A DNA stretch of 64,000 nt from Acidobacteriaceae bacterium (lineage in GTDB: Bacteria; Acidobacteriota; Terriglobia; Terriglobales; Acidobacteriaceae): positions 353,203 to 417,202 of the forward strand of contig PMHV01000059.1 in NCBI GenBank assembly GCA_003156805.1, given 5' to 3'. A program made the translations under genes and the position numbers. The notes below the pieces were generated by a model. The model had not been told where the DNA came from. It made no database searches and saw nothing but the letters and a program-made list of their open reading frames with translations. Of this stretch, positions 1 through 64,000 are shown piece after piece; within the stretch, counting starts at the first letter, position 1, and each line of letters begins with the position of its first letter.

Positions 1-2238
1 TTCTGCATGAACCGGCGCGGCGAAGTGATCGAATACGTGACCAGAAAGTACGGACGCGACAACGTCGCACAGATCATCACCTTCGGCACTATGGCGGCGA
101 AAGCGGCGATCAAAGACGTGGGCCGTGCCATGGATATCCCGTACAGCGATGTTGACCGCATCGCCAAAATGGTGCCGACCCAGCTCAACATCACGATTGA
201 GGAAGCCATCAAAGACTCGCCGCAATTGCGCGAAGCCATCGAAAAAGACGGACATATTCGCGAGTTGATGGAGACCGCGAAAAAGCTGGAAGGACTGGTG
301 CGCAACTCCGGCGTCCATGCCGCGGGCGTGGTGATTTCTCCGCGGCCGCTGACTGAATTGGTCCCACTGCACAAGACGAAAAACGACGAAATCGTTACCG
401 CCTTCGATATGGTCGCCATCGAAAAGATGGGCCTGCTGAAGATGGATTTCCTCGGGCTGACCACGCTGACCATCCTCAACGACACCTTGAAGCTGATTGC
501 GCAGACTCGCGGCGTTTCACTGACGCTGGAGCAGCTTCCTCTGGAGGACGCGGACACCTACCAGAAAGTCTTCCACAAGGGATTGACCTCCGGGGTATTT
601 CAGTTTGAATCGCACGGCATGCGCGACGTGCTGCGGCGGTATCAACCGAACTCGATTGAAGATCTGACCGCGCTCAACGCTCTTTACCGGCCCGGGCCGA
701 TTCAGGGTGGAATGATCGACGATTTCGTCGACCGCAAGCACGGGCGCAAGAGAGTCGAGTACGAATTGCCGGAGTTGAAAGAGATTCTGCAGGAGACGCT
801 GGGCGTGATTGTGTATCAGGAGCAGGTGATGCAGATCGCGAACCGGCTGGCCGGATACTCACTCGGGGAAGCGGATTTGCTTCGCCGGGCCATGGGCAAG
901 AAAAAGCCGGAAGAGATGGCGCAACAGCGCGAGCGTTTCGTGGAAGGAGCGGCCCAACGCAAGTATCCGCCGAAAAAGATCGAGAAGATATTCGATTTGA
1001 TGGCGCAGTTTGCCGGGTATGGGTTCAACAAATCGCACTCGGCGGCATACGCCTTGCTGGCTTATCACACGGCGTATTTGAAGACCCACTATCCGGTCGA
1101 GTTCATGGCCGCTCTGCTGACTTCTGTTACCGGTGGCACCGACGATGTCGTGAAATACATCAACGAGTGCCGCGAGATGGGCATCGCCGTGGAAGCGCCG
1201 GATATCAACGTCTCGGATGCGAATTTTACGCCGCATGGCGAAGCCATTCGTTTCGGGCTGGCGGCGGTGAAAAATGTGGGCGCGAACGCGATTGAATCCA
1301 TTGTCGCTGCGCGCAAGGACTTGGGGCGCTTTCGCTCGATCTTCGAATTCTGCGAACACGTGGATTTGCGGTTGCTCAACAAACGTGTACTGGAGTCGCT
1401 GATCAAGAGCGGCGCCATGGACTCGCTAGGTCGGCGCGCGCAGTTGATAGAAGTGCTCGACAAAGCGATCGACCAGGCGCAGAAGGCACAACGCGACGCG
1501 GAATCGGGCCAGCACGGGCTCTTCGGCGTGTTTCAGCAGGAGAATGCGGAAGCGCACAACGATAAACTGCCCAACGTTCCCGACTGGGATGAGCACACGA
1601 GACTGGCGGCGGAAAAAGAAATTCTGGGATTCTTCATCACCGGTCATCCCCTGGACAAATACAAAGACAAACTGCAAGACTTGCAGGCGCTGAACAGCGA
1701 AGAGATTGCCGCTATGAAAGCTTCGACAGGCAAAGACGAGACCATTGCGACAGCCGGTATCATCAGCAACTTGCGGGTGCTGAAATCGAAGCGCGGCGAT
1801 TTCTATGCCCAGGCTACGCTGGAAGACATGTCTGGATCGGTTGACATGATCGTTTTCCCGGAGGCATACAAGCGGCTGCAGGACAAGGTGAAACTCGAGG
1901 TTCCAGTCCTGGTGAGGGCCGGCGTGCGCATCGAAGAAGGCGCGAATGCAAAAATCACTGCCGCTGAAATTATGCCGCTGGAAGATGCGAAGGTCGCTTT
2001 GCCGCGTGCCATCCGTATTCGCGTGCCGCTGGAGACTTCGGGTGAGACAACCGTCGACGATCTGCACGCCCTGTTTCTGGAGCGCAAGGGCGAGGCGCGG
2101 GTGTTGTTTGACGTGGAACGTGACGGGGATTTTATGGTGGTGATGGAAGCGGAAGGCTATAATGTGCTGCCGGATCGCGGCTTTATCGCACGGGTCGAAC
2201 AGTTATGCGGTCGCGGTAGTTTGCGCGTCATCAATTGA
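1..2238 (+). CDS. dnaE: DNA polymerase III alpha subunit, 3' part (partial)
   Basis: Catalytic subunit of the replicative polymerase. The frame is open through base 1: codons 1-6 read Phe-Cys before Met at base 7, matching the DFC-M/D-R-R stretch just after the first two catalytic aspartates of C-family polymerases, so the gene starts upstream. Visible parts are the ITFGTMAAKA palm/finger motif, the third catalytic Asp in KMDFLGL (about residue 147 counted from base 7), the GYGFNKSHSAAY motif, and a C-terminal OB-fold (AGIISNLRVLKSKRG onward). The PHP and early palm domains are outside the window. The stop overlaps the possible TTG start of accA, suggesting co-transcription. Confidence 0.97.
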   Translation, partial: FCMNRRGEVIEYVTRKYGRDNVAQIITFGTMAAKAAIKDVGRAMDIPYSDVDRIAKMVPTQLNITIEEAIKDSPQLREAIEKDGHIRELMETAKKLEGLVRNSGVHAAGVVISPRPLTELVPLHKTKNDEIVTAFDMVAIEKMGLLKMDFLGLTTLTILNDTLKLIAQTRGVSLTLEQLPLEDADTYQKVFHKGLTSGVFQFESHGMRDVLRRYQPNSIEDLTALNALYRPGPIQGGMIDDFVDRKHGRKRVEYELPELKEILQETLGVIVYQEQVMQIANRLAGYSLGEADLLRRAMGKKKPEEMAQQRERFVEGAAQRKYPPKKIEKIFDLMAQFAGYGFNKSHSAAYALLAYHTAYLKTHYPVEFMAALLTSVTGGTDDVVKYINECREMGIAVEAPDINVSDANFTPHGEAIRFGLAAVKNVGANAIESIVAARKDLGRFRSIFEFCEHVDLRLLNKRVLESLIKSGAMDSLGRRAQLIEVLDKAIDQAQKAQRDAESGQHGLFGVFQQENAEAHNDKLPNVPDWDEHTRLAAEKEILGFFITGHPLDKYKDKLQDLQALNSEEIAAMKASTGKDETIATAGIISNLRVLKSKRGDFYAQATLEDMSGSVDMIVFPEAYKRLQDKVKLEVPVLVRAGVRIEEGANAKITAAEIMPLEDAKVALPRAIRIRVPLETSGETTVDDLHALFLERKGEARVLFDVERDGDFMVVMEAEGYNVLPDRGFIARVEQLCGRGSLRVIN

Positions 2239-3206
2239 GTCCCATGGCTATGGCAGCAACGCAAAAAGCGCGGCAGGAATTGGCGCAGATCGAACGGCAG
2301 GTGGCGCAGATCGAATCCAACCACGCTCCGAACGAGGAAGCCCGCAGCCAGTTGGCGGAACTGCAGGGGCGAGTGGAAACGTTGCGGAAGCAGTTGGCGG
2401 GGGGCAGCGCCATGGAGCGGACGGAACTGGCCCGCCACATGCGGCGCCCGCACATTCTGGATTATGTCGAGCGTATTTTCCCCGATTGGAGCGAGATTCA
2501 CGGCGACCGCCGTTTTGGCGACGATCCGGCGATGGTTTGTGGCATGGCGCGCTTTCATGGCGACGAAGTCGCGGTGATCGGGACGGAGAAAGGGCGCGAC
2601 ACCAAACAGCGGATGTATCGCAACTTCGGTTTGCCCAACCCCGAGGGTTATCGCAAAGCTCTGCGGGTGATGAAGCTGGCGGAGAAATTCTCGCGTCCTG
2701 TTTTTTCTCTCGTGGATGTAACCGGGGCTAATCCCGGAGTGGGCGCGGAAGAACGCGGGCAGGCCGAAGCCATTGCCTACAACCTGCGCGAGATGGTGCA
2801 ATTGGAAGTGCCCATCATCGCAGTCATCACCGGGGAAGGCGGATCGGGCGGCGCGCTGGCGATTGCCGTCGCCGACCGCGTGCTGATGATGGAAAATGCG
2901 GTTTATTCCGTGATCTCTCCAGAAGGCTGCGCTGCAATCCGTTGGCGCGATGCCGGCAAGAAGGAACTCGCCGCGGAATCCATGCGGATCACCGCCCCGG
3001 ACCTTGCCGAACTGGGTTGCGTGGACGACATTGTGCCGGAGCCCGAGGGTGGCGCTCATGCCGATTACGAAGCGGCGGCGCGTTTGTTGGACTCCAGCCT
3101 GCAGAAACACTATGCTGAACTCAAAAAGCTTCTTCCTCGGGAATTGATCGCGTCACGATATAAGAAATTCCGCAACATCGCGGCTTCTTCCCAGGTCGAG
3201 TTTTAG
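2235..3206 (+). CDS. accA: Acetyl-CoA carboxylase carboxyltransferase subunit alpha
   Basis: Transfers the carboxyl group from carboxybiotin to acetyl-CoA with AccD, the first step of fatty acid synthesis, in the cytosol. At 323 aa the length is normal for the family. Visible are an N-terminal coiled coil (about residues 10-55), the LDYVERIFPDWSEIHGDR entry segment, the GANPGVGAEERGQ loop (family usually GAYPG) and the GEGGSGGALAI oxyanion region. A TTG at 2235 overlaps the dnaE stop; ATG at 2244 is an equally plausible start. No accD is nearby. Confidence 0.96.
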   Translation: MSPMAMAATQKARQELAQIERQVAQIESNHAPNEEARSQLAELQGRVETLRKQLAGGSAMERTELARHMRRPHILDYVERIFPDWSEIHGDRRFGDDPAMVCGMARFHGDEVAVIGTEKGRDTKQRMYRNFGLPNPEGYRKALRVMKLAEKFSRPVFSLVDVTGANPGVGAEERGQAEAIAYNLREMVQLEVPIIAVITGEGGSGGALAIAVADRVLMMENAVYSVISPEGCAAIRWRDAGKKELAAESMRITAPDLAELGCVDDIVPEPEGGAHADYEAAARLLDSSLQKHYAELKKLLPRELIASRYKKFRNIAASSQVEF

Positions 3207-3312
3207 CTCGCGCCTCGTTGTCTTCAAAAGTCCAACGCTGTGACCGTTCCCAATGAGGTTACTCTTGGGCATGTGGCGGGGGATTCGGCGTTCGCAGGAG
3301 TCGCAGCCGCCG

Positions 3313-3318
3313 TATAAT
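3313..3318 (+). promoter_or_regulatory. Likely -10 element (TATAAT) of the kor operon
   Basis: A perfect TATAAT lies about 80 nt before the chosen korA start in the 189-bp gap after accA. The best -35 candidate is TTCGCA at 3291-3296 (16-bp spacer), which is weak. It implies a leader of about 70 nt. Confidence 0.4.
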
Positions 3319-3395
3319 TGAGGGTCGGGCTGAAACACTCCAAAGAACTTAAGGTGCGGCGGATCACTCTGCCACGACCAAAGGAAGGTGCAGGG

Positions 3396-5234
3396 ATGGC
3401 CACGATGGATGTGGTCCCTCAGCAATCCGGGGGACAAGCGGAGCGCAGACGCATCGTCAACGACATGAGCATTCAAGTCGGAACGGTCAATGGCTCCGGT
3501 TCGCAGAGTTCCAACACGGTTTTGTTGCGCGCCATTTTTCAGATGGGCGTGCCGGTCTCGGGCAAGAATCTTTTTCCGTCGAATATCGCGGGCTTGCCTA
3601 CCTGGTACACGATTCGCGCGAATAAGAACGGGTACATTGGCCGGAAGAAGGAAATTGACTTTCTGGTTGCCATGAACCCGGAAACGGCTCAGGAGGATGT
3701 ATTGTCGCTGGGCGCGGGCGCTTCTGTTCTCTATGACGAGCCCCTGGGCCTCGACAAGCTGCGCAATGATCTTGTTTTCTACTCCGTTCCATACGACAAG
3801 CTGGTAGCCACGGTTTGCCCCGAAGCCAAGCTGCGCAAGCTGGTCAAGAACATGGTTTACGTGGGCGTGGTGGCGCAATTGCTTGAAATTGAGATGGGCG
3901 AAGTCGAGAAAGCCATTCGCAAGCAGTTCGCCAAGAAAGTGAAAGCGGCTGCTCTGAACATGGCTGCCGCCCTGGCCGGATTCGAGTATGCCAAAGCCAA
4001 TCTGAAAAAGCGCGGCACTTTCTACATTGAGCGCATGGACAAGACCGCCGGCAAAATCATCATTGACGGTAATTCGGCTGCGGCGCTGGGTTGCATGTTC
4101 GCCGGTTGCACGGTGGTCACGTGGTATCCGATCACGCCATCTTCTTCGCTGGTCGAAACCATGATCGAATACATGAAGGAGTACCGCATCGGGCCCGACG
4201 GCAAAGCGACATTCGCGATCGTGCAAGCGGAGGATGAACTGGCGGCGATCGGTATGGTAATTGGCGCCGGCTGGGCCGGTGCGCGCAGCATGACCGCGAC
4301 TGCCGGGCCTGGAATTTCGCTAATGTCGGAGTTTGCCGGTCTGGCTTATTACGCCGAGATTCCTGGCGTGATCTGGGACATTCAGCGTGTCGGGCCTTCG
4401 ACCGGACTGCCCACCCGCACCTCGCAAGGCGATCTTCTTTCCACCGCTTTTCTTTCTCACGGCGACACCAAGAACATCATGCTGATCCCGTGCTCGATGA
4501 CGGAGTGTTTCACTATGGCGCAGGATGCGTTCAACCTGGCGGAACAGTTCCAGACGCTTGTTTTCGTCATGTCGGATTTGGATCTGGGCATGAATAACTG
4601 GATGTCCGATCCGTTTGAATATCCCACGGCTCCGATCAAGCGCGGCAAGGTGCTGAGCAAGGAAGACCTCGACCGCCTGGGAGGTTTTTCTCGTTATAAG
4701 GATGTGGATGGCGACGGAATCGGTTACCGCACCCTGCCGGGTACGGACCATCCCGCAGCGGCATACTTCACGCGCGGCAGCGGACACAATGAGAGGTCGG
4801 CATACAGCGAGCGTCCCGATGATTACGCCAACAACATGGAACGGCTCAACCGCAAGTTCGAAACAGCGCGCTCGTTTGTGCCGCGTCCCGAAATCATCAA
4901 GGGAAACAACGCCAACATCGGGATCATCGGTTTTGGCACCTCGCATTGGGGCATAATCGAAAGCCGCGATCAGTTGCGAGACGAGTATGGCATCGAAACC
5001 GACTACCTGCGACTGCGAGCTTATCCATTTACGCGCGAAGTGCATGATTTCATTGCGCAACACGACCGCGTCTATGTCGTGGAACAGAACCGCGACGCGC
5101 AGATGCTGACCCTGCTGAAGCTCGACGTGAAACCGGAATTGATCGTTCGCCTGCGCAGTCTCAGTCACCTCAACGGGCTGCCGCTGGATGCGCGTTCCGT
5201 CACCGACCAATTGACCACCATGGAGGGCAAGTAA
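3396..5234 (+). CDS. korA: 2-oxoacid:ferredoxin oxidoreductase, fused gamma-alpha subunit
   Basis: Part of a CoA-dependent 2-oxoacid (probably 2-oxoglutarate) oxidoreductase that reduces ferredoxin. The 612-aa product has an N-terminal gamma domain (about residues 27-200, with GSGSQSSNTVLLRA) followed by the alpha domain, whose YPITPSS motif is at residues 244-250. ATG at 3396 is preferred because AGGAAGG precedes it at proper spacing; an upstream in-frame TTG at 3318 falls on the -10 element. The beta subunit gene follows immediately. The substrate is inferred from the gamma-alpha fusion architecture and is not proven; pyruvate or another 2-oxoacid remains possible. Confidence 0.9.
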   Translation: MATMDVVPQQSGGQAERRRIVNDMSIQVGTVNGSGSQSSNTVLLRAIFQMGVPVSGKNLFPSNIAGLPTWYTIRANKNGYIGRKKEIDFLVAMNPETAQEDVLSLGAGASVLYDEPLGLDKLRNDLVFYSVPYDKLVATVCPEAKLRKLVKNMVYVGVVAQLLEIEMGEVEKAIRKQFAKKVKAAALNMAAALAGFEYAKANLKKRGTFYIERMDKTAGKIIIDGNSAAALGCMFAGCTVVTWYPITPSSSLVETMIEYMKEYRIGPDGKATFAIVQAEDELAAIGMVIGAGWAGARSMTATAGPGISLMSEFAGLAYYAEIPGVIWDIQRVGPSTGLPTRTSQGDLLSTAFLSHGDTKNIMLIPCSMTECFTMAQDAFNLAEQFQTLVFVMSDLDLGMNNWMSDPFEYPTAPIKRGKVLSKEDLDRLGGFSRYKDVDGDGIGYRTLPGTDHPAAAYFTRGSGHNERSAYSERPDDYANNMERLNRKFETARSFVPRPEIIKGNNANIGIIGFGTSHWGIIESRDQLRDEYGIETDYLRLRAYPFTREVHDFIAQHDRVYVVEQNRDAQMLTLLKLDVKPELIVRLRSLSHLNGLPLDARSVTDQLTTMEGK

Positions 5235-6287
5235 ATGGTAACCATACCTGCTGAGCCGACGCCTGCGGGACCGAAAACGAACCGCATTGGCCTCACCGTG
5301 GTGGAATACAAAGGCGGCAAGACCACGCTTTGCGCCGGTTGCGGCCATAACGCCATCTCAGAGCGCATCATCGAGGCCATGTATGAAATGGGTGTGAAGC
5401 CGGAACGAGTGGCGAAGCTGAGCGGCATCGGCTGTTCTTCAAAGAGCCCGGCATATTTCATGAACCGGTCGCACAGCTTTAACTCGGTTCACGGACGCAT
5501 GCCCTCGATCGCCGAGGGCGCCATGCTCGCCAACCGCAACCTTCTTGCGTTGGGCGTGAGCGGCGACGGCGACACGGCGTCGATCGGTATCGGGCAGTTC
5601 GTACACCTCATGCGGCGCAACTTGCCCATGATTTACATCATCGAGGACAACGGCGTCTATGGCCTGACCAAAGGCCAATTTTCTGCGACAGCCGATCTTG
5701 GCTCGAAGCTGAAAACCGGCGTCGTCAACGATCTTCCGCCGATTGATACTTGCGCGCTGGCGATTCAGTTGGGCGCGACATTTGTCGGCCGGTCGTTCTC
5801 GGGCGACAAGAGACAATTGCTGACCATGCTCAAAGCGGCCATCTCGCATAGCGGCACGGTCATGCTCGACGTGGTCTCGCCCTGTGTCACCTTCAACGAT
5901 CACGAGGGTTCCACCAAGTCTTACAAGTACGTGAAAGATCACGAAGAAACCCTGCAGGAGATGAGCTTCGTTCCTCATTTCGAGGAAATCGACGTCGAAT
6001 ACGATCCGGGGACGACGGTCGCGGTCACGATGCACGATGGGTCGCATTTGCAGCTCCGGAAACTCGAAGAAGACTACGATCCCACGAACAGGATCGCCGC
6101 GATCACGCGTCTGAACGCGGCTCACGAGCAAGGCGAAGTGCTGACGGGAGTGTTTTACGTGAACACTACTGCGCCCAGCCTAATCGACCAGCTTAATCTG
6201 GTGGATGCGCCGCTGGCTACGCTGCCGGAGTCGCTGACGCGGCCGGGCAGGGAAGTGCTGGAAGCGGCCATGGAAGAATTGCGCTAG
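5235..6287 (+). CDS. korB: 2-oxoacid:ferredoxin oxidoreductase beta subunit (ThDP-binding)
   Basis: Thiamine-diphosphate subunit partnering the preceding gene; its ATG directly follows the korA TAA. Visible are CAGCGHNAIS (residues 33-41), the GIGCSS segment, HGRMPS, and the ThDP/Mg2+ motif GDGDTASIG followed by EDNGVYGLTKGQ. The 350-aa length fits KorB rather than the large single-chain pyruvate enzymes. The stop codon lies in a CTAG tetramer shared with the convergent ileS stop. Confidence 0.92.
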   Translation: MVTIPAEPTPAGPKTNRIGLTVVEYKGGKTTLCAGCGHNAISERIIEAMYEMGVKPERVAKLSGIGCSSKSPAYFMNRSHSFNSVHGRMPSIAEGAMLANRNLLALGVSGDGDTASIGIGQFVHLMRRNLPMIYIIEDNGVYGLTKGQFSATADLGSKLKTGVVNDLPPIDTCALAIQLGATFVGRSFSGDKRQLLTMLKAAISHSGTVMLDVVSPCVTFNDHEGSTKSYKYVKDHEETLQEMSFVPHFEEIDVEYDPGTTVAVTMHDGSHLQLRKLEEDYDPTNRIAAITRLNAAHEQGEVLTGVFYVNTTAPSLIDQLNLVDAPLATLPESLTRPGREVLEAAMEELR

Positions 6288-9196
6288 CGGGGAGCGTCCA
6301 GTTCTTTCAGCACGGCGCTGCACCGCTCGCAGACCGTGGGATATTTCTTGTCTTCGCCGACATGGGTTGAATAGTTCCAACAGCGTTCGCACTTGACGCC
6401 ATCGGCGGGCTCGACGTTCACAACAATCCCGCCGGCTGAACAGTTTTCGGGAGTCCGCAGCTCTAGCCGCACCGCAGAGACAATGAAGAGATAGCGGAGT
6501 TGGTCCTTGTACTTGGACAGAACTTTATACACTGGCTCAAGTGCGGCGATGACCACTTGCGCTTCAAGCCCGCCCCCTATCTGCTTTGCATTTCGAGCAA
6601 ATTCGAGTGCCTGCAGCACATTATCGCGGACGGAGCGCAGTGTGTTCCAATCATCATCCTGCTCTTTAGCGCTCCTTTGTCCGTCGCTTGTTTCACCCGC
6701 GAGGTCGAAATCCCTTGCCAAGAAACGAGCCAGATGGACACTTTCTTCCCGGTCCGCGACCTTGGGCAAGAACTGCCAGATTTCTTCAGACGTGAAGCTC
6801 ATGATGGGGGCGAGCAGACGAACGAGCGCTTCGCCGATGCGCCAGATCGCGGTTTGCGCGCTGCGCCGGGCTTGGGACTCCGGCGCGGAAATATAAAGCC
6901 GGTCTTTGAGTACGTCGAAATAAAACGCGCTCAGGTCGACGATGCAGAAGTGGTTGAGGCGGTGATAGATTTTGTGGAAGGCAAATTCGTCGTACCAGCC
7001 GCGCACATCGGAGGCGAAAGCCCAGGTCTGGCGCAGCATGTATTGGTCAAGGGCCTCCATGTTCTCGAAGGGCACCGCGTCAGTTTGCGGATCGAAGTCT
7101 CCGAGGTTGCCGAGGACATAGCGGAAAGTATTCCGAATCTTGCGGTAGTTTTCCGCCACGCGCAGCATGAGAGCCTCGGAGCCGACCACGTCTTCACGGA
7201 AATCGACGGAAGCAACCCACATGCGAACGACTTCGCCGCCGAGACGATCGGCGATATCGACCGGGTCCACATCGTTGCCGCGGGATTTCGACATGGCCTG
7301 GCCTTTTTCGTCGAGCGTCCAGCCGGGCGTAACCACACCACGATACGGCGGCGTGGCATGAGTGCCCATGGCGCAGAGCAGCGACGACTGAAACCATCCG
7401 CGGTATTGGTCTCCGCCTTCGAGATATAGATCAGAGGGCCAGGGATAGCTTGGCTCGTCGGCGGTCTTTTTCTCGGCGATCAGCGCGAGATAGCTGGCGC
7501 CCGATTCGAGCCAGACGTCGAAGATGTCGGTTTCTTTTTCGAACTTTCCGCCGCCGCAGTGCGGGCATTTTGTGCCTGTGGAAACAATGGCGTCGGGTTC
7601 TGAGGTAAACCACGAGTCTGCGCCGGAGCGGGCGAAGAGTTCGACCACCCTACGGTTGATAGCTGGGTCGTTCAGCGGTTTGCCGCAACTCTCGCAGAGA
7701 AAAACCGCAATAGGCACGCCCCACACGCGCTGCCGCGAGATGCACCAATCGGGGCGCGAGGCGATCATGTTGGCCATGCGCTCCTCGCCCCACGACGGAT
7801 CCCATTTCACCTTTTTGATTTCGTCGAGCGTGCGGCTGCGCAACGTGTCACTCTTCGAGGCTCCGCTGGGCATCGGCGTTTCCATCGAGATGAACCACTG
7901 CTCGGTAGCCCGGAAGATTATTGGATTGTGGCAGCGCCAGCAGTGCGGATAAGAGTGAACGGTTTTTTCCTGGTGTAGGAGCGCGCCGCGATGCCGCAGG
8001 AGCTCGATGATCGGCTGATTCGCATCCCACACGCGCTTGCCGTCGTACTCGGGCAAACCGTTGCGCAGAATGCCTTTTTCGTCAACGTTGCTAGTGGCGT
8101 CGAGTCCGTACTTGACGCCCGTGGCAAAGTCCTCCGCGCCATGCGATGGGGCCGTGTGGACTACGCCGGTCCCGGTGTCCATGGTGACATAATCGGCCAG
8201 CACGCCCAGAATTTTGCGCTCCAGGAACGGATGCTGGAAATTCAGATACTCCAGCTTGCGGCCGGCGAAGCGGGCAAGCTCGTGAGCATCTCTGAGCTGG
8301 CATTTTTCGGCAACATCGTCGGCCAGTTTGGCGGCGACGATATAGACATCTCCGCCGGATGCGAGCGCCACGTATTCTTCATCCGGATGGAAGGCCACGG
8401 CCATGGAAGCGGGAAGCGTCCAAGGCGTAGTAGTCCAGATAATGGTCGAGACTTTCTTGCCAGCAAGTGCCGGATCGATCTTGGCCGGGTCATCGAGCAA
8501 TCCATACTTCACCCAGACGGTGGGGCTGGTGTGGTTTTCGTACTCGACCTCAGCCTCGGCGAGCGCGGTTTCATCATGGATGCACCAGTAGACCGCCCGC
8601 AGTCCCTTGTACACAAATCCCTGCTCGTAGAAAGAAAAAAACGTGGAAAGCACCACCGATTCGTACTGTGGCGTCATGGTGGAGTAGGGCCGCTCGAAGC
8701 GGCCGAAGACGCCGATCCGTTTGAATTGCTGGCGCTGCAAGTCGAGGAATTTCTCGGCGTACTTGCGGCATTCGGCGCGCACGTCGAGAGGGCGCATCTG
8801 CAGCTTCTTGCCGCCGAGTTCTTTGTCTACTTTGATTTCAATGGGCAGGCCATGACAGTCCCATCCCGGCACGTAGGGAGCGTCATAGCCCGCCATGGTC
8901 TTCGACTTGACGATGAAATCCTTGAGACACTTGTTAAGGGCAGTGCCCAAGTGGATGGGCCCGCTGGTGTAGGGAGGTCCATCGTGCAGCACGTAGGCAG
9001 GTGCGCCCTTGCGCGCTTGCCGAATTTGGCTGTAGATTCGCATCTGCTCCCAGCGGGCCAGGGTTTTAGGCTCGTTTTGGGGCAGGTTGGCCTTCATCGG
9101 GAAGGCGGTTTTGGGCAGATTAATGGTCGCTTTCAGGTCGAGCGGCACTCGGTTGGATTCTCCCAAATGATTGAATCTTTTCATTATAGGGAGCAC
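6284..9196 (-). CDS. ileS: Isoleucyl-tRNA synthetase
   Basis: Charges tRNA-Ile, with editing. The 970-aa protein has a HIGH-box variant HLGT (residues 82-85), the WDCHGLPIE motif of the CP1 region, the KMSKS-type motif MSKSRGND, an anticodon-binding domain, and a C-terminal zinc finger CERCW...CERC typical of bacterial IleS. The frame opens with GTG at 9196; ATG at 9184 (MKRFNH) is the more usual start, though no strong Shine-Dalgarno is seen for either. It is transcribed toward korB and the two stops overlap. Confidence 0.97.
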   Translation of the reverse strand: MLPIMKRFNHLGESNRVPLDLKATINLPKTAFPMKANLPQNEPKTLARWEQMRIYSQIRQARKGAPAYVLHDGPPYTSGPIHLGTALNKCLKDFIVKSKTMAGYDAPYVPGWDCHGLPIEIKVDKELGGKKLQMRPLDVRAECRKYAEKFLDLQRQQFKRIGVFGRFERPYSTMTPQYESVVLSTFFSFYEQGFVYKGLRAVYWCIHDETALAEAEVEYENHTSPTVWVKYGLLDDPAKIDPALAGKKVSTIIWTTTPWTLPASMAVAFHPDEEYVALASGGDVYIVAAKLADDVAEKCQLRDAHELARFAGRKLEYLNFQHPFLERKILGVLADYVTMDTGTGVVHTAPSHGAEDFATGVKYGLDATSNVDEKGILRNGLPEYDGKRVWDANQPIIELLRHRGALLHQEKTVHSYPHCWRCHNPIIFRATEQWFISMETPMPSGASKSDTLRSRTLDEIKKVKWDPSWGEERMANMIASRPDWCISRQRVWGVPIAVFLCESCGKPLNDPAINRRVVELFARSGADSWFTSEPDAIVSTGTKCPHCGGGKFEKETDIFDVWLESGASYLALIAEKKTADEPSYPWPSDLYLEGGDQYRGWFQSSLLCAMGTHATPPYRGVVTPGWTLDEKGQAMSKSRGNDVDPVDIADRLGGEVVRMWVASVDFREDVVGSEALMLRVAENYRKIRNTFRYVLGNLGDFDPQTDAVPFENMEALDQYMLRQTWAFASDVRGWYDEFAFHKIYHRLNHFCIVDLSAFYFDVLKDRLYISAPESQARRSAQTAIWRIGEALVRLLAPIMSFTSEEIWQFLPKVADREESVHLARFLARDFDLAGETSDGQRSAKEQDDDWNTLRSVRDNVLQALEFARNAKQIGGGLEAQVVIAALEPVYKVLSKYKDQLRYLFIVSAVRLELRTPENCSAGGIVVNVEPADGVKCERCWNYSTHVGEDKKYPTVCERCSAVLKELDAPR

Positions 9197-9531
9197 TGCA
9201 GGGAACGTCTATGCGGAGAGGGCGGAGGAACTGGTTTCACTACCGACACTGGAGGGCGGGGACGCAAGAGATCTACAGGAATTTGGAAATACACTGTCGT
9301 AAAGTGAGAAACTAGAGGTACAATTTTAACTACAGGAGCCTTCTTCGGAACGAGTCGGGCTTCTGGCTGGATTAGGAGCCAGTTTTCGGGGTTGCGCGGC
9401 CCTCTGGATTTCACAAATCTGAGGCGTAAGCGAAGCAACTTGCGGGTGAGAGTGGTCATCTGTGTAAGAAGGTATTGTGCGCAGGATCCTAGGATATTCC
9501 ACAGCCCGCAAGGGTAACCAAGCCGGGGAAA
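9197..9531. other. Divergent intergenic region ileS / tonB-like
   Basis: A 335-bp gap between divergent genes. I looked for a T-box leader, tRNA or other structured RNA upstream of ileS and saw none. It should contain promoters for both genes, but no convincing -35/-10 pair was found. GGGG lies just before the tonB-like ATG at 9532. Confidence 0.4.
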
Positions 9532-10527
9532 ATGGCATCAACAGAAGTTAATCCGAGCGCCAATCACGAGCCTGAACTTCGCCTGCTTCCGCCGGGAGGT
9601 AGCTTTGAAGAACCGCTGTGGAAGTCTCTTTTCCGCGAGCTGGACGACTTCTTCTTTCCCAAGAAGCTTCCTCCGCTGAAGCTCGAATCGAAACCGGAGC
9701 CGGTCAAAGACATCTGGGGTTTCTACAATTACAAGAAGAATGGCGCGCTGGGATCGACTGCGGCCCATGTTGTGATCCTGGCAGCCATTATCGGCGGGAC
9801 GATCTGGGCGAGGCGGCTCATTGGCCAGGCGGAAGCGAAACCCCACGCCGACGTCAAGCTGGTTGATCCGGGCGACTATATGCCGCTGAAGCCGGCAAAG
9901 ACGCAGGCCGGTGGTGGCGGCGGCGGCGGCGATAAGGACGTCTTGCAGGCCTCAAAAGGCCGATTGCCCAAGTTTGCTCTGCGGCAAATCACACCGCCTG
10001 CGGCTGTAATCCGGAATGACAATCCAAAGTTGGCGGTTGAGCCCACGGTGATTGTGCCTCCTGAGATCAAAGTGGCGGAGCTTAACATGCCAAACCTTGG
10101 CGACCCGAAATCTGGCGCCGTGATTCCGTCGAATGGAACCGGCTCAGGAAGCGGCATTGGCTCAGGCGAAGGTGGCGGGGTGGGGCCGGGCCACGGTCGC
10201 GGAGTAGGCCCCGGAGAAGAAGCCGGGATGGGCGGAGGCGTGTTCCGTCCGGGCGCGGGCGTGACGCCGCCGCGGGTCACTTATCAGACCGATCCGGAAT
10301 TCTCGGAAGAAGCGCGCAAGGCCAAGTACCAGGGCACCTGCGTTCTGGGACTTGTGGTGGACGCAAACGGCCGGCCCACGAATATTCATGTGATCAATAC
10401 GCTGGGTATGGGCCTGGACGAGAAGGCCATCGAGTCGGTCAAGAACTGGAAGTTTGAGCCTGGGCAAAAAGACGGACACGCTGTAGCCGTAGAGATCGCC
10501 GTCGAAGTGGACTTCCATCTTTACTGA
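9532..10527 (+). CDS. TonB-family energy transducer-like protein
   Basis: Predicted inner-membrane protein linking proton-motive force to outer-membrane receptors or transporters. The 331-aa product has a cytoplasmic N-terminal segment of about 80 residues, one membrane helix (AAHVVILAAIIGGTIWA), a Gly/Pro-rich periplasmic linker with a Gly run (residues about 124-132) and Gly-Ser-Gly repeats, and a C-terminal TonB domain (about 245-331: DPEFSEEARKAKYQGTCVLGLVVD...NWKFEPG). The N-terminal extension is longer than in classical TonB. No exbBD or receptor is adjacent, though the iron operon lies 1-6 kb away. Confidence 0.85.
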   Translation: MASTEVNPSANHEPELRLLPPGGSFEEPLWKSLFRELDDFFFPKKLPPLKLESKPEPVKDIWGFYNYKKNGALGSTAAHVVILAAIIGGTIWARRLIGQAEAKPHADVKLVDPGDYMPLKPAKTQAGGGGGGGDKDVLQASKGRLPKFALRQITPPAAVIRNDNPKLAVEPTVIVPPEIKVAELNMPNLGDPKSGAVIPSNGTGSGSGIGSGEGGGVGPGHGRGVGPGEEAGMGGGVFRPGAGVTPPRVTYQTDPEFSEEARKAKYQGTCVLGLVVDANGRPTNIHVINTLGMGLDEKAIESVKNWKFEPGQKDGHAVAVEIAVEVDFHLY

Positions 10528-10578
10528 AATCCAGTTCCCGGGTCCTCAATTCCTAGTGACAATTCTCCGCGCTGCGGC

Positions 10579-11439
10579 TTACTCCTTCAAATCTACGTGC
10601 TGAACCTTCTCGATCGGATGTCCGAGAAAGCGTTCGCCGAGACGGCGAAACTTGTCGACTGAATCCGTAGCGAAGAATTTGAGGCGGGGAAGCGAGCGGC
10701 GTTCTTCCTGCGCGTTTTCTCCCCGGTTCAGGAGTTTTCCAATGCGTCCAGCGACAGCGCGGGCGGTGGATTCAGCCGAGTCCACGATGGTTACGTGCGC
10801 GGGAGCCACACGCCGCAACACCGGTTTGAGCAGCGGGTAATGAGTGCAGCCGAGGACAAGAACGTCGGCGTCGTGAAAGCCGTCGGCAAAGGCCTCACAC
10901 AGATAAATGCGCACAATCTCTTCGGTTACCGCGTGCTCGATCCATCCCTCTTCTACCAAAGGCACCAGTAAGGGGCAAGCTTTCTCGCGGGCCGCCAAGC
11001 CTCGGGATTCCAGAGCCTTGCGGTAAGCATGGCTAGCAACTGTAGCCTCGGTGCCGACGACTACAATCCTCTTGTTCTTGCTAACCGAAGCCGCGGCCTC
11101 CGCGCCAGGGTCTACCACGCCGATGACCGGAACACGAGCTGCAGCCGTGATTTGATCGAAGGCGAGAGCGGTTGCCGTGTTGCACGCTATGACAAGGAGT
11201 TCTGCCCCATGCGATTCTAGATAATGAGCCGCTTCGACAGCGTAGCGCGCCACCGTGTCAACCGACTTGGATCCATAGGGAAGGCGGGCCGTATCCCCGA
11301 AGTATATGTAATCCGCATCGGGGATGATCTCAAGTAAAACTTTAAGTACCGTTAGGCCGCCAAAGCCGGAATCGAATACGCCGATGGTGGGACGACGGAG
11401 AGTCACGGTCGCACTCCCGTCGCGACGACTAGCGCTCAT
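10579..11439 (-). CDS. murI: Glutamate racemase
   Basis: Interconverts L- and D-glutamate for peptidoglycan. It is 286 aa, with the VFDSGFGGLTVL N-terminal motif, the two catalytic cysteines in IACNTATA (C86) and LGCTHYPLL (C198), and YFGDTARLPYG. Its ATG lies inside the end of the upstream ABC-DtxR gene (11-bp overlap), so it appears to be the last gene of the iron operon and may be translationally coupled to it, an unusual partnership. Confidence 0.96.
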   Translation of the reverse strand: MSASRRDGSATVTLRRPTIGVFDSGFGGLTVLKVLLEIIPDADYIYFGDTARLPYGSKSVDTVARYAVEAAHYLESHGAELLVIACNTATALAFDQITAAARVPVIGVVDPGAEAAASVSKNKRIVVVGTEATVASHAYRKALESRGLAAREKACPLLVPLVEEGWIEHAVTEEIVRIYLCEAFADGFHDADVLVLGCTHYPLLKPVLRRVAPAHVTIVDSAESTARAVAGRIGKLLNRGENAQEERRSLPRLKFFATDSVDKFRRLGERFLGHPIEKVQHVDLKE

Positions 11440-12700
11440 TCATCTCGTCTCGGGTGAACTTGCGGCTGGAGACAACCTGCCGGAGTTCCTTGTCCGGGAT
11501 GCTGACCGCGCAGCACGCTCCCGGCGGAATCGGCGCGCCGTGCGGGCAGGTGCGGGGGTGGCCGAGGAAGGTGCAAATTTTGTCGGTGGCTTCGGGTGAG
11601 AGGATGTGCTCGAACTTGCAGGCTTGTTCCTCGATTTCCGATTCGCTATCCATGGCGAGGCTGTCGGTGAACAGACGCTCGGCCAAGCGGTGACGGCGGA
11701 TGATGCTGCCAGCGCGTTCGCGGCCACGCGGCGTCAGTTCTACAACCACAGTCCCGTCTCCCGTAGAGGCAGACACCGGCTTCAGCGCATCGTGGCAAGG
11801 GTTGGAAAAAGGTTTGTGGATGTGCGGCTCGGGCGGATGCGGAGATGCAACCACAAGGCCCATCCCAGTCATTCTTTCGATGGCCAGGCTCACCGGAAGT
11901 GCGCCGTGAACCTCCATGCGCTCAAGCTCGGCCGGTTCCCCGTGCTCGGCCAGCACCCAGAGTTCTTCCAGCACTTCATCCAGTTGCTCTTCGTTCGCCA
12001 TGGAAAAGATTTCCTGCGCCTCAATCTTGCCGTGATGCAGCTCGATGCGGCGGTCGGCCAGGCGCGCAACCACCGGGTCGTGCGTAACCATGACGATGGT
12101 GCGGCCCTGCTGGTGAAACTCGCGCAGCAGGCGCAGAACGATTTCTTCATTTACCGCGTCCAGGTTCCCGGTAGGCTCGTCGGCAAGAATGATCTTCGGA
12201 TCGTTAATGAGCGCTCGCGCGATGCAGACGCGCTGCTGCTCGCCTCCGGAAAGCTGCGCCGGCAAATGATGAGCGCGGTCCGCGAGGCCAATGCGGGCAA
12301 GGGCTTCGATGGCCTCTTTTTCGTCGGTCATGCTGTGAAAATATTGCGCCAGCATCACGTTTTCGACGGCGGTAAGGAAAGGAATCAGGTGGAACTGCTG
12401 AAAGATGAAACCGATCTTTTCGGCGCGCACTCGATTCAGTTCGGCGGAAGACATCCGCGCAACATCTTGCCCGTCGAGCCAGATCTCGCCGGAGGTGGGA
12501 CGATCGAGGCAGCCGATCAGATTCACCAGCGTGGATTTGCCCGACCCCGACGGGCCCATAACGGAAAGCCATTCGCCGGGCGTCACATGCAGAGAAATGC
12601 GGTCGAGGGCGTGAATGGTCGCGCTGGCGTTACTGTTGGCGTCTGCGCCGCCGCCGGCCTTGGAGGGATAGAGCTTGGTGACGTCTTTGAGTTGGATCAT
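11429..12700 (-). CDS. ABC transporter ATPase fused to DtxR-family metal-dependent regulator
   Basis: The 423-aa chain has two parts. Residues 1-230 are a MacB/LolD-type ATPase: Walker [10 protein letters not shown] (49-57), signature LSGGEQQR (150-157), Walker B ILADEP (171-176), switch His207. Residues about 235-423 read as a DtxR/MntR-like regulator: a winged helix ([15 protein letters not shown]...[11 protein letters not shown]), an elongated His/Pro-rich wing (about 287-316), then a dimerisation and metal-binding domain ([22 protein letters not shown]). His337, Glu341, Cys361, Glu364 and His365 align with DtxR metal ligands. No stop or frameshift separates the halves. An internal ATG at 12001 could start the regulator alone, but only a weak GGAAA precedes it. 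Last transport gene of the FTR1 operon. Confidence 0.88.
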
Positions 12701-12701
12701 C

Positions 12702-13859
12702 TCACTCGCCCCTCAGAATCACTGCCGGCTGCACGCATCGCAACACCGAAATCGGCACAATCGCCGCGGCGAGCGTAACTCCTATGCTACCAGCCAGAAC
12801 CCAGGGCAGCACGCCAAAACGCGGTTCCACCGAAGCGTGGAAGTTAACGCGGCCAATCCAGGCGGCAATTCCGACGCCCAGAACAAACCCAGCCAGCGCA
12901 CCGATGGCGCCCAGCGCCGCGGCCTCTGCGGCAAAAAAGCCGTTCAGTATGCGCTCCGACCCACCCAGAGCCTTCATGATGGCGAAGTCGCGGCGACGGT
13001 CGAACACCCATCCCATGAGCGTAGAAAGCACGCAAAGGCCGGCCGTCAGGATGATAAGCATTGAGGCCGCCAGCAGCGTAGCGCGCATCTTATTGAGCAC
13101 GCGGGCTTCGCCCTCGACAATCTGGCGAACCGGGCGCACTTCAGCGGCGGGTATCGCCTGCGCCAGGTGGCGCATGATGGCGTCCACATCCTCCGGCGAT
13201 CCGTTGGCCTGGACTTCGATTGTCGAAGGCTGGACCCCGGTCCACGCGACAAAATCCGAGAGAGAAAGATAGACTCGGCTGTCTTCGGCAGCGCCCGTCT
13301 GCACCGTGCCTTCCGGTGTCAGATGAATCGTGCGTCCCTGAAGAGTCAATTCAAAAGGCCCTTTGCTCGGCGTGAGAACCGCGAGCGCTCGTACGCCAAC
13401 GAGGGCTTGTTGCGGCTCCGCAGGCCAAGCGCTGACCGACCACCAGCGGTCGAGTTGCTGGACGCGCGCAAAATCTGTGCCCGCGACCACCACGGGTTGG
13501 CCGTCATTTGTGCGGGCGACGACCATGCCAAACGGCGCGGCGATGCCGCGTCTGCCCAACGCCGATTCCGCGCGAGACAACGAGTCTGCGGGGAGTGAAG
13601 AACCATCTTTTCCGACGATGATGAGGTTTGCGCCATAGCTGCGAAACTCGCGGCGAAGCTTGACCTGCACGTCGACGTAGAGATTGAGCATGGCTGTGGC
13701 TACCGCGGCCGCCACCACCATCGCCAGCAGCGCCGATGCGGCACGTCCGCGGCGAAGAACAGCGGCGCGCACCAGCATCCGCACCAGCATGGAAGTGTGC
13801 CGCGCGTGCGCCCGCTTGGATGCCAAGTCTCGTGCCGGCCGCGACGCGGGCGTGCTCAC
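12702..13859 (-). CDS. ABC transporter permease, FtsX/MacB type (iron operon, second permease)
   Basis: A 385-aa membrane protein with one N-terminal helix (ALLAMVVAAAVATAMLNLYV), a large extracytoplasmic domain and three C-terminal helices (around residues 265-370), as in MacB/FtsX permeases. Starts at GTG 13859, overlapping the preceding permease stop as GTGA, which implies translational coupling; an internal ATG (MLVRMLVRAAV) is an alternative. The next gene begins 1 nt after its stop. By order it matches the second permease of the Campylobacter P19-type iron system (Cj1661-1663 set); this is inference from layout. Confidence 0.85.
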   Translation of the reverse strand: MSTPASRPARDLASKRAHARHTSMLVRMLVRAAVLRRGRAASALLAMVVAAAVATAMLNLYVDVQVKLRREFRSYGANLIIVGKDGSSLPADSLSRAESALGRRGIAAPFGMVVARTNDGQPVVVAGTDFARVQQLDRWWSVSAWPAEPQQALVGVRALAVLTPSKGPFELTLQGRTIHLTPEGTVQTGAAEDSRVYLSLSDFVAWTGVQPSTIEVQANGSPEDVDAIMRHLAQAIPAAEVRPVRQIVEGEARVLNKMRATLLAASMLIILTAGLCVLSTLMGWVFDRRRDFAIMKALGGSERILNGFFAAEAAALGAIGALAGFVLGVGIAAWIGRVNFHASVEPRFGVLPWVLAGSIGVTLAAAIVPISVLRCVQPAVILRGE

Positions 13860-15121
13860 AATTCGCCCCGCAGCGCGAAAACGGGGTCGAGATTCACCGC
13901 TCGCCGTATTGCGGCAGCGCTACCCGCAAAGCTAACGAAGACCGCAATCCCGAGAATTACCGGCAAAAGCACGGGCGCAATCGCGACCTCGGAATTGAAA
14001 ATGGAACGCCCGATCTGCTGGGCCAGAGAACTTCCTGCAACGAACCCGACCATGCCGCCCAGCAAGGCCAGCAAAGCCGCTTCCGCGAAAAAGACTGACG
14101 CTACGGCCAGCTTTCCCGCGCCGAGGGCTTTCATCAGTCCGACTTGCGCGCGCCGCTCGAAAACCGCCGTCGCCATCGAAGCCGAAACCGCCAGTGCAGA
14201 GGCGAGCAAGGCAGCCAATGTGACCAAGTAGATCAGGCCCTCGATGCGAGTCAACACCGCTCCTTCGTTTTGCGAAACCTGCCGAATCTGTTCGGCATGG
14301 GAGTGGGGAATTGCCTCCTGCAACTGATGGGCAATCGACTGCGGATAGGGCGAGCAGTACCAGCGGTCGTAGATTGCACCCGAGAGACTTCTCGGGTCGC
14401 GCCGCGCCAGCGCATCTTCCGGCTTAGTCAGAGCGCTCACGTAGACCCGGCGAACAGCGCCGGGCTTTTCGATAATCTCCTGCGCAAGGGATAGGGGCGC
14501 GACTACCATGTCATCTTCCGCGCCGCCCGTCAAAAGAATTCCACTCACGTGAAGCTGGCGTCCAGAGAGCGTAATCGTATCGCCCGGCTTGGCTGAGACT
14601 CGAAGTGCCAGGCGTTCTCCCACAAGAATATCTCGAGAATCGTCGTCGGGCCAGTCGCCGGAAACTTTCCACCAGGGGTGTGTGGTCCGCACGCCGGTAG
14701 TGAAGTCTTCCTTGCCAAATTTGAATCGTTTTGCAAAGTAAGTTCCCAGCAACGTGACATCTTGCTTCTGGCCCCCGCGCTGCAGCGTAGCATTGACCGG
14801 CAACATCGGTGCAAACCCGGTGATGTTGTTGTGCCAGAAAGTTCCTTCGATCTTTGGCAGGTCGGCCTCGTCGAGGAACGCGCCATCGCTGGGCGGCTTG
14901 AGATTGACGCCGCCGATCTCTACGTCGAGGGTGTCATCCTGGGGAGTCACCAGCAGATTCGCGCCGATGGTCCGCAACTCGCGATTGATCTTGTCGCCGA
15001 TGTCTGTAGCCACAGCGATCATCGCTGTAGCCACGGTTACGCCGAGCGTAATGGCTATGCCGGCCAGCAGCTTACGCCGTTTCTGGCGGCGGAACGATTC
15101 GTAAACCAGTCGCACGAACAT
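13856..15121 (-). CDS. ABC transporter permease, FtsX/MacB type (iron operon, first permease)
   Basis: A 421-aa FtsX-like permease: an N-terminal helix (KLLAGIAITLGVTVATAMIAVA), an extracytoplasmic domain of about 250 residues containing a YDRWYCSPYPQSIAHQLQEAIP segment, and three C-terminal helices ending in the usual P-x-xALRGE tail. It begins 3 nt after the FTR1 stop and ends in a GTGA overlap with the next permease, so the four transport genes look like one transcript. It probably forms a heterodimer with the following permease, driven by the ATPase-DtxR protein. Confidence 0.86.
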   Translation of the reverse strand: MFVRLVYESFRRQKRRKLLAGIAITLGVTVATAMIAVATDIGDKINRELRTIGANLLVTPQDDTLDVEIGGVNLKPPSDGAFLDEADLPKIEGTFWHNNITGFAPMLPVNATLQRGGQKQDVTLLGTYFAKRFKFGKEDFTTGVRTTHPWWKVSGDWPDDDSRDILVGERLALRVSAKPGDTITLSGRQLHVSGILLTGGAEDDMVVAPLSLAQEIIEKPGAVRRVYVSALTKPEDALARRDPRSLSGAIYDRWYCSPYPQSIAHQLQEAIPHSHAEQIRQVSQNEGAVLTRIEGLIYLVTLAALLASALAVSASMATAVFERRAQVGLMKALGAGKLAVASVFFAEAALLALLGGMVGFVAGSSLAQQIGRSIFNSEVAIAPVLLPVILGIAVFVSFAGSAAAIRRAVNLDPVFALRGEL

Positions 15122-15124
15122 CGG

Positions 15125-16375
15125 CTATTGTTGTGCGAACACGCGGCTTCCACTCGCGATGTCCGCCTCCTGAATGATGATCGCATCAGCCGTTTGCGCG
15201 GCTTTGAGCGGAAGCGGATTGCACCCTCCGGTGGAACCCACCGATTGCGGACTGATCGGTGCCGCGCAGTTTTTGCAGACCACGCCGTTGGTTCCTTTGT
15301 AGAACCCCACCGCGCCACAGATTCGGCAGGCATCGAAGACCGTTGCAATCGCGCCATCGGGCCTCTGATAGAGCCAGAAACGGATTTCCACACCGTTTTC
15401 CCGCGCCTGAAACCGATGCAAATCGCCGTCCGAAACCTGGGCGATCGGAATCTGAACCTGTCCGTTATCGAATGTGACTTCGGTTGCAGGCGAAAGCGCG
15501 CTTACGCTCTTCGCATAGATGAATTGCGCAGTCACGAGGCTAATGAACACAAAAGAAAAGCCGTAGACGGAAGCCATCCACAACCGCTCTTTGCGAGCTG
15601 TCCAGGCGGCCTTGCGGCGCTCCGCGGGCGAGGCTGATTCGGCCACGGGTTGGCGGCGTTTGGCGTCAAACAGCAGCATTAAGGCCGCCAGCGCAAGAAT
15701 GGTGACGACGAAAAACACTTCGTTGCTGACAATCGGCCCGATGATGGCCATCTCGCGTTTGGACGACCAGATGAAACCGCTTTCCGAAAGCTCGTGCAGA
15801 CCGGTAATCAAGAGCTGCGCCGCCACAAGAAACAGAATCGCGGTGGTGACGCGGAAGAATCTCTGCAGATTGATGCGTACGCTGCCCTTCACGAACATAA
15901 CGCCGAAGGCAATGGCGGCAAGCACCCCGAGCAGAGTGCCAAGAAAGCTCATCAGCTCGGTGGAGTTCAGCGTGACCGCGGAAAGGATCAGCACGGTCTC
16001 GGCGCCTTCCCGCAGCACCATCAGAAAAACGAAGAGAAAAAGACCAAACCATGCGTCATTTCCAGCCAGCAGCCCGATCTTGCCTTCGATTTCACCCTTC
16101 AGCTTGCGTGCCGTCTTCATCATGAAAACGACCATGGTGACGACGAAGAACGCGGCTGCCAGCATGATCCAGCCTTCGAAGGCGTCCTCATTCCAGTGCA
16201 TGCGTGAGATGACAACCGCCACTCCGATGCTGGCAAGGAAGGCGGCCACCAGCGCGGAGTACACCGCCTTGCGCAGGTCGTTGCGGCCGATTTTGGCCAA
16301 ATACGCGAGGGTGATGCCGACAATCAAAGCGGCCTCGATTCCCTCGCGCAGCGTGATGATGAAAGCCTGGACCAT
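15125..16375 (-). CDS. FTR1-family iron permease with C-terminal DUF2318 domain
   Basis: High-affinity iron permease of the FTR1/EfeU type. The 416-aa protein carries both diagnostic REGxE motifs, REGIE (residues 10-14) and REGAE (122-126), within a roughly seven-helix membrane part. A C-terminal periplasmic domain (from about residue 290) has CRICG, CKNC and GGCNP, the Cys pattern of DUF2318, a proposed metal/redox domain encoded separately in some P19-type systems. First gene of the operon, behind an iron-type operator. No P19/FetP periplasmic protein is encoded here. Confidence 0.92.
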   Translation of the reverse strand: MVQAFIITLREGIEAALIVGITLAYLAKIGRNDLRKAVYSALVAAFLASIGVAVVISRMHWNEDAFEGWIMLAAAFFVVTMVVFMMKTARKLKGEIEGKIGLLAGNDAWFGLFLFVFLMVLREGAETVLILSAVTLNSTELMSFLGTLLGVLAAIAFGVMFVKGSVRINLQRFFRVTTAILFLVAAQLLITGLHELSESGFIWSSKREMAIIGPIVSNEVFFVVTILALAALMLLFDAKRRQPVAESASPAERRKAAWTARKERLWMASVYGFSFVFISLVTAQFIYAKSVSALSPATEVTFDNGQVQIPIAQVSDGDLHRFQARENGVEIRFWLYQRPDGAIATVFDACRICGAVGFYKGTNGVVCKNCAAPISPQSVGSTGGCNPLPLKAAQTADAIIIQEADIASGSRVFAQQ

Positions 16376-16409
16376 TTACGAAACGCCCATTTGGAAAACG
16401 CCTGTGATG

Positions 16410-16432
16410 TTGAAAATGAATTTCAATTTCAA
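16410..16432 (-). promoter_or_regulatory. Fur/DtxR-like operator upstream of the iron operon
   Basis: A 23-bp dyad, 11-1-11, with a single mismatched pair. The core TGAAAATGAATTTCA is a 7-1-7 palindrome like Fur, MntR and DtxR-class boxes. It begins 35 bp before the FTR1 ATG and abuts a candidate -10 at 16432-16437, so it would cover the transcription start. Confidence 0.6.
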
Positions 16433-16461
16433 GGATATGCTTTGGGCGGACACAGCGTCAA
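16432..16461 (-). promoter_or_regulatory. Candidate promoter of the iron operon
   Basis: On the minus strand, TTGACG (16456-16461) and TATCCT (16432-16437) are separated by 18 bp. The predicted start falls inside the adjacent palindrome, a layout expected for iron-dependent repression. Confidence 0.45.
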
Positions 16462-16589
16462 TTCGCTTCCTCACAGCGGGGAGTGCTCAGGATTACACGC
16501 AGGATTCCCGGCTTGAAATGCGCATGGTTGCAGGGAAGGGCTGCGGTTGCCGCTCATTTTTTCCCAAAAAGGCCCGCGCCGAATCGCTG

Positions 16590-17276
16590 CTAAAGTCGCT
16601 TCAAGAAGGCATTCGCCTCCGCCAGACGCGGAAATCGTTTCTCCTCGGCATGAAATTCGGCGGAGTGAACGCAGCGGCGGCTGCCGCGGAGCTTCACCGG
16701 ATGCTTGAGGTGGAGCATTTCGTGATAGACCATATATTCCAAGGCATAAAGTGGAACCGAGAAATGGTCGAATATACGGCTGACGACGATGGCATTGTGT
16801 GCCGGGTCATAGTGGCCGAGGATGCGCCGGGTACGAGTCTGACTCCAGCTCATTCGCGGGCGCGCGAGCAAACCATGGAAAAAACGAACATTTAAGTCCT
16901 CGAAAACCATATCGAGATCGTAGAAATATCCCTTGGCCGGACGCAAACGCTTGCGCCCGCGCAACTGTCGAACCAGGTGGGTTTTTTGCACGATCTCATG
17001 GCTGGCCACGTACCTGCGATAGCGGGCCGCATGGGAGCGGTTAATCGGCCGGCGATAGATCTTGGCCAGCAGAATGTGCGCAATGGCACGAAGAACAGTC
17101 TCGGGCGCGCCTTCCAGCAAATCGGAAAGCCGCACCAGCAGCCTGCCCTGGCGCAACCGGATCGTGTTGTTGACGTTGGCAAAGGCGAAAAACTCGATTT
17201 GCAGTTCGGGCAGAGAATATCCCAGACTTAGGTCGCCGTGTGCATCACGGAAGATTTGGTCCAAGCCCTCACGCAC
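16590..17276 (-). CDS. SprT-like zinc metalloprotease domain protein
   Basis: A 228-aa protein with HEMLH (residues 185-189) in the context YMVYHEMLHLKHP, followed by further His residues (204, 209), as in SprT-like/M48-type metallopeptidases. The N-terminal 110 residues are a basic helical region rich in Arg; no signal peptide or membrane helix is seen. Substrate unknown. It is upstream of and in the same orientation as the iron operon, but more than 200 bp and an independent promoter lie between them. Confidence 0.75.
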   Translation of the reverse strand: MREGLDQIFRDAHGDLSLGYSLPELQIEFFAFANVNNTIRLRQGRLLVRLSDLLEGAPETVLRAIAHILLAKIYRRPINRSHAARYRRYVASHEIVQKTHLVRQLRGRKRLRPAKGYFYDLDMVFEDLNVRFFHGLLARPRMSWSQTRTRRILGHYDPAHNAIVVSRIFDHFSVPLYALEYMVYHEMLHLKHPVKLRGSRRCVHSAEFHAEEKRFPRLAEANAFLKRL

Positions 17277-17367
17277 AGTGAGCGTAGATTAGCACGAAGC
17301 TTCATCCCCGCGCGTTGCCCGCCCGGCTTCACGTCCAGATTTTGCCAGGCGGCGTGATCGGCTATGC

Positions 17368-17931
17368 CTATTCAGGCTTGCTATTGTTCTTGGCATCCTT
17401 CGCATTCAGTTTCTTGTGCTTTGCCGCTTCCTCCTGGTCTGCGAGCAGCTTGCGATGGTCGTCGGCAGAACCATCCACCGTATCGAGAGCGCTCGACAGC
17501 ACAAATTCATATTCTTTCGCTTCTTCCGGGGAAACGCCCGCTGCATCTCGAAGAGCACGCAACTTGGCCTGAAATTCAGTGTCCGCTTCGACGATGGTTT
17601 TTAGCGGCTTGCGGATATCGTCCCGCCGATCGACGTAGGTGTCGATATTGTCATTGAGCTCGTCATAGATCAGAAGGAAATCGGCGAGGCGATCGTGGGT
17701 CTGTTGTGCGCGATCTTTGGTCTTGGGATCGTTGCGCATTTGTTCGAGCGAAACCAGCCGGGCGCGGGCAAACGTGATGTAGAGTGTGAGCCGCTGCAAA
17801 GGTTCCCAACTGGCGTCGCGGACCTGGTCAATTTCGGGCTGAGTGAGGGGGTCGCGGCGGCGCTGAGCCGGCAGCGAAACCGCCATGGCGGCGAATAAGC
17901 CCAGGCAAACGAATCTGCGGAGCGTCGTCAC
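17368..17931 (-). CDS. Small secreted coiled-coil protein, unknown function
   Basis: 187 aa with a signal peptide (FVCLGLFAAMAVSLPAQ) and a mostly helical, charged mature part containing LADFLLIYDELNDNID and ending in a Lys-rich tail. I do not recognise a family. Its ATG overlaps the stop of the preceding gene as ATGA, so it is translationally coupled to it; both follow the TPR gene and uvrA. Confidence 0.7.
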   Translation of the reverse strand: MTTLRRFVCLGLFAAMAVSLPAQRRRDPLTQPEIDQVRDASWEPLQRLTLYITFARARLVSLEQMRNDPKTKDRAQQTHDRLADFLLIYDELNDNIDTYVDRRDDIRKPLKTIVEADTEFQAKLRALRDAAGVSPEEAKEYEFVLSSALDTVDGSADDHRKLLADQEEAAKHKKLNAKDAKNNSKPE

Positions 17932-18401
17932 TTCTGGTCACCCTTAGGAAACATCGCGGCGAGCAGATCATCGCGAATCCGCTGCAAGTGGTTGATGCTT
18001 TCCTGGATCGTCTTTTGATCCTCAAGCGTGACAGCACGCTTGAGGTCATTCAGTTTGCGCGTCATTTTACGGAGCGCGATCTCGCTTTGTTTCTCGTGTT
18101 TGTGCGACTGAATGGCAGCGTCGCGAGTCATTTCCGAGAACGCAACTACGTCTTCCAGCGAAGCTTGGGCTTTCTCTTCGTCGCCCGCGGCGTAGAACCG
18201 GTCGGCAGCGTCCAGTTGCCGCTCGGCTACCTGCAGGCACAGGCTGGGCCGCTCCGAAGTGCTGGCGTTGGCAATCCGGGCCTTCAATTCTTCGAGCGTC
18301 AATTCTTTCCTGGCATGCAGCGCGGCAGGCGTGGCCAGTGTCGCAAGAAGCAAGCACAACCCTTCAACCCAACTCAGCCGCAGATTTCCCATCCCAGGCA
18401 T
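17928..18401 (-). CDS. Small secreted helical protein, unknown function
   Basis: 157 aa from ATG 18401, chosen because GGAAG lies 6 nt upstream and a signal peptide (LCLLLATLATPAALHA) then sits at the N-terminus. The mature part is helical, with AERQLDAADRFYAAGDEEKAQASLEDVVAF, a TPR-like pair of helices. It begins 17 nt after the TPR gene stop and couples by ATGA to the next gene. No family recognised; envelope location is inferred. Confidence 0.68.
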   Translation of the reverse strand: MPGMGNLRLSWVEGLCLLLATLATPAALHARKELTLEELKARIANASTSERPSLCLQVAERQLDAADRFYAAGDEEKAQASLEDVVAFSEMTRDAAIQSHKHEKQSEIALRKMTRKLNDLKRAVTLEDQKTIQESINHLQRIRDDLLAAMFPKGDQK

Positions 18402-18418
18402 CGTAACTTCCAGTGTGG

Positions 18419-19921
18419 CTATTTCTTGGGCTCGATGGCAATGAGCCGGTGTTTCGCCTGCCACTCCTGATCAGGATACTTCCCGCCGGCGGTGTTAAGG
18501 AAGAGGTGATAGTTGGCCGCGGCTTGTTTGTAGTCGCGCAGATGATCGAAGGCCGAAGCTCGCAGGAAGTAGGTGATGGGGATCTCCGGCAGAAATTTTG
18601 CTCGCGCCTGAAGCGCGCGAATCACCATCGGATAATCCTTTTGCTCCTCCGCACCAAATGCCAGGTCACCATAGGCCTCGCCGAAAGCCGGCTTGATCTT
18701 TACCGTGACCAGAAACTCTTGCTCCGCTTGGGCGTATTTCTTCTGTCGCAGAAGGGCTTGGCCTAAGCCGCGGTGAAGCTGCGCGTCGTTCGGATTCGCG
18801 GCCACCAGAGCGCGGTAGGAAGCTTCCGCCTGATCGTTCTTGCCGACTGCGGCGTAAAGGTCGGCAAGGTCGCGCCGCGCGGAAGCGTCGCCGGGAGCAA
18901 GCTTGATTCCCACCTGCAACTCTGCGATGGCGTCGTCGTTCTTGCCCTCCGCTGCGAGAACACGCCCCAGTTGAATGTGGGCCGGAGCATACATGGCTTG
19001 CCCAGCCAGCAGTTTGCGCAGATAGTCTACAGCTTCCGGGAAGCGCCGCCCGTGCATGTAAATGTTGGCCAGCCCGATAAGAGCATCCGAAGACTGCAGA
19101 TCGAGCGCGAGCGCCTGCTTGTACTCTTTCTCAGCGTCGGCGTATTTCTCTTCGCCTTCCAACAACCGGCCAGCTGCAAGGTGCGGCTCCGCCTCCGTTG
19201 GCTGAAGACTGGCCGCTTGTTGATAAGCCGCAAGGGCATCCTCAGGCTTTGATTTCTCCATTACCTGCCCCAGAGAAAGCCACGCGCGGAAATGACCCTC
19301 CGCCGCGTGGCTCGTAGGTTTGAGCAGCGTTGCCGCGCGCAGAAACTGTTCGGCGTCCGGCTGACTCGTCTTCGCCAGTTGCAGACCCAGATTCAGATTC
19401 GATTCGAAAACATCGGGCTTGGCGGCGACCGATTTTCGATAAGATGCAATCGATTCGTCCATTTTGCCAAGTTCGTTTTCGACGAAACCCAAGTCGAACC
19501 AGGCAACGTAGTTTTTAGGATATTGACTGACGACCTTTTGCAACAGCGGCTCCGCCGCCACGTAATCCTGTTTCTGAATCGAATTCTCAGCGTGAGTGAG
19601 TTCGAGCGGCTCATCGTCCTCGACAGCAATCCTGGAGTGGCGGATGGTTCGGCTGGAGTCGGGCCCGGTCTTCTTGTGAATAGGCTTACTGGAAGAGGCT
19701 CCTTCAGCATCTTGAGAAACCTGATCTTCAGGTTCAGCAGAAGTCGTGCTTGAAGCCTGGGACGCCGAAGTCGGTGCCGTCGATCTTTGCGACGTCGAGG
19801 TTTGAGACGAGGAGGTCTGCGACGAGGTTTGCGGCGAACTCTGGCTGGCATCCTGCGCAACTGCAGGCACTACGGCCACCAGCGCCCCTAGCGCCAACCC
19901 AGCCGCTCTAAGCTTTCTCAT
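18419..19921 (-). CDS. Secreted tetratricopeptide-repeat protein
   Basis: About 500 aa from ATG 19921 ([23 protein letters not shown], a signal peptide). A Ser/Thr/Gln-rich low-complexity segment (about residues 20-75) is followed by TPR helices to the C-terminus, with repeated A-x-x-x-Y-x-x-A-L and L-G-x-x-L patterns. Predicted to act in the envelope as a protein-protein scaffold; partner unknown. Its start overlaps the uvrA stop by 14 bp, and two small secreted proteins follow closely, so the four genes may form one transcript. Confidence 0.85.
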   Translation of the reverse strand: MRKLRAAGLALGALVAVVPAVAQDASQSSPQTSSQTSSSQTSTSQRSTAPTSASQASSTTSAEPEDQVSQDAEGASSSKPIHKKTGPDSSRTIRHSRIAVEDDEPLELTHAENSIQKQDYVAAEPLLQKVVSQYPKNYVAWFDLGFVENELGKMDESIASYRKSVAAKPDVFESNLNLGLQLAKTSQPDAEQFLRAATLLKPTSHAAEGHFRAWLSLGQVMEKSKPEDALAAYQQAASLQPTEAEPHLAAGRLLEGEEKYADAEKEYKQALALDLQSSDALIGLANIYMHGRRFPEAVDYLRKLLAGQAMYAPAHIQLGRVLAAEGKNDDAIAELQVGIKLAPGDASARRDLADLYAAVGKNDQAEASYRALVAANPNDAQLHRGLGQALLRQKKYAQAEQEFLVTVKIKPAFGEAYGDLAFGAEEQKDYPMVIRALQARAKFLPEIPITYFLRASAFDHLRDYKQAAANYHLFLNTAGGKYPDQEWQAKHRLIAIEPKK

Positions 19922-22900
19922 TGGAATGCGACACCACATTGCCGTTCGCATGCGTGCCACTTGCCCGTGTGCCGTTCAGAATACGCGCCAGATACTGCCC
20001 GGTGTAGGAATTCGGCAGTTTCGCAATCGCCTCCGGCGGCCCCGCTCCCACAATGTTTCCGCCGCGCGATCCTCCCTCCGGGCCCAGATCGATCACCCAG
20101 TCGGCGGTCTTGATCACCTCAAGATTATGCTCGATCACAAGGATCGAACCTCCCGCATCGATCAGACGGCGGAACGCCGCCAGTAGTTTGCTCACATCAT
20201 CGAAGTGCAGTCCGGTGGTGGGCTCGTCGAAAATATAAAGCATACGGCGCTTGATTCGCATTGCGTCGGGTCTTGCACCTCGGGGACGCCCGATTTCACG
20301 TGCCGCGGGTTGCAGATGAGCGGCCAGCTTCATTCGCTGCGCTTCACCGCCGGAGAGTGTGGTGGCCGACTGGCCCAGCCGCAAATATCCCAACCCCACT
20401 TCTTCCAGCACTCGCAGCTTCTCGCTCACCTTGGGTATCTCGGCGAAAAACTTCAGCGCCTCCTTCACCGTGAGATTGAGAACTTCATGGATGTTCTTTC
20501 CACGGTAGCGAACCTCAAGAACCTGCGGCTTATACCGCGTGCCTTTGCACTCTTCGCAGATCAGTTCAACGTCGGCGAGAAACTGCATCTCCACCGTAAC
20601 CGTGCCGTCTCCCTGGCAGACCTCGCAGCGTCCGCCCGGAATGTTGAAAGAGAAATGGCCGGAAGAAAAGCTGCGCTTCTTGGCTTCGGGCAGGGAAGCA
20701 AACAGATCGCGAATCGCATCGAAGGCCTTGATATAGGTCACCGGGTTCGACCGCGGCGTACGTCCGATCGGTGACTGATCGACAAGAACCACCTCGTCAA
20801 AGAACTCCTCGCCTTCAATGCTCTCCCACATCGCCGAATTTGTCGCCGTGCCATTCAAGGGCTGCTTCTTGGCCTGCGCCAGAGCCTGATAGAGCACTTG
20901 GTGCAGCAGCGTCGACTTGCCCGAGCCGGATACTCCCGTGATCGCCACAATCATTCCCAGCGGAATGCTGACGTCGATGCCTTTTAGATTATTCGCGCGC
21001 GCTCCGCGAATCGTGATCTGCTGCCTGCCCGGCTTCCTGCGCACGGCAGGGAACTGAATGCGCAGCTCCCCCGCGAGATAGCGTCCAGTCAACGAAGCCG
21101 GATTACGCCGGATTTCCTCGTAGGTTCCTGCAGCCACAAGTTTCCCGCCGTGTTCACCCGCGCCCGGCCCCAGATCGAGAATGCGATCCGCCGTCCGCAT
21201 AATGTCGGGGTCGTGTTCCACTACCAGAATCGTGTTTCCCAGATCTCGCAGATCGTGAAGAATCTTGATCAGCCGCCGCGTATCGCGGCTGTGCAGGCCG
21301 ATCGAGGGCTCGTCGAGAACATAAAGCGTGCCCACAAGCCGCGAACCCAGCGAGGTTGCCAGTTGAATTCGCTGCGCTTCGCCGCCCGACAAAGTCGAAG
21401 AGAGACGGTCCAGCGTCAGGTATTCGAGGCCCACGTCGTTGAGAAAGCGCAGCCGTTCGCGAATCTCCTGCAGCAGCTTATCGGCAATTCCGGCTTCCTG
21501 CACGCTTAACTCGACCTGATCGAAGAATTTCGCGGCGTCCTCTACCGTCATCGCGCAGATTTCGCAAATGTTGCGGCCGTTGATCTTGACTTGCCGCGCT
21601 TCCAGCCGCAGGCGTGTGCCGTTGCAGGCCGAGCAGGTCGAGTATCCCCGGTAGCGGCTCAGGAACACGCGCACATGCAGCTTGTATTTCTTGCGTTCCA
21701 GATACTGGAAGAAGCCGCGCACGCCGAGGAATGTTCTTTCGCCATCCAACACAAGCTGCTGATGCTCCGGCTCAAGTTCAGCCCAAGCCACATCCAGCGG
21801 AATGCCGGACTGCTTGGCAAATCGCTTCAGATCGGTAAACAACGGCCGGTATTTGGGCTTGGTCCACGGCTCAATGGCGCCCTCGCCCAGCGATTTGGTC
21901 TTGTCGGGAATCACGAGGTCGAGGTCGAAATCAATCGTGTTGCCGAATCCCTGGCAGCGGGGACAAGCGCCGTAAGGATTGTTGAACGAAAACAGCCGCG
22001 GCTCCGGCTCCTCGTAGCGCAAATGACAGTCCTTGCATTCGAAACGTTGGGCAAAGCGCAACTGGCGGGCCTGCTGATCGTCGTGCGGCGGAATGTCGAA
22101 AATCACCTCGCCCGATTCGCGATACGCGGTTTCGATCGCATCCACGATGCGGGAGCGCACCTCAGAACTCAGCGTAAGTCGATCCACCAATACAAATACC
22201 GGCTGGCTGAAATCCACATCCAACAACGACTCCGGCGTGGAAAATTCAAACACCTGGCCGGGTTGATCGTCATGCGGCTGATCGTCATGCGGCTGATCGT
22301 CATGCGCCTGATCGTTATGCGATTGATAAAGCCGATTGAAACCCGCCTTGCGCAGATCGAACAATCTCGTCTTCAGTTCATCAGTCAATTGCGCCGGCCC
22401 TGCTCCTGGTTTCGCCTTCTTCGCTTTTCGTCCGCGGCTGGGCCTGCTCTGAGGTTCAGCAAGAACTTCCCGCTGCAACGGGAAGAGAACTTGCAGCCGC
22501 GTTTCCGCTTCGAGCGCGAGTATCGCGTCCGCGACTTCGTCCACCGTGTCCTTTTTCACTTCGCGCCCGCAGTTCGCACAATAAGTGCGGCCGACGCGGG
22601 CGAAAAGCAGTCGCAGGTAGTCATAGATTTCCGTGGCTGTCGCCACCGTCGATCTGGGATTGCGCGTCGTATTTTTCTGCCGGATCGCCACCGCCGGCGC
22701 AATGCCGTCGATGCTGTCGGCGTCCGGCTTCTCGATGCGCTCCAGAAATTGTCGCGCGTACGCCGAAAGCGACTCCACATAGCGGCGCTGCCCCTCGGCA
22801 TAGATAGTGTCGAAAGCAAGCGAGGACTTCCCCGAACCGGAGACCCCGGTAACAACCGTCAGCGTATTGTGGGGAACCTCAAAATCAATATTCTTGAGGT

Positions 22901-22943
22901 TATGGACGCGGGCCCCGCGAACAATAATGCTTTCCGTGGACAT
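19908..22943 (-). CDS. uvrA: Excinuclease ABC subunit A
   Basis: Damage-recognition ATPase of nucleotide excision repair. At 1011 aa it is longer than the usual ~940. It shows both ABC halves: Walker [12 protein letters not shown] near the N-terminus and [11 protein letters not shown] in the second half, two LSGGEAQR signatures, and zinc fingers (CANCGR region, CKDC, CEVC...CEEC). An unusual insert near residues 205-230 is built of repeated His-Asp-Asp-Gln-Pro units, encoded by a 15-bp tandem repeat. ATG 22943 opens with [15 protein letters not shown], the normal N-terminus. Confidence 0.97.
22264..22323 (-). repeat. 15-bp tandem repeat (4 units) inside uvrA
   Basis: Four adjacent units of TGATCGTCATGCGGC (plus-strand reading); the first two are identical, the third differs at one position and the fourth at three. 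Being a multiple of three, it keeps the frame and encodes a hydrophilic DDQPH repeat. Confidence 0.9.
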
Positions 22944-23087
22944 CGGCTAGAAAGAAGGCGGCGGCACAAGTCGGGCCCTGTAGACGCGCCACAGCGGCTT
23001 CCACGAGCGCTGCCGAATCTTTCTATTATAAAGCACGGTAACCACTGCCGGATGACCGCTCACATCGAAGGAAAGGTAAAGTTTTAA

Positions 23088-23354
23088 CTAGGGGCGGCCG
23101 TTGGGAGGTTCTTCGTTCTCTTGATCGCGGCGTTTGCCGTAGCGGAACGCAAAACCAACGCCGAACGTCAAAATTCCCAGCGGAGGAACCAGCATCACAA
23201 GAATCGCCTTGTTGAGCGCGCGCTGACCTTCCTTGGGCGTGCTCTTCGCAGTGGCATAGCACATGGCGCAAGCCTGTGAAAAAGCCGGCGCGGCAGCCAG
23301 ACCAATCCCCAGCAGCACTATCAGCGCGCCCAGTTTGCGGTTCAGCAGTCGCAT
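23088..23354 (-). CDS. Small membrane protein with CAMC motif, end of cox operon
   Basis: 88 aa. A signal peptide or first helix ([19 protein letters not shown]) is followed by [10 protein letters not shown], a CxxC motif just outside the membrane, then a second helix ([21 protein letters not shown]) and a charged tail. It is 13 nt downstream of coxD in the same direction. The CxxC and context suggest a role in oxidase assembly or copper/redox handling, but that is inference. Confidence 0.72.
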
Positions 23355-23367
23355 TGTGTCCCAGACT

Positions 23368-23679
23368 TCACTTTACTCCCAGATGCAAGATCCGGTCTGC
23401 GTCGGGAAAGAAAAAGAAATACATGATGATGAAGCAGCCCACCACGGAAATCACAATCATCCAGCGCATCAGCGCGATCTCGAACTTCAAGTGCATGAAA
23501 TAGCCGACGATCAGCGCCGACTTGATTACCGAAAGGATCATCAGCGCTTCCAGCATCCGCACCGGCGCGAATATCTGCCGGTAGCCCAGCCACACCTCTA
23601 CCGCGGTCAAAACCAGGAGCGCGCCCCATACCCAGAAATACTGCCCCTTGCTGTCGTCGTGCGCCGCTGCATCGTGCAT
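23368..23679 (-). CDS. coxD: Cytochrome c oxidase subunit IV (prokaryotic type)
   Basis: 103 aa from ATG 23679, with AGGGG at good spacing. Three membrane helices ([61 protein letters not shown]) with the conserved [15 protein letters not shown] segment of the CoxD/CyoD-like family. A longer open frame extends upstream but overlaps coxC2 and lacks a matching N-terminus. Small structural subunit of the oxidase. Confidence 0.85.
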
Positions 23680-23729
23680 CGTATTTTCCCCTGCGGCAGG
23701 AAATGCCGCTCGATGAGTTGCCCACTCCC

Positions 23730-24503
23730 TCAGATTTTCGTCGACATCAAATAAACCAGCGGAAAGATGAACATCCAAACCAAATCCACGAAGTGCCAAT
23801 ACAGTCCCGAAACTTCGACATCGTGCGCGTCGTAGACTTTCGGCTTCAGAAAAAGAATGATTGCCGACACGATCAATCCAATCCCCAGCGCGTGAATGCC
23901 ATAGTGAAAAACGTTGTCCGCCGGAATCAAGAAGTATCCCGCAATCCAGATGGCCGCCAGAACCGGCAGGAACCACTTGCGGAACGCAATCACGCCCAGG
24001 TAGATGACGCCGATGGTCACATGCAGCATGTGCATTCCGGTGAGCGTAAAGAACGTCCCGCCGAATTGCGGAACCGACGGAGCCCAGGGATTCGCAAACG
24101 GCGTCATTCCCTTGTCAATCAGGTGGGTCCATTCCAACCCGTGCAGCACGATGAAAGCTGTGCCGAACGCCATCGTCCCCAGCAGCCAATTGCGAGTCCA
24201 AGCCCGGTCGCCACGCCTCGCCGCCAACACGCCCAGCACCATGGTCAGCGAACTGGAGAGCAAACACGCCGTCATAATGGTCGCGTTGGTAATGCTTTCC
24301 ACCGCAAACGGCGTCGGCCATGCGGGATTCGAAATCCGGTTATAACTGAAAGCGAACAGCAACGCCCCAAAGGTGAGCGAATCGGAGGCCAGAAACAGCC
24401 ACATTCCCACCTTCTTCGAATACGCTCCAAACAGCGGAGCCTCATAAGCGCCCGCGAGTCCATGCCCCACAGCGGCGTCATGTTGCAGCGTGGCGTCAGC
24501 CAT
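23730..24503 (-). CDS. Heme-copper oxidase subunit III (second copy)
   Basis: 257-aa CoxC/CyoC-like protein with about six to seven helices; motifs WLFLASDSLTFGALLFAF, GTFFTLTGMHMLHVTIGVIYL and the C-terminal GLYWHFVDLVWMFIFPLVYL. Subunit III stabilises subunit I and its proton uptake. It follows another subunit III gene by 20 bp; the two differ in length and sequence, so this is not a recent duplication. Confidence 0.9.
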   Translation of the reverse strand: MADATLQHDAAVGHGLAGAYEAPLFGAYSKKVGMWLFLASDSLTFGALLFAFSYNRISNPAWPTPFAVESITNATIMTACLLSSSLTMVLGVLAARRGDRAWTRNWLLGTMAFGTAFIVLHGLEWTHLIDKGMTPFANPWAPSVPQFGGTFFTLTGMHMLHVTIGVIYLGVIAFRKWFLPVLAAIWIAGYFLIPADNVFHYGIHALGIGLIVSAIILFLKPKVYDAHDVEVSGLYWHFVDLVWMFIFPLVYLMSTKI

Positions 24504-24523
24504 TCCTCAGGTTCCCCTTTCGC

Positions 24524-25267
24524 TTATCGCGCGAATTCCAAAAACGCAAACACATAAATCCACAGCAACCCCATGAAATGCCAGTACCACGCTGTGACGT
24601 CCACGGCAATGCGCCGCGCCTCAACCGGTTTGCGCAGCAGGGAAGTCGCCGCCGCCCAAACAAGCGCGATGATTCCGCCCGCCAGGTGCACGGCGTGCGC
24701 TCCCGTCAGTAAATATACAAACGAACTGTTGGGATTGGTCGAGACAAAGAACCCGCGATTCTGCAATTCTCTCCACGCCAGCCCTTGGCCCACCAGAAAT
24801 CCAATGCCGAGAATCACCGTGATGCCCAGCCAGGGCAAGTGGTTCTCTTCTCCCAGCGAAACTCCGGGAATCGACTTAACCGGCGCCAGCGCGGCCTGGC
24901 GTGCATAGTCGCGGCGTGCCGCTTCAATGGTCACGCTGCTCAGCAGCAGAACACCTGTGTTGATCGCGAGCAGCACCCACGGCAGATTCACCCCGCCCCA
25001 GTCGCGGACGTAACTATTGCTGGCGCCGTCGAACATGGGCAATCCCTGGCGCACGATGTAAGCGCTGGTCAGTGAGATGAACAGCATGACGATGGGAGCG
25101 ATCAGGCAGATAAGCCCCAGCCGGGCTCGCCGCAGACGCTCGCCATAACCCGGGCCGCCATCGCCGCGTCTACCGTCGCCGCCTCCGGCCATAGGCGGCC
25201 TCGGCCGGTTTCCGCCGTGGCCCAGTTGCGAAGTATCTACCGGAGTGCTTGGAGTAAAAGTTGCCAT
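24524..25267 (-). CDS. ctaE: Heme-copper oxidase subunit III (first copy)
   Basis: 247 aa. The N-terminus is a Gly/Pro/Arg-rich cytoplasmic segment (about residues 1-45), then a helix LGLICLIAPIVMLFISLTSAYIV, further helices with FLVGQGLAWRELQ, LTGAHAVHLAGGIIALVWA and the C-terminal WYWHFMGLLWIYVFAFL. The histidines and GAHAVH motif are family-typical. It begins 14 nt after the coxA stop. Confidence 0.9.
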   Translation of the reverse strand: MATFTPSTPVDTSQLGHGGNRPRPPMAGGGDGRRGDGGPGYGERLRRARLGLICLIAPIVMLFISLTSAYIVRQGLPMFDGASNSYVRDWGGVNLPWVLLAINTGVLLLSSVTIEAARRDYARQAALAPVKSIPGVSLGEENHLPWLGITVILGIGFLVGQGLAWRELQNRGFFVSTNPNSSFVYLLTGAHAVHLAGGIIALVWAAATSLLRKPVEARRIAVDVTAWYWHFMGLLWIYVFAFLEFAR

Positions 25268-25281
25268 ACCAACAGGATACT

Positions 25282-27012
25282 TCAGTGCGCCGAAGCGCTC
25301 ACCGGATCAGTCTGCATCACGTAGTCGCGCGGTGCGCCTGGCACAGCGTACTCATATGGACCATGGTTCACTACCGGCGTCACCCCGCCAAAGTTGTCGT
25401 GCGGAGGCGGAGTCGCGGTCGTCCACTCCAATGTCGTGGACTGCCACGGGTTATCGCTCGCCTTCGGCCCCTTAAACATGCTCCAGAAAAGGTTGATCAC
25501 GAAGATGAGTTGCGCGCTGATGGTGATGATCGCCGCGTAGGTTATGAACGTTTGCAAAGGAATCAGCTTAGCCTGGTAAGCGACTTCCGTGAATTGTGAG
25601 TAACGCCGCGTCTGTCCCGCCATGCCGAGATAGTGCATGGGCATAAAAATGGCATAAGTCCCGGCGAGAGTGATGAAGAAGTGGATTCGGCCCAGCGTTT
25701 CGTTCATCATGCGACCGAACATCTTCGGAAACCAATAATAAGTCGCCGCAAAGATCCCGAAGATCGCCGCTACACCCATGATCAGGTGGAAGTGGCCCAC
25801 CACAAAATAAGTGTCGTGCAGTTGAATATCGAGCACCGGCTGCGCCAGAAATGGCCCGCTCAATCCGCCCGAGACGAACAGCGAAACAAACCCGATCGCA
25901 TACAGCATCGGCGTCTGGAAGCGGATGCGGCCCTTGTGCATCGTGCCCAGCCAATTGAACGTCTTAATGGCCGAGGGCACGCCGATGCACATGGTCAGAA
26001 TCGAGAAAGCAAAAGCCGAATACGGGCTCATGCCGCTCATGAACATGTGATGGCCCCAAACCATGAATCCGAACAAGCCAATCGAAAGCATGGCGTAAAC
26101 CATTGCCTTGTATCCGAAAATCGGCTTGCGCGAAAATGTCGAAAGAATTTGCGACGTCACGCCCATGCCCGGAAGAATTGCGATGTACACCTCGGGATGT
26201 CCGAAGAACCAGAACAAATGCTGCCACAACAGCGGCGAACCGCCTTTGTGGCCGAGCACCTGCCCATTCACCACAATCAGCGGAACATAAAAGCTGGTGC
26301 CGAGGTTGCGATCCATCAGCAGAAGAATCCCCGCCGAAAGCAGCACTCCGAACGCGAGCAGCCCGAGAATCGCCGTGATGAACCACGACCACACCGTCAG
26401 CGGCATGCGCATCAGCGACATGCCCTTGGCCCGCAGGTCCAGAGTCGTGGTAATAAAATTCAGCGCGCCCATTAGCGAGGCAATGCAGAAGATGGCGATG
26501 CTGGTAATCCACAAATCCGCGCCGAGCCCTTCACCCGGTCCCGCCGATTGCACCGCGCTCAGCGGCGGATATCCCGTCCACCCATGCAGCGGCGCGCCGC
26601 CGGTAACGAAGAAAGCGGCAATGATCACCACGAAAGCCACAAACGTGGTCCAGAACGAAAGCATGTTCAGCACCGGAAACGCCATGTCCGGCGCCCCAAT
26701 TTGAATCGGCAGAAAGTAGTTTCCGAATCCTCCCTGCGGCGCCGTAGTCAGCACGAAAAACACCATGATGGTGCCGTGCATGGTGAGCAGGCTGAGATAC
26801 GTCTCCGGCTTGATCTCGCCCACCAGCGGCAGCACGGCTGCGGGCCACACCATGTGAATGCGCATGAGCAGGGAAAGAAACATCCCCACAAACACCGCCG
26901 TCAGCGCCAGAAAAAAATACTGCATGCCGATCACTTTGTGATCGAGGCTGAAAATATACTTCCGGATGAAACCCTGAGGAGCGTGCGCGTGAATCGTAGC
27001 CGGGGTCGCCAT
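25282..27012 (-). CDS. ctaD: Cytochrome c oxidase subunit I
   Basis: Catalytic heme a/heme a3-CuB subunit, inner membrane. 576 aa from ATG 27012 (MATPATIHAHAPQG), which begins 1 nt after the coxB stop; an upstream extension inside coxB is spurious. Motifs: LTMHGTIMVFF, the CuB/tyrosine cross-link loop FGHPEVYIAILPG (A-type oxidase), WGHHMFMSG and the distal histidines in DTYFVVGHFHLIMG. Twelve helices expected. Confidence 0.97.
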   Translation of the reverse strand: MATPATIHAHAPQGFIRKYIFSLDHKVIGMQYFFLALTAVFVGMFLSLLMRIHMVWPAAVLPLVGEIKPETYLSLLTMHGTIMVFFVLTTAPQGGFGNYFLPIQIGAPDMAFPVLNMLSFWTTFVAFVVIIAAFFVTGGAPLHGWTGYPPLSAVQSAGPGEGLGADLWITSIAIFCIASLMGALNFITTTLDLRAKGMSLMRMPLTVWSWFITAILGLLAFGVLLSAGILLLMDRNLGTSFYVPLIVVNGQVLGHKGGSPLLWQHLFWFFGHPEVYIAILPGMGVTSQILSTFSRKPIFGYKAMVYAMLSIGLFGFMVWGHHMFMSGMSPYSAFAFSILTMCIGVPSAIKTFNWLGTMHKGRIRFQTPMLYAIGFVSLFVSGGLSGPFLAQPVLDIQLHDTYFVVGHFHLIMGVAAIFGIFAATYYWFPKMFGRMMNETLGRIHFFITLAGTYAIFMPMHYLGMAGQTRRYSQFTEVAYQAKLIPLQTFITYAAIITISAQLIFVINLFWSMFKGPKASDNPWQSTTLEWTTATPPPHDNFGGVTPVVNHGPYEYAVPGAPRDYVMQTDPVSASAH

Positions 27013-27013
27013 G

Positions 27014-27820
27014 TTATTGTTTCTCCGCCTCCCGTGCCGCCAGCCACTTGTCGAAATCCTCCTGGCTGACCACGTGTACCATGCCGTGCATCTTGTAGTG
27101 GCCCAGGCCGCAAAGTTCGGCGCACGCAATTTCGTACTCGCCGATCACCGTTGGCCGGAAGTGCATGTGGATGTTCAGTCCGGGCACTGTGTCCTGTTTG
27201 AAGCGCAGCGACGGAACAAAGAAGCTGTGAATCACATCTACCGAGCGCAGGCTCACGTCGATCTCGCGGTCCACCGGCAGATACATCGTGCCCGTCACGA
27301 TGTCGTCCTTTGCATCGGGATCGGACGTGACGATCCCAAGAGCCGCTTCGCCTCCAGCCGAGGGATCCATCAGCTTGACGCTGGTTGGCGCAAAGTGCCC
27401 ATCCGGCCCCGGATAACGGAAGTACCACGCAAACTGCATCCCCGTCACCTCAACCTTCACCGCATCGGCTGCCGGAGGATCAAACCGCTGGCTGGCCCAC
27501 ACCCGGCTGCCCATCAGGTTCAGTCCGATAAACAATATTGCCGTCAGCACCGTCCACACAATTTCCAGACGACCGTTCCCGTGGGAATACTGCGCTGGCG
27601 CAGCCGAAGCATGTTCGCGATATCTCCACGCGAAATAGCCCAGCGAGAGTTGCGCCGCCACAAAAATGATTCCCATCAGCACGAAGGTGAGGGCGAATTG
27701 ATGGTCGATGAAGCCGGCAGCCTCCGCCGCTCCCGGCGGTAACCACCAGGTCTTGGCCACAAAGAAGTACGTGCTGACGAACGTAATCAGCCAGATTAAG
27801 CCGAGTAACGCGAGGCCCAT
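27014..27820 (-). CDS. ctaC: Cytochrome c oxidase subunit II
   Basis: CuA-bearing subunit. 268 aa, two N-terminal helices (LLGLIWLITFVSTYFFVA; LMGIIFVAAQLSLGYFA), a third helix near residues 90-108, then the periplasmic cupredoxin domain. CuA ligands are visible: His in VDVIHSFFVPSLR and CAELCGLGHYKMHG. No fused cytochrome c domain is present. First gene of the oxidase operon; no convincing promoter recognised in the 217 bp upstream. Confidence 0.95.
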   Translation of the reverse strand: MGLALLGLIWLITFVSTYFFVAKTWWLPPGAAEAAGFIDHQFALTFVLMGIIFVAAQLSLGYFAWRYREHASAAPAQYSHGNGRLEIVWTVLTAILFIGLNLMGSRVWASQRFDPPAADAVKVEVTGMQFAWYFRYPGPDGHFAPTSVKLMDPSAGGEAALGIVTSDPDAKDDIVTGTMYLPVDREIDVSLRSVDVIHSFFVPSLRFKQDTVPGLNIHMHFRPTVIGEYEIACAELCGLGHYKMHGMVHVVSQEDFDKWLAAREAEKQ

Positions 27821-28037
27821 TCCCTAGTCCTCCCAACACGAAACAAAGCCGCGAAACGATTTCCCCAAGGCGATTGTCGCGCTCGATCAGCGCGAGCAAC
27901 CGGCGAGTGTACCACAGCCCCATCCAAGAAACGCAACAACGTTCTGCAACAACATGGTGCAAGAAAAAATTGCAGGCACCGCCGCGGCCAAAATTTCTCG
28001 ATCCGTGAGAATCCCCGCAAATCCGTGGCGAATGAAT

Positions 28038-31000
28038 TTATTTCTCCTTCCACTCCGGCACCCGCCCCGGTGTCCACGGCGCACCTGCCGCTTCCATGTC
28101 TTTTTCCAACTTAGCTAGATCCACTTCAATCACCGCGTGCAGCTTGGCAAGTTGGTCGGAAAATTCCGCAGCCGCAATTCCATAGGCGTCGACGTTCGTC
28201 TTTGTCGGCTTGGCCAGGCTAAAACGTTCGCCGTCCATGATCGAATCCACTCGCTCACTAATCGAGGTTGGCACCTGCTCACTCCGCTTCGCCACCTCTA
28301 CATCGCCGCGCAAAGCCCGCAAGATTTCCCGATCGCGCTGCTCAATGGAGTCGGCAACCGCGCCCAGTTGCCGTTCCACTGCCGGCGTCTCGCGCAGCGC
28401 TTCGCGAATCGATTTCAACCGCGCATCCACATTCTCCGAGGTATGCAGCGCTCCCGTAACCGCGCCGTACAGCCGCGCTACTTTACGCCGGAACTCCTCT
28501 TGCGCCGACTCGTCCGCCGCGCTCATCCCCGACGCACCCTCGGCCGCGACCTTAAAACTCTCAGCTCCCACCAGTTCCGTAACCACACCCTCGGATTTTT
28601 GAAACAGCCGCACCGAGTAAGTCCCCGGCAGCACGAGAGGACCAAGGTTTCCCACGGGCGGAAAATCTTCATCCGCTTCTTCGGAGTGCTCACGCACAAT
28701 CGACGCGGGGTAGCGCAGATCCCACGCCGCGCGCTGAAATCCTTCGCTCGCGCTTCCATCCACCCGGCGGACCGGCGCTCCGCTCTCGTCATACACCATA
28801 AAGTAAAGCTCCGGCTTCGCCTCTTCCGCTTCCGCTCGCATCTCGTCATGCGTGGGATAGGGAAGCGTCTGATTTTTCTTCGCCGCTTCTTTTTCGGAGT
28901 CCTGCCGTTTTTCTTTCCTGGTTTTCAGCTTGTCTTTCAGATACGCCGTAAAGACCGCGCCGTAAGGCGGATTCTCCGCCTTATAAAACGCATCTCCCTG
29001 AAATCCTTTTTTCGGGCCGCCTAGCGGATGCCGCTCCACGTATAGCAAAGCATCTTTCACCGGAAAAATCATCGCCGTCTGCTGCACCGATTCCGGCTTG
29101 ATTTGCCTAAGCGGAGTGATGTCATCCAGCACATAGAATCCGCGTCCGAAGGTCGCAATCACCAGATCGCCTTCCCGCGCCTGCAACACCGTGTCGCGCA
29201 CCGCAATCGTCGGCAATCCACCTTTGAGACGCACCCAATGCTGTCCGCCATCGATCGTGAAGAACGCGCCGAATTCCGTTCCGGCAAAAAGAAGACTCGC
29301 GTTCACCGTGTCTTCGGCAAAGGCCACCACCGGACCATTCTCCGGTAAATTGCCCGCGACCGACGTCCACGTCTTCCCCGCGTCCGCCGACTTCAGCAGA
29401 TAAGGTTTGAAGTCCTCATTCTTGTGATTGTCGAACGCGGCGTACACCGTGTTGGCGTCATGCCACGACGCCGCCAGTCGGCTCACGTAAGTCATCTCCG
29501 GCACGCCGGCGAACTTGTCGTACTTCGTCCAGTTCTGGCCGCCGTCGCTCGTCATCTGAATCAATCCGTCGTCGGTGCCAACATAGATCAATCCTTCGTT
29601 CTTCGGCGATTCCGAAAGCGCCACGATGTTTCCATAGAACGAAGTTGACGCATTCTTGGCAACCGCATCCGGGCCCCAAACTTTTCCCATCACCGGCAAC
29701 TTGTTGCGATCAATCTGTCGCGTAAGATCTCCGCTGATGGCCTTCCAGGTATCACCCCGGTCGTCGCTGCGGAAAAGTTTGTTCGCCGCAAAATACAATC
29801 GCGTGTGCAAGTGCGGACTGATAATCAGCGGCGAATCCCAATTCCAGCGCAACGGAGCCTCGCCCTTGCCTGCTTGCGGCTGTAAAACCAACTCCTGCCC
29901 GGTCGGCTTGTCATAGCGCACCAGCACGCCATATTGCGATTCCGAATACACCGTATTCGCATCCACGGGATCGATCTGCGAGTGAAATCCGTCTCCGCCC
30001 GTGGTCACATACCAATCGGAATTCATGATCCCGTTCACATTCCGCGTGCGCGTCGGCCCGCACCACGAAAAATTGTCCTGCGTTCCTCCGCATACGTTGT
30101 AAAAGGGAAGTGCATTGTCCACAGCCACGTCATAGAACTGCACCGTCGGCAAATTCGCCTTGAACTCCCAGCTCCTGGCGTCGTCGTAGGTCTCGTACAT
30201 ACCCCCGTCGGAGCCCAGCAGCCAATGCTTCGTGTTCTCCGGATCGATCCATATGGCGTGATTGTCGCCGTGATGGTTCAATTCATTCACTTTGTGCAGC
30301 GTTTTTCCCCCATCCAGCGATTCGCGCAGGCTCACATTCATCACGAAAATGCGATCCACATTCCTCGGATCGGCAATCACCCGCGCGTAATACATCGCGC
30401 CCACATCGAACTCGTTGCGCCGCTCCCACGTCGCGCCCTTGTCGTTCGAGCGAAAGACTCCCCCTTTGCCGTCCGCCGCTTCAATCGTGGCGTAAACCAC
30501 GTTCGCGTCAACCGGAGAAACCGCCAGCCCGATGCGCCCCATGTCTACCGTAGGCAATCCGTCTGTTTCTCGTCTGCCTCTCGATTCAGTTTTCAGCTTC
30601 TTCCAGGTCGCGCCTGCGTCGGTCGACTTATAGATCGCGCTCTCCGGCCCGCCATCGATCAGCGTAAAAACGTGCCGCCTCCTCTGATACGCCGCTGCGT
30701 ACAGAATGTCAGGATTCGACGGATCAATCGCCACATCCACCACGCCGGTATTCTCGCTGATGGTGAGGACCGCCTTCCAGTTCTTGCCGCCGTCCGTGGT
30801 CTTGTACAGTCCGCGATCTCCGCCCGGCCCCCACAGCGGTCCCTCCGCCGCCACGTACACCACTTTCGAATCGCGCGGATCGATCACCACCCGTCCAATA
30901 TGTTCCGATTTCTTCAGCCCCAAATTCTGCCAGTTCTTCCCGCCATCGTCGGACCGGTAAATTCCATCGCCATAACCCACACTGCGCTGGCTGTTGCTCT

Positions 31001-31457
31001 CGCCCGCGCCCACCCACACCACCGACGCATCGTTCGGATCCAGCGTCACCCATCCGATCGAATACGATCCCTGTTCGTCAAATACCGGACTCCAAGTCGT
31101 CCCATCGTTCTCCGTCTTCCACACCCCGCCCGACGCCACGCCCACGTAATACTCAAACTTGTTCTTCGGATTCACCGCGATCGACATCACTCGCCCCGAA
31201 GCTACCGCCGGCCCAATCGAGCGAAATTTCAGCCCGGCAAAGGTGCCGGCATTCATGCCCGGCTTTTTTTCTTCTTCCTTCTTGTCTTCTTGGTTCGCTT
31301 CCGCTGGCGCGCTCTTATTCTGTTGATTCTTCGCCGATTTCTTACTCTCGGTCGAAGTCGGCGCCGTCTGCGCCTTCACGTCCGCGTCCTGCGCAAGAGA
31401 AGTGAGCGGGAATGCGAATAAGACCGCAGCGAAGAGTGCACCTAGCGGCAATTTCAC
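28038..31457 (-). CDS. Large secreted BNR/sortilin-like repeat protein
   Basis: About 1140 aa. Start GTG 31457 is preferred: GGAG lies 6 nt upstream and the product then opens with a signal peptide (KLPLGALFAAVLFAFPLTSLAQ); ATG 31493 would add 12 residues. After a Lys/Glu-rich linker come many BNR/Asp-box repeats (S-x-D-x-G-x-T-W: SDDGGKNW, TTDGGKNW, STDAGATW, SNDKGATW, RSDDRGDTW, TSDGGQNW) forming two likely beta-propellers, then a C-terminal helical region. Such proteins are frequent in acidobacteria; the ligand or enzyme activity is unknown (sialidase annotations rest only on the repeats). Predicted extracytoplasmic. Confidence 0.88.
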   Translation of the reverse strand: MKLPLGALFAAVLFAFPLTSLAQDADVKAQTAPTSTESKKSAKNQQNKSAPAEANQEDKKEEEKKPGMNAGTFAGLKFRSIGPAVASGRVMSIAVNPKNKFEYYVGVASGGVWKTENDGTTWSPVFDEQGSYSIGWVTLDPNDASVVWVGAGESNSQRSVGYGDGIYRSDDGGKNWQNLGLKKSEHIGRVVIDPRDSKVVYVAAEGPLWGPGGDRGLYKTTDGGKNWKAVLTISENTGVVDVAIDPSNPDILYAAAYQRRRHVFTLIDGGPESAIYKSTDAGATWKKLKTESRGRRETDGLPTVDMGRIGLAVSPVDANVVYATIEAADGKGGVFRSNDKGATWERRNEFDVGAMYYARVIADPRNVDRIFVMNVSLRESLDGGKTLHKVNELNHHGDNHAIWIDPENTKHWLLGSDGGMYETYDDARSWEFKANLPTVQFYDVAVDNALPFYNVCGGTQDNFSWCGPTRTRNVNGIMNSDWYVTTGGDGFHSQIDPVDANTVYSESQYGVLVRYDKPTGQELVLQPQAGKGEAPLRWNWDSPLIISPHLHTRLYFAANKLFRSDDRGDTWKAISGDLTRQIDRNKLPVMGKVWGPDAVAKNASTSFYGNIVALSESPKNEGLIYVGTDDGLIQMTSDGGQNWTKYDKFAGVPEMTYVSRLAASWHDANTVYAAFDNHKNEDFKPYLLKSADAGKTWTSVAGNLPENGPVVAFAEDTVNASLLFAGTEFGAFFTIDGGQHWVRLKGGLPTIAVRDTVLQAREGDLVIATFGRGFYVLDDITPLRQIKPESVQQTAMIFPVKDALLYVERHPLGGPKKGFQGDAFYKAENPPYGAVFTAYLKDKLKTRKEKRQDSEKEAAKKNQTLPYPTHDEMRAEAEEAKPELYFMVYDESGAPVRRVDGSASEGFQRAAWDLRYPASIVREHSEEADEDFPPVGNLGPLVLPGTYSVRLFQKSEGVVTELVGAESFKVAAEGASGMSAADESAQEEFRRKVARLYGAVTGALHTSENVDARLKSIREALRETPAVERQLGAVADSIEQRDREILRALRGDVEVAKRSEQVPTSISERVDSIMDGERFSLAKPTKTNVDAYGIAAAEFSDQLAKLHAVIEVDLAKLEKDMEAAGAPWTPGRVPEWKEK

Positions 31458-31484
31458 AGAAGTCTCCGATCCAAAGATTTCCAA

Positions 31485-31512
31485 AACTGACATGTATAAA
31501 CTGATATGTATA
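31485..31512 (-). repeat. Tandem 14-bp operator-like repeat upstream of the BNR gene
   Basis: Two adjacent units, AACTGACATGTATA and AACTGATATGTATA (plus strand), differing at one base, 28-55 bp upstream of the preferred GTG start. Each contains ACATGT/ATATGT. Direct repeats at this spacing suggest a regulator site overlapping the promoter; TATACA on the minus strand could serve as -10. Confidence 0.55.
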
Positions 31513-31610
31513 ACAGGAATCGAGCCGAGAGAAGCGCCGATTCGCGTCGGCGATCTTCTTCGCGCCCTTCGCGGCGGTTCTTTGCGGACTTTGCGGTCAA
31601 CGCCGGGTGC

Positions 31611-31640
31611 CCCATTTCTCGCGCTTTTGCGAGAAGTGGG
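31611..31640. repeat. Intergenic hairpin (12-bp stem, 6-nt loop)
   Basis: CCCATTTCTCGC and GCGAGAAGTGGG pair with one G-T-type mismatch around GCTTTT. It lies in the divergent gap before the thioesterase gene, next to TTCGCGCCCTTCGCGG-like repeats. Confidence 0.6.
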
Positions 31641-31692
31641 TCTTTTGACTTTGACGCCAAGCGGAGAATCATACCCGCGCTAGAATCATTCC

Positions 31693-32157
31693 ATGCCACC
31701 GAAATCCCAAGGCCACGATACCCGTTACCTGAAAATGCAGAAGAACTACTGCTTCGTCTGCGGCCAGGACAATCCCGAAGGCATGAAGCTCAAGTTCATC
31801 CTCGACGAAGCCCGTCAAACCTTCGTCTGCCGCTTCCGCCTCAGCAACCGCTATACCGGACCGCCCGGCCACACCCACGGCGGCATCATCGCCTCCATCC
31901 TCGACGACGCCATGGGCAAGGTCAACAAACTCCACCACGTCGTCGCCCTCACCCGTGAGATGACCATCGAATACCTCAAGCCCGTCCCGCTGCACAAACC
32001 CCTCCGCGTCGAAGGCCGCGAAATCGAAGTCCGCGGCCGCACCCACGTCAACGCCGCAGAAATCCTCAACGAAAAAAATGAAGTCCTGGCCCGCAGCCGC
32101 GGCATCTTCATCGCCATCGACCCCGAAAAAATGTTCGCCAAATATGTCAATCGCTGA
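31693..32157 (+). CDS. Hotdog-fold thioesterase family protein (PaaI-like)
   Basis: 154 aa. The hotdog signature is seen in GPPGHTHGGIIASILDDAMGKV (about residues 56-77), where the His-Gly-Gly and Asp match PaaI/4HBT-type acyl-CoA thioesterases, and in REMTIEYLKPVPLHKPLRVEG. The N-terminus has NYCFVCGQDNPEGMKL, a CxxC-containing segment found in a subset of these proteins. Predicted cytosolic acyl-CoA hydrolase; substrate unknown. A strong hairpin lies 55 bp downstream. Confidence 0.85.
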   Translation: MPPKSQGHDTRYLKMQKNYCFVCGQDNPEGMKLKFILDEARQTFVCRFRLSNRYTGPPGHTHGGIIASILDDAMGKVNKLHHVVALTREMTIEYLKPVPLHKPLRVEGREIEVRGRTHVNAAEILNEKNEVLARSRGIFIAIDPEKMFAKYVNR

Positions 32158-32212
32158 CAAGCCTCGCCACTCTTCGGATTTGTCGTCCCGAGGATTTGTC
32201 ATCCTGAGCGTA

Positions 32213-32242
32213 GCGTTTCGGACCGCTTGCGGTCCGAAACGC
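32213..32242. repeat. REP-like hairpin (13-bp perfect stem) in a CATCCTGAGCG context
   Basis: GCGTTTCGGACCG and CGGTCCGAAACGC pair perfectly around CTTG. It is bordered by ATCCTGAGCGTAGCG on the left and CGAAGTCGAAGGATCC on the right, giving a second outer ATCCT/AGGAT pairing. It may also act as a transcription barrier after the thioesterase gene, though there is no T-tract. Confidence 0.75.
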
Positions 32243-32362
32243 GAAGTCGAAGGATCCCTTTCTCCTTACCCTGACGACGACCCCGCGAGGAGTCCTCTCC
32301 TCGAACCTTCGGTCGCGCCAACCCGGAGTACCGCGAATTATCAATGGGCTGTAAAATAGGTC

Positions 32363-33367
32363 ATGGCAGGCGATTATGCGTTGTCTGCTCATCCTTCGCG
32401 CTTGCGAAAAGGTACCCACGGTATTCACAACATGTCCCCAAACAACGGAAAAACGAACAACGGCGCCTCCACCAGCCTCCGCCTCAAAACCGGCCTTGCC
32501 GAAATGCTAAAAGGCGGCGTCATCATGGACGTAACCACCCCCGCCCAGGCCACCATCGCCGAACAAGCCGGAGCCGTCGCCGTCATGGCCCTCGAACGCG
32601 TCCCCGCGCAAATCCGCGCCGAAGGCGGCGTAGCCCGCATGGCCTCGCCCAAAATCATTCGCGAGATCATGGCCGCAGTCTCCATCCCGGTCATGGCCAA
32701 GTGCCGCATCGGACACTTCGCCGAAGCCCAAATTCTCGAAGAGCTCGGCGTCGACTACATCGACGAATCCGAAGTCCTCACCCCCGCCGACGAAGCCCAC
32801 CACGTCGATAAGCACGCCTTCAAGGTCCCATTCGTCTGCGGCGCCCGCAATCTCGGCGAAGCCCTGCGCCGCATCGCCGAAGGCGCAGCCATGATCCGCA
32901 CCAAGGGCGAAGCCGGCACCGGAGACGTAGTCCACGCCGTAAAGCACATCCGCCAAATCGTCCAGGAGATGAAAATCCTCACGGTGCTCGGCGAAGAAGA
33001 ACTCTACGCCAAAGCCAAAGAGCACGCCGCACCCTACGAACTGATAAAGATGGTAGCGAAAGCGGGCAAGCTCCCAGTCCCAAATTTCAGCGCGGGAGGC
33101 ATAGCCACCCCAGCCGACGCCAGCCTGGTAATGCAGCTAGGAGCCGAAGCCGTCTTCGTAGGCAGCGGCATCTTCATGAAAGACAGCACCACCTTCGCCG
33201 ACCCCGCCGAAGCCGCCAAGCGAGCCAGAGCCATCGTTAAAGCCGCCACCCACTTCAACGACCCTAAAGTATTACTCGAAGTCAGCGAAGATTTGGCGGG
33301 AGCGATGAAGGGGCTGGCTGTGGCCGGTTTGGACGAGGCGCATATGCTACAAACCAGGGGCTGGTAA
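32363..33367 (+). CDS. pdxS: Pyridoxal 5'-phosphate synthase lyase subunit
   Basis: Makes PLP from ribose 5-phosphate, glyceraldehyde 3-phosphate and ammonia supplied by PdxT. Near full-length identity to the family is evident: [33 protein letters not shown] (catalytic Lys in [10 protein letters not shown]), [13 protein letters not shown], and [16 protein letters not shown] 32363 gives 334 aa; ATG 32432 ([11 protein letters not shown]) gives 311 aa, closer to the usual ~295, but neither has a strong Shine-Dalgarno. pdxT lies 3.7 kb downstream rather than adjacent. Confidence 0.96.
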
Positions 33368-33411
33368 CGTAATTTACCGTCCCCAAACTGAGTGAGGCGG
33401 TTGTATCTCGA

Positions 33412-34533
33412 ATGAAGAAGAAGAAATTATTGACAGCAACCGCGCTCATAACGATGGGTGTGTTGGTGGCGATATCAGCAGCAATGGTACATCTATGGAG
33501 ACGACATAACCTAGAGCGTGTGAGAGCGAACAAGCTTGAAGCGATGCCTCGAAAATCAGCCTCCGTTCCCCATTTCTTTCAGATCGTGCTTTCATCCTTT
33601 GACCCCGATGTCAAACATCTGTCGGCGAAAGTGACCAGCCACGTGAGTGTAGGAGTCCTATTTTCTTGTGCATTTCCGAAGATCAGACAGGCCGTGTTGA
33701 TGGGACCTTACGCTCCAGCCCCAATCGGCGCACAGTGTTATTTTGCACATCCAGTTGTTACCGACGGTACTACGTTCGATCCGGCTTCCGACACCATCAA
33801 GACGTTCTTCTTTGATCGAGAGGTAATTGGTGTACCGTTTACGGATCCAAAATACTACGAGCCCGACAAACCGTCCCCTGAGCCGATAACTGATGAGCTC
33901 GGGGTTATTGGTGATCCTGGCCTCTATCCGTTCGATTCGTATCTCGTGATGATTCGTATCGACGGGCCGGGTTTTATCGTCGACGAGGATCGCGAAAGTG
34001 AACAAAACTCCGCAGATGCGGCTGAATTCTTGGGAATAGCTCCGGAGAAGCTTTACAAGCAGCTAGCGCCCTTCAGTGGGGACCAAAGTCGAATCAAATT
34101 TGAGGTCCCAGGATTTGTATACAGCAGTCTTGATGGAAATGGCTTAAAGTCCAGGGGCGTCCCATGGAGTCCTTTTCAGCGTGAAAAGGATGGTCAGCGT
34201 CCGGCCTTCATTTTCTTGGAAATGAGACGTGCTCTCCTTCTGCGGGTGACGACCATCATTGTCGGATTCTTGGCTGTCGCCTATGCACTTATTGTGGGAT
34301 GCTTTACCACGCCCGAGGAATATCTGAAGACAATAGCGGCGTCCTTTTTATCTTTCTGGGCGTTACGGAGTGTCTTGACCGGCAGTGCGCCAAAGGTACC
34401 CACAATAATTGACTATGCCACAATGGCGTTATTCGCACTGCCGATTGGAATGATTCTATTTAGATATCTAAGATCGCGGTGGCGAGTAAGAAATGCTGGG
34501 AAGGTGAGCAATGTTGAGTCACAGGACGGGTGA
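33412..34533 (+). CDS. Membrane-anchored protein, unknown (DUF4436-like topology)
   Basis: 373 aa. One N-terminal helix (ALITMGVLVAISAAMVHLW), an extracytoplasmic domain of about 230 residues, then three C-terminal helices (about 275-357: VTTIIVGFLAVAYALIVGCF; YLKTIAASFLSFWALRSVL; IIDYATMALFALPIGMILF). This layout and the ALRSVL-x-P-x-x-x-DYA pattern recall DUF4436 proteins, but I cannot confirm homology. Codon use is visibly more A/T-rich than pdxS or pdxT, suggesting transfer. It starts 44 bp after pdxS and lies in the insertion that separates pdxS from pdxT. Confidence 0.65.
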   Translation: MKKKKLLTATALITMGVLVAISAAMVHLWRRHNLERVRANKLEAMPRKSASVPHFFQIVLSSFDPDVKHLSAKVTSHVSVGVLFSCAFPKIRQAVLMGPYAPAPIGAQCYFAHPVVTDGTTFDPASDTIKTFFFDREVIGVPFTDPKYYEPDKPSPEPITDELGVIGDPGLYPFDSYLVMIRIDGPGFIVDEDRESEQNSADAAEFLGIAPEKLYKQLAPFSGDQSRIKFEVPGFVYSSLDGNGLKSRGVPWSPFQREKDGQRPAFIFLEMRRALLLRVTTIIVGFLAVAYALIVGCFTTPEEYLKTIAASFLSFWALRSVLTGSAPKVPTIIDYATMALFALPIGMILFRYLRSRWRVRNAGKVSNVESQDG

Positions 34534-34972
34534 CCCGCGGGTGGCCCGCCTCTGATTTTTTATAAGAAACCGGGACAGACTGGACCATCCCCGCATTTCG
34601 ATGGCCGGCAGCTGGAGTGAAGCGTCCCGCCTGTACGCAGTTTCTTTTCGTTGATAGGTAGGTCACGCGGCCAGTAGAATTGGGCTATTGCTGGATCGAC
34701 GCTATGACCTCAGATGGATACGAAGCGCCTCCGCCGCCCCGTAAGGGCGACAAGCTTTTTCGTGGGGATCTGCACGACTGGAAAAATAATGCTTGTCTGC
34801 GAGACGGGCGGGTGGCCCAGGTCTGATCCCATGTCTCGCAAAACCGGCGAGACATGGGGCACCCCAGTCCATCTTCGCCCCAGTCCGTCTTCCTGATGTG
34901 CCCAATGAGTTGGGAGAGTGGAAGCAGGCGGGTGGCCCCAGGTCTCGACCGCCTGCTGCGGCCAACCCGGAT
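34534..34972. other. Intergenic region with REP-like fragments
   Basis: 439 bp without a convincing gene. It holds partial GCGGGTGGCCC repeat fragments (about 34540, 34806, 34928) and a hairpin at 34829-34857. Short open frames here are repeat translations. Confidence 0.55.
34829..34857. repeat. Hairpin repeat, ATGTCTCGC family, copy 1
   Basis: CCATGTCTCGC and GCGAGACATGG form an 11-bp perfect stem with a 7-nt loop. A second copy is at 35724-35748. Both follow a CAGGTCT motif. Confidence 0.75.
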
Positions 34973-35371
34973 TTATTGTTGGACAAAAGGGAACCATAAG
35001 TGCTTGGCGGGATGCTCATTGCCTACCCAGGACATGATGACCCCAAATGTAGTCATCAAAGTCCCGATGATAATGACAAAAAACTGCCCGATGCGAATCG
35101 TCGCCGTCGTTCTGTCAGCTTCCTCAGTTTGCAGCAGAGGACCAAGCAGCACGTCCTGTTTCCAATGACACATCCGGATCATAAATGCGTAGAACGCAGA
35201 TGCAAGCAGGACAAGCAACGGAATCAGCCAGCCGCCTTTGAGCACACTTTTGGAAAAATCCTGGGTGCCAAGTGCCAGGCAGAACGCAACACTCTGCGCG
35301 AAGGAAAAACCGGCTATGGCATCTGCGTACGCGCCGAGTCGAGTGCCAAGTTCGTTGGCGTCACGGGCCAT
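34973..35371 (-). CDS. Small membrane protein, unknown
   Basis: 132 aa from ATG 35371, with a strong GGAGGAG 7 nt upstream. Three hydrophobic segments are visible (FAQSVAFCLALG; WLIPLLVLLASAFYAFMI; IGQFFVIIIGTLMTTFGVIMSWV). The upstream extension of the frame runs through the tandem repeats and is not coding. No family recognised. An orphan in the pdxS-pdxT insertion. Confidence 0.6.
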   Translation of the reverse strand: MARDANELGTRLGAYADAIAGFSFAQSVAFCLALGTQDFSKSVLKGGWLIPLLVLLASAFYAFMIRMCHWKQDVLLGPLLQTEEADRTTATIRIGQFFVIIIGTLMTTFGVIMSWVGNEHPAKHLWFPFVQQ

Positions 35372-35420
35372 TAGGAACTCCTCCAAAAAAAGAATGCGGC
35401 GATGATACCAGCACTTAAGG

Positions 35421-35631
35421 GCGGGTGGCCCACCCTTCGCTCTTTGAAGGGTGGGATTCCCGAATACCTGCAGCATAGGCCTTTGGGTGGGGCGGGTGGC
35501 CCACCCTTCGCTCTTTGAAGGGTGGGACTCCGAATACCTGCAGCATAGGCCTTTGGGTGGGGCGGGTGGCCCACCCTTCGCTCTTTGAAGGGTGGGATTC
35601 CCGAATGCCTGCAGCATAGGCCTTTGGGTGG
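35421..35631. repeat. Three tandem 70-71-bp REP-like units
   Basis: Units begin at 35421, 35492 and 35562, each starting GCGGGTGGCCCACCC and ending CATAGGCCTTTGGGTGG. Each carries a perfect hairpin, CCCACCCTTC / GAAGGGTGGG with a 7-nt GCTCTTT loop (unit 1: 35429-35455); unit 2 is one base shorter. A fourth, diverged copy is at 36536-36597. There is no spacer sequence, so it is not a CRISPR array. Confidence 0.92.
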
Positions 35632-35723
35632 CGCAGCGCTTCCAGCGCTGCGATTCAAGCGCTTATGCCGATCGGCTTTAGCCGCTGAGGTAAGCCGGGT
35701 GCCGCAGGTCTCCAGCCCCTGCG

Positions 35724-35748
35724 ATGTCTCGCAAAAACAGCGAGACAT
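35724..35748. repeat. Hairpin repeat, ATGTCTCGC family, copy 2
   Basis: ATGTCTCGC and GCGAGACAT pair around AAAAACA. Same family as the hairpin at 34829-34857. Confidence 0.7.
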
Positions 35749-35904
35749 GGAGCACCCACCATACACCACTCCTCACCCAATGAGTAACAGAGAAGGAGTC
35801 CAATCATGCCGGGTTCCCAGTTACGGGCCGTGAAAGTTTATTGACTGTTGATGACTCTTGGCTTGTAATCTATCGCGTATGCTCTGGCCGTACTGGAGTG
35901 GAGT

Positions 35905-36519
35905 ATGACAAAGAAGCACGAAGAGAAAATGGCTGAACTGGACCGCGAGCAGCACATAGCAGGGCTTAAGGTGGCTGGCGAAATTCTCGCGCTCGCAGTG
36001 ACGATCTCTGCCGCGGGAGGGACACCGCCACCCGCTCCCGCGGACAACGCACAACAAGACAGCCGAGTTGTTCGAGTGCTGACACCTGAGCAGGAGAAGC
36101 AGGTACGTAGTCCAGTTACTCTTCTAGGTTACCCCGATTTTTCCAAAACCACGGGATCGGCGGATGCCTACTGCGTAAGTTTCCACGGCGCTGATGGCTT
36201 TTACGACCGCGTCGACGTATGCATTCGTCCGGATCAGGTGTTACAACCTCATCTTTTGGTACCTCTGCGTGCTGGAACTAAGGCCTCAACGCCGAGCATC
36301 GAGGTAAGCTCGACGCTATCTTACGAGCAAGGGCCGTCGACACTCTTGCTCGAAAGACAACAGCTCATCGAGTCCCTGACAAGTTATATCGGCAACAACC
36401 CTGAGCAACTGACAAGGATGGAGGAATTGTTCGGTCGAGTAGAGAGGGTGACGATTACCCACGCGACCCCAGCGGGGATTCCGGCCGGGGCAGATTCGCC
36501 CGAGTCCGGCAAGCCATGA
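35905..36519 (+). CDS. Hypothetical protein with N-terminal helix and Pro-rich linker
   Basis: 204 aa. The charged N-terminus (MTKKHEEKMAELDREQ) leads to one hydrophobic segment (VAGEILALAVTISAAGG), then PPPAPAD and a soluble domain of about 140 residues without recognisable motifs. GGAG lies just upstream of the ATG. It is flanked on both sides by copies of the same ~130-bp repeat (35574-35699 and 36536-36666), which suggests it is mobile or was captured between repeats. Function unknown. Confidence 0.55.
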   Translation: MTKKHEEKMAELDREQHIAGLKVAGEILALAVTISAAGGTPPPAPADNAQQDSRVVRVLTPEQEKQVRSPVTLLGYPDFSKTTGSADAYCVSFHGADGFYDRVDVCIRPDQVLQPHLLVPLRAGTKASTPSIEVSSTLSYEQGPSTLLLERQQLIESLTSYIGNNPEQLTRMEELFGRVERVTITHATPAGIPAGADSPESGKP

Positions 36520-36535
36520 CGTGGGGGGCCAGCTG

Positions 36536-36666
36536 GCCCACCCTTCGCTCTTTGAAGGATGGGATTCCCGAATGCCCGAAGCATAGGCCTTTAGGTGGCG
36601 CAGCGCTTCCAGCGCTGCGATTCAAGCGCTTATGCCGAGCGGCTTTAGCCGCTGAGGTAAGCCGGG
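36536..36666. repeat. REP-like composite repeat, fourth copy
   Basis: Repeats the CCCACCCTTCGCTCTTTGAAGG hairpin unit, here with changes (GGATGGG), followed by GCGCAGCGCTTCCAGCGCTGCG and the CGGCTTTAGCCGCTGAGGTAAG tail, in the same order as 35574-35699. Confidence 0.88.
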
Positions 36667-36911
36667 ACACTTCTTAGTCGCAGCCTAAGTTCGGCCGAAG
36701 ACACCCAGAGCTTTTTTCCACAACTCAATGTGACATCCAACCTTGCGCTGACAATCACATTGGCGCGATCATGGTCGAGGCCGTGACGGTTGGCACAAGC
36801 CAACTAGGCCCGCCCCGAAGTCCTTTGTTTCACGGATTTTAGTATCTAAGTTCTTTGAAAGACGTATTTTGCGGGGAATTTCAGCGCTAACCCGATGATT
36901 CCATTACGCCA

Positions 36912-36937
36912 GGGGGGTGGGGGGTATACCCCTTTTT
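36912..36937. repeat. G-rich tract with GGGGTATACCCC palindrome and T-run
   Basis: Two six-G runs separated by T, running into GGGGTATACCCC (36921-36932) and then TTTTT. It could be a short terminator-like stem or a G-quadruplex-forming element. Confidence 0.5.
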
Positions 36938-37090
36938 CACGATCGAAACAAGCCGGCGCTCGAAGACGCAAGCAGACGAACGAAATTTATTTCGGCAAGA
37001 AATCCACATTCGACCAGCGGCAGTGAGGCAACTTGCGCTTTCCTTTAGAATTCAGATTGAAACTGGCTGACCACCGGCCAACGACTGCCT

Positions 37091-37681
37091 ATGCAAATCG
37101 GTGTCCTTGCCCTGCAAGGCGATTTCGACGCCCACCGCCGCCGGCTCGAAGAGCTGGGAGCCGAAGTTGTGCTCGTAAAAAAGCCCGAGCAACTCGACGC
37201 AATCGACGGCCTGGTCATCCCCGGCGGCGAGTCCGGCACGTTCCTGAAATTGCTGGGAGAAGAAGGATTTGAGAAGCTCAAAGAATTCGTCCACGCCAAG
37301 CCAACCTTCGGTACCTGCGCCGGAGCAATCCTGTTGGCCAACGAAGTAGAGAATCCCAAACAAAAAGGCCTCGGCGCAATCGACATCCGCATCCGCCGCA
37401 ACGCCTACGGACGCCAGATCGACAGCTCCATCCGCGAAGGCAAACTTCTTCAGAGTTCTCTCAACGACCAGCCCGGCTCACCTCTCGAAATGGTCTTCAT
37501 CCGCGCCCCGAAGATTGAGCACGTAGGCGCAGCCGTCGAAGTAATCGCCACCGAAGGCACAGATAACATCCCCGTCGCCGTCCGCCAGGGCAAAGTCATG
37601 GCCACGACCTTCCATCCCGAACTCAGCGACGACAGCCGCGTACATCGGGTGTTCCTCGACCTGGTAACCGAAGCACGATAA
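37091..37681 (+). CDS. pdxT: Pyridoxal 5'-phosphate synthase glutaminase subunit
   Basis: Class I glutaminase delivering ammonia to PdxS. 196 aa, the normal size. MQIGVLALQGDFDAH start, GLVIPGGESGTFLKL oxyanion loop, the nucleophile Cys in FGTCAGAILLA, and the catalytic His-Glu in TTFHPELSDDSRVHR. The family usually has GGEST; here it is GGESGT. Separated from pdxS by three orphan genes and repeats. Confidence 0.95.
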   Translation: MQIGVLALQGDFDAHRRRLEELGAEVVLVKKPEQLDAIDGLVIPGGESGTFLKLLGEEGFEKLKEFVHAKPTFGTCAGAILLANEVENPKQKGLGAIDIRIRRNAYGRQIDSSIREGKLLQSSLNDQPGSPLEMVFIRAPKIEHVGAAVEVIATEGTDNIPVAVRQGKVMATTFHPELSDDSRVHRVFLDLVTEAR

Positions 37682-37770
37682 CTCCCGGTTCTCTTCGCGA
37701 TCTTCGCGGCCGTTCTCAGCGTCCTTCGCGGTTAAAAGCTCAAAGCTCTTGGCCCGAACCAGTGAGCCAT

Positions 37771-38181
37771 CTACTTCTTCGGCAAGAACTCAATCTTCAC
37801 ATCGCGGCTCGCAGCCTTGAAATCAAAGTCCGCAGTCACAAGCACACGCTCGCGCGATTCCGCCGTCAGCTCCACCCCAAAGGCATCCACATAGGGAACT
37901 GCGGTCTTGAACTTGATCAAGGCGGCGCGCACAGCCCTGTCCGCATCCGCCGCGACCACCTGAACTCCGAAGGCGCTCAGCCGCGAAAGAACCAATTCCA
38001 TGGCTTTGGTGCCACGCTGCTTGCAGGTCTGTCCGGCGATCTCGCCCCAGTGCAGCGAACAGATAACCGCTTCACATCTTCCCGCCAGGTGATCCTTGAT
38101 GATCTCCGACACGCGGTCCGACCCCGCCTCGCCGTCCAAATACCGAAGGATGGCGCTCGAATCGAGCACGTACGTTACCAT
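37771..38181 (-). CDS. PIN-domain ribonuclease toxin (VapC-like)
   Basis: 136 aa from ATG 38181, which overlaps the antitoxin stop by 7 bp. PIN-domain acidic residues are visible: Asp7 in YVLDSSAILRYL, Glu47 in SLHWGEIAG, Asp99 in VPYVDAFGVELTA and Asp118 in VLVTADFDF. Predicted Mg2+-dependent RNase. Upstream extension of the frame overlaps the antitoxin gene and is not real. Confidence 0.85.
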   Translation of the reverse strand: MVTYVLDSSAILRYLDGEAGSDRVSEIIKDHLAGRCEAVICSLHWGEIAGQTCKQRGTKAMELVLSRLSAFGVQVVAADADRAVRAALIKFKTAVPYVDAFGVELTAESRERVLVTADFDFKAASRDVKIEFLPKK

Positions 38182-38414
38182 CGATCCTTCCCGCGACGCC
38201 GCTCGCGTAGCAGCGCCTTCGAAAGCGACGGCCCGCCCGCCAGCATTCCGCGCGTCCGATCCACCAGTTCTTCCGACACGGGCTCCAGCACGATCTTCGA
38301 CCCCTGCTGGGTCACGCAAATGCGCGTTCCCGGCTTGATCCCCAAAGACGCTCGCATCTCCGAGGGAATCACGAATTGTCCCTTGGTGCTTACCGATGTG
38401 ATCTGTCGTAGCAT
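38175..38414 (-). CDS. AbrB/SpoVT-type antitoxin (VapB-like)
   Basis: 79 aa. The swapped-hairpin AbrB N-terminus is clear (ITSVSTKGQFVIPSEMRASLGIKPGTRI), as in many VapB antitoxins. The C-terminal tail (about 40 residues) would wrap the toxin. It is the first gene of the pair. A candidate promoter with an overlapping inverted repeat starts only a few bases upstream, so the message may be nearly leaderless. Confidence 0.87.
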   Translation of the reverse strand: MLRQITSVSTKGQFVIPSEMRASLGIKPGTRICVTQQGSKIVLEPVSEELVDRTRGMLAGGPSLSKALLRERRRGKDRW

Positions 38415-38417
38415 GAC

Positions 38418-38449
38418 TTACATTGTAAATCAGGGTAAGAATGTTTTCC
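38418..38449 (-). promoter_or_regulatory. Candidate promoter and operator of the VapBC-like pair
   Basis: On the minus strand TGGAAA (38445-38450 region) and TACAAT (38422-38427) are 17 bp apart. The inverted repeat TTACA-T-TGTAA (38418-38428) overlaps the -10, as expected for autorepression. The predicted start lies next to the ATG. Confidence 0.4.
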
Positions 38450-38462
38450 ACAGAAAAACTCC

Positions 38463-38496
38463 TTGACACTTTTCATCGCGTAACTGTATGGTTACG
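38463..38496 (+). promoter_or_regulatory. ArsR-operon promoter with operator
   Basis: TTGACA (38463-38468) and TATGGT (38487-38492) with an 18-bp spacer. A perfect inverted repeat CGTAAC-6nt-GTTACG (38479-38496) covers the -10; a further CGGTTAC half-site follows at 38514-38520. This fits autoregulation by the ArsR protein encoded just downstream. Confidence 0.6.
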
Positions 38497-38539
38497 CATT
38501 ATGCGTCACCGTTCGGTTACATATTCGCCGCCCGCCAAA

Positions 38540-38911
38540 ATGATGGAGGCTACTTTCCAGGCTCTCGCCGATCCCACCCGCCGCGCCGTTCTCGATCTGC
38601 TGCGGCGCGGCGGCCAGCCCGCCGGAGAAATTGCCGGAGCTTTTCCCGTTTCCCGCCCGGCCATCTCCAAGCACTTGAAACTGCTGCGCCGAGCCCATCT
38701 GGTTCGCGAGCATCGCGAAGGCCGTCATCGCGTCTATCACCTCAATCCCGAACCGCTGCGCGCCGTCGATTCCTGGCTCGAACAGTACCGCCGCTTCTGG
38801 AGCGCGAACCTCGCCGGCCTGAAAACTTTTGTCGAAGCCGAATACGCGAAAGAAACCAGGCACAACCGCAATGCAAATCCTGCTGCCAAAACTTCCAAAG
38901 GAGATCTCTAA
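38540..38911 (+). CDS. ArsR-family transcriptional regulator (SdpR/SRPBCC-associated type)
   Basis: 123 aa from ATG 38540 (MMEATFQALADPTRRAVLDLL, the canonical N-terminus); ATG 38501 is possible but coincides with the predicted transcript start. The winged helix is evident: GQPAGEIAGAF-PVSRPAISKHLKLLRRAHLVREHREGRHRVYHL. No Cys pair for metal sensing is seen in the recognition helix region, so metal response is not supported. Leads an operon with a secreted protein, three SRPBCC genes and possibly a metallothionein. Confidence 0.9.
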   Translation: MMEATFQALADPTRRAVLDLLRRGGQPAGEIAGAFPVSRPAISKHLKLLRRAHLVREHREGRHRVYHLNPEPLRAVDSWLEQYRRFWSANLAGLKTFVEAEYAKETRHNRNANPAAKTSKGDL

Positions 38912-38912
38912 C

Positions 38913-39410
38913 ATGAAATCACTTCGCATCGTCCTTTCACTCTTGTTGCTCCTCACCGCAACCGCCGCTCTGGCCCAAACTGCCTTCCAGAAATCCTTCG
39001 ACCAACTCAAATCGCTCACTGGCTCCTGGGAAGGGAAGACCTCCGACGGAAAACCCGTGCAGGTTTCCTTTGAGGACGTCGCCGGAGGCTCGGCTCTGAT
39101 GAGCGAAATCCACGGCCACGGCCCCGAGAACATGGTTTCGATGTTTCATCTCGATGGCCCCAACCGCTTGCTCATGACTCACTATTGCGGCGCCGGCAAT
39201 CAGCCGCGCATGACCGCCAGCACTTCTCCCGACGGCAATACCATCACCTTCGATTTCCTCGACGCCACCAATCTCGCAACTCCAGACGCCGGACACATGC
39301 AGCGCGTCGTCATCACCATCCTCGATGCCAACCATCACACCGAGGATTGGACTTTCGCCGACCATGGCAAAGAGATGAAAGAGTTCTTCGACCTGCAGCG
39401 CAAAATGTAG
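38913..39410 (+). CDS. Secreted DUF1579/lipocalin-like protein
   Basis: 165 aa from ATG 38913, with AAGGAGA at ideal spacing, 1 nt after the ArsR stop. Signal peptide SLRIVLSLLLLLTATAALAQ; the mature part begins FDQLKSLTGSWEGKTSDGKPVQVSFE and reads as a beta-rich lipocalin-like domain. The function and ligand are unknown; a role in binding small hydrophobic molecules is only inferred. Confidence 0.78.
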   Translation: MKSLRIVLSLLLLLTATAALAQTAFQKSFDQLKSLTGSWEGKTSDGKPVQVSFEDVAGGSALMSEIHGHGPENMVSMFHLDGPNRLLMTHYCGAGNQPRMTASTSPDGNTITFDFLDATNLATPDAGHMQRVVITILDANHHTEDWTFADHGKEMKEFFDLQRKM

Positions 39411-39453
39411 TCGCAGCGATTCCGTCAAGCAGGGAACTACCAAGGAGCCAATC

Positions 39454-39978
39454 ATGGCCAGCACCACAATCACGCCCGACCGCGACGCTGTGGTCAGCGA
39501 AATCGAAATCACCGCCCCGCCCGAGCGCGTCTTCCAGGCGCTGATCACCCGCGAACAAGCGATGCAGTGGGGCACGAACGACGCCTTCGAGATGACGCAT
39601 TGGGAAATGGACGCGCGCCCCGGCGGAAAGTGGCGTTTCGTGTCCAGGGAGAGGAGCGGCAAGAATCCGCCGGGCCTCACCGGATACGGACCATCACGGC
39701 GAAATTCTTGAAATCGATCCTCCGCGCGTGCTGGCCTATTCCTGGTTCGCCAACTGGCACGAGAAGCCGGATCACCGCACCGTGGTCCGTTGGGAACTGA
39801 CCGCAACAAAAGCCGGAACGCACCTGAAGGTGACGCATAGTGGTCTGGCGCAGATGCCCGCCGCGTGTCAGGGATACAGCCAGGGCTGGCCCGGCCTGGT
39901 GCAGTCACTCAAGAACTTCGCGGAAAACAAGAGTTCTTCAGAGAGCTTCAGAAAGATAAATCAGGAGCAACCTCATGA
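39454..39978 (+). pseudogene. SRPBCC/AHSA1 protein, frameshifted copy
   Basis: Homologous to the two next genes. Frame 0 from ATG 39454 encodes ASTTITPDRDAVVSEIEITAPPERVFQALITR but stops at 39709-39711. Homology continues in frame +1 from about 39690 (DHHGEILEIDPPRVLAYSWFANWHEK...GWPGLVQSLKNFAEN). Near 39929 the original frame fits again (EFFRELQKDKSGATS) and ends at TGA 39976-39978, overlapping the next ATG as ATGA. Two compensating single-base changes would restore a 174-aa product, the family length. Sequencing error cannot be excluded. Confidence 0.75.
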
Positions 39979-40472
39979 CTACAACCGTGGTCACGCCCGA
40001 TAACGACGCAATTGTCAGCGAGATTCACATTGCCGCACCGCCTGAGCGCGTCTTCCAGGCTCTCACCGATCCCGCCGAACTGTTTCGCTGGTTCACCAGC
40101 CCGGAGTGTCCGGTGAAATTCTGGGAGATGGACGCTCGCGCCGGCGGCCGCTACCGCTACGCCACCGAGAAGGGAACAGTCGTCGTCAACAACGTCAGGG
40201 AGTTCGAGTGTCACGGCGAAATTCTCGAATACGATCCTCCGCGTCTTCTGGTTTACACCTGGATCGCGAACTGGCACGACGACAAGTCCCGCCGCACTGT
40301 CGTTCGCTGGGAGTTAACCCCCCACGCTCCCGGCACGCATGTGAAAGTGACACACAGCGGGCTCGCCGCAGAAAACGCAGCTCGTAAGGATTACACCGGC
40401 GGCTGGCCGGGCGTGGTTCAGCTGCTTAAGAAATTCGTGGAAGAAGTGCGGAAGGAAGAACTGCAGAAATAA
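39975..40472 (+). CDS. SRPBCC/AHSA1-domain protein
   Basis: 165 aa START-like helix-grip fold protein (AHSA1 family): ITAPPERVFQAL-type N-terminus (HIAAPPERVFQALTDPAELFRWF), WEMDARAGGRYRY, EILEYDPPRLLVYTWIANWH, VRWELTPHAPGTHVKVTHSGL and a C-terminal helix GWPGVVQLLKKFVEE. Binds hydrophobic ligands in known relatives; here unknown. Translationally coupled by ATGA to the preceding copy. Confidence 0.88.
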   Translation: MTTTVVTPDNDAIVSEIHIAAPPERVFQALTDPAELFRWFTSPECPVKFWEMDARAGGRYRYATEKGTVVVNNVREFECHGEILEYDPPRLLVYTWIANWHDDKSRRTVVRWELTPHAPGTHVKVTHSGLAAENAARKDYTGGWPGVVQLLKKFVEEVRKEELQK

Positions 40473-40494
40473 GGAACGACCTCCAGGAGAACTC

Positions 40495-41010
40495 ATGGCG
40501 ACCGTCGCAATCACCCCCGATCAGGACGCAGTGGTGGGCGAAATTTTCATTGCTGCGCCGCCGGCGCGTGTTTTCCAGGCCATCACCGATCCCAAACAAA
40601 TGCCGCTTTGGTGGGGACAGAAGGGTCTGTATCGGATCACGGAGTGGAAGGCCGATCTCCGCGTCGGCGGCAAATGGTCAAGCCTGAGCGTGGGCGTGGA
40701 TGGTACATCGTTTCGCGTCGATGGCGAGTACCTGGAAGTGGATCCGCCCCGCCTGCTCGTGCATACCTGGATTGCCAGTTGGAGTGGCGCTCTTAAGACT
40801 GTGGTGCGCTGGGATCTGGAGCCGCAAAACGTGCATGGCTTGCACCCGAGCGGCCCGCGCAAGTCCGGCACGGGCACGCTGGTCAAGATTCGTCACCAAG
40901 GCTTTGCCGGCGCTCCTCCCGCCGCAATCAGCCACTACGAAGGCTGGAAGCACGTCCTGGGATGGTTGCAGGGCTTTGCGGAAAACGGCGACACAGTCGA
41001 TACCCGCTAG
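40495..41010 (+). CDS. SRPBCC/AHSA1-domain protein
   Basis: 171 aa; third member of the array. IAAPPARVFQAITDPKQMPLWWG, VGGKWSSLSVGVDGTSFRVDGEYLEVDPPRLLVHTWIASW, and VKIRHQGFAGAPPAAISHYEGWKHVLGWLQGF. It diverges more than the two upstream copies, with a longer loop (QNVHGLHPSGPRKSGTG). 22 nt after the previous gene with CCAGGAG before the ATG. Confidence 0.88.
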   Translation: MATVAITPDQDAVVGEIFIAAPPARVFQAITDPKQMPLWWGQKGLYRITEWKADLRVGGKWSSLSVGVDGTSFRVDGEYLEVDPPRLLVHTWIASWSGALKTVVRWDLEPQNVHGLHPSGPRKSGTGTLVKIRHQGFAGAPPAAISHYEGWKHVLGWLQGFAENGDTVDTR

Positions 41011-41096
41011 CCGCGCAGCCTACAGGAACAACCTGATTGTGAGTGCTGCCCGAGTTCCCTGAGTATGATGTCAGTCAAAACCTACAGGAGGACTTC

Positions 41097-41252
41097 ATGG
41101 CAAGCGAGCAATCCAGGAAGTGCGCGCACCTGTCCTGCGTGTGCGTCCCGCCCGCTGGAGAAAAATATTGCAGCCAACTCTGCAAGGACGCGGGATCGGA
41201 CGAAGCGGAAATCGCCTGCGACTGCGGCCATCCAGCCTGCTCGCACTCGTAG
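41097..41252 (+). CDS. Bacterial metallothionein-like protein
   Basis: 51 aa from ATG 41097, with AGGAGG 5 nt upstream. Eight cysteines and several histidines arranged as KCAHLSCVCVPP...YCSQLCKDAG...ACDCGHPACSHS, closely matching the prokaryotic metallothionein pattern (C-x-H-x-x-C-x-C ... Y-C-S-x-x-C ... C-x-C-x-H-x-x-C). Binds Zn/Cd/Cu in known members. It follows the SRPBCC array by 86 bp; a TATGAT at 41064-41069 could give it its own promoter. Confidence 0.82.
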   Translation: MASEQSRKCAHLSCVCVPPAGEKYCSQLCKDAGSDEAEIACDCGHPACSHS

Positions 41253-41487
41253 CCGCCGCACGGTTTCGTGGAGAACGGCGAAGCCGTGGAAAATCCAGGC
41301 GTGGCGATCCGCCTTCTCGGTTGTCATCCCAGGCGGAACCCGACAGATTTGCTACCGCGAGGCCTGGTGCCTGCTCGATTGTCCGCGCAAGGCCAGAGGA
41401 TGGAAAGATATCCCGGTGCGCTGCCGCAGCCAGCACATCGAACTGCGCTGCGCGGTGTGCCCCCTGCGCGGTTAAACTGCGGAGCTT

Positions 41488-42981
41488 TCAATAGTCCACG
41501 CCCTTCCAGAAATTCGGCGTCGGGACGTACTCATAGCGATCGGGATTGCGCTTCACCAACTCGTCGGCAGTGTCGTTCCATTCCGTGCTGTGGGTGTTGG
41601 TGTAGTTGTCCTGGATCACGGTCTGCTCGAGCAGATAGTTGCTGAATGCCTGATTGCCTTTGTCGCGCTCGTCCCACATTTTTTCCACGCCGCGATTGTG
41701 GACGTCTTCGGCAGCGTGAGCGTTGGCGGCCGCCTGCGCGGATTGCCGGCCGATCTCGTGAATGGCGCGGATGGCGGGCGCGGCGATGGAGCCGGCCTGC
41801 TGGCGAGTCACGCCCTGATCCACGTTGAAGCTGGCCATGATCGCCCCCACCGTCGCGCGCTCCCTGGGTGCCACTGCCAGCGGAACCGAGACGATGGTGG
41901 CGATATCCATATAGCCCCCGAAACGTCCAGGAGGCGAAGTGCAAAACACGGTATTCATTTCTTTCATGCCCTTGCCGTCATGCACGTCAAGTCCGCCGGT
42001 GAGATGGACGCAGCGCAAGGGCGCAGGCGCCTGCACCGGCGTGTTGCCGGAAATATTGTAGGTAACCGGAGCCTTGCCCGCCGTGCGGCTGAGCATGTGG
42101 TTCAAATCCACGAAGGCCTTGGCCAAATCTCCACCGTAGGGGTAATAGAGCGCGCGCGCGTACGAAGTGTTGCGCAAGCCGCCCTGCCGCAGCGTGTTCA
42201 TGGTTCGCTGCACCGCCGCATTGTTGGTGTCCATCACGCCATACGGGTAGCCGAGCTCGGCCCCTTCGCCGTTGGGTCCGTCCGCGTAAATGGTGCCCAT
42301 TTGGCTGGAGCCTTCTATTTTCCAGCCATCGGGCAAGGAGACGGAAGCGGAGCGGTCGGAGAGCGTGTACGGATGCAGGGAGGCAGGTTGGCTGGCGGCT
42401 GCGGCCGGGCGGGCAGCGCGCAGATCGGAGGCAGGCTTCCACTCTTTCAAGAGCTTGGTCAGCATGGGATTGATGGTGGAACCAAAGCGGGATGCATCGT
42501 CGGTCATCACCGCGGCTTCCACGTGGTCGCCCGAGACCTTGGAGACGATTACCATTCCCGCCAGCTTCCCGTTGCCCTGGTTGCGCTTGACCAGAGTGAA
42601 GAAGGCGGCAACCGATTTTGTGCCGCGAACCTGAAACACCTTGCCCACTTGCGGCCGGTCGCCATACTGATTGTGAAGCTTTCGCAATACCGCGCCCATG
42701 GCTCCGGCTTCGGTGGTCTGGCCCGCGACAGGCCCGTAGACGATTTTGCCGCCTTTGGGATTGTCAACGGTCTTCACGGCGCTCTGCCCAGGCGCGGCGC
42801 CGGATGCCGATGCCGCGCTGGGAGATGACGGAGTGGGATCGGAAGAGCCGGAAGAAGAGCTGGAAGAAGAACAGCTCAAAGTGGCGGCGACCATAACCAG
42901 CAGAAAGAAAATAGCCAAATCCCTGGTAGACGAGTGACCTGTACGCACGGAACTAACCTCCGCTGCTGACACGGCGGACAT
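41488..42981 (-). CDS. Putative lipoprotein of unknown function
   Basis: 497 aa. Signal segment LAIFFLLVMVAATLSC, an approximate lipobox with Cys then a long Ser run, and a Ser/Pro/Ala linker (to about residue 70). The rest is soluble, with IVYGPVAGQTTEAGAMGAVLRKLH, SVSLPDGWKIEGSSQMGTIYADGPNGEGAELGYPYGV, and a helical C-terminus containing QTVIQDNYTNTHSTEWNDTADELVKRNPDRYEYVP. No family recognised. Isolated, transcribed opposite to the metallothionein gene. Confidence 0.72.
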   Translation of the reverse strand: MSAVSAAEVSSVRTGHSSTRDLAIFFLLVMVAATLSCSSSSSSSGSSDPTPSSPSAASASGAAPGQSAVKTVDNPKGGKIVYGPVAGQTTEAGAMGAVLRKLHNQYGDRPQVGKVFQVRGTKSVAAFFTLVKRNQGNGKLAGMVIVSKVSGDHVEAAVMTDDASRFGSTINPMLTKLLKEWKPASDLRAARPAAAASQPASLHPYTLSDRSASVSLPDGWKIEGSSQMGTIYADGPNGEGAELGYPYGVMDTNNAAVQRTMNTLRQGGLRNTSYARALYYPYGGDLAKAFVDLNHMLSRTAGKAPVTYNISGNTPVQAPAPLRCVHLTGGLDVHDGKGMKEMNTVFCTSPPGRFGGYMDIATIVSVPLAVAPRERATVGAIMASFNVDQGVTRQQAGSIAAPAIRAIHEIGRQSAQAAANAHAAEDVHNRGVEKMWDERDKGNQAFSNYLLEQTVIQDNYTNTHSTEWNDTADELVKRNPDRYEYVPTPNFWKGVDY

Positions 42982-43140
42982 TGTACTCGAAATTTAGGAA
43001 ATCTCACCGCGGCGGTGAAACCAATTGCCCGCCAGCCGCGTAGTTGGTTCATCGACTAAGAGCAGGCAGGTTACGCCTTGGTCGCCTTGATCTGGCGGCC
43101 TCTCCGTGTCTCCGTGACTTCGTGGTGAGTATTGCTCCTG

Positions 43141-44226
43141 TCAAAGACTAGGCTGCTGCTGCGTCAGGCAATGCATCGTTCCGAGGCCCCAGATGAGATC
43201 GCCGGAGTAAATCGGCACGACGGAGCGTGTAGGAAAGAGATCGGCCAGGGCATCGAGCGCGATGCGGTCGTTGGCATGGTTGAATACCGGCGCCAGCACC
43301 ACGCCGTTGGCAATATAAAAATTCGCGTAGCTCGCGGGCAGCCGTCGTTTCTCGAAGACAACTGCGCCGGGCATGGGAATTTCGACGATGTTCAGCGGTT
43401 TGCCGTCTTGATCGCGCGCGGCTTTCAGGCGCCGAAGGTTGTCGCGCAGCGGCTTGTGATTCACATCCTTGCCATTGTTCTCGACCATGGTGACGACGGT
43501 ATCGGCGGAGACGAAGCGAGTGAGGTCATCGACGTGGCCGTGAGTGTCATCACCGAAGATGCCTCGGCCCAGCCAGATTACGTGCGGCGCGCCAAGGTAA
43601 TCGGCCAAGACCTTTTCGTAGTCGCTGCGCGACATGCCGGGATTGCGTTGTTGAACCTTGCTGAGCAGGCATTCTTCGGTGGTCAGCAATGTGCCGCAGC
43701 CGTTGACATCGATCGAGCCGCCTTCGAGAACGATGCGGGTTTCTCGATGCAGCGGACGGATTTCGTGAGCGTTGGCGGTTTGCGCCATCAAGCCGCCAAT
43801 TTTTTCGTCGTGGCGCCAGTTGGAATATTTGGCCCAGGCGTTGAAGCGGAACTTGACGGCGCGAGGTTGCCCGGCGTCACACGTGACAAAGATGCAGCCG
43901 GAGTCGCGCACCCAGACTCGGTTGGTGGGCCAGCGGTGGAAGTGGACGTTTGCCGTGAGCGCGCTCGCTTTGTTGAGCAGCTTGCGGACTTGCCGTTCCG
44001 CTGCGGCATGGTTGACAATGAGTTCGACGCGCTCGTGCCGCGCCAGATTGCGAATGATCTCGGCATAGACCCACGGGATCGGCTCGAACTTGCCGGGCCA
44101 ATCGCCGTGATAGTGCGGCCAGGCCAGCCAGGTGGCGGCGTGCGGCTCCCACTCGGCGGGCATGCGGTAGTGGAGGGTCGCCGGGGCAGCACCTGAAGTA
44201 GTACTTGAAGAACTGGATCGGGGCAT
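43141..44226 (-). CDS. aguA: Agmatine deiminase
   Basis: Converts agmatine to N-carbamoylputrescine plus ammonia. 361 aa with family motifs: MPAEWEPHAATWLAWPH, NRVWVRDSGCIFV, LEGGSIDVNGCGTLLTTEECLL, GRGIFGDDTHGHVDDLTRF, and the nucleophile Cys353 in GTMHCLTQQQP. The first ~18 residues (Ser/Thr/Ala-rich) precede the conserved core, so the true start could be internal. The partner amidase is 1 kb upstream in the same direction, with an unrelated gene inserted on the opposite strand. Confidence 0.93.
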   Translation of the reverse strand: MPRSSSSSTTSGAAPATLHYRMPAEWEPHAATWLAWPHYHGDWPGKFEPIPWVYAEIIRNLARHERVELIVNHAAAERQVRKLLNKASALTANVHFHRWPTNRVWVRDSGCIFVTCDAGQPRAVKFRFNAWAKYSNWRHDEKIGGLMAQTANAHEIRPLHRETRIVLEGGSIDVNGCGTLLTTEECLLSKVQQRNPGMSRSDYEKVLADYLGAPHVIWLGRGIFGDDTHGHVDDLTRFVSADTVVTMVENNGKDVNHKPLRDNLRRLKAARDQDGKPLNIVEIPMPGAVVFEKRRLPASYANFYIANGVVLAPVFNHANDRIALDALADLFPTRSVVPIYSGDLIWGLGTMHCLTQQQPSL

Positions 44227-44390
44227 CGAGGTAGTTTATTGCATGGGATGATAAACGGCACATTGAGTCCTGAGACTGACATTTATCTTGACGAACGGAT
44301 TCTTGCTCAATGAGTGTAACCGCGATGTTTCGCCAATTGACTTGAGATGCCATTGGCCGATGAACTATATATTGGCGAGGCCAGCAGAAA

Positions 44391-45101
44391 ATGGAACTCC
44401 ATAAACGAAAGACGCTCGAAGATTTCCCCAAGTTTGTCGTGACCGAGGTGCGTCGCGGCGCAACCTCGGAGGCCGGATATACCTCGTTCGAGCTTGAGGG
44501 TAGTTTCGACCGAATCCTTCCAAGCAGTTTCGACCACGTCATCGAGGGCACGGGCCCGCGCTGGTTTTGGCTCCTGTTCGGCGAGCGCGGATGCCTCTGC
44601 CCCATGCTGAAGTCCTTCGATAAAGAAACAAGGACTGCGATTCTGACTTGTCAGGAAAAAGAGGAACCAAGAGTAGTCGGATTGGAGTTGGCTTATCTCA
44701 GTTCCTACTGGCAGGGTTTTGATGTCTGGATGGTGCTTGACCCAAACTGGGGATGGGAAAGAAAGCAATTTCAGGGAACGGACGCTGTCGCCGAAGATTA
44801 CGAGGCTAAGGATGTATCCATCGTAGGAGGTCGCGAGGTAAGGGTATGGACGAAACTGGAGCCAACAGGAGAAAGTAGGGGGCAGAGTCGACATTATCCG
44901 GCGACCGACCAGAGCTTGCCTGTCCGCTCTGGTACTCGGTTGGTTCCTTCGGGGTGGGGTCACGACCACTGCGAGTTGTGCAAGGAGCATATCGACGCGG
45001 GGATGTTCGGATATTGTGACCCGGGAGAGCGCTGGATGTGCGAGAAGTGCTATGAGCGATATGTAACGCCGCGCGATCTCGCCTTCGTGGACGAGCTTTA
45101 A
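44391..45101 (+). CDS. Hypothetical protein with C-terminal zinc-finger-like motif
   Basis: 236 aa, soluble. The first 180 residues show no motif I recognise. The C-terminus has HCELC...GYCDPGERWMCEKCYERYV, a Cys4-type (CxxC...CxxC plus extra Cys and His) treble-clef-like element. It lies between aguA and aguB on the opposite strand and interrupts what would otherwise be a tandem pair, so it is probably an insertion. Confidence 0.6.
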   Translation: MELHKRKTLEDFPKFVVTEVRRGATSEAGYTSFELEGSFDRILPSSFDHVIEGTGPRWFWLLFGERGCLCPMLKSFDKETRTAILTCQEKEEPRVVGLELAYLSSYWQGFDVWMVLDPNWGWERKQFQGTDAVAEDYEAKDVSIVGGREVRVWTKLEPTGESRGQSRHYPATDQSLPVRSGTRLVPSGWGHDHCELCKEHIDAGMFGYCDPGERWMCEKCYERYVTPRDLAFVDEL

Positions 45102-45179
45102 GACGCAGGAAGTGTCCCAGCCGGAAGAGCATTTTCGGATTGTTGGCGAAATCGGGGCGATTACACTCATTGACCCGAT

Positions 45180-46088
45180 TTACCGTCCGTCGAGCAGACG
45201 ATTGGTGATTGGGGCATACGCATCGATGCGCCGGTCGCGTAAGAACGGCCAGTTGCGGCGGATGTCTTCGAGAGCTTTCAGGTCGACTTCGCCGACCAGG
45301 ATTTCCTCGCGGTCGTGCGAGGCTTCGGCGAGGACGCGGCCGAAGGGGTCGCAGAAGAATGATCCGCCCCAGAATTCCAGTCCGTGGCCGGGAGCCGACT
45401 TGCCGCGAATGTTGCCGGTTTCGAAGCCGACGCGATTCACCACAGCCACGTAAACTCCGTTGGCGATGGCGTGTGCGCGCTGAATCGTTCGCCACGCATC
45501 GTGCTGCGCCGCGCCGAACTCGGCCTTCTCCGCCGGATGCCAGCCGATCGCCGTAGGATAAAACAGCACCTGCGCCCCCTGCAAGGCCGTGAGCCGCGCC
45601 CCCTCGGGAAACCATTGATCCCAGCAGATGAGGGCGCCCACGGGGCCGACTTTGGTGTCGTGAGCGCGAAAGCCGAGATCGCCGGGGGTGAAGTAGAACT
45701 TTTCGTAATAGAGCGGGTCGTCGGGGATGTGCATCTTGCGGTAGAGGCCGCACAGAGAACCGTCGGCATCGAAGGTGGCGGCGGTGTTGTGATAAACGCC
45801 GGGCGCGCGTTTTTCGAAAAGAGAAGCGATCAAAACGACGCCGTGGCGGCGGGCAGCGGAGGAAAGTATTTCGGTGGTTGGCCCCGGAATCCGCTCGGCC
45901 AGATCGAACAGGGAATGATCTTCGCGCTGGCAGAAGTATTGAGTCTGAAAAAGTTCGGGCAGGCAGACGATCTGGGCGCCGCGGCCGGCAGCGTCGGCGG
46001 TGCGTTCGAGAGCTTTCTCGAGATTCTGTTCGGGCTCCGGCCCGCAGGACATTTGCACCAGAGCCACACGAAATTTCTCAGGCGGCAC
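45180..46088 (-). CDS. aguB: N-carbamoylputrescine amidase (nitrilase family)
   Basis: Hydrolyses N-carbamoylputrescine to putrescine, CO2 and ammonia. 302 aa from GTG 46088, chosen because AGGAG precedes it by 8 nt and the product opens with FRVALVQMSC. Catalytic triad visible: Glu45 (CLPELF), Lys118 (YRKMHIPDDPLYYEKFYF) and Cys155 (GALICWDQWFPE). The YEKFYFTPGD segment is typical of AguB rather than other nitrilases. The longer upstream frame is not supported. Confidence 0.92.
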   Translation of the reverse strand: MPPEKFRVALVQMSCGPEPEQNLEKALERTADAAGRGAQIVCLPELFQTQYFCQREDHSLFDLAERIPGPTTEILSSAARRHGVVLIASLFEKRAPGVYHNTAATFDADGSLCGLYRKMHIPDDPLYYEKFYFTPGDLGFRAHDTKVGPVGALICWDQWFPEGARLTALQGAQVLFYPTAIGWHPAEKAEFGAAQHDAWRTIQRAHAIANGVYVAVVNRVGFETGNIRGKSAPGHGLEFWGGSFFCDPFGRVLAEASHDREEILVGEVDLKALEDIRRNWPFLRDRRIDAYAPITNRLLDGR

Positions 46089-46124
46089 TCGTTCTGCTCC
46101 TCTGCCGATCAATATAGCATCTGC

Positions 46125-46204
46125 CGACCTCAGACCTCGGACCTCGGACCTCAGCCTTCGACCTCGGAGCTTCGACCTTCGACCCTCCGACTTCGGATCT
46201 CGGG
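46125..46204. repeat. Low-complexity repeat of GACCTCGG-like units
   Basis: About 80 bp built from variants of GACCTC(A/G)G and TTCGACC, roughly nine imperfect copies, between aguB and the divergent AsmA-like gene. Confidence 0.75.
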
Positions 46205-46265
46205 ATGTCAACTCAGTGTGCTTTTGTGAACAGATTCTTAGGTCTCGAACGGTTAGCCTCTTGCA

Positions 46266-47888
46266 ATGCGTGTGGCTTCGAAACGGGAAGGTTCTGCTGG
46301 TTCGCGTAGGCCATTGAGAGTTTCCGAGGGAAAAATCTCGATCCGTTTGGATGGACCGAATCGTAAGTCCAAGGCGTTGTCGCGCTGGATCAAGATTGGT
46401 GGATTGTTGGCTCTGGTTGTGATCGCCGGCGCCGCTGTGCTGGTGATAAGCCGCTGGCCGTTCACGCGGGGCGCAATGGTGAAGGCGCTGCAGGAAAAGT
46501 TCGCCAGCACGGTCGAATTGAAAGCGTTTCACGGGACATATTTCACGCCGGGGTTTGTTGCCGAAGGAGTGACTTTTCGCCGCAACAACGATCCCGACGC
46601 TCCGCCGATTGCCACCGTGGAGAAGCTCACGATTCAGGGTGCTTACTGGGAGTTTCTGAGCACTCCGAAGCGCGTGCGGCGTGTGAGGATCGAAGGTTTG
46701 CGCGTATTCGTGTCACCGGGCAGTGAAAGCGCCGGCAACGCAGCGCCACCGGGCGGCGGCGCGAAGCAGCCGGAAGTGATTATCGACGAGGTTATTGCGG
46801 ATGGAGCCGTGTTGGAGATCGCTTCGGGCGAACCCGGAAAAGAACCGCTTAAGTTCGAGATTCACAAATTGAGGCTGGACTCTGTGGCCGGCGACCGGCC
46901 CATGTCGTTCCATGCGGCGCTGCTGAATGCGAAGCCGCCCGGAGAAATTCGCACGGACGGGCATTTCGGTCCGTTGCGGTCGCAGAACGTCGGCCAAACC
47001 GTTGTTTCCGGCTCCTATGTATTTGAACGCGCGGACCTGGGCGTATTTTCCGGCATAGGAGGAACGCTGTCTTCTACCGGCAAATTCAACGGTATGCTGG
47101 AACGCATTGAGGTCGGAGGCAGCACCGACGCGCCCGATTTTAAGGTAACGAGTGGCGGTCATGCGGTAGACCTGAGGACGCAATTCCATGCGATTGTGAA
47201 CGGGATGGATGGAGATGTGGCACTGCAGTCGGTGCAGGCACAACTTGGGCAGACGTCGGTGGTGTCGCAACTTGAAGTGGCAAAGAAGGCGGCCGCGGAA
47301 GGTAAGACAGTTTCGCTGAGCGCGACGGAACTGCAGGGACGAATACAGGACTGGTTACGGCTGTTCTCGAAGGGAGATCGTCCGGCATTGACCGGAACGA
47401 TGAACTTCAGAGTGCGAGTGCTGGTGCCGCCGGGGAAGCGCGGCTTCATGCGACGGGTGAACCTGCAAGGAGACTTTGGAATCGACGCTGCGAATTTCGT
47501 CCAGCCGACGACGCAGGAAAAGGTTGACAATCTCAGTCAAGTGGCGCAGGGCGAGAAGAAGAACGACGACCCGGCGAGCGTGGTTGAAAATCTGAAGGGA
47601 CACGTCGTGCTCAACGACGCCATCGCGACGTTCTCAGATATCTCGTTCAGCGTTCCGGGAGCGCTGGCGCATGTGCATGGGACATACGGCCTGTTGACGC
47701 AGAGAGTTGACCTGCATGGAACGTTGCAACTTGATAACAAACTTTCGAAGGGATCGAAGGGGATGAAATCGGTTCTGCTCAAGTCTGTGGAACCGTTTCT
47801 GAAGAAGAAGAATGCGGGAGAGATCGTGCCCATCAGGATCGGCGGAACCTTCAGCCATCCGTCTTATGGACTGGATGTGAAGCCGTAG
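46266..47888 (+). CDS. AsmA-like envelope protein
   Basis: 540 aa. A basic N-terminal tail (about 40 residues), one membrane helix (IGGLLALVVIAGAAVLVIS), then a long beta-rich periplasmic region with AsmA/DUF748-like features: LKAFHGTYFTPGFVAEGVTFRRNN, KLTIQGAYWEFLSTPKRVRRVRIEGLRV, VVLNDAIATFSDISFSVPGALAHVHGTYGLLTQRVDLHGTL near the C-terminus. Relatives bridge or transport lipids between membranes; the exact role here is not known. Confidence 0.78.
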   Translation: MRVASKREGSAGSRRPLRVSEGKISIRLDGPNRKSKALSRWIKIGGLLALVVIAGAAVLVISRWPFTRGAMVKALQEKFASTVELKAFHGTYFTPGFVAEGVTFRRNNDPDAPPIATVEKLTIQGAYWEFLSTPKRVRRVRIEGLRVFVSPGSESAGNAAPPGGGAKQPEVIIDEVIADGAVLEIASGEPGKEPLKFEIHKLRLDSVAGDRPMSFHAALLNAKPPGEIRTDGHFGPLRSQNVGQTVVSGSYVFERADLGVFSGIGGTLSSTGKFNGMLERIEVGGSTDAPDFKVTSGGHAVDLRTQFHAIVNGMDGDVALQSVQAQLGQTSVVSQLEVAKKAAAEGKTVSLSATELQGRIQDWLRLFSKGDRPALTGTMNFRVRVLVPPGKRGFMRRVNLQGDFGIDAANFVQPTTQEKVDNLSQVAQGEKKNDDPASVVENLKGHVVLNDAIATFSDISFSVPGALAHVHGTYGLLTQRVDLHGTLQLDNKLSKGSKGMKSVLLKSVEPFLKKKNAGEIVPIRIGGTFSHPSYGLDVKP

Positions 47889-47966
47889 GGGACAGAGAAA
47901 AGGAAGAAGTTGTTGCGACGAGTGCGGGTTTGCGCAGAGGTCCGACGCAGGCCTCGGGCGCGCTCG

Positions 47967-47990
47967 TCGAAGCTGCGCTTGCCGGGCATG
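47967..47990 (+). repeat. 24-bp direct repeat, left copy
   Basis: TCGAAGCTGCGCTTGCCGGG followed by CATG, matched by 48754-48777 with two differences. The copies flank the membrane-protein gene 48118-48687. Confidence 0.75.
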
Positions 47991-48117
47991 GATAGGAGTG
48001 TAACGCACAGGTTGGGAGGGACTGTGAGGGGCGAACCCGATGCTTGGAGCAGGGGTCAACGCACGGCATGCTACACGCCTCTTGCATGATCAGATCTAAT
48101 CTGCGAAGCTTGCCCGA

Positions 48118-48687
48118 ATGGCACTCGCAGACGACCTTTACAAGTCCCTGATCGACGAATCGAAACTTTATCGGGAGAAAGTCTCCACGATCTGGCTTCA
48201 GAAGTTCACGATGCTTGGGGCAATAATCGCGTTCGCGGCGACGCGGGCGGACGCAACCGGCGGGAATCCCGATCTAATTACCGCCGCCATTCTTTCCCTC
48301 CCATTGATCGCGGTGCTTCTCGATGTGAAGCTATTTGAGTTCGGCATACACGCGAGAATAATCGATGACTTCATCATCAGGCATTATCGCGAACCGCGTG
48401 TGCTTGCGGAGTGGGAAACCGCCAAATGGGGCGGCTCATCTCGTGATGATCGATGGTTGGTGCGATGCCGGTCGATCGCCACAGTGACGGTAACTGCGGC
48501 TCCGACCTGCGTCATCGCGTTCTTGTCGATTCTGGTGGCAAAGCCATTTCTCGGCGCGTTGATGTACGGTTACCTCCATCGCGCGGTCTTCGTCTTCTGT
48601 CCCATTTATATCGGCCTCGCCTTGATTTCAATGCCAATGGTGCTGTTTCGTCGAGTCACGGCGAAGCCCGAATCTGGGGAGCGGTAA
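48118..48687 (+). CDS. Four-helix membrane protein, unknown
   Basis: 189 aa with likely helices at about 30-45 (FTMLGAIIAFAATRA), 53-70 (ITAAILSLPLIAVLLDV), 122-143 (TVTVTAAPTCVIAFLSILVA) and 152-175 (RAVFVFCPIYIGLALISMPMVLF). The N-terminus (LYKSLIDESKLYREKVS) is a charged helix. No family recognised. Bracketed by direct repeats, so possibly acquired. Confidence 0.62.
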   Translation: MALADDLYKSLIDESKLYREKVSTIWLQKFTMLGAIIAFAATRADATGGNPDLITAAILSLPLIAVLLDVKLFEFGIHARIIDDFIIRHYREPRVLAEWETAKWGGSSRDDRWLVRCRSIATVTVTAAPTCVIAFLSILVAKPFLGALMYGYLHRAVFVFCPIYIGLALISMPMVLFRRVTAKPESGER

Positions 48688-48753
48688 GAACTGGTCGCTG
48701 CTGTGCGACCGGCATTTCGAGCGAATCCGGAGTCCAAGCCGGCGAGTTGCTCT

Positions 48754-48777
48754 TCGAAACTGCGCTTGCCGGGCATA
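48754..48777 (+). repeat. 24-bp direct repeat, right copy
   Basis: Same element as 47967-47990; beyond the matching core both continue with a GTAAC motif, suggesting a longer diverged repeat. Confidence 0.75.
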
Positions 48778-48853
48778 GTGAGAAGGGTAACCCCGGGGAG
48801 TGCGGACGCGGTGCGGTTTCGGCGCGGAATCGAGCCGCTCCGGGGTTTGCGGC

Positions 48854-49552
48854 CTACCAGAGAAATCCCTGGAAAAGGTCTCGCCCGCACGGTGCTCGTT
48901 GCGCAAGCGGATGCAGCCATCCGGAGATCTCATGCGACCAAAGAATTACTATGAATCCCAAAGCTGCGAGGCTAACGGTGCCCAACTGCACCCATAGCAG
49001 ATACGTACCCTTGGACGGAAATCCCCGCTCTTTGTCCGTGTACAGTTTGTCACCCTGGAGATATGTATTGTGCTCGTAAAAGCCCATGGCCATCTCGCAG
49101 CGTACCAAGAGAGAGCGTACGGCTTTGCGGTAACTGTGCCGCTTGCCGGTGAACACTCCCCACACCCCTAGCAGCGCGAGCGTGATTGCCGACAAACCCC
49201 ACTGGACCAGCCCCGCTAGCTGGAGCGTTGAGTCCCCTTTGTACGAGGCCAGGAGAGTGGCTCCAGCGCTGAAGATCCCCAGCATCACAAGGAGCAGCTT
49301 GCCTTGTTGTTCGTCAATCGTCACAAGTTCGGAGCCGCTGCTGTCAATGAATCCAACGTCGCCGAGGTGCAAGACGATGGCGCGGCGGTCGCGCAATAAC
49401 CAGGCAACGTGCGCGCGCAGAGACTCGCTCTCGCTGCCGGCAACAATCCGCCCATTGCAGCGCACGATGGTGACGCGACCAACCTCGCGAGTGTCAAGCG
49501 ACAGGCGCAATGAAGCTCCGATGGGCTGAAACCAAGCCACAGAAATCGCCAC
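48854..49552 (-). CDS. Truncated STAS domain joined to a two- to three-helix membrane protein (chimera)
   Basis: 232 aa. Residues about 14-75 are a STAS (anti-sigma-factor antagonist) domain: VGRVTIVRCNGRIVAGSESESL...AIVLHLGDVGFIDSSGSEL, including the phospho-acceptor-type DSSG. It breaks off right after DSSG, where the second half of a STAS domain should follow. From VTIDEQQGKLLLVMLG on it is a membrane protein (helices near 84-98, 113-133, 187-207). The Val codon at the junction is GTG, so the membrane part could be an independent gene with its own start. No signature for the membrane half. Confidence 0.6.
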   Translation of the reverse strand: MAISVAWFQPIGASLRLSLDTREVGRVTIVRCNGRIVAGSESESLRAHVAWLLRDRRAIVLHLGDVGFIDSSGSELVTIDEQQGKLLLVMLGIFSAGATLLASYKGDSTLQLAGLVQWGLSAITLALLGVWGVFTGKRHSYRKAVRSLLVRCEMAMGFYEHNTYLQGDKLYTDKERGFPSKGTYLLWVQLGTVSLAALGFIVILWSHEISGWLHPLAQRAPCGRDLFQGFLW

Positions 49553-49702
49553 ATTATATCCTCATGTCCGCATATCCCCAATCGCGAGTAAAACGGGAGC
49601 CTAGGATATTGACGAGGGGCGCTGACGCGCGTGGCATCTGTTCACAGTGTTCCTGTAAAGTAATTGCTCGGGAGATTTGCGAGGCGGCTTGGAGGCATCA
49701 TT

Positions 49703-50857
49703 TTGAAACAGGGCAATCATAGCGGCGGGCATGCTGCGGGGAAGGCTCATGGCGGTGCGGGACACGGCGGCGAGGGAAAAGACCGGCGGCTGCATAATCC
49801 GATTGAAGACCGGCTGATTCCGCTGGAGCCGCTGGATTTGGGGAAGGTGCGGTCGATCGACGATCTGGTGCGGGCGATGTCGAAGACGGCGTTCACCGGG
49901 CGTCAACTGGGCGAAGCGGCGGACGTGCTTGAGGCGATGGCTCGCGATGAAGAATGCTTTGTGGTGATGACGCTGGCGGGCGCGATGACCGTGGCGAAGC
50001 AAGGGCTGGTGGTGACGGAGTTGATCGATCGCGGCATCGTCAATGCGGTGGTTTCAACTGGGGCGCTGATGGCTCACGGATTGGTGGAGGCGACGGGACG
50101 GGCGCACTTTCGCGCCGATCCGTCAGTTTCTGACGAGGAGCTTTATGAGCAGGGGTACAACCGGGTCTACGACACGCTGGAGCCGGAGCAGAACCTGGAT
50201 GATGTGGAAGAGGTGATGTCGGCAGTGCTCGAGGCCTGGGATCACAGCGAGGTGATGTGCTCCTACAAACTGAATTATGCGATTGGAGAGCACCTGGCGC
50301 GGAGTACGAAGGATCAGCGGGGGATTTTGAAGTCGGCGTATCAAAAGGGCGTTCCGGTGTTTGTGCCCGCGTTCACGGATTCGGAGTTGGGGCTGGATAC
50401 GGCACTGAATAATCGTCTGCGGGAGTCGACGGGACGGCACAAGATACGGTTCGATCCGTTTGAGGATGTGGAGCATTTTGCGGCGACGCTGTTGCGGCAG
50501 AAGCGGCTGGGAATCTTTACCATTGGCGGCGGCGTGCCGAGGAACTGGTCGCAGCAGTTTGGTCCGTTTCTTGAACTGCGGCACCGGCGGCTGGGAGAGA
50601 ATTTGCCGTTGAAGCGCTACCACTATGGGCTGCGGATTTGTCCGGAGCCGGTGTATTGGGGAGGGTTGTCGGGGAGTCCGTATAGCGAGGCGGTGTCGTG
50701 GGGCAAGTTTGTGCCTCCGGCGGAAGGCGGAAGGTTTGGGGAAGTTTTTCTCGATGCGACGGTGGGGCTGCCGCTGATTGTGGCTGCTGTGCTGCAGCGG
50801 CTGGATAAGAAGGGGAGCAAGACGAAGAAGGCGAAGAAAGTGACGAGCAGGAAGTGA
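49703..50857 (+). CDS. Deoxyhypusine synthase-like protein
   Basis: 384 aa from TTG 49703, with GGAGG 7 nt upstream; a longer TTG start at 49664 is less likely. The DHS fold is shown by FTGRQLGEAADVLEAM, MTLAGAMTVAKQGLVVTELIDRGIVNAVVSTGA, YKLNYAIGEHLA, VFVPAFTDSELGLD, IFTIGGGVPRN, and EAVSWGK. True DHS modifies eIF5A, absent from bacteria; bacterial relatives are thought to act on free polyamines (homospermidine or related products). In eukaryotic DHS the catalytic Lys sits in GGGV-x-K; here that position is Arg (GGGVPRNW). The N-terminus is Gly/His-rich. Polyamine genes surround it. Confidence 0.87.
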   Translation: MKQGNHSGGHAAGKAHGGAGHGGEGKDRRLHNPIEDRLIPLEPLDLGKVRSIDDLVRAMSKTAFTGRQLGEAADVLEAMARDEECFVVMTLAGAMTVAKQGLVVTELIDRGIVNAVVSTGALMAHGLVEATGRAHFRADPSVSDEELYEQGYNRVYDTLEPEQNLDDVEEVMSAVLEAWDHSEVMCSYKLNYAIGEHLARSTKDQRGILKSAYQKGVPVFVPAFTDSELGLDTALNNRLRESTGRHKIRFDPFEDVEHFAATLLRQKRLGIFTIGGGVPRNWSQQFGPFLELRHRRLGENLPLKRYHYGLRICPEPVYWGGLSGSPYSEAVSWGKFVPPAEGGRFGEVFLDATVGLPLIVAAVLQRLDKKGSKTKKAKKVTSRK

Positions 50858-50909
50858 CCGCTTTCCTGTCGGCCCAGGAGGTGGAGCGTGAGGCGAGGCT
50901 AGTCCCGAG

Positions 50910-51128
50910 TTACTCCGAGATCTGATTATTTTCCTGGCTTCTGCGGTAGAGGGGCGCCAGGATGCTTTTCTCTAACACTTCGGATTCTGCCTGCACCCAG
51001 TCTTGCAGGGCGAGGCCTTCGGCCTGGCCGCGATTGTCATAAAGATGCTGCGCATGGAGGCGAATCTTCCTTTCCAAGAGTTCGGTTATGAGTGCTTGCT
51101 GCTTTTGTCTGCGGGTATCGCTGTCCAC
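50910..51128 (-). CDS. DUF2934-like small protein
   Basis: 72 aa from GTG 51128, with GAGGAG 6 nt upstream. IRLHAQHLYDNRGQAEGLALQDWVQAESEVLE matches the I-R-x-x-A-x-x-x-Y-x-x-x-G-x-x-x-G-x-x-x-x-D-W-x-x-A-E pattern of DUF2934, a small soluble helical family common in acidobacteria and proteobacteria. Function unknown. Confidence 0.7.
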   Translation of the reverse strand: MDSDTRRQKQQALITELLERKIRLHAQHLYDNRGQAEGLALQDWVQAESEVLEKSILAPLYRRSQENNQISE

Positions 51129-51380
51129 TGCTACTCCTCGGGTCGAAATAAGTCTTTCCCTATACAGTTCTATGGTACGGGAACGATGTTAACGGAAGGT
51201 TACATTTGGCAGAGCATTTGGGTTACTAAAGTGCAACCGTACGATGGTTAGATGCGAGGTCGGTGCCGATCGTCGCAACAAGTCACTAACTGCTTTCGTT
51301 TCAGTAACAAACGGTTCATTCCATTCCGGGAGAGTCGGGTTAGAAATGGGACAAGGGGCCAGTAAGCGGCAGAAGAAGCG

Positions 51381-51692
51381 CTACTTGGTCGCCTTGGCTG
51401 AGACCAGCATCTCGCGACGCAGGATGGCGTTGATGCGGGACTGATAGCCCCTGCCTTGCGACTTAAGCCAATCCAGCACATCGGCGTCAACGCGGGCCGT
51501 TATCTGGAGCTTGCGCGGGCGATAGAAGTGGCCGCGCCGGGCGTGCTGCCATTGTTCATCGGTCATTTCCGGGATGTTGCTGGTGTCGATTTCGCTGTCG
51601 GGGCGAGCTGCGAGGGCCTTCAGTTTGGCCCGATCTGCCTTCGTTAACGGGGGCAGCGTCTCCGGCGTGTGGCTAACTATTTTCGTCTTCAT
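51381..51692 (-). CDS. brnA: BrnA-type antitoxin
   Basis: 103 aa from ATG 51692. Matches BrnA: TSNIPEMTDEQWQHARRGHFYRPRKLQITARVDADVLDWLKSQGRGYQSRINAILRREML, a C-terminal ribbon-helix-helix that binds DNA and neutralises BrnT. Its start overlaps the end of the brnT frame (stop at 51673) as usual in brnTA operons. The antitoxin is intact although the toxin is broken. Confidence 0.88.
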   Translation of the reverse strand: MKTKIVSHTPETLPPLTKADRAKLKALAARPDSEIDTSNIPEMTDEQWQHARRGHFYRPRKLQITARVDADVLDWLKSQGRGYQSRINAILRREMLVSAKATK

Positions 51693-51970
51693 AGCGTCGC
51701 CTCTCTTTCCGGGTAGCGCGTCGAGCTGACATGATGCGGATGACCTCGACCGTGGTGCCATTGTCACTCCCTTCTCTGAAGGTATGGGCAACGGTGAGAA
51801 GCAGCAAGTTCCCCGATCATGCCAAGGGTTTGCCATCGCGGTTCTCCATCCTTAACGCGGTCCTGTACTGACACATAAAGCGGATCCAGGAATACAGCGC
51901 CTTTCTCAAAACTTACGCCGTGCTTGCGTTGGTTGGAGAAGTTTTTGGCCTCGTCCCACTCGAAGCGCAT
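51673..51970 (-). pseudogene. brnT: BrnT-type toxin, frameshifted
   Basis: ATG 51970 encodes RFEWDEAKNFSNQRKHGVSFEKGA, DPLYVSVQDRVKDGEPRWQTLGMIG, the N-terminal two-thirds of BrnT (family ~95 aa), then leaves frame and stops at 51764. Skipping one base near 51809 (GGGGAAC to GGGGAC) restores LLLLTVAHTFREGSDNGTTVEVIRIMSARRATRKERRRYED, the expected C-terminus with the catalytic R-I-x-S-A-R-x-A-x-x-x-E-R segment, ending at 51673 inside brnA. Either an inactivated RNase toxin or a sequencing error. Confidence 0.85.
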
Positions 51971-51985
51971 GCCTTCCACGCAATG

Positions 51986-52014
51986 ATTATAATTATAAAT
52001 TTGTAGTTATGCAA
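51986..52014 (-). promoter_or_regulatory. brnTA promoter
   Basis: On the minus strand TTGCAT (52009-52014) and a perfect TATAAT (51986-51991) with a 17-bp spacer; surrounding sequence is unusually A/T-rich. Transcription would begin next to the brnT start, close to a leaderless message. Confidence 0.6.
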
Positions 52015-52078
52015 CAAGAGACCGGGGGAAACCTGCGCCATCGTGACCATCGTTGGGGTAAGGATTCCGGTCCCATAA

Positions 52079-52624
52079 CTAATCAAAAATCAGCACGGCC
52101 GAGGCGATTACCGTGGTCCAGAGGCCTCGTTTGTCGCCGACGGCGGATTGGGTCACATTGGCGGTGCGGACGATTTTGTTGGAGAGGCGGTAGATCTGTT
52201 TTTTTTCGTCCCAGGAGCGGTCGGGATCGAATTCGACGTTGAGGGTGGTGGCGAGCATTTCGGCGGCGAGTTCTTCGGCGTATTCGCCGGCGGCGTCTTC
52301 GGTCTCACCGAAGGAATGATGCTCGCTGAGATAGCCGTAAGTGTTTTTGTCGGCGGGGATGGCGACGCCGATGGAAGAGGCGAGCAGGCGGTGCGGCTCG
52401 TGGGTGGAGTTTTCGGCGACCACGGCGAAGACGACTTCTCCGGGGCTGAGATAGGTGACGCCGTCTTTGCGGGCCAGCAGCTTGCAGTTGGGCGGGAAGA
52501 TGGAAGAGACGCGGACCAGGTTCTGGGCAGCGATGCCGGCGTCGCGCAGGGCTAACTCGAAGGAGGTGAGCCGTTCGCGGTGTTTCCCGACGCCTTTGGT
52601 GAAGAAAATCCGCTTGGGAACCAT
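52079..52624 (-). CDS. Pyruvoyl-dependent arginine decarboxylase
   Basis: Arginine to agmatine. 181 aa from ATG 52624 ([15 protein letters not shown]). The self-cleavage site is VSSIFPP, with Ser40-Ser41 where the pyruvoyl group forms, as in the archaeal/chlamydial PvlArgDC family. Also [19 protein letters not shown] and the conserved [22 protein letters not shown] near the C-terminus. Supplies the substrate for agmatine deiminase 8 kb away. GGAG lies 12 nt before the ATG, rather far. Confidence 0.92.
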
Positions 52625-52873
52625 GTCTTTGCCCAACTCCGTAGTCCTCCGCAAGTAAATTTTAAGATGGAAGAATGCACAATCTAACACAATGGTTTGT
52701 AAAGGAAATATGAATTTCCTCTCGGAGCAGCAAAAAATTGCGGGAGCCCGCTAGCGCAGGTTCCCGCAGATGCCCGGTATAGATTTTGGGGGAGGGCCCG
52801 GGCGAAAAATCTTTGTGCCGATGCTCACTGCACTCGAAATTAGCGGCGGCAGGTTTCCGCCCGCATCATGCCG

Positions 52874-53233
52874 TCACTTAGCCGCGACCACCGACCGAAC
52901 TGAGATGGTATCACCGTCCAAAGTCCCGGTCACGGTGGCATTCTTGCCTGCCTGCTCGTCCAGCGCCGCCAGGGCTGCCGGGTCGGTGGTATCGAGAACG
53001 TACATCTTGTCGTTCCCGTTGTCATGGACGACGAGGGCATACTTTGACCCGTGGGCCACGCAGGTGCGGGTGCAGTCGGCGGGCTTGCCCTCCATGTGCT
53101 TGCGGCCGCACATGGCGTCGCCGACTTCGCCGGTAAAAGTCTGCTTGGCCGCGGCCGATGCGGGAAGAGCAGAGAGTACTGTCGCGGCAAAGACTGTGAT
53201 CGCCGCGCGCTGACATGTGGATCTAAGGATCAT
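52874..53233 (-). CDS. Small secreted Cys-containing protein, unknown
   Basis: 119 aa. Signal peptide (AAITVFAATVLSALPASAAA), then FTGEVGDAMCGRKHMEG...ADCTRTCVAHGSKYALVV with three cysteines and nearby His that could bind a metal, and a C-terminal OB-like part (NATVTGTLDGDTISVRSVVA). A type often seen in acidobacteria with no known function. Isolated. Confidence 0.72.
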   Translation of the reverse strand: MILRSTCQRAAITVFAATVLSALPASAAAKQTFTGEVGDAMCGRKHMEGKPADCTRTCVAHGSKYALVVHDNGNDKMYVLDTTDPAALAALDEQAGKNATVTGTLDGDTISVRSVVAAK

Positions 53234-53585
53234 GCAATGTCTCCCAGATGAAGCTCCCTCAGGGGCTAAAGCCCGGAGTCGTTCTTGCCGCTTGCGGCAC
53301 GGCTAAAGCCGTGCCCTTCCCAAACCTGCTGCTTGCGGCACCGCTGAAGCCTTGCCCTTCCCAAACTTGCTGGTTGCCCTTCCCAAGATCATTTACGACA
53401 TCGAACCGGATCACAATTCAAATCGATTCCTGCGGATCGCTTCTCTAGTCTATTACGCCAAAGCATACCCGGAAGTAAAGAAATCGTTCGGTATTTGTCG
53501 GGATTATTACGAAAAACGGAAACGCGGAGAATGGGGTGGGCTGAGGCGGAGGATGGAGTGGGCTGGGGATGGACCGGGTTCCGGC
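53234..53585. other. Intergenic region with REP-like tandem repeats
   Basis: 352 bp; two 41-bp repeats at 53291-53372 plus a partial third. The remaining sequence is without a convincing gene. Confidence 0.6.
53291..53372. repeat. Two tandem 41-bp repeats
   Basis: Units begin CTTGCGGCAC and end CTTGCTG/CCTGCTG (53291-53331, 53332-53372), with four differences. Unit 1 has a GCACGGCTAAAGCCGTGC hairpin that mutations weaken in unit 2. A truncated third unit (GTTGCCCTTCCC) follows. Confidence 0.8.
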
Positions 53586-54944
53586 TCACTGAGCCGCTTT
53601 GACGGTGTAGACGAGATCGACATCCACGGTTTTGTCGCGAGTATTAGCGGTTGCGTGCGCGGAGACCTCCCAGTCCAGCCGGGAAGGGAGGAGCTTTCGG
53701 GCTTGGGGAAGGTACTGGTCGAGGTAGCTGGCGTCATAAACATCGCCGGGGCGCAGCTTCCAAGCAGCGCGGAGACGGGCGATCAGACCGTTGTCGAGGC
53801 CGCGAAACTCCAGATCGCCCATGTGGTAGACCGGGCCTTCGCGGATGTCGATGCGGTAGGAGACGGTTCCGGCCGGGTCATCGAACTGGAGGTCGGTCTT
53901 GGCTGTGGCCGTAACGTAGCCGCGTGAGCTGTAGAGGGTTTGGATTTGCTTCAGGTCGTCGGCGAGCTGCACGGTGTTGGCCGTCTGCCCAGGTTTGGCG
54001 CGGATCAGCGGGCGCAGAACCTCGGCGGGGATCTCTTTGTTGCCCGCGAGCTCCAAGGCCGAGAGCTTGTACTGGCTGCCCGGAGTCACGGTGAGAGCGA
54101 CGTCGACGGTGGTGAGGTTACGGGGTTCGACGCCGGCGTCGGACGACGGGGCTTCTTTCACGATGGTAGTCAGGGGCGAAGCGAAGGATGCCTGCAGGTA
54201 TCCGCGCTCACGATAGAGGGGCAGCAGAGAATGCTCGACAAAAGCGCTCAGGTGATCGCGGGAATAGACGCGGTCCAGTTTTTCCGCGGCGGATTGAAGC
54301 TGCGGCAGATCGTCGGCCGCCGCGCCGGGGAAGTCGATGTTGCGGATACGAATGAGTACGCCCGATACGCTGTAGTCGAAGGATGCAAGCTTTCCGCTTT
54401 TGTCGGCGGTGCGCGCGTACTCCACGTGGCCGGGAACGCCGAGTTCCACCAGGAGAGCCTGGAGAACGTCGGAAACCTGGTCGGGCAAGCGGCCAGACGA
54501 CGGCAATTCGCCCTCGAAAAGAGGGATGTGCTCATGCACTTTCTGTTGCAGTTGCCGATCGGAGAACCAGACAAAATCTTCGAAGTGGGCGGGAAGAAAA
54601 CTGTTGGTGTCGGTTACCTTCCATTCGAGCCTGGTTCCGGCCGACGAATAAGAGTAGCTATAGGAGACGTCGGTGAATGCGCCACTCTGGCCGAGTTGGC
54701 GGGCGGCTTTGCGGAAGTCTTCATCGCCGTTGACGGAGGTTCCCACTTGCAAGCCGCTGGCGGCGGCAACTTGTTCCGACGTGAAGCGCTTGCTTCCGGT
54801 GACGTGCACTGCGATGAGGGTGCGGTCAGAGGGCGGAATGGGTTTTGAGGCGGAGCCGATGGAGGAACCGGTTTGCGCCGCGGCTGCGCTGAGCAGGAAA
54901 ATCAGCAGCGTGAACAGCAGGTAGCTTGGAGGAGCATCGCTCAT
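53586..54944 (-). CDS. POTRA-domain secreted protein without a barrel
   Basis: 452 aa. Signal peptide (LLFTLLIFLLSAAAAQ), then successive POTRA-like modules as in BamA/TamA/FhaC: LIAVHVTGSKRFTSEQVAAASGLQVG, IRNIDFPGAAADDLP, LSALELAGNKEIPAEVLRPLIRAKPGQ, YHMGDLEFRGLDNGLIARLRAAWKLRPGDVYD. The protein ends after the last POTRA with VDLVYTVKAA; no C-terminal beta-barrel (about 350 residues) is encoded. Probably periplasmic. Its ATG directly follows the LysR gene stop (TAAATG). Confidence 0.8.
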   Translation of the reverse strand: MSDAPPSYLLFTLLIFLLSAAAAQTGSSIGSASKPIPPSDRTLIAVHVTGSKRFTSEQVAAASGLQVGTSVNGDEDFRKAARQLGQSGAFTDVSYSYSYSSAGTRLEWKVTDTNSFLPAHFEDFVWFSDRQLQQKVHEHIPLFEGELPSSGRLPDQVSDVLQALLVELGVPGHVEYARTADKSGKLASFDYSVSGVLIRIRNIDFPGAAADDLPQLQSAAEKLDRVYSRDHLSAFVEHSLLPLYRERGYLQASFASPLTTIVKEAPSSDAGVEPRNLTTVDVALTVTPGSQYKLSALELAGNKEIPAEVLRPLIRAKPGQTANTVQLADDLKQIQTLYSSRGYVTATAKTDLQFDDPAGTVSYRIDIREGPVYHMGDLEFRGLDNGLIARLRAAWKLRPGDVYDASYLDQYLPQARKLLPSRLDWEVSAHATANTRDKTVDVDLVYTVKAAQ

Positions 54945-55853
54945 TTACTTCAGGCTTGCCGCCAGCGTGTCAGTCGATTTTTGTTTCACGGCAATGTCGA
55001 TAAAGGCGAGTGCGGCGCGGCTCAGGGCCTTATCCTTGCGGAATACGAGAGCCAGGTCCCGGCGAACTTGAGCGTCGGCGATGGGAATCGCGGCCAGCAC
55101 ACCGGCGCGAACGTCTTCCTCGACGTTGGAGCGGGAGATGAAGCCGACGCCAACACCGGCGGCGACGAAGCGCTTCAGAAGTTCGCTGGAATCCAGTTCC
55201 ATAGTGTAGTTCAGCTTCAGCCGCCGCTCGTGAAACAGCTCTTCCAGGGCGTCGCGGGTGTGCCCGGCCTTGGGCAGCACCAGCGGATATTGGGCCGCCT
55301 CGGCGATGGCGGCCGATTTCAGCTTGCCCAAGGGATGCTGGGGCGGCGCAATGATTACCAGTCTATCCTGATGGATGAGGACGACGGTGAGGCGGTTGTC
55401 GGTGACGGGAAGAGAAATCACGCCGAAGTCCACGGAGTTGTCGATTACGGACTCGAGGATGGCCGCATAGTCGGCGCGCTTGATGTTGACCGAGACATCG
55501 GGGTACTGCTTTTTGAAGTCGGCAAAGACTTCGGGAAGAATGTGCAGGCAGGTGCCTTCGTTGGCGCCCACGATAAGCTCCCCGCGGGGGACGCGCTCCA
55601 TTTCGGCGATCGAGGTGAGCATCGCCTTGCGCGCGTCGAGCGTTTCTGCCACATACTTCTGGAAGCCTTTGCCCGCGGTGGTAAGCGAGACCCGGCCGCC
55701 GGAACGGTCGAAGAGCTTGGCTCCGACTTCTTCTTCGAGCGCGCGAATCTGGGAAGAGATGGCAGGCTGGGTGCGAAAACGCTTCTCCGCCGCCCGCGAG
55801 AACGAGGCGTGTCGCGCTACTTGAAGAAACGTTTCGAGCTGATCGAAGTCCAT
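54945..55853 (-). CDS. LysR-family transcriptional regulator
   Basis: 302 aa from ATG 55853 (MDFDQLETFLQVARHASFSRAAEKRF). Helix-turn-helix: SFSRAAEKRFRTQPAISSQIRALEEEVGAKLFDRS. The effector domain (about 90-295) follows. A CbbR/CysB-like member by length and pattern; effector unknown. The frame is open further upstream, but that part is made of repeat sequence. Immediately followed by the POTRA gene, so the two are probably co-transcribed. Confidence 0.92.
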   Translation of the reverse strand: MDFDQLETFLQVARHASFSRAAEKRFRTQPAISSQIRALEEEVGAKLFDRSGGRVSLTTAGKGFQKYVAETLDARKAMLTSIAEMERVPRGELIVGANEGTCLHILPEVFADFKKQYPDVSVNIKRADYAAILESVIDNSVDFGVISLPVTDNRLTVVLIHQDRLVIIAPPQHPLGKLKSAAIAEAAQYPLVLPKAGHTRDALEELFHERRLKLNYTMELDSSELLKRFVAAGVGVGFISRSNVEEDVRAGVLAAIPIADAQVRRDLALVFRKDKALSRAALAFIDIAVKQKSTDTLAASLK

Positions 55854-56267
55854 AAAGGCAGTTGGCAGTTGTCGGTGGCTAGTTGCCAGAATCTTTACAT
55901 TCGGCATTCCACTCAGCGCTCGACGAGGCGGAGGGCTGGAGAACGCCCCGGAATGGCAGAATGCCGAATGTTGAACAAGACGCTGCCCACCGGCCACTGG
56001 AGTATAAGGTAGCGTTATCGAGTCTATAAAAATAATCGAATTGCCAGCGCCGAAGCCAAGGCTTAAACTCTGCCGTTTTGCGCAGCGCGACCGATTGTAG
56101 CAGGCGGGGTGCTGGATAATTCATGGATGGATGGACTACCGGTAGAGGAGATCCTTTTCAGGGCCGCGCAGATCGGACGAAATCACTTGGGGATTGAGCC
56201 CCTCGGCGGCATATCTAACCACGCAGAGAAGTGTTTAGCGGCGCTCTTGGAGGTCAACCGCGAGCGC
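55854..56267. other. Intergenic region upstream of the LysR gene
   Basis: 414 bp. Contains the perfect inverted repeat CATTCGGCATTC (55898-55909) / GAATGCCGAATG (55959-55970) and an A/T-rich stretch (56020-56045) with two ATCGA motifs 18 bp apart that could be a LysR-type site. No gene supported. Confidence 0.5.
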
Positions 56268-56846
56268 TTATTGCTTCAACTGCTTTTCAATCGCCGCTAC
56301 TACTTCTTTCGAATCGGGCGTGACGGCGGATTCGAAGCGCTGAGTCACTTTGCCGTTGCGGTCGACCAGAAACTTCGTGAAGTTCCATTTGATGTCGCCT
56401 GCAATGCCCGGGCCGGTTTGTTTGGTGAGGTAGGCATAGAGCGGGGCCTGGTCGTCGCCCTTCACAGAAATTTTGGAGTACATGGGGAAGGTGACGCTGT
56501 ACTTGCGGGTGCAGAAGGTCTTGATTTCTTCGTTGGTGCCGGGTTCCTGGGCGCCAAAATTGTTGGCAGGGAAGCCCAGAATCACAAATCCCTGATCCCT
56601 GTACTTCTCATAGACGGCCTCCAATGCGCTGTACTGGGGAGTGTAGCCGCACTGGCTGGCTACGTTCACCACAAGAACGACTTTACCCTTGTAGTCGGCC
56701 AAGGGAGCGGGTTTGCCGTCAATGGAATTCAATGTGAAGCTGTAAATGCCCGATGCCGCGAACAGCGATGTAGCCATAATCAACAGTGCTCCGGACAAAA
56801 AATAACCGCGAGTCTTGCCCAGCATGTCAGGAAAAGAAAGTCTCAT
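56268..56846 (-). CDS. Glutathione peroxidase family protein
   Basis: 192 aa from ATG 56846, with GGAG 8 nt upstream. Thiol peroxidase (Cys type): peroxidatic Cys66 in NVASQCGYTPQYSALE, Gln100 in GFPANNFGAQEPG, and Trp154 in IKWNFTKFLVD complete the family triad. An N-terminal hydrophobic segment (GYFLSGALLIMATSLFAASG) is a signal peptide or anchor, placing it in the envelope. Reduces hydrogen or lipid peroxides, probably using thioredoxin-like donors. Confidence 0.93.
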   Translation of the reverse strand: MRLSFPDMLGKTRGYFLSGALLIMATSLFAASGIYSFTLNSIDGKPAPLADYKGKVVLVVNVASQCGYTPQYSALEAVYEKYRDQGFVILGFPANNFGAQEPGTNEEIKTFCTRKYSVTFPMYSKISVKGDDQAPLYAYLTKQTGPGIAGDIKWNFTKFLVDRNGKVTQRFESAVTPDSKEVVAAIEKQLKQ

Positions 56847-57002
56847 CTGGCGCTCCGGCACTGCAATCTTTGAATTGGGCATGGCTGCCAGCGCACACCA
56901 CACCGCGCTCACGAGCCAACCACTTATTGACCATAGTGCAAGAGTATGGGGTGCCGCAACTGGTGAATTGTAAAATTCGAGTCTCGCCAGCGCCGAAGGG
57001 AC

Positions 57003-57329
57003 TTAAGCTGGCGTACTGAAGGTGGCCTGTTTGACCATCCGGCCCAAGAGTTTGAGAGTGCGGGCGGAATCTGGGTGAGCGAACTCTTGAAGACTGGTCG
57101 CCTCCATCATGCTGCCTTCAATCGCTTCCAGTGCGGAATTGGAACAGGCAAGTACTGCCAGCAGGTACTTCATCGCGATGGGGCGATCAGCTGGGTGGAT
57201 AAGATCCCACCAACGCCGGATGGACTCTTGGACTTCCGCTTCCGACTTCTCTCCCATTACGAGGGCGTCGATGAGCCGGTACACCTTGCTCTTGATCGCC
57301 TGATACGACACTGACACTTCCTGGGGCAT
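57003..57329 (-). CDS. Small soluble helical protein, unknown
   Basis: 108 aa, mostly helical: IKSKVYRLIDALVMGEKSEAEVQESIRRWWDLIHPADRPIAMKYLLAVLACSNSALEAI. No motif or family recognised. The ATG at 57329 has GGACGAG upstream. An orphan between glutathione peroxidase and the outer-membrane-like gene. Confidence 0.5.
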   Translation of the reverse strand: MPQEVSVSYQAIKSKVYRLIDALVMGEKSEAEVQESIRRWWDLIHPADRPIAMKYLLAVLACSNSALEAIEGSMMEATSLQEFAHPDSARTLKLLGRMVKQATFSTPA

Positions 57330-57701
57330 GAAGGCTCGTCCTGGAACCGTTGCTGGCGTATGTGAGCAATCGGTCCGCCAAACTGTAGGTGATTGCAGCG
57401 CCGCCCTTTAGCTGCATTCCTGGAGCTAGCGATTCTATGAATGGGATAAATCGGTAACGTGAATATGAATTCTGGAAGCTGAGAGATCGATGGCCGAACC
57501 GCCTGAAGAGGGGCGCGCCGTGTTGCCTCGGGCTGATTTTCCAATCCGGCAGACTGAACGGAGCGGCAGGTTACAATATGCCGCTCCTGTTAACGAGTTA
57601 TGTTCAACCAGGCCGCTAACCCTCACCGCGTTAAGGAGGCAAGTTTGTTGACTGGTGGTCAAATCCGAGATTGCAACAAGCAGCATGACTTGGGAGGCTG
57701 A
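57330..57701. other. Intergenic region with a hairpin
   Basis: 372 bp; a perfect 9-bp stem GGAGCGGCA / TGCCGCTCC (57560-57587, 10-nt loop) is the only clear structure. No T-run follows, so it is not a typical terminator. Confidence 0.5.
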
Positions 57702-58298
57702 ATGAAAAAGCTGTTGTGGATTCTTGTACTTCCTGCACTTCTCTCCGCACCTCTCTCCGAGCGGGGCAGGGCGCAGAGTTCTTCGTCGGGGACGGCGGCG
57801 CAATCCCTGGAAACGCAGCCGCGGATGTTCTTTCCCCGCGACATGCTTTGGGGGTGGGCGCAATTGGATCTGTCGCCGCCGCACAATGAAATTGACCCTA
57901 ACATCTGCGCCGGCAACGCGGGGCAATACGGGGGTGTGAACGCGCCCTGCAGCATGTTCGCGCGCTACATGCTCTCGGGCACGCTGGAGGTGCGTCCGTT
58001 TGGCCGCGGACCGCTGCGGCGATTCATGCTGTTTGGCGCGCCGTCATTCTTGTTCGGCAAAAATGTGCCGCAGACTCTTTATACCTGGTCGCCTGACGCC
58101 ATCGGCATCGAACATTCGTGGGGCGCGGGCATCTACATCGGCAAAGGATTTGAATTCCGCGTGACCCAGCATTTTCTCTTCGACCGGCTGGGCGCGCGCG
58201 ATACCAACCTGGGGGCGGCCGATGAGGGCAACAACGGCCCGTGGGGACGCTACATGGCCGTGGGCGTGCGGAAATACTTTGGCACGAGGAGATGGTGA
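57702..58298 (+). CDS. Secreted protein, possibly a small outer-membrane barrel
   Basis: 198 aa, with GGGAGG before the ATG. Signal peptide (LLWILVLPALLSAPLSERGRAQ), Ser-rich linker, then alternating aromatic and polar strands ending ...GRYMAVGVRKYFGTRRW; the YMAVGVRKYF-like terminal strand resembles 8-stranded barrels, though the last residue Trp is followed by no extension. Two Cys (CAGNAG; APCSMF) may form a disulfide. Unknown function. Confidence 0.65.
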   Translation: MKKLLWILVLPALLSAPLSERGRAQSSSSGTAAQSLETQPRMFFPRDMLWGWAQLDLSPPHNEIDPNICAGNAGQYGGVNAPCSMFARYMLSGTLEVRPFGRGPLRRFMLFGAPSFLFGKNVPQTLYTWSPDAIGIEHSWGAGIYIGKGFEFRVTQHFLFDRLGARDTNLGAADEGNNGPWGRYMAVGVRKYFGTRRW

Positions 58299-58387
58299 GG
58301 TCGGCAAGGAAAGGCCGCTCTAAGGTGAGAGCGTAAGGTTCCCGACCGAGGTGGGTACATTTCCAGCAGCGGCGTCGAGCGATTCTT

Positions 58388-58393
58388 TATAAT
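58388..58393 (+). promoter_or_regulatory. Possible -10 element of icd
   Basis: TATAAT 48 bp before the icd ATG; no convincing -35 element at standard spacing. Confidence 0.3.
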
Positions 58394-58440
58394 GTAAGGT
58401 TTTCTGAGATAGTGGCGGCACTCCAGGGCGGGGGACAAAG

Positions 58441-59859
58441 ATGGCGGACTCGTATAACGGTGTGGGCGTGCCAAGTGATGGAGGAAAGATCGGATATGCG
58501 AAGGGCAAGTATGACGTGCCGGATAACCCGATCATTCCGTTTATCGAAGGCGATGGTACAGGACGCGACATCTGGAAGGCGTCGTTGCGCGTATTCAATG
58601 CGGCGGTGGAGAAGGCTTACAAAGCCAAGCGGCGCGTGGCCTGGTATGAGGTGTTCGCCGGAGAGAAAGCGAAAGCTAAGTTCGACAACTGGCTGCCCGA
58701 TGACACGGTGGAAGCGATTCGTGAATTTCGCGTCGCCATCAAGGGCCCGCTGACCACGCCTGTGGGCGGCGGCATCCGCTCACTGAATGTGGCGCTGCGG
58801 CAGATTCTGGATCTTTATTGCTGCGTGCGTCCGGTGAAGTATTACAAGGGCGTGCCATCGCCGGTGAAACATCCCGAGCGCATGGATGTGGCGATTTTCC
58901 GCGAGAATACGGAAGACGTTTATGCGGGCATCGAGTGGGAGCAAGGCACGCCGGAGTGCGCGAAGCTGATCGAGTTTCTCAACCAGGATATGCTCAAGGG
59001 CGGCAAGAAGCAGATTCGCCTGGATTCGGGTGTCGGTATCAAGCCAATTTCCGTCACCGGCACGAAACGCCTGGTGCGCATGGCGATTCAGCATGCGATC
59101 GAGAGTGGTCGCAAGAGCGTCACGCTGGTCCACAAGGGCAACATCCAGAAGTTCACCGAAGGAGCGTTCCGCAAGTGGGGATACGAGCTTGCCACCGCAG
59201 AATTTCGCGAGAAGGTGATCACCGAGCGCGAGAGCTGGATTGTCGAAAACAAAGACAAGAATCCGAACCTGACGGTTGCGGCGAATGCGGAACTGGTGGA
59301 ACCGGGAATGGAGTTCGCACCGCCTGCGTTCCGTAAGTCAGTGGAAGAGGAAGTGAAGGACGTGCTCGACCGAATTTATGCGACGCACGGCAAAGGCGCA
59401 TGGAAGAAGAAAATCATGATCAACGACCGGATTGCCGATTCGATCTTCCAGCAGGTAGTGACGCGCGCGGATGAATATTCGGTGCTGGCCTGCCCTAACC
59501 TGAATGGGGATTACATCTCTGATGCTTGTGCGGCGCAGGTGGGCGGTCTGGGCATTGCGCCTGGCGCCAATATCGGCGATGGGTATGCCATCTTCGAAGC
59601 GACGCACGGCACAGCGCCGAAGTATGCGGACAAGGACGTGATCAATCCCGGTTCGGTGATTTTGTCGGGCGTGATGATGTTCCGCTTCCTGGGATGGAAC
59701 GAAGCTGCCGATCTGATCGAGCACGGTCTGGAGCGAACCATCGAACAGAAAAAAGTCACGTATGACTTTGAGCGGCTGATGGAGGGCGCGACCAAGGTAA
59801 AGACCAGCGAGTTTGCCGGCGCCATCATTGAGAACATGGGCGCGGCGGTGCTGGTTTAG
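58441..59859 (+). CDS. icd: Isocitrate dehydrogenase (NADP-type)
   Basis: Oxidative decarboxylation of isocitrate to 2-oxoglutarate. 472 aa: [34 protein letters not shown] (with the Ser that IDH kinase phosphorylates in E. coli), [42 protein letters not shown], and the NADP-specifying HGTAPKYAD with Lys-Tyr. Slightly longer than E. coli Icd (416 aa). Followed by mdh in the same direction; its product is the expected substrate of the KorAB enzyme in this window. Confidence 0.96.
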
Positions 59860-59961
59860 ACATTGTGTGATTGGGCGATCGTGCCATTGTGCGATTGTGA
59901 CTACGCCCGCTGCATTTGGCGCGATTCTGATTTTCAATCGCTAAATCGCAAAATTACTTAA

Positions 59962-60918
<957 letters not shown>

Positions 60919-60938
60919 GCATTGGCGTATCGGCAAGC

Positions 60939-61198
60939 TTATAGTTGCGCCTGATACGGGAACTCCCAAGTAATCGAATTGACGCGAGGATTTAGCTTCC
61001 GCATCACTGGTTTAACGGAGTCGCCTCCGAACTGCGAGAGTTCCTTTTGTGTGGCCCCTGCTCGCCACTAGCAAGAATCAGCCAAGGATCGGATGCAGAC
61101 TGAGCACATCTGGATCCCGCGATAACGAGGATAGCCCCCGCCAAGGCCGCGCTTAGAGCCTTGAGTCGGGATACGGATATCAACGCATGTCCACTCAT
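60939..61198 (-). pseudogene. Possible frameshifted small secreted protein
   Basis: ATG 61198 encodes a signal peptide (LSAALAGAILVIAGSRCAQSASD) and PWLILASGEQG, then runs to an early stop. Adding one G to the GGGG run near 61058 opens a frame reading ATQKELSQFGGDSVKPVMRKLNPRVNSITWEFPYQAQL, with a stop at 60939-60941. The joined product (~87 aa) looks protein-like, but I recognise no family; tentative. Confidence 0.35.
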
Positions 61199-61216
61199 TC
61201 TTTCCTATGCTGAATA

Positions 61217-61657
61217 TCATCCGCTCGAAATATCATCAGGGCCGAACTTGAATGGATTAACCACAATCACACCATCCAAATCCTGATCGGCTTGCAAATC
61301 TTCCGTCAGCAGATAGCGGCAAGAAGCCGCTTTCGCTGCGGCCACAATCAAGGAATCCCAGAACGACAGTTGGAAGCGATCCTGCATTTTCCAGGCGCTC
61401 TCAAGGGTTTCCGCATCAATGACCACGGGGTGCCATGCCAAAAGACCTCGTATCTCAGCCCGCGCCTGCTCGCGGGCAGGAGGCCACTTTCGGCTTACGT
61501 TGGCGTAGAACTCTTGTAGGACCTGAAAGCTGACACGGCCGCAACGGCTCTTCCATAGTTCCGAGCGCCACAGTCTTGCCGATTCGTGCTTCTTCTGATC
61601 GGCTTCGTCAACAGCGTAAATCAAGACGTTGCTATCAACGAAAACGAGTGCGGTCAT
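61217..61657 (-). CDS. PIN-domain ribonuclease toxin (VapC-like)
   Basis: 146 aa. Acidic PIN residues: Asp8 (VFVDSNVLIYAVD), Glu in VLQEFYAN, Asp in LSFWDSLIVAAA and the LLTEDLQADQDLDGV segment. Overlaps the antitoxin gene by 23 bp. Predicted RNase. Confidence 0.87.
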   Translation of the reverse strand: MTALVFVDSNVLIYAVDEADQKKHESARLWRSELWKSRCGRVSFQVLQEFYANVSRKWPPAREQARAEIRGLLAWHPVVIDAETLESAWKMQDRFQLSFWDSLIVAAAKAASCRYLLTEDLQADQDLDGVIVVNPFKFGPDDISSG

Positions 61658-61883
61658 GAACTTCCTCGCGGGAAAGATACCGGCCGTCGGTTTTCAGGAA
61701 AGGTTTCTGAGCCAGCGCCCGGCGCATGGCGGCTTCGTAGCTGTCCTTCTCCCGCATGCGCTCTTTCAAGATGCCCGCCAGCAGCCGGGAAACGCTCGTA
61801 TCCTGGCGCGCCGCTTCCATTCGCGCCCAGCGGGCGACGCTCTCTTCCAGAGTAACCGTGACATTGCGGAGACGGGTTTTCAT
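61635..61883 (-). CDS. Ribbon-helix-helix antitoxin
   Basis: 82 aa from ATG 61883 (MKTRLRNVTVTLEESVARWARMEAARQDTSVSRLLAGILKERM), a clear ribbon-helix-helix fold of the kind partnering PIN toxins. The C-terminal part (EAAMRRALAQKPFLKTDGRYLSREEVHDR) would contact the toxin. First gene of the pair, behind a palindromic operator. Confidence 0.84.
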   Translation of the reverse strand: MKTRLRNVTVTLEESVARWARMEAARQDTSVSRLLAGILKERMREKDSYEAAMRRALAQKPFLKTDGRYLSREEVHDRTRFR

Positions 61884-61894
61884 AGCACGAAGAT

Positions 61895-61915
61895 AGTGTA
61901 ACACGGATCCCGTGT
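61895..61915 (-). promoter_or_regulatory. Promoter/operator of the second PIN toxin pair
   Basis: Perfect inverted repeat ACACGG-ATC-CCGTGT (61901-61915) immediately upstream of a -10-like TACACT (61895-61900, minus strand), 12 bp before the antitoxin ATG; typical of autoregulated toxin-antitoxin pairs. Confidence 0.55.
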
Positions 61916-61945
61916 ATCCCGAAAGACGTATGCGCAGCCTTCCTG

Positions 61946-62473
61946 CTACACCGTTTCGATCGTGACCTTCTTCACCACAACATCCTTGTTCGGCTTATCC
62001 TGACGGCTGCGCGGAACTTCGGAAATTCTCTTGACAATATCCTGACCTTCGACGACCTCGCCGAAGATCGTGTGCTTGCCCGTCAGCCAAGTCGTTGGCG
62101 CGACAGTGATGAAGAATTGCGAGCCGTTGGTGTTGGGGCCGGCATTTGCCATAGCGAGCTTGCCCGCCTTGTCGAGTTTGTGGGGCGAGCCTTTGGTTTC
62201 ATCTTCGAACTGGTAGCCGGGGCCTCCCATGCCGGTGCCTTGCGGGTCGCCGCCTTGAATCATGAAATCGGGGATCACGCGATGAAAAATTGTCCCGTCG
62301 TACAGGCGGTCATTGGATTTCTTACGGGTGCTGGGATGCGTCCATTCACGTTTGCCTTCGGCGAGTTCCATGAAGTTGGCTACGGTTTTCGGCGCGTCTT
62401 TTTCAAACAGGCGGCAGACGATGGTTCCTTCACTGGTTTCAAATGTGGCGTAGAGTCCGGGTTGGCGAGTCAT
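61946..62473 (-). CDS. Peptidyl-prolyl cis-trans isomerase, cyclophilin type (cytosolic)
   Basis: 175 aa with no signal peptide. Cyclophilin motifs: FHRVIPDFMIQGGDPQGTGMGGPGYQFEDE, MANAGPNTNGSQFFIT and LTGKHTIFGEVVEGQDIV. The catalytic Arg (FHRVI) and Phe/Gln residues are present. Paired with a secreted cyclophilin just upstream. Confidence 0.95.
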   Translation of the reverse strand: MTRQPGLYATFETSEGTIVCRLFEKDAPKTVANFMELAEGKREWTHPSTRKKSNDRLYDGTIFHRVIPDFMIQGGDPQGTGMGGPGYQFEDETKGSPHKLDKAGKLAMANAGPNTNGSQFFITVAPTTWLTGKHTIFGEVVEGQDIVKRISEVPRSRQDKPNKDVVVKKVTIETV

Positions 62474-62491
62474 GGGGAGTCCTTTCGGAAT

Positions 62492-62540
62492 TGTCGTTGA
62501 TCGAATCGTCGTTGGTCGATTGTCGTTGGTCGTTGGCCGT
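62492..62540. repeat. Short tandem GTCGTTGGTCG-type repeats
   Basis: About four imperfect copies of TCGTTG(A/G)TCGA between the two cyclophilin genes. Confidence 0.65.
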
Positions 62541-62599
62541 TCACCTAGCTTCGAGCTTCGGTTTTCGGGCCTATGTTCCAGAGGTAGTGTTCAGCAAAA

Positions 62600-63349
62600 C
62601 TAATTCGGATTGGCCGGCGCCGGTGCAGTTGCCGCGGGCTTCTTCGCTGCAGCGGTTGCTGGTTTGGCCGCACCGGCTCCGCCGCGAACAATGGTGACGT
62701 GAATAATCTTCACCGGCCGGAACGGACGGTTGTTGCTGGGATCGCTGGCCATGCGGGCAATCTGCTTCACCAAGGCGACGGTGGCATCGTCGCACTGGCC
62801 GAAGATGGTGTAGTTGCCGTTGAGATGCGGTGTGGCCACTTCGGTGATAAAGAACTGCGAGCCGTTGGTGTCGGGACCGGAGTTGGCATAGGCCAGCCGG
62901 CCGGGCTTATCAAAAAGCAGGTCGGAAGAGATTTCGTTCTTGAACTTGTATCCCGGGTCGCCGGTGCCATCGCCCCTGGGGTCGCCGCCCTGGATCATGA
63001 AGTTGGGAATCACGCGATGAAAGATGGTTCCGTCGTAAAGCGGCTTGTTGTGCATGTTGGCGCCGCTGACCGGGTTCTTCCAATCTTTGGTGCCGGTGGC
63101 GAGGCCGATAAAACTGGCTACGCCGATTGGGGCCTTGTCGGGAAATAGAGTGCAGGTCATTTTGCCGACCGTGGTATCGATGATGGCGGTCGGCTGACCG
63201 GCAGCATGATGTACGGGAGGCTTGGCTCCGGGGCTTGGTTTTGCGGCAGGAACGTTTTGTGAGTTCGAAGTCTGTCCCCAGGCGGCGAATGAAGCAAGCG
63301 AAAGAACAGCCAGGACTGCGAAGGTCTTAATTGCGAAAGTCTTACGCAT
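62600..63349 (-). CDS. Peptidyl-prolyl cis-trans isomerase, cyclophilin type (exported)
   Basis: 249 aa from ATG 63349 (MRKTFAIKTFAVLAVLSLASFAAWGQ, a signal peptide), Pro/Ala linker, cyclophilin domain (about 55-215: FHRVIPNFMIQGGDPRGDGTGDPGYKF, YANSGPDTNGSQFFIT, LNGNYTIFGQCDD) and an Ala/Lys/Pro-rich tail of about 25 residues. Predicted periplasmic folding helper. A longer upstream frame is rejected because it lacks the signal peptide at its start. Confidence 0.94.
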   Translation of the reverse strand: MRKTFAIKTFAVLAVLSLASFAAWGQTSNSQNVPAAKPSPGAKPPVHHAAGQPTAIIDTTVGKMTCTLFPDKAPIGVASFIGLATGTKDWKNPVSGANMHNKPLYDGTIFHRVIPNFMIQGGDPRGDGTGDPGYKFKNEISSDLLFDKPGRLAYANSGPDTNGSQFFITEVATPHLNGNYTIFGQCDDATVALVKQIARMASDPSNNRPFRPVKIIHVTIVRGGAGAAKPATAAAKKPAATAPAPANPN

Positions 63350-63507
63350 GAGACTCCTTTGCGTTTGAAAAGTTCTGCCAGCTACTCGCGACAACGTTGC
63401 ATTGTACGACAAGCGAAGCGGCCACGGCAGAGGATGACGTTTCTCGTGAACCGGAATCAACTCGCACTTGAACCGGAGATCGCAAGCGCGGCCATGAGAG
63501 GCTGATA

Positions 63508-64000
<493 letters not shown>

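What the first reader, a model, noticed from the sequence alone, without database searches (positions are those of the whole stretch)
11429..12700. ABC transporter ATPase fused in frame to a DtxR-family metal sensor
Seen: one uninterrupted 423-codon frame with a complete MacB-type ATPase (Walker A 49-57, signature 150-157, Walker B 171-176) followed by a DtxR-like winged helix and metal-binding domain retaining His337, Glu341, Cys361, Glu364 and His365. Known: DtxR/MntR are free-standing repressors; P19-type ATPases are single-domain. Inference: a transport ATPase that reads metal status directly, either as feedback on transport or as a membrane-tethered or bifunctional repressor of its own operon. 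The unusual His/Pro-rich wing may add a sensing site.
Basis: partly seen in the sequence, partly recalled or inferred. Interest (0 to 1): 0.78.

Follow-up and report, generated by a model that had tools for sequence, protein, structure and literature searches.

The report
Iron sensor fused to transporter ATPase
An iron-uptake pump's motor protein carries, built into its end, an iron-sensing domain derived from a gene repressor that seems to have stopped reading DNA, so the cell probably throttles the pump directly when it has enough iron.

Summary
On the minus strand, 12700-11429, one frame joins a FetD-type ABC ATPase to a DtxR-type domain (PF02742, E 7.7e-27; HTH model PF01325 not matched). 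78 of 80 named Terriglobia loci have it fused, and pN/pS stays below 0.22 on both sides of the junction. The gene ends an FTR1-DUF2318/permease/permease operon, the core of the Fet iron-uptake system.

New here: the sensor half belongs to a subclade ending CPHGxPIPxGxCC. In 396 Acidobacteriota genomes it has two settings. Fused to FetD: 22 matches, 22 in Fet operons. Free-standing: 47 matches, 43 beside feoB; in 16 of 19 such genomes checked it holds the only FeoA domain. Metal ligands are kept; helix-turn-helix identity is 0.15-0.17 against 0.54 in ordinary DtxR. The operon palindrome looks like a Fur box (14 of 19).

Best reading: a DtxR-derived Fe(II) sensor moved from DNA to transporters, giving feedback on the Fet ATPase. 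The repressor reading is disfavoured, not excluded. Signal, direction and mechanism are inferred.

The parts
11429..12700 (-). FetD-type ABC ATPase fused in frame to a DtxR-type metal sensor (423 aa + stop)
   Evidence: fused in 78 of 80 named loci
12005..12700 (-). ABC nucleotide-binding domain, residues 1-232
   Evidence: PF00005 E 1.8e-36; 58% identical over 202 residues to an unfused FetD-position ATPase on an E. coli plasmid
11735..11989 (-). degenerate winged helix-turn-helix, residues 238-322; helix 1 keeps Glu242 and Glu245, which I place at metal-ligand positions of MntR/DtxR
   Evidence: secondary structure; fold; conservation
11747..11842 (-). wing insert, residues 287-318, His/Pro/Cys-rich with invariant NPCH; seen only in the window's family in this survey
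11525..11734 (-). DtxR metal-binding and dimerisation domain, residues 323-392, ligands H337 E341 E357 C361 E364 H365
   Evidence: PF02742 E 7.7e-27
11510..11548 (-). CPHGxPIPxGxCC tail motif, residues 385-397, shared with the FeoB-linked relatives
12702..13859 (-). FtsX/MacB-like permease (FetC-like)
   Evidence: PF02687; 31% to E. coli plasmid FetC-position permease
13856..15121 (-). FtsX/MacB-like permease (FetB-like)
   Evidence: PF02687, PF12704; 41% to E. coli plasmid FetB-position permease
15125..16375 (-). FTR1 iron permease fused to DUF2318/FtrD domain (FetM + FetA parts)
   Evidence: PF03239 E 5.9e-37, PF10080 E 6.3e-28
16410..16432 (.). conserved palindrome upstream of the operon, Fur-box-like (14 of 19 positions)
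11999..12001 (-). Met234, possible internal start at the junction, AGGA upstream; not proven
   Evidence: M in 42 of 46 aligned sequences of the same clade, window included

Best explanation
The protein is the ATPase of a Fet-type iron uptake system (FTR1-DUF2318, two FtsX-like permeases, ATPase) that carries an Fe(II) sensor derived from a DtxR repressor which has given up DNA reading. Shown: the fusion, its conservation, its operon, the retained metal ligands and DtxR fold, the unconserved recognition region, and the association of the sensor's free-standing relatives with FeoB, where they usually hold the only FeoA domain. Inferred: cytoplasmic Fe(II) fills the DtxR-type site (helix 1 Glu242/Glu245 with H337, E341, E357, C361, E364, H365), orders helix 1 against the dimerisation domain and pairs the two sensors of the ATPase dimer. 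That holds the nucleotide-binding domains in a non-productive state, so iron entry stops when the cell is replete: trans-inhibition, as in MetN and ModC, with a different sensor fold. Transcription of the operon is set separately, most likely by Fur at the palindrome.
For: Fusion and operon. Purifying selection, strongest in the metal domain: median pN/pS 0.071 against 0.119 for the ATPase domain, window against 25 relatives. Ligand positions kept in fused and FeoB-linked proteins. Fold match to DtxR, Z 17.5. HTH helices 2-3 unconserved while helix 1 and metal helices are conserved (helices 2-3 / helix 1 / metal helices): fused 0.168/0.463/0.618, FeoB-linked 0.153/0.456/0.542, ordinary DtxR 0.536/0.624/0.723. 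Mean charge of the wHTH segment: fused -4.3 (n 32), FeoB-linked -5.8 (n 21), ordinary -0.3 (n 21). Same sensor subclade beside feoB in 43 of 47 free-standing cases, with the only FeoA domain in 16 of 19 genomes; FeoA is reported to contact NFeoB and stabilise its GTP form (PMC8980893, abstract and passages). In two genomes (G041, G043) the fused ATPase lies away from an FTR1/permease operon in whose fetched stretch no ATPase was found. Precedent: C-terminal regulatory domains of MetN and ModC (PMC10710835, passages). The Fet ABC genes matter for growth at low iron in C. jejuni (PMC10783030, passages).
Against: No biochemistry. The sign (inhibition rather than activation) is a guess from physiology. 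The wHTH fold is intact and, inside the window's own clade, its sequence is still constrained (pN/pS 0.174), so it does something, possibly DNA or protein binding. The acidity is strong only in the window's clade (-6 to -10, 13 rows); other fused rows run from -4 to +2 (19 rows). Within the family the palindrome is mostly absent where the sensor is absent (1 of 19 g20 regions at 13 or more), as a self-operator would also predict. His337 is Gln in 5 fused proteins. 23 of 57 ATPase rows in the tree naturally lack the sensor (the broken gene L042 not counted), so it is dispensable. The full-length model is poor (pLDDT 58.7), so sensor-to-ATPase geometry is untested.
Confidence: 0.57

Rival explanations
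1. Membrane-tethered or bifunctional repressor: the DtxR half still binds the palindrome at 16410-16432 when metal-loaded and shuts its own operon.
For: Complete DtxR two-domain fold; a palindrome at 13 or more of 19 in 37 of 42 Terriglobia upstream regions and in only 1 of 19 regions of sensor-less g20; a promoter-like site next to it (where the scan finds no more than chance); a free-standing relative is annotated as a transcriptional regulator.
Against: PF01325 not matched; helices 2-3 unconserved; helix 2 only about 3 residues in the model; palindrome is Fur-like, has a 15 of 19 counterpart in sensor-less L263, and 9 of 13 fused regions outside the 80 named loci score under 13; the genome has one Fur and one ordinary DtxR with an intact HTH.
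Confidence: 0.13
2. The domain is an iron acceptor or chaperone docked on the transporter: it collects Fe(II) entering through FTR1 and passes it on, rather than switching the ATPase.
For: Extra conserved Cys/His set (C376, H381, C385, H387, C396, C397; NPCH in the wing of the window's clade) beyond what a DtxR switch needs. C396/C397 were part of the selection, so their conservation there is by construction.
Against: The DtxR-type ligand set and fold are those of a regulatory site; this reading does not explain retention of the dimerisation domain.
Confidence: 0.15
3. The domain only dimerises or stabilises the ATPase; metal occupancy is structural, not a signal.
For: DtxR domains are dimerisation domains; the ATPase occurs without it in several lineages.
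Against: The metal-domain helices are the most conserved part of the sensor half, and the same module sits beside the unrelated transporter FeoB.
Confidence: 0.1
4. The sensor is also made as a free protein from an internal start at Met234, so part of it acts as a separate regulator.
For: Met234 in 42 of 46 clade sequences (window included), with AGGA 10 nt upstream in the window.
Against: In the 20 residues after the ATPase end, 3 of 19 fused proteins of other families showed a Met (two of the 19 gave no readable segment), so it cannot be general.
Confidence: 0.05

Closest known systems
FetD of the fetMP-fetABCDEF system (Campylobacter jejuni, E. coli plasmids)
   Same: Same ATPase family (58% identity over 202 residues to the E. 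coli plasmid protein) and the same gene order FTR1, DUF2318, permease, permease, ATPase (PMC10783030 and PMC6083913, passages)
   Different: The E. coli plasmid protein is 231 aa with no sensor; the window's operon fuses FTR1 to DUF2318, and no P19 was found in its genome
DtxR / IdeR / MntR metalloregulators
   Same: Two-domain fold and metal ligands (ligand sets of DtxR and MntR from PMC4805248, passages)
   Different: Recognition region unconserved, third (FeoA/SH3-like) domain missing, fused to an ATPase
MetN and ModC, ABC ATPases with a C-terminal substrate-sensing domain
   Same: Position of the extra domain and proposed feedback logic (PMC10710835, passages)
   Different: Sensor fold is DtxR-type; PF02742 is the only C-terminal Pfam hit; the permeases are FtsX/MacB-like
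FeoB-linked DtxR-FeoA proteins ('metal-dependent transcriptional regulator', e.g. Pelobacter propionicus pPRO1)
   Same: Same sensor subclade: CPHGxPIPxGxCC, same ligands, degenerate HTH
   Different: Free-standing with a C-terminal FeoA domain beside feoB instead of an ATPase
FeoC
   Same: Recalled as a small winged-helix protein; described as protecting FeoB from proteolysis (PMC10710835, passages) and thought to regulate Feo uptake by an unknown mechanism (PMC8749426, passages)
   Different: No FeoC Pfam hit in the six FeoB-linked proteins scanned; no DtxR metal domain

Membership tests
DtxR-family repressor | metal-binding and dimerisation domain (PF02742) | tested here: met
   E 7.7e-27, residues 323-392
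DtxR-family repressor | DNA-binding domain by sequence (PF01325) | tested here: not met
   no hit at E <= 1 for the window protein; the genome's ordinary DtxR scores E 4.6e-13
DtxR-family repressor | winged-helix plus dimerisation fold | tested here: met
   Z 17.5, rmsd 1.9 over 135 residues to DtxR 1p92, model pLDDT 82.8
DtxR-family repressor | conserved recognition region | tested here: not met
   mean pairwise identity of helices 2-3 0.168 in 15 fused against 0.536 in 12 ordinary DtxR; still constrained inside the window's clade (pN/pS 0.174)
DtxR-family repressor | metal-dependent binding to an operator | not testable with these tools
   needs gel shift or footprint
FetD ATPase | ABC motifs and sequence relation to FetD | tested here: met
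   58% over 202 aa to E. coli plasmid FetD; one clade with SH-aLRT 100 against eight more distant FtrD-linked ATPases
FetD ATPase | operon with FTR1, DUF2318 and two permeases | tested here: met
FetD ATPase | P19/FetP in the system | tested here: not met
   0 PF10634 hits in the window's genome, 95% complete
substrate-inhibited ABC ATPase (MetN/ModC type) | C-terminal ligand-binding dimerising domain on the ATPase | tested here: met
   by sequence and fold only; ligand binding not measured
substrate-inhibited ABC ATPase (MetN/ModC type) | homologous to the MetN C2 or ModC regulatory domain | tested here: not met
   PF02742 is the only C-terminal Pfam hit at E <= 1
substrate-inhibited ABC ATPase (MetN/ModC type) | ATPase inhibited by the imported substrate | not testable with these tools
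   needs ATPase and uptake assays
FeoC | FeoC Pfam domain in the FeoB-linked relatives | tested here: not met
   no FeoC hit in six FeoB-linked proteins scanned at E <= 10

The most novel reading that the evidence does not exclude
A DtxR-derived family of DNA-independent Fe(II) switches exists that plugs into two unrelated iron importers: into FeoB through a FeoA domain, and into the Fet ABC system by fusion to the ATPase. Iron importers in Acidobacteriota (and at least one Desulfuromonadales plasmid for the FeoB form) are thus gated post-translationally by a former repressor, and many proteins annotated as metal-dependent transcriptional regulators beside feoB would be transporter subunits.
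Probability: 0.5. Interest if true: 0.82.

Novelty: new variant of a known kind. Interest (0 to 1): 0.7.

Why it matters
If this reading holds, a repressor family changed job from DNA to transporters, one sensor serves two unrelated importers, and a set of database annotations (metal-dependent transcriptional regulator beside feoB) is wrong. The prediction is direct: add Fe(II), watch the ATPase stop; remove residues 238-423, watch feedback vanish.

Tried and rejected
Assembly artefact or frameshift: rejected, 28 of 37 genus genomes and 78 of 80 named loci are fused. Two halves always separate elsewhere: rejected; the free form exists but beside feoB. Palindrome as a DtxR operator: tested against the E. 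coli Fur consensus (recalled): 14 of 19, and 1 in 1000 simulated sequences did as well. In relatives, 37 of 42 Terriglobia upstream regions score 13 or more (mean 13.6, simulated mean 10.5) and 27 of 42 hold the window's exact 19-mer. Outside that set 6 of 39 score 13 or more; among sensor-less g20 regions 1 of 19; among 13 fused regions outside the 80 loci, 4. So the box is not general. After this recount I lowered the best reading from 0.6 to 0.57 and raised the repressor rival from 0.10 to 0.13. A second genome-wide match to the palindrome pattern (C74) lies near no gene that I recognised as an iron gene. Promoter and terminator scan: no more hits than chance.

Fusion outside Acidobacteriota: not found, but hardly tested. 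In two plasmid searches the rows listed (30 of 77 and 12 of 55 records) are annotated as metal-dependent transcriptional regulator or have no annotation; I opened one (H1). The genome-contig scan kept the best 80 of 393, all Acidobacteriota by title. Long open frames around ordinary DtxR matches were not examined for other fusions. Full-length AlphaFold model too poor to use. In the tree two fused rows (L032, L221) were mis-cut (branch 7.64), one divergent fused row (L276) is very long, and 35 rows were dropped by a motif filter, leaving two ordinary DtxR as outgroup. In one search six rows were dropped because the helix anchor was not found. In one search one of the 35 'fused' rows is a chance 66-aa ORF of L039. 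One search printed only a placeholder. In one search two of 19 rows gave no segment. The 69 sensor-subclade matches are those at E <= 1e-24, all of which reach the last model position; the model itself ends in the CC motif, so the motif is favoured by construction, and matches weaker than about 4e-16 were not listed.
Full report
What is there. The ORF at 12700..11429 (minus strand) encodes 423 residues. Pfam finds ABC_tran (residues 32-177, E 1.8e-36) and Fe_dep_repr_C PF02742 (323-392, E 7.7e-27); the DtxR DNA-binding model PF01325 does not appear at E <= 1. Upstream on the same strand are an FtsX-like permease (13859-12702), a second one (15121-13856) and an FTR1 permease fused to a DUF2318/FtrD domain (16375-15125). 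A glutamate racemase (11439-10579) starts 11 bases inside the end of the fused gene.

What system it belongs to. FTR1, DUF2318, two permeases and an ATPase are the core of the fetMP-fetABCDEF iron uptake cluster of C. jejuni (PMC10783030 and PMC6083913, passages only). An E. coli plasmid copy of that cluster has an unfused 231-aa ATPase, 58% identical to the window's ATPase domain over 202 residues; its permeases are 41% and 31% and its DUF2318 domain 37% identical to the window's. No P19 (PF10634) and no FeoB_C (PF07664) match was found in the window's genome; it has one Fur and one ordinary DtxR with an intact HTH.

The fusion is real and widespread. Of 37 genomes of the genus (own included), 28 carry it fused. 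One gene (G022) has a broken frame at the junction, apparently from a short deletion. Two genomes hold only pieces at contig edges, four have an operon contig that ends before or inside the ATPase gene, and two have no operon found. Of the 80 best named loci in the genome collection, 78 are fused, one is cut by a contig end and one is the broken gene again. Selection is purifying across the junction: median pN/pS 0.119 in the ATPase, 0.174 in the winged helix, 0.212 in the wing insert, 0.071 in the metal domain, window against 25 relatives. Fused genes also occur in other families of the order, class and phylum.

Loss of the sensor. Unfused ATPases of the same clade were found in 23 cases: 18 of genus g20, one of g28, two of f2 genus g2, one each of f16 and f79. 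The ATPase tree needs 5 changes between fused and unfused states, one of which is the broken gene L042; its starred branches force at least 2. An old fusion with several losses fits best, with moderate support.

A sensor subclade with two homes. A profile of the sensor half searched over 396 Acidobacteriota genomes gave 69 matches at E <= 1e-24 (89.6 bits and up) in 67 genomes, all reaching the end of the model; the next match has 79.1 bits and stops short of the tail. All 69 were assigned: 22 are fused, and all 22 lie in FTR1-DUF2318 operons (for G014 this rests on the position of the FtrD match, about 3.4 kb upstream). 47 are free-standing, and 43 of these overlap or lie within 260 bases of a feoB frame on the same strand. 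Of the four without, two sit within 0.6 kb of a contig end, and one genome (G446) has FeoB on another contig. Two genomes, G191 and G434, have both forms. A further, very divergent fusion (G258, L276) falls outside the cut-off. Six free-standing proteins were scanned: all carry PF02742 and FeoA (PF04023); PF01325 is absent in five and below its cut-off in one. 45 of 47 show the pattern IPxGxCC. Of the 47 genomes, 19 were checked for FeoA domains: in 16 this protein holds the only one; G122 and G388 have more, G360 has a second match below cut-off. The same feoB-regulator pair, with the tail and a shortened HTH, is on plasmid pPRO1 of Pelobacter propionicus, so the FeoB form reaches beyond the phylum. 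In a tree of the sensor domain the FeoB-linked proteins group together, with one very divergent fused row among them; the only other 'free' rows are fragments of the fused genes of G022 and G032 (limits under Tried and rejected).

What was kept and what decayed. Kept in nearly all of 34 fused and 46 free-standing proteins: Glu242, Glu245 and Trp248 on helix 1, His337 (Gln in 5 fused), Glu341, Glu357, Cys361, Glu364, His365, and Cys376, His381, Cys385, His387, Cys396, Cys397 (the last two were used to select rows). These fall on the DtxR and MntR ligand positions as given in PMC4805248 (passages); the assignment of Glu242/Glu245 to MntR Asp8/Glu11 and of Glu357 to DtxR His98 is my reading, in part from recall. 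Cys at the DtxR Cys102 position suggests iron rather than manganese, but PgMntR, with Cys there, binds both. Decayed: HTH helices 2-3, mean pairwise identity 0.168 (15 fused) and 0.153 (19 FeoB-linked) against 0.536 (12 ordinary DtxR), while helix 1 stays at 0.46 and the metal helices at 0.54-0.62. The wHTH segment has mean charge -4.3 (fused) and -5.8 (FeoB-linked) against -0.3 (ordinary); in fused rows this is strong only in the window's clade (-6 to -10), the other 19 rows running from -4 to +2. In the model of residues 229-402 helix 2 is about three residues long, though the overall fold matches DtxR with Z 17.5. One genus member (L043) lost helices 2-3 in frame and kept the metal domain.

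The palindrome. 16410-16432 matches the E. coli Fur consensus at 14 of 19 positions; 1 in 1000 simulated sequences did as well. Thirty-seven of 42 Terriglobia upstream regions score 13 or more, 27 with the identical 19-mer. The operon of L263, whose ATPase has no sensor, has a 15 of 19 site. Against a simple Fur story: only 1 of 19 regions of the sensor-less genus g20 scores 13 or more, and only 4 of 13 fused regions outside the 80 loci do. I still read the site as Fur's because of its sequence, the presence of a Fur gene and the state of the HTH, but a self-operator in this family is not excluded.

How it most likely works. ABC ATPases act as a pair, so two sensors sit under one transporter. 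DtxR-family sensors are twofold dimers whose helix 1 closes on the metal site when metal binds (recalled). I infer that metal-loaded sensors pair and hold the ATPase domains apart, as the C-terminal domains of MetN and ModC do with methionine and molybdate (PMC10710835, passages). In the FeoB-linked form the FeoA domain, reported to contact NFeoB in a nucleotide-dependent way (PMC8980893), would bring the same switch to FeoB. Shown: anatomy, conservation, associations, decay of the HTH. Inferred: Fe(II) as the signal, pairing, inhibition.

What is known. [quoted passage not shown] PMC8749426, on Feo evolution, holds no 'DtxR' (listing) and no 'repressor'. Searches for a DtxR-ABC or DtxR-transporter fusion in the open-access library showed no title or abstract start describing one (listings); subscription papers are not covered.

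Noticed in passing
window 10579-11439 (-): The glutamate racemase gene starts 11 bases inside the end of the fused gene; a racemase match lies in 50 of 80 named loci (many loci are cut short), so the pairing is conserved without an evident iron link.
   Followed up: partly
L042 5441-5560 (same gene as L132, QIAK01000330): One genus member has the fused frame broken at the junction, apparently by a short deletion; not known whether real or an assembly error.
   Followed up: partly
L043 5848-7002: In-frame loss of about 30 residues covering HTH helices 2-3 with the metal domain intact.
   Followed up: partly
L033 6254-7363 and L036 6557-7666: In genus g6 the fused ATPase gene lies away from the FTR1/permease operon (in L033 next to a nuoB-like gene), and no ATPase was found in the fetched stretch of that operon.
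   Followed up: yes
L271 122-1135 (-): An unfused FetD-type ATPase ends in a short Cys/His-rich tail (DACPNCGMNLFKKHEH), perhaps another metal-binding appendix.
   Followed up: no
L276 9212-10240: A divergent ATPase fusion whose DtxR domain has lost the Cys-x-x-Glu-His core but kept CPHG.
   Followed up: no
window 11747-11842 (-): Wing insert with invariant NPCH and several His, seen only in the window's family; may be an extra metal site.
   Followed up: partly
G388:C383:483-1836: A genome with tandem FeoA domains in a 419-aa frame besides the sensor-linked FeoA.
   Followed up: no
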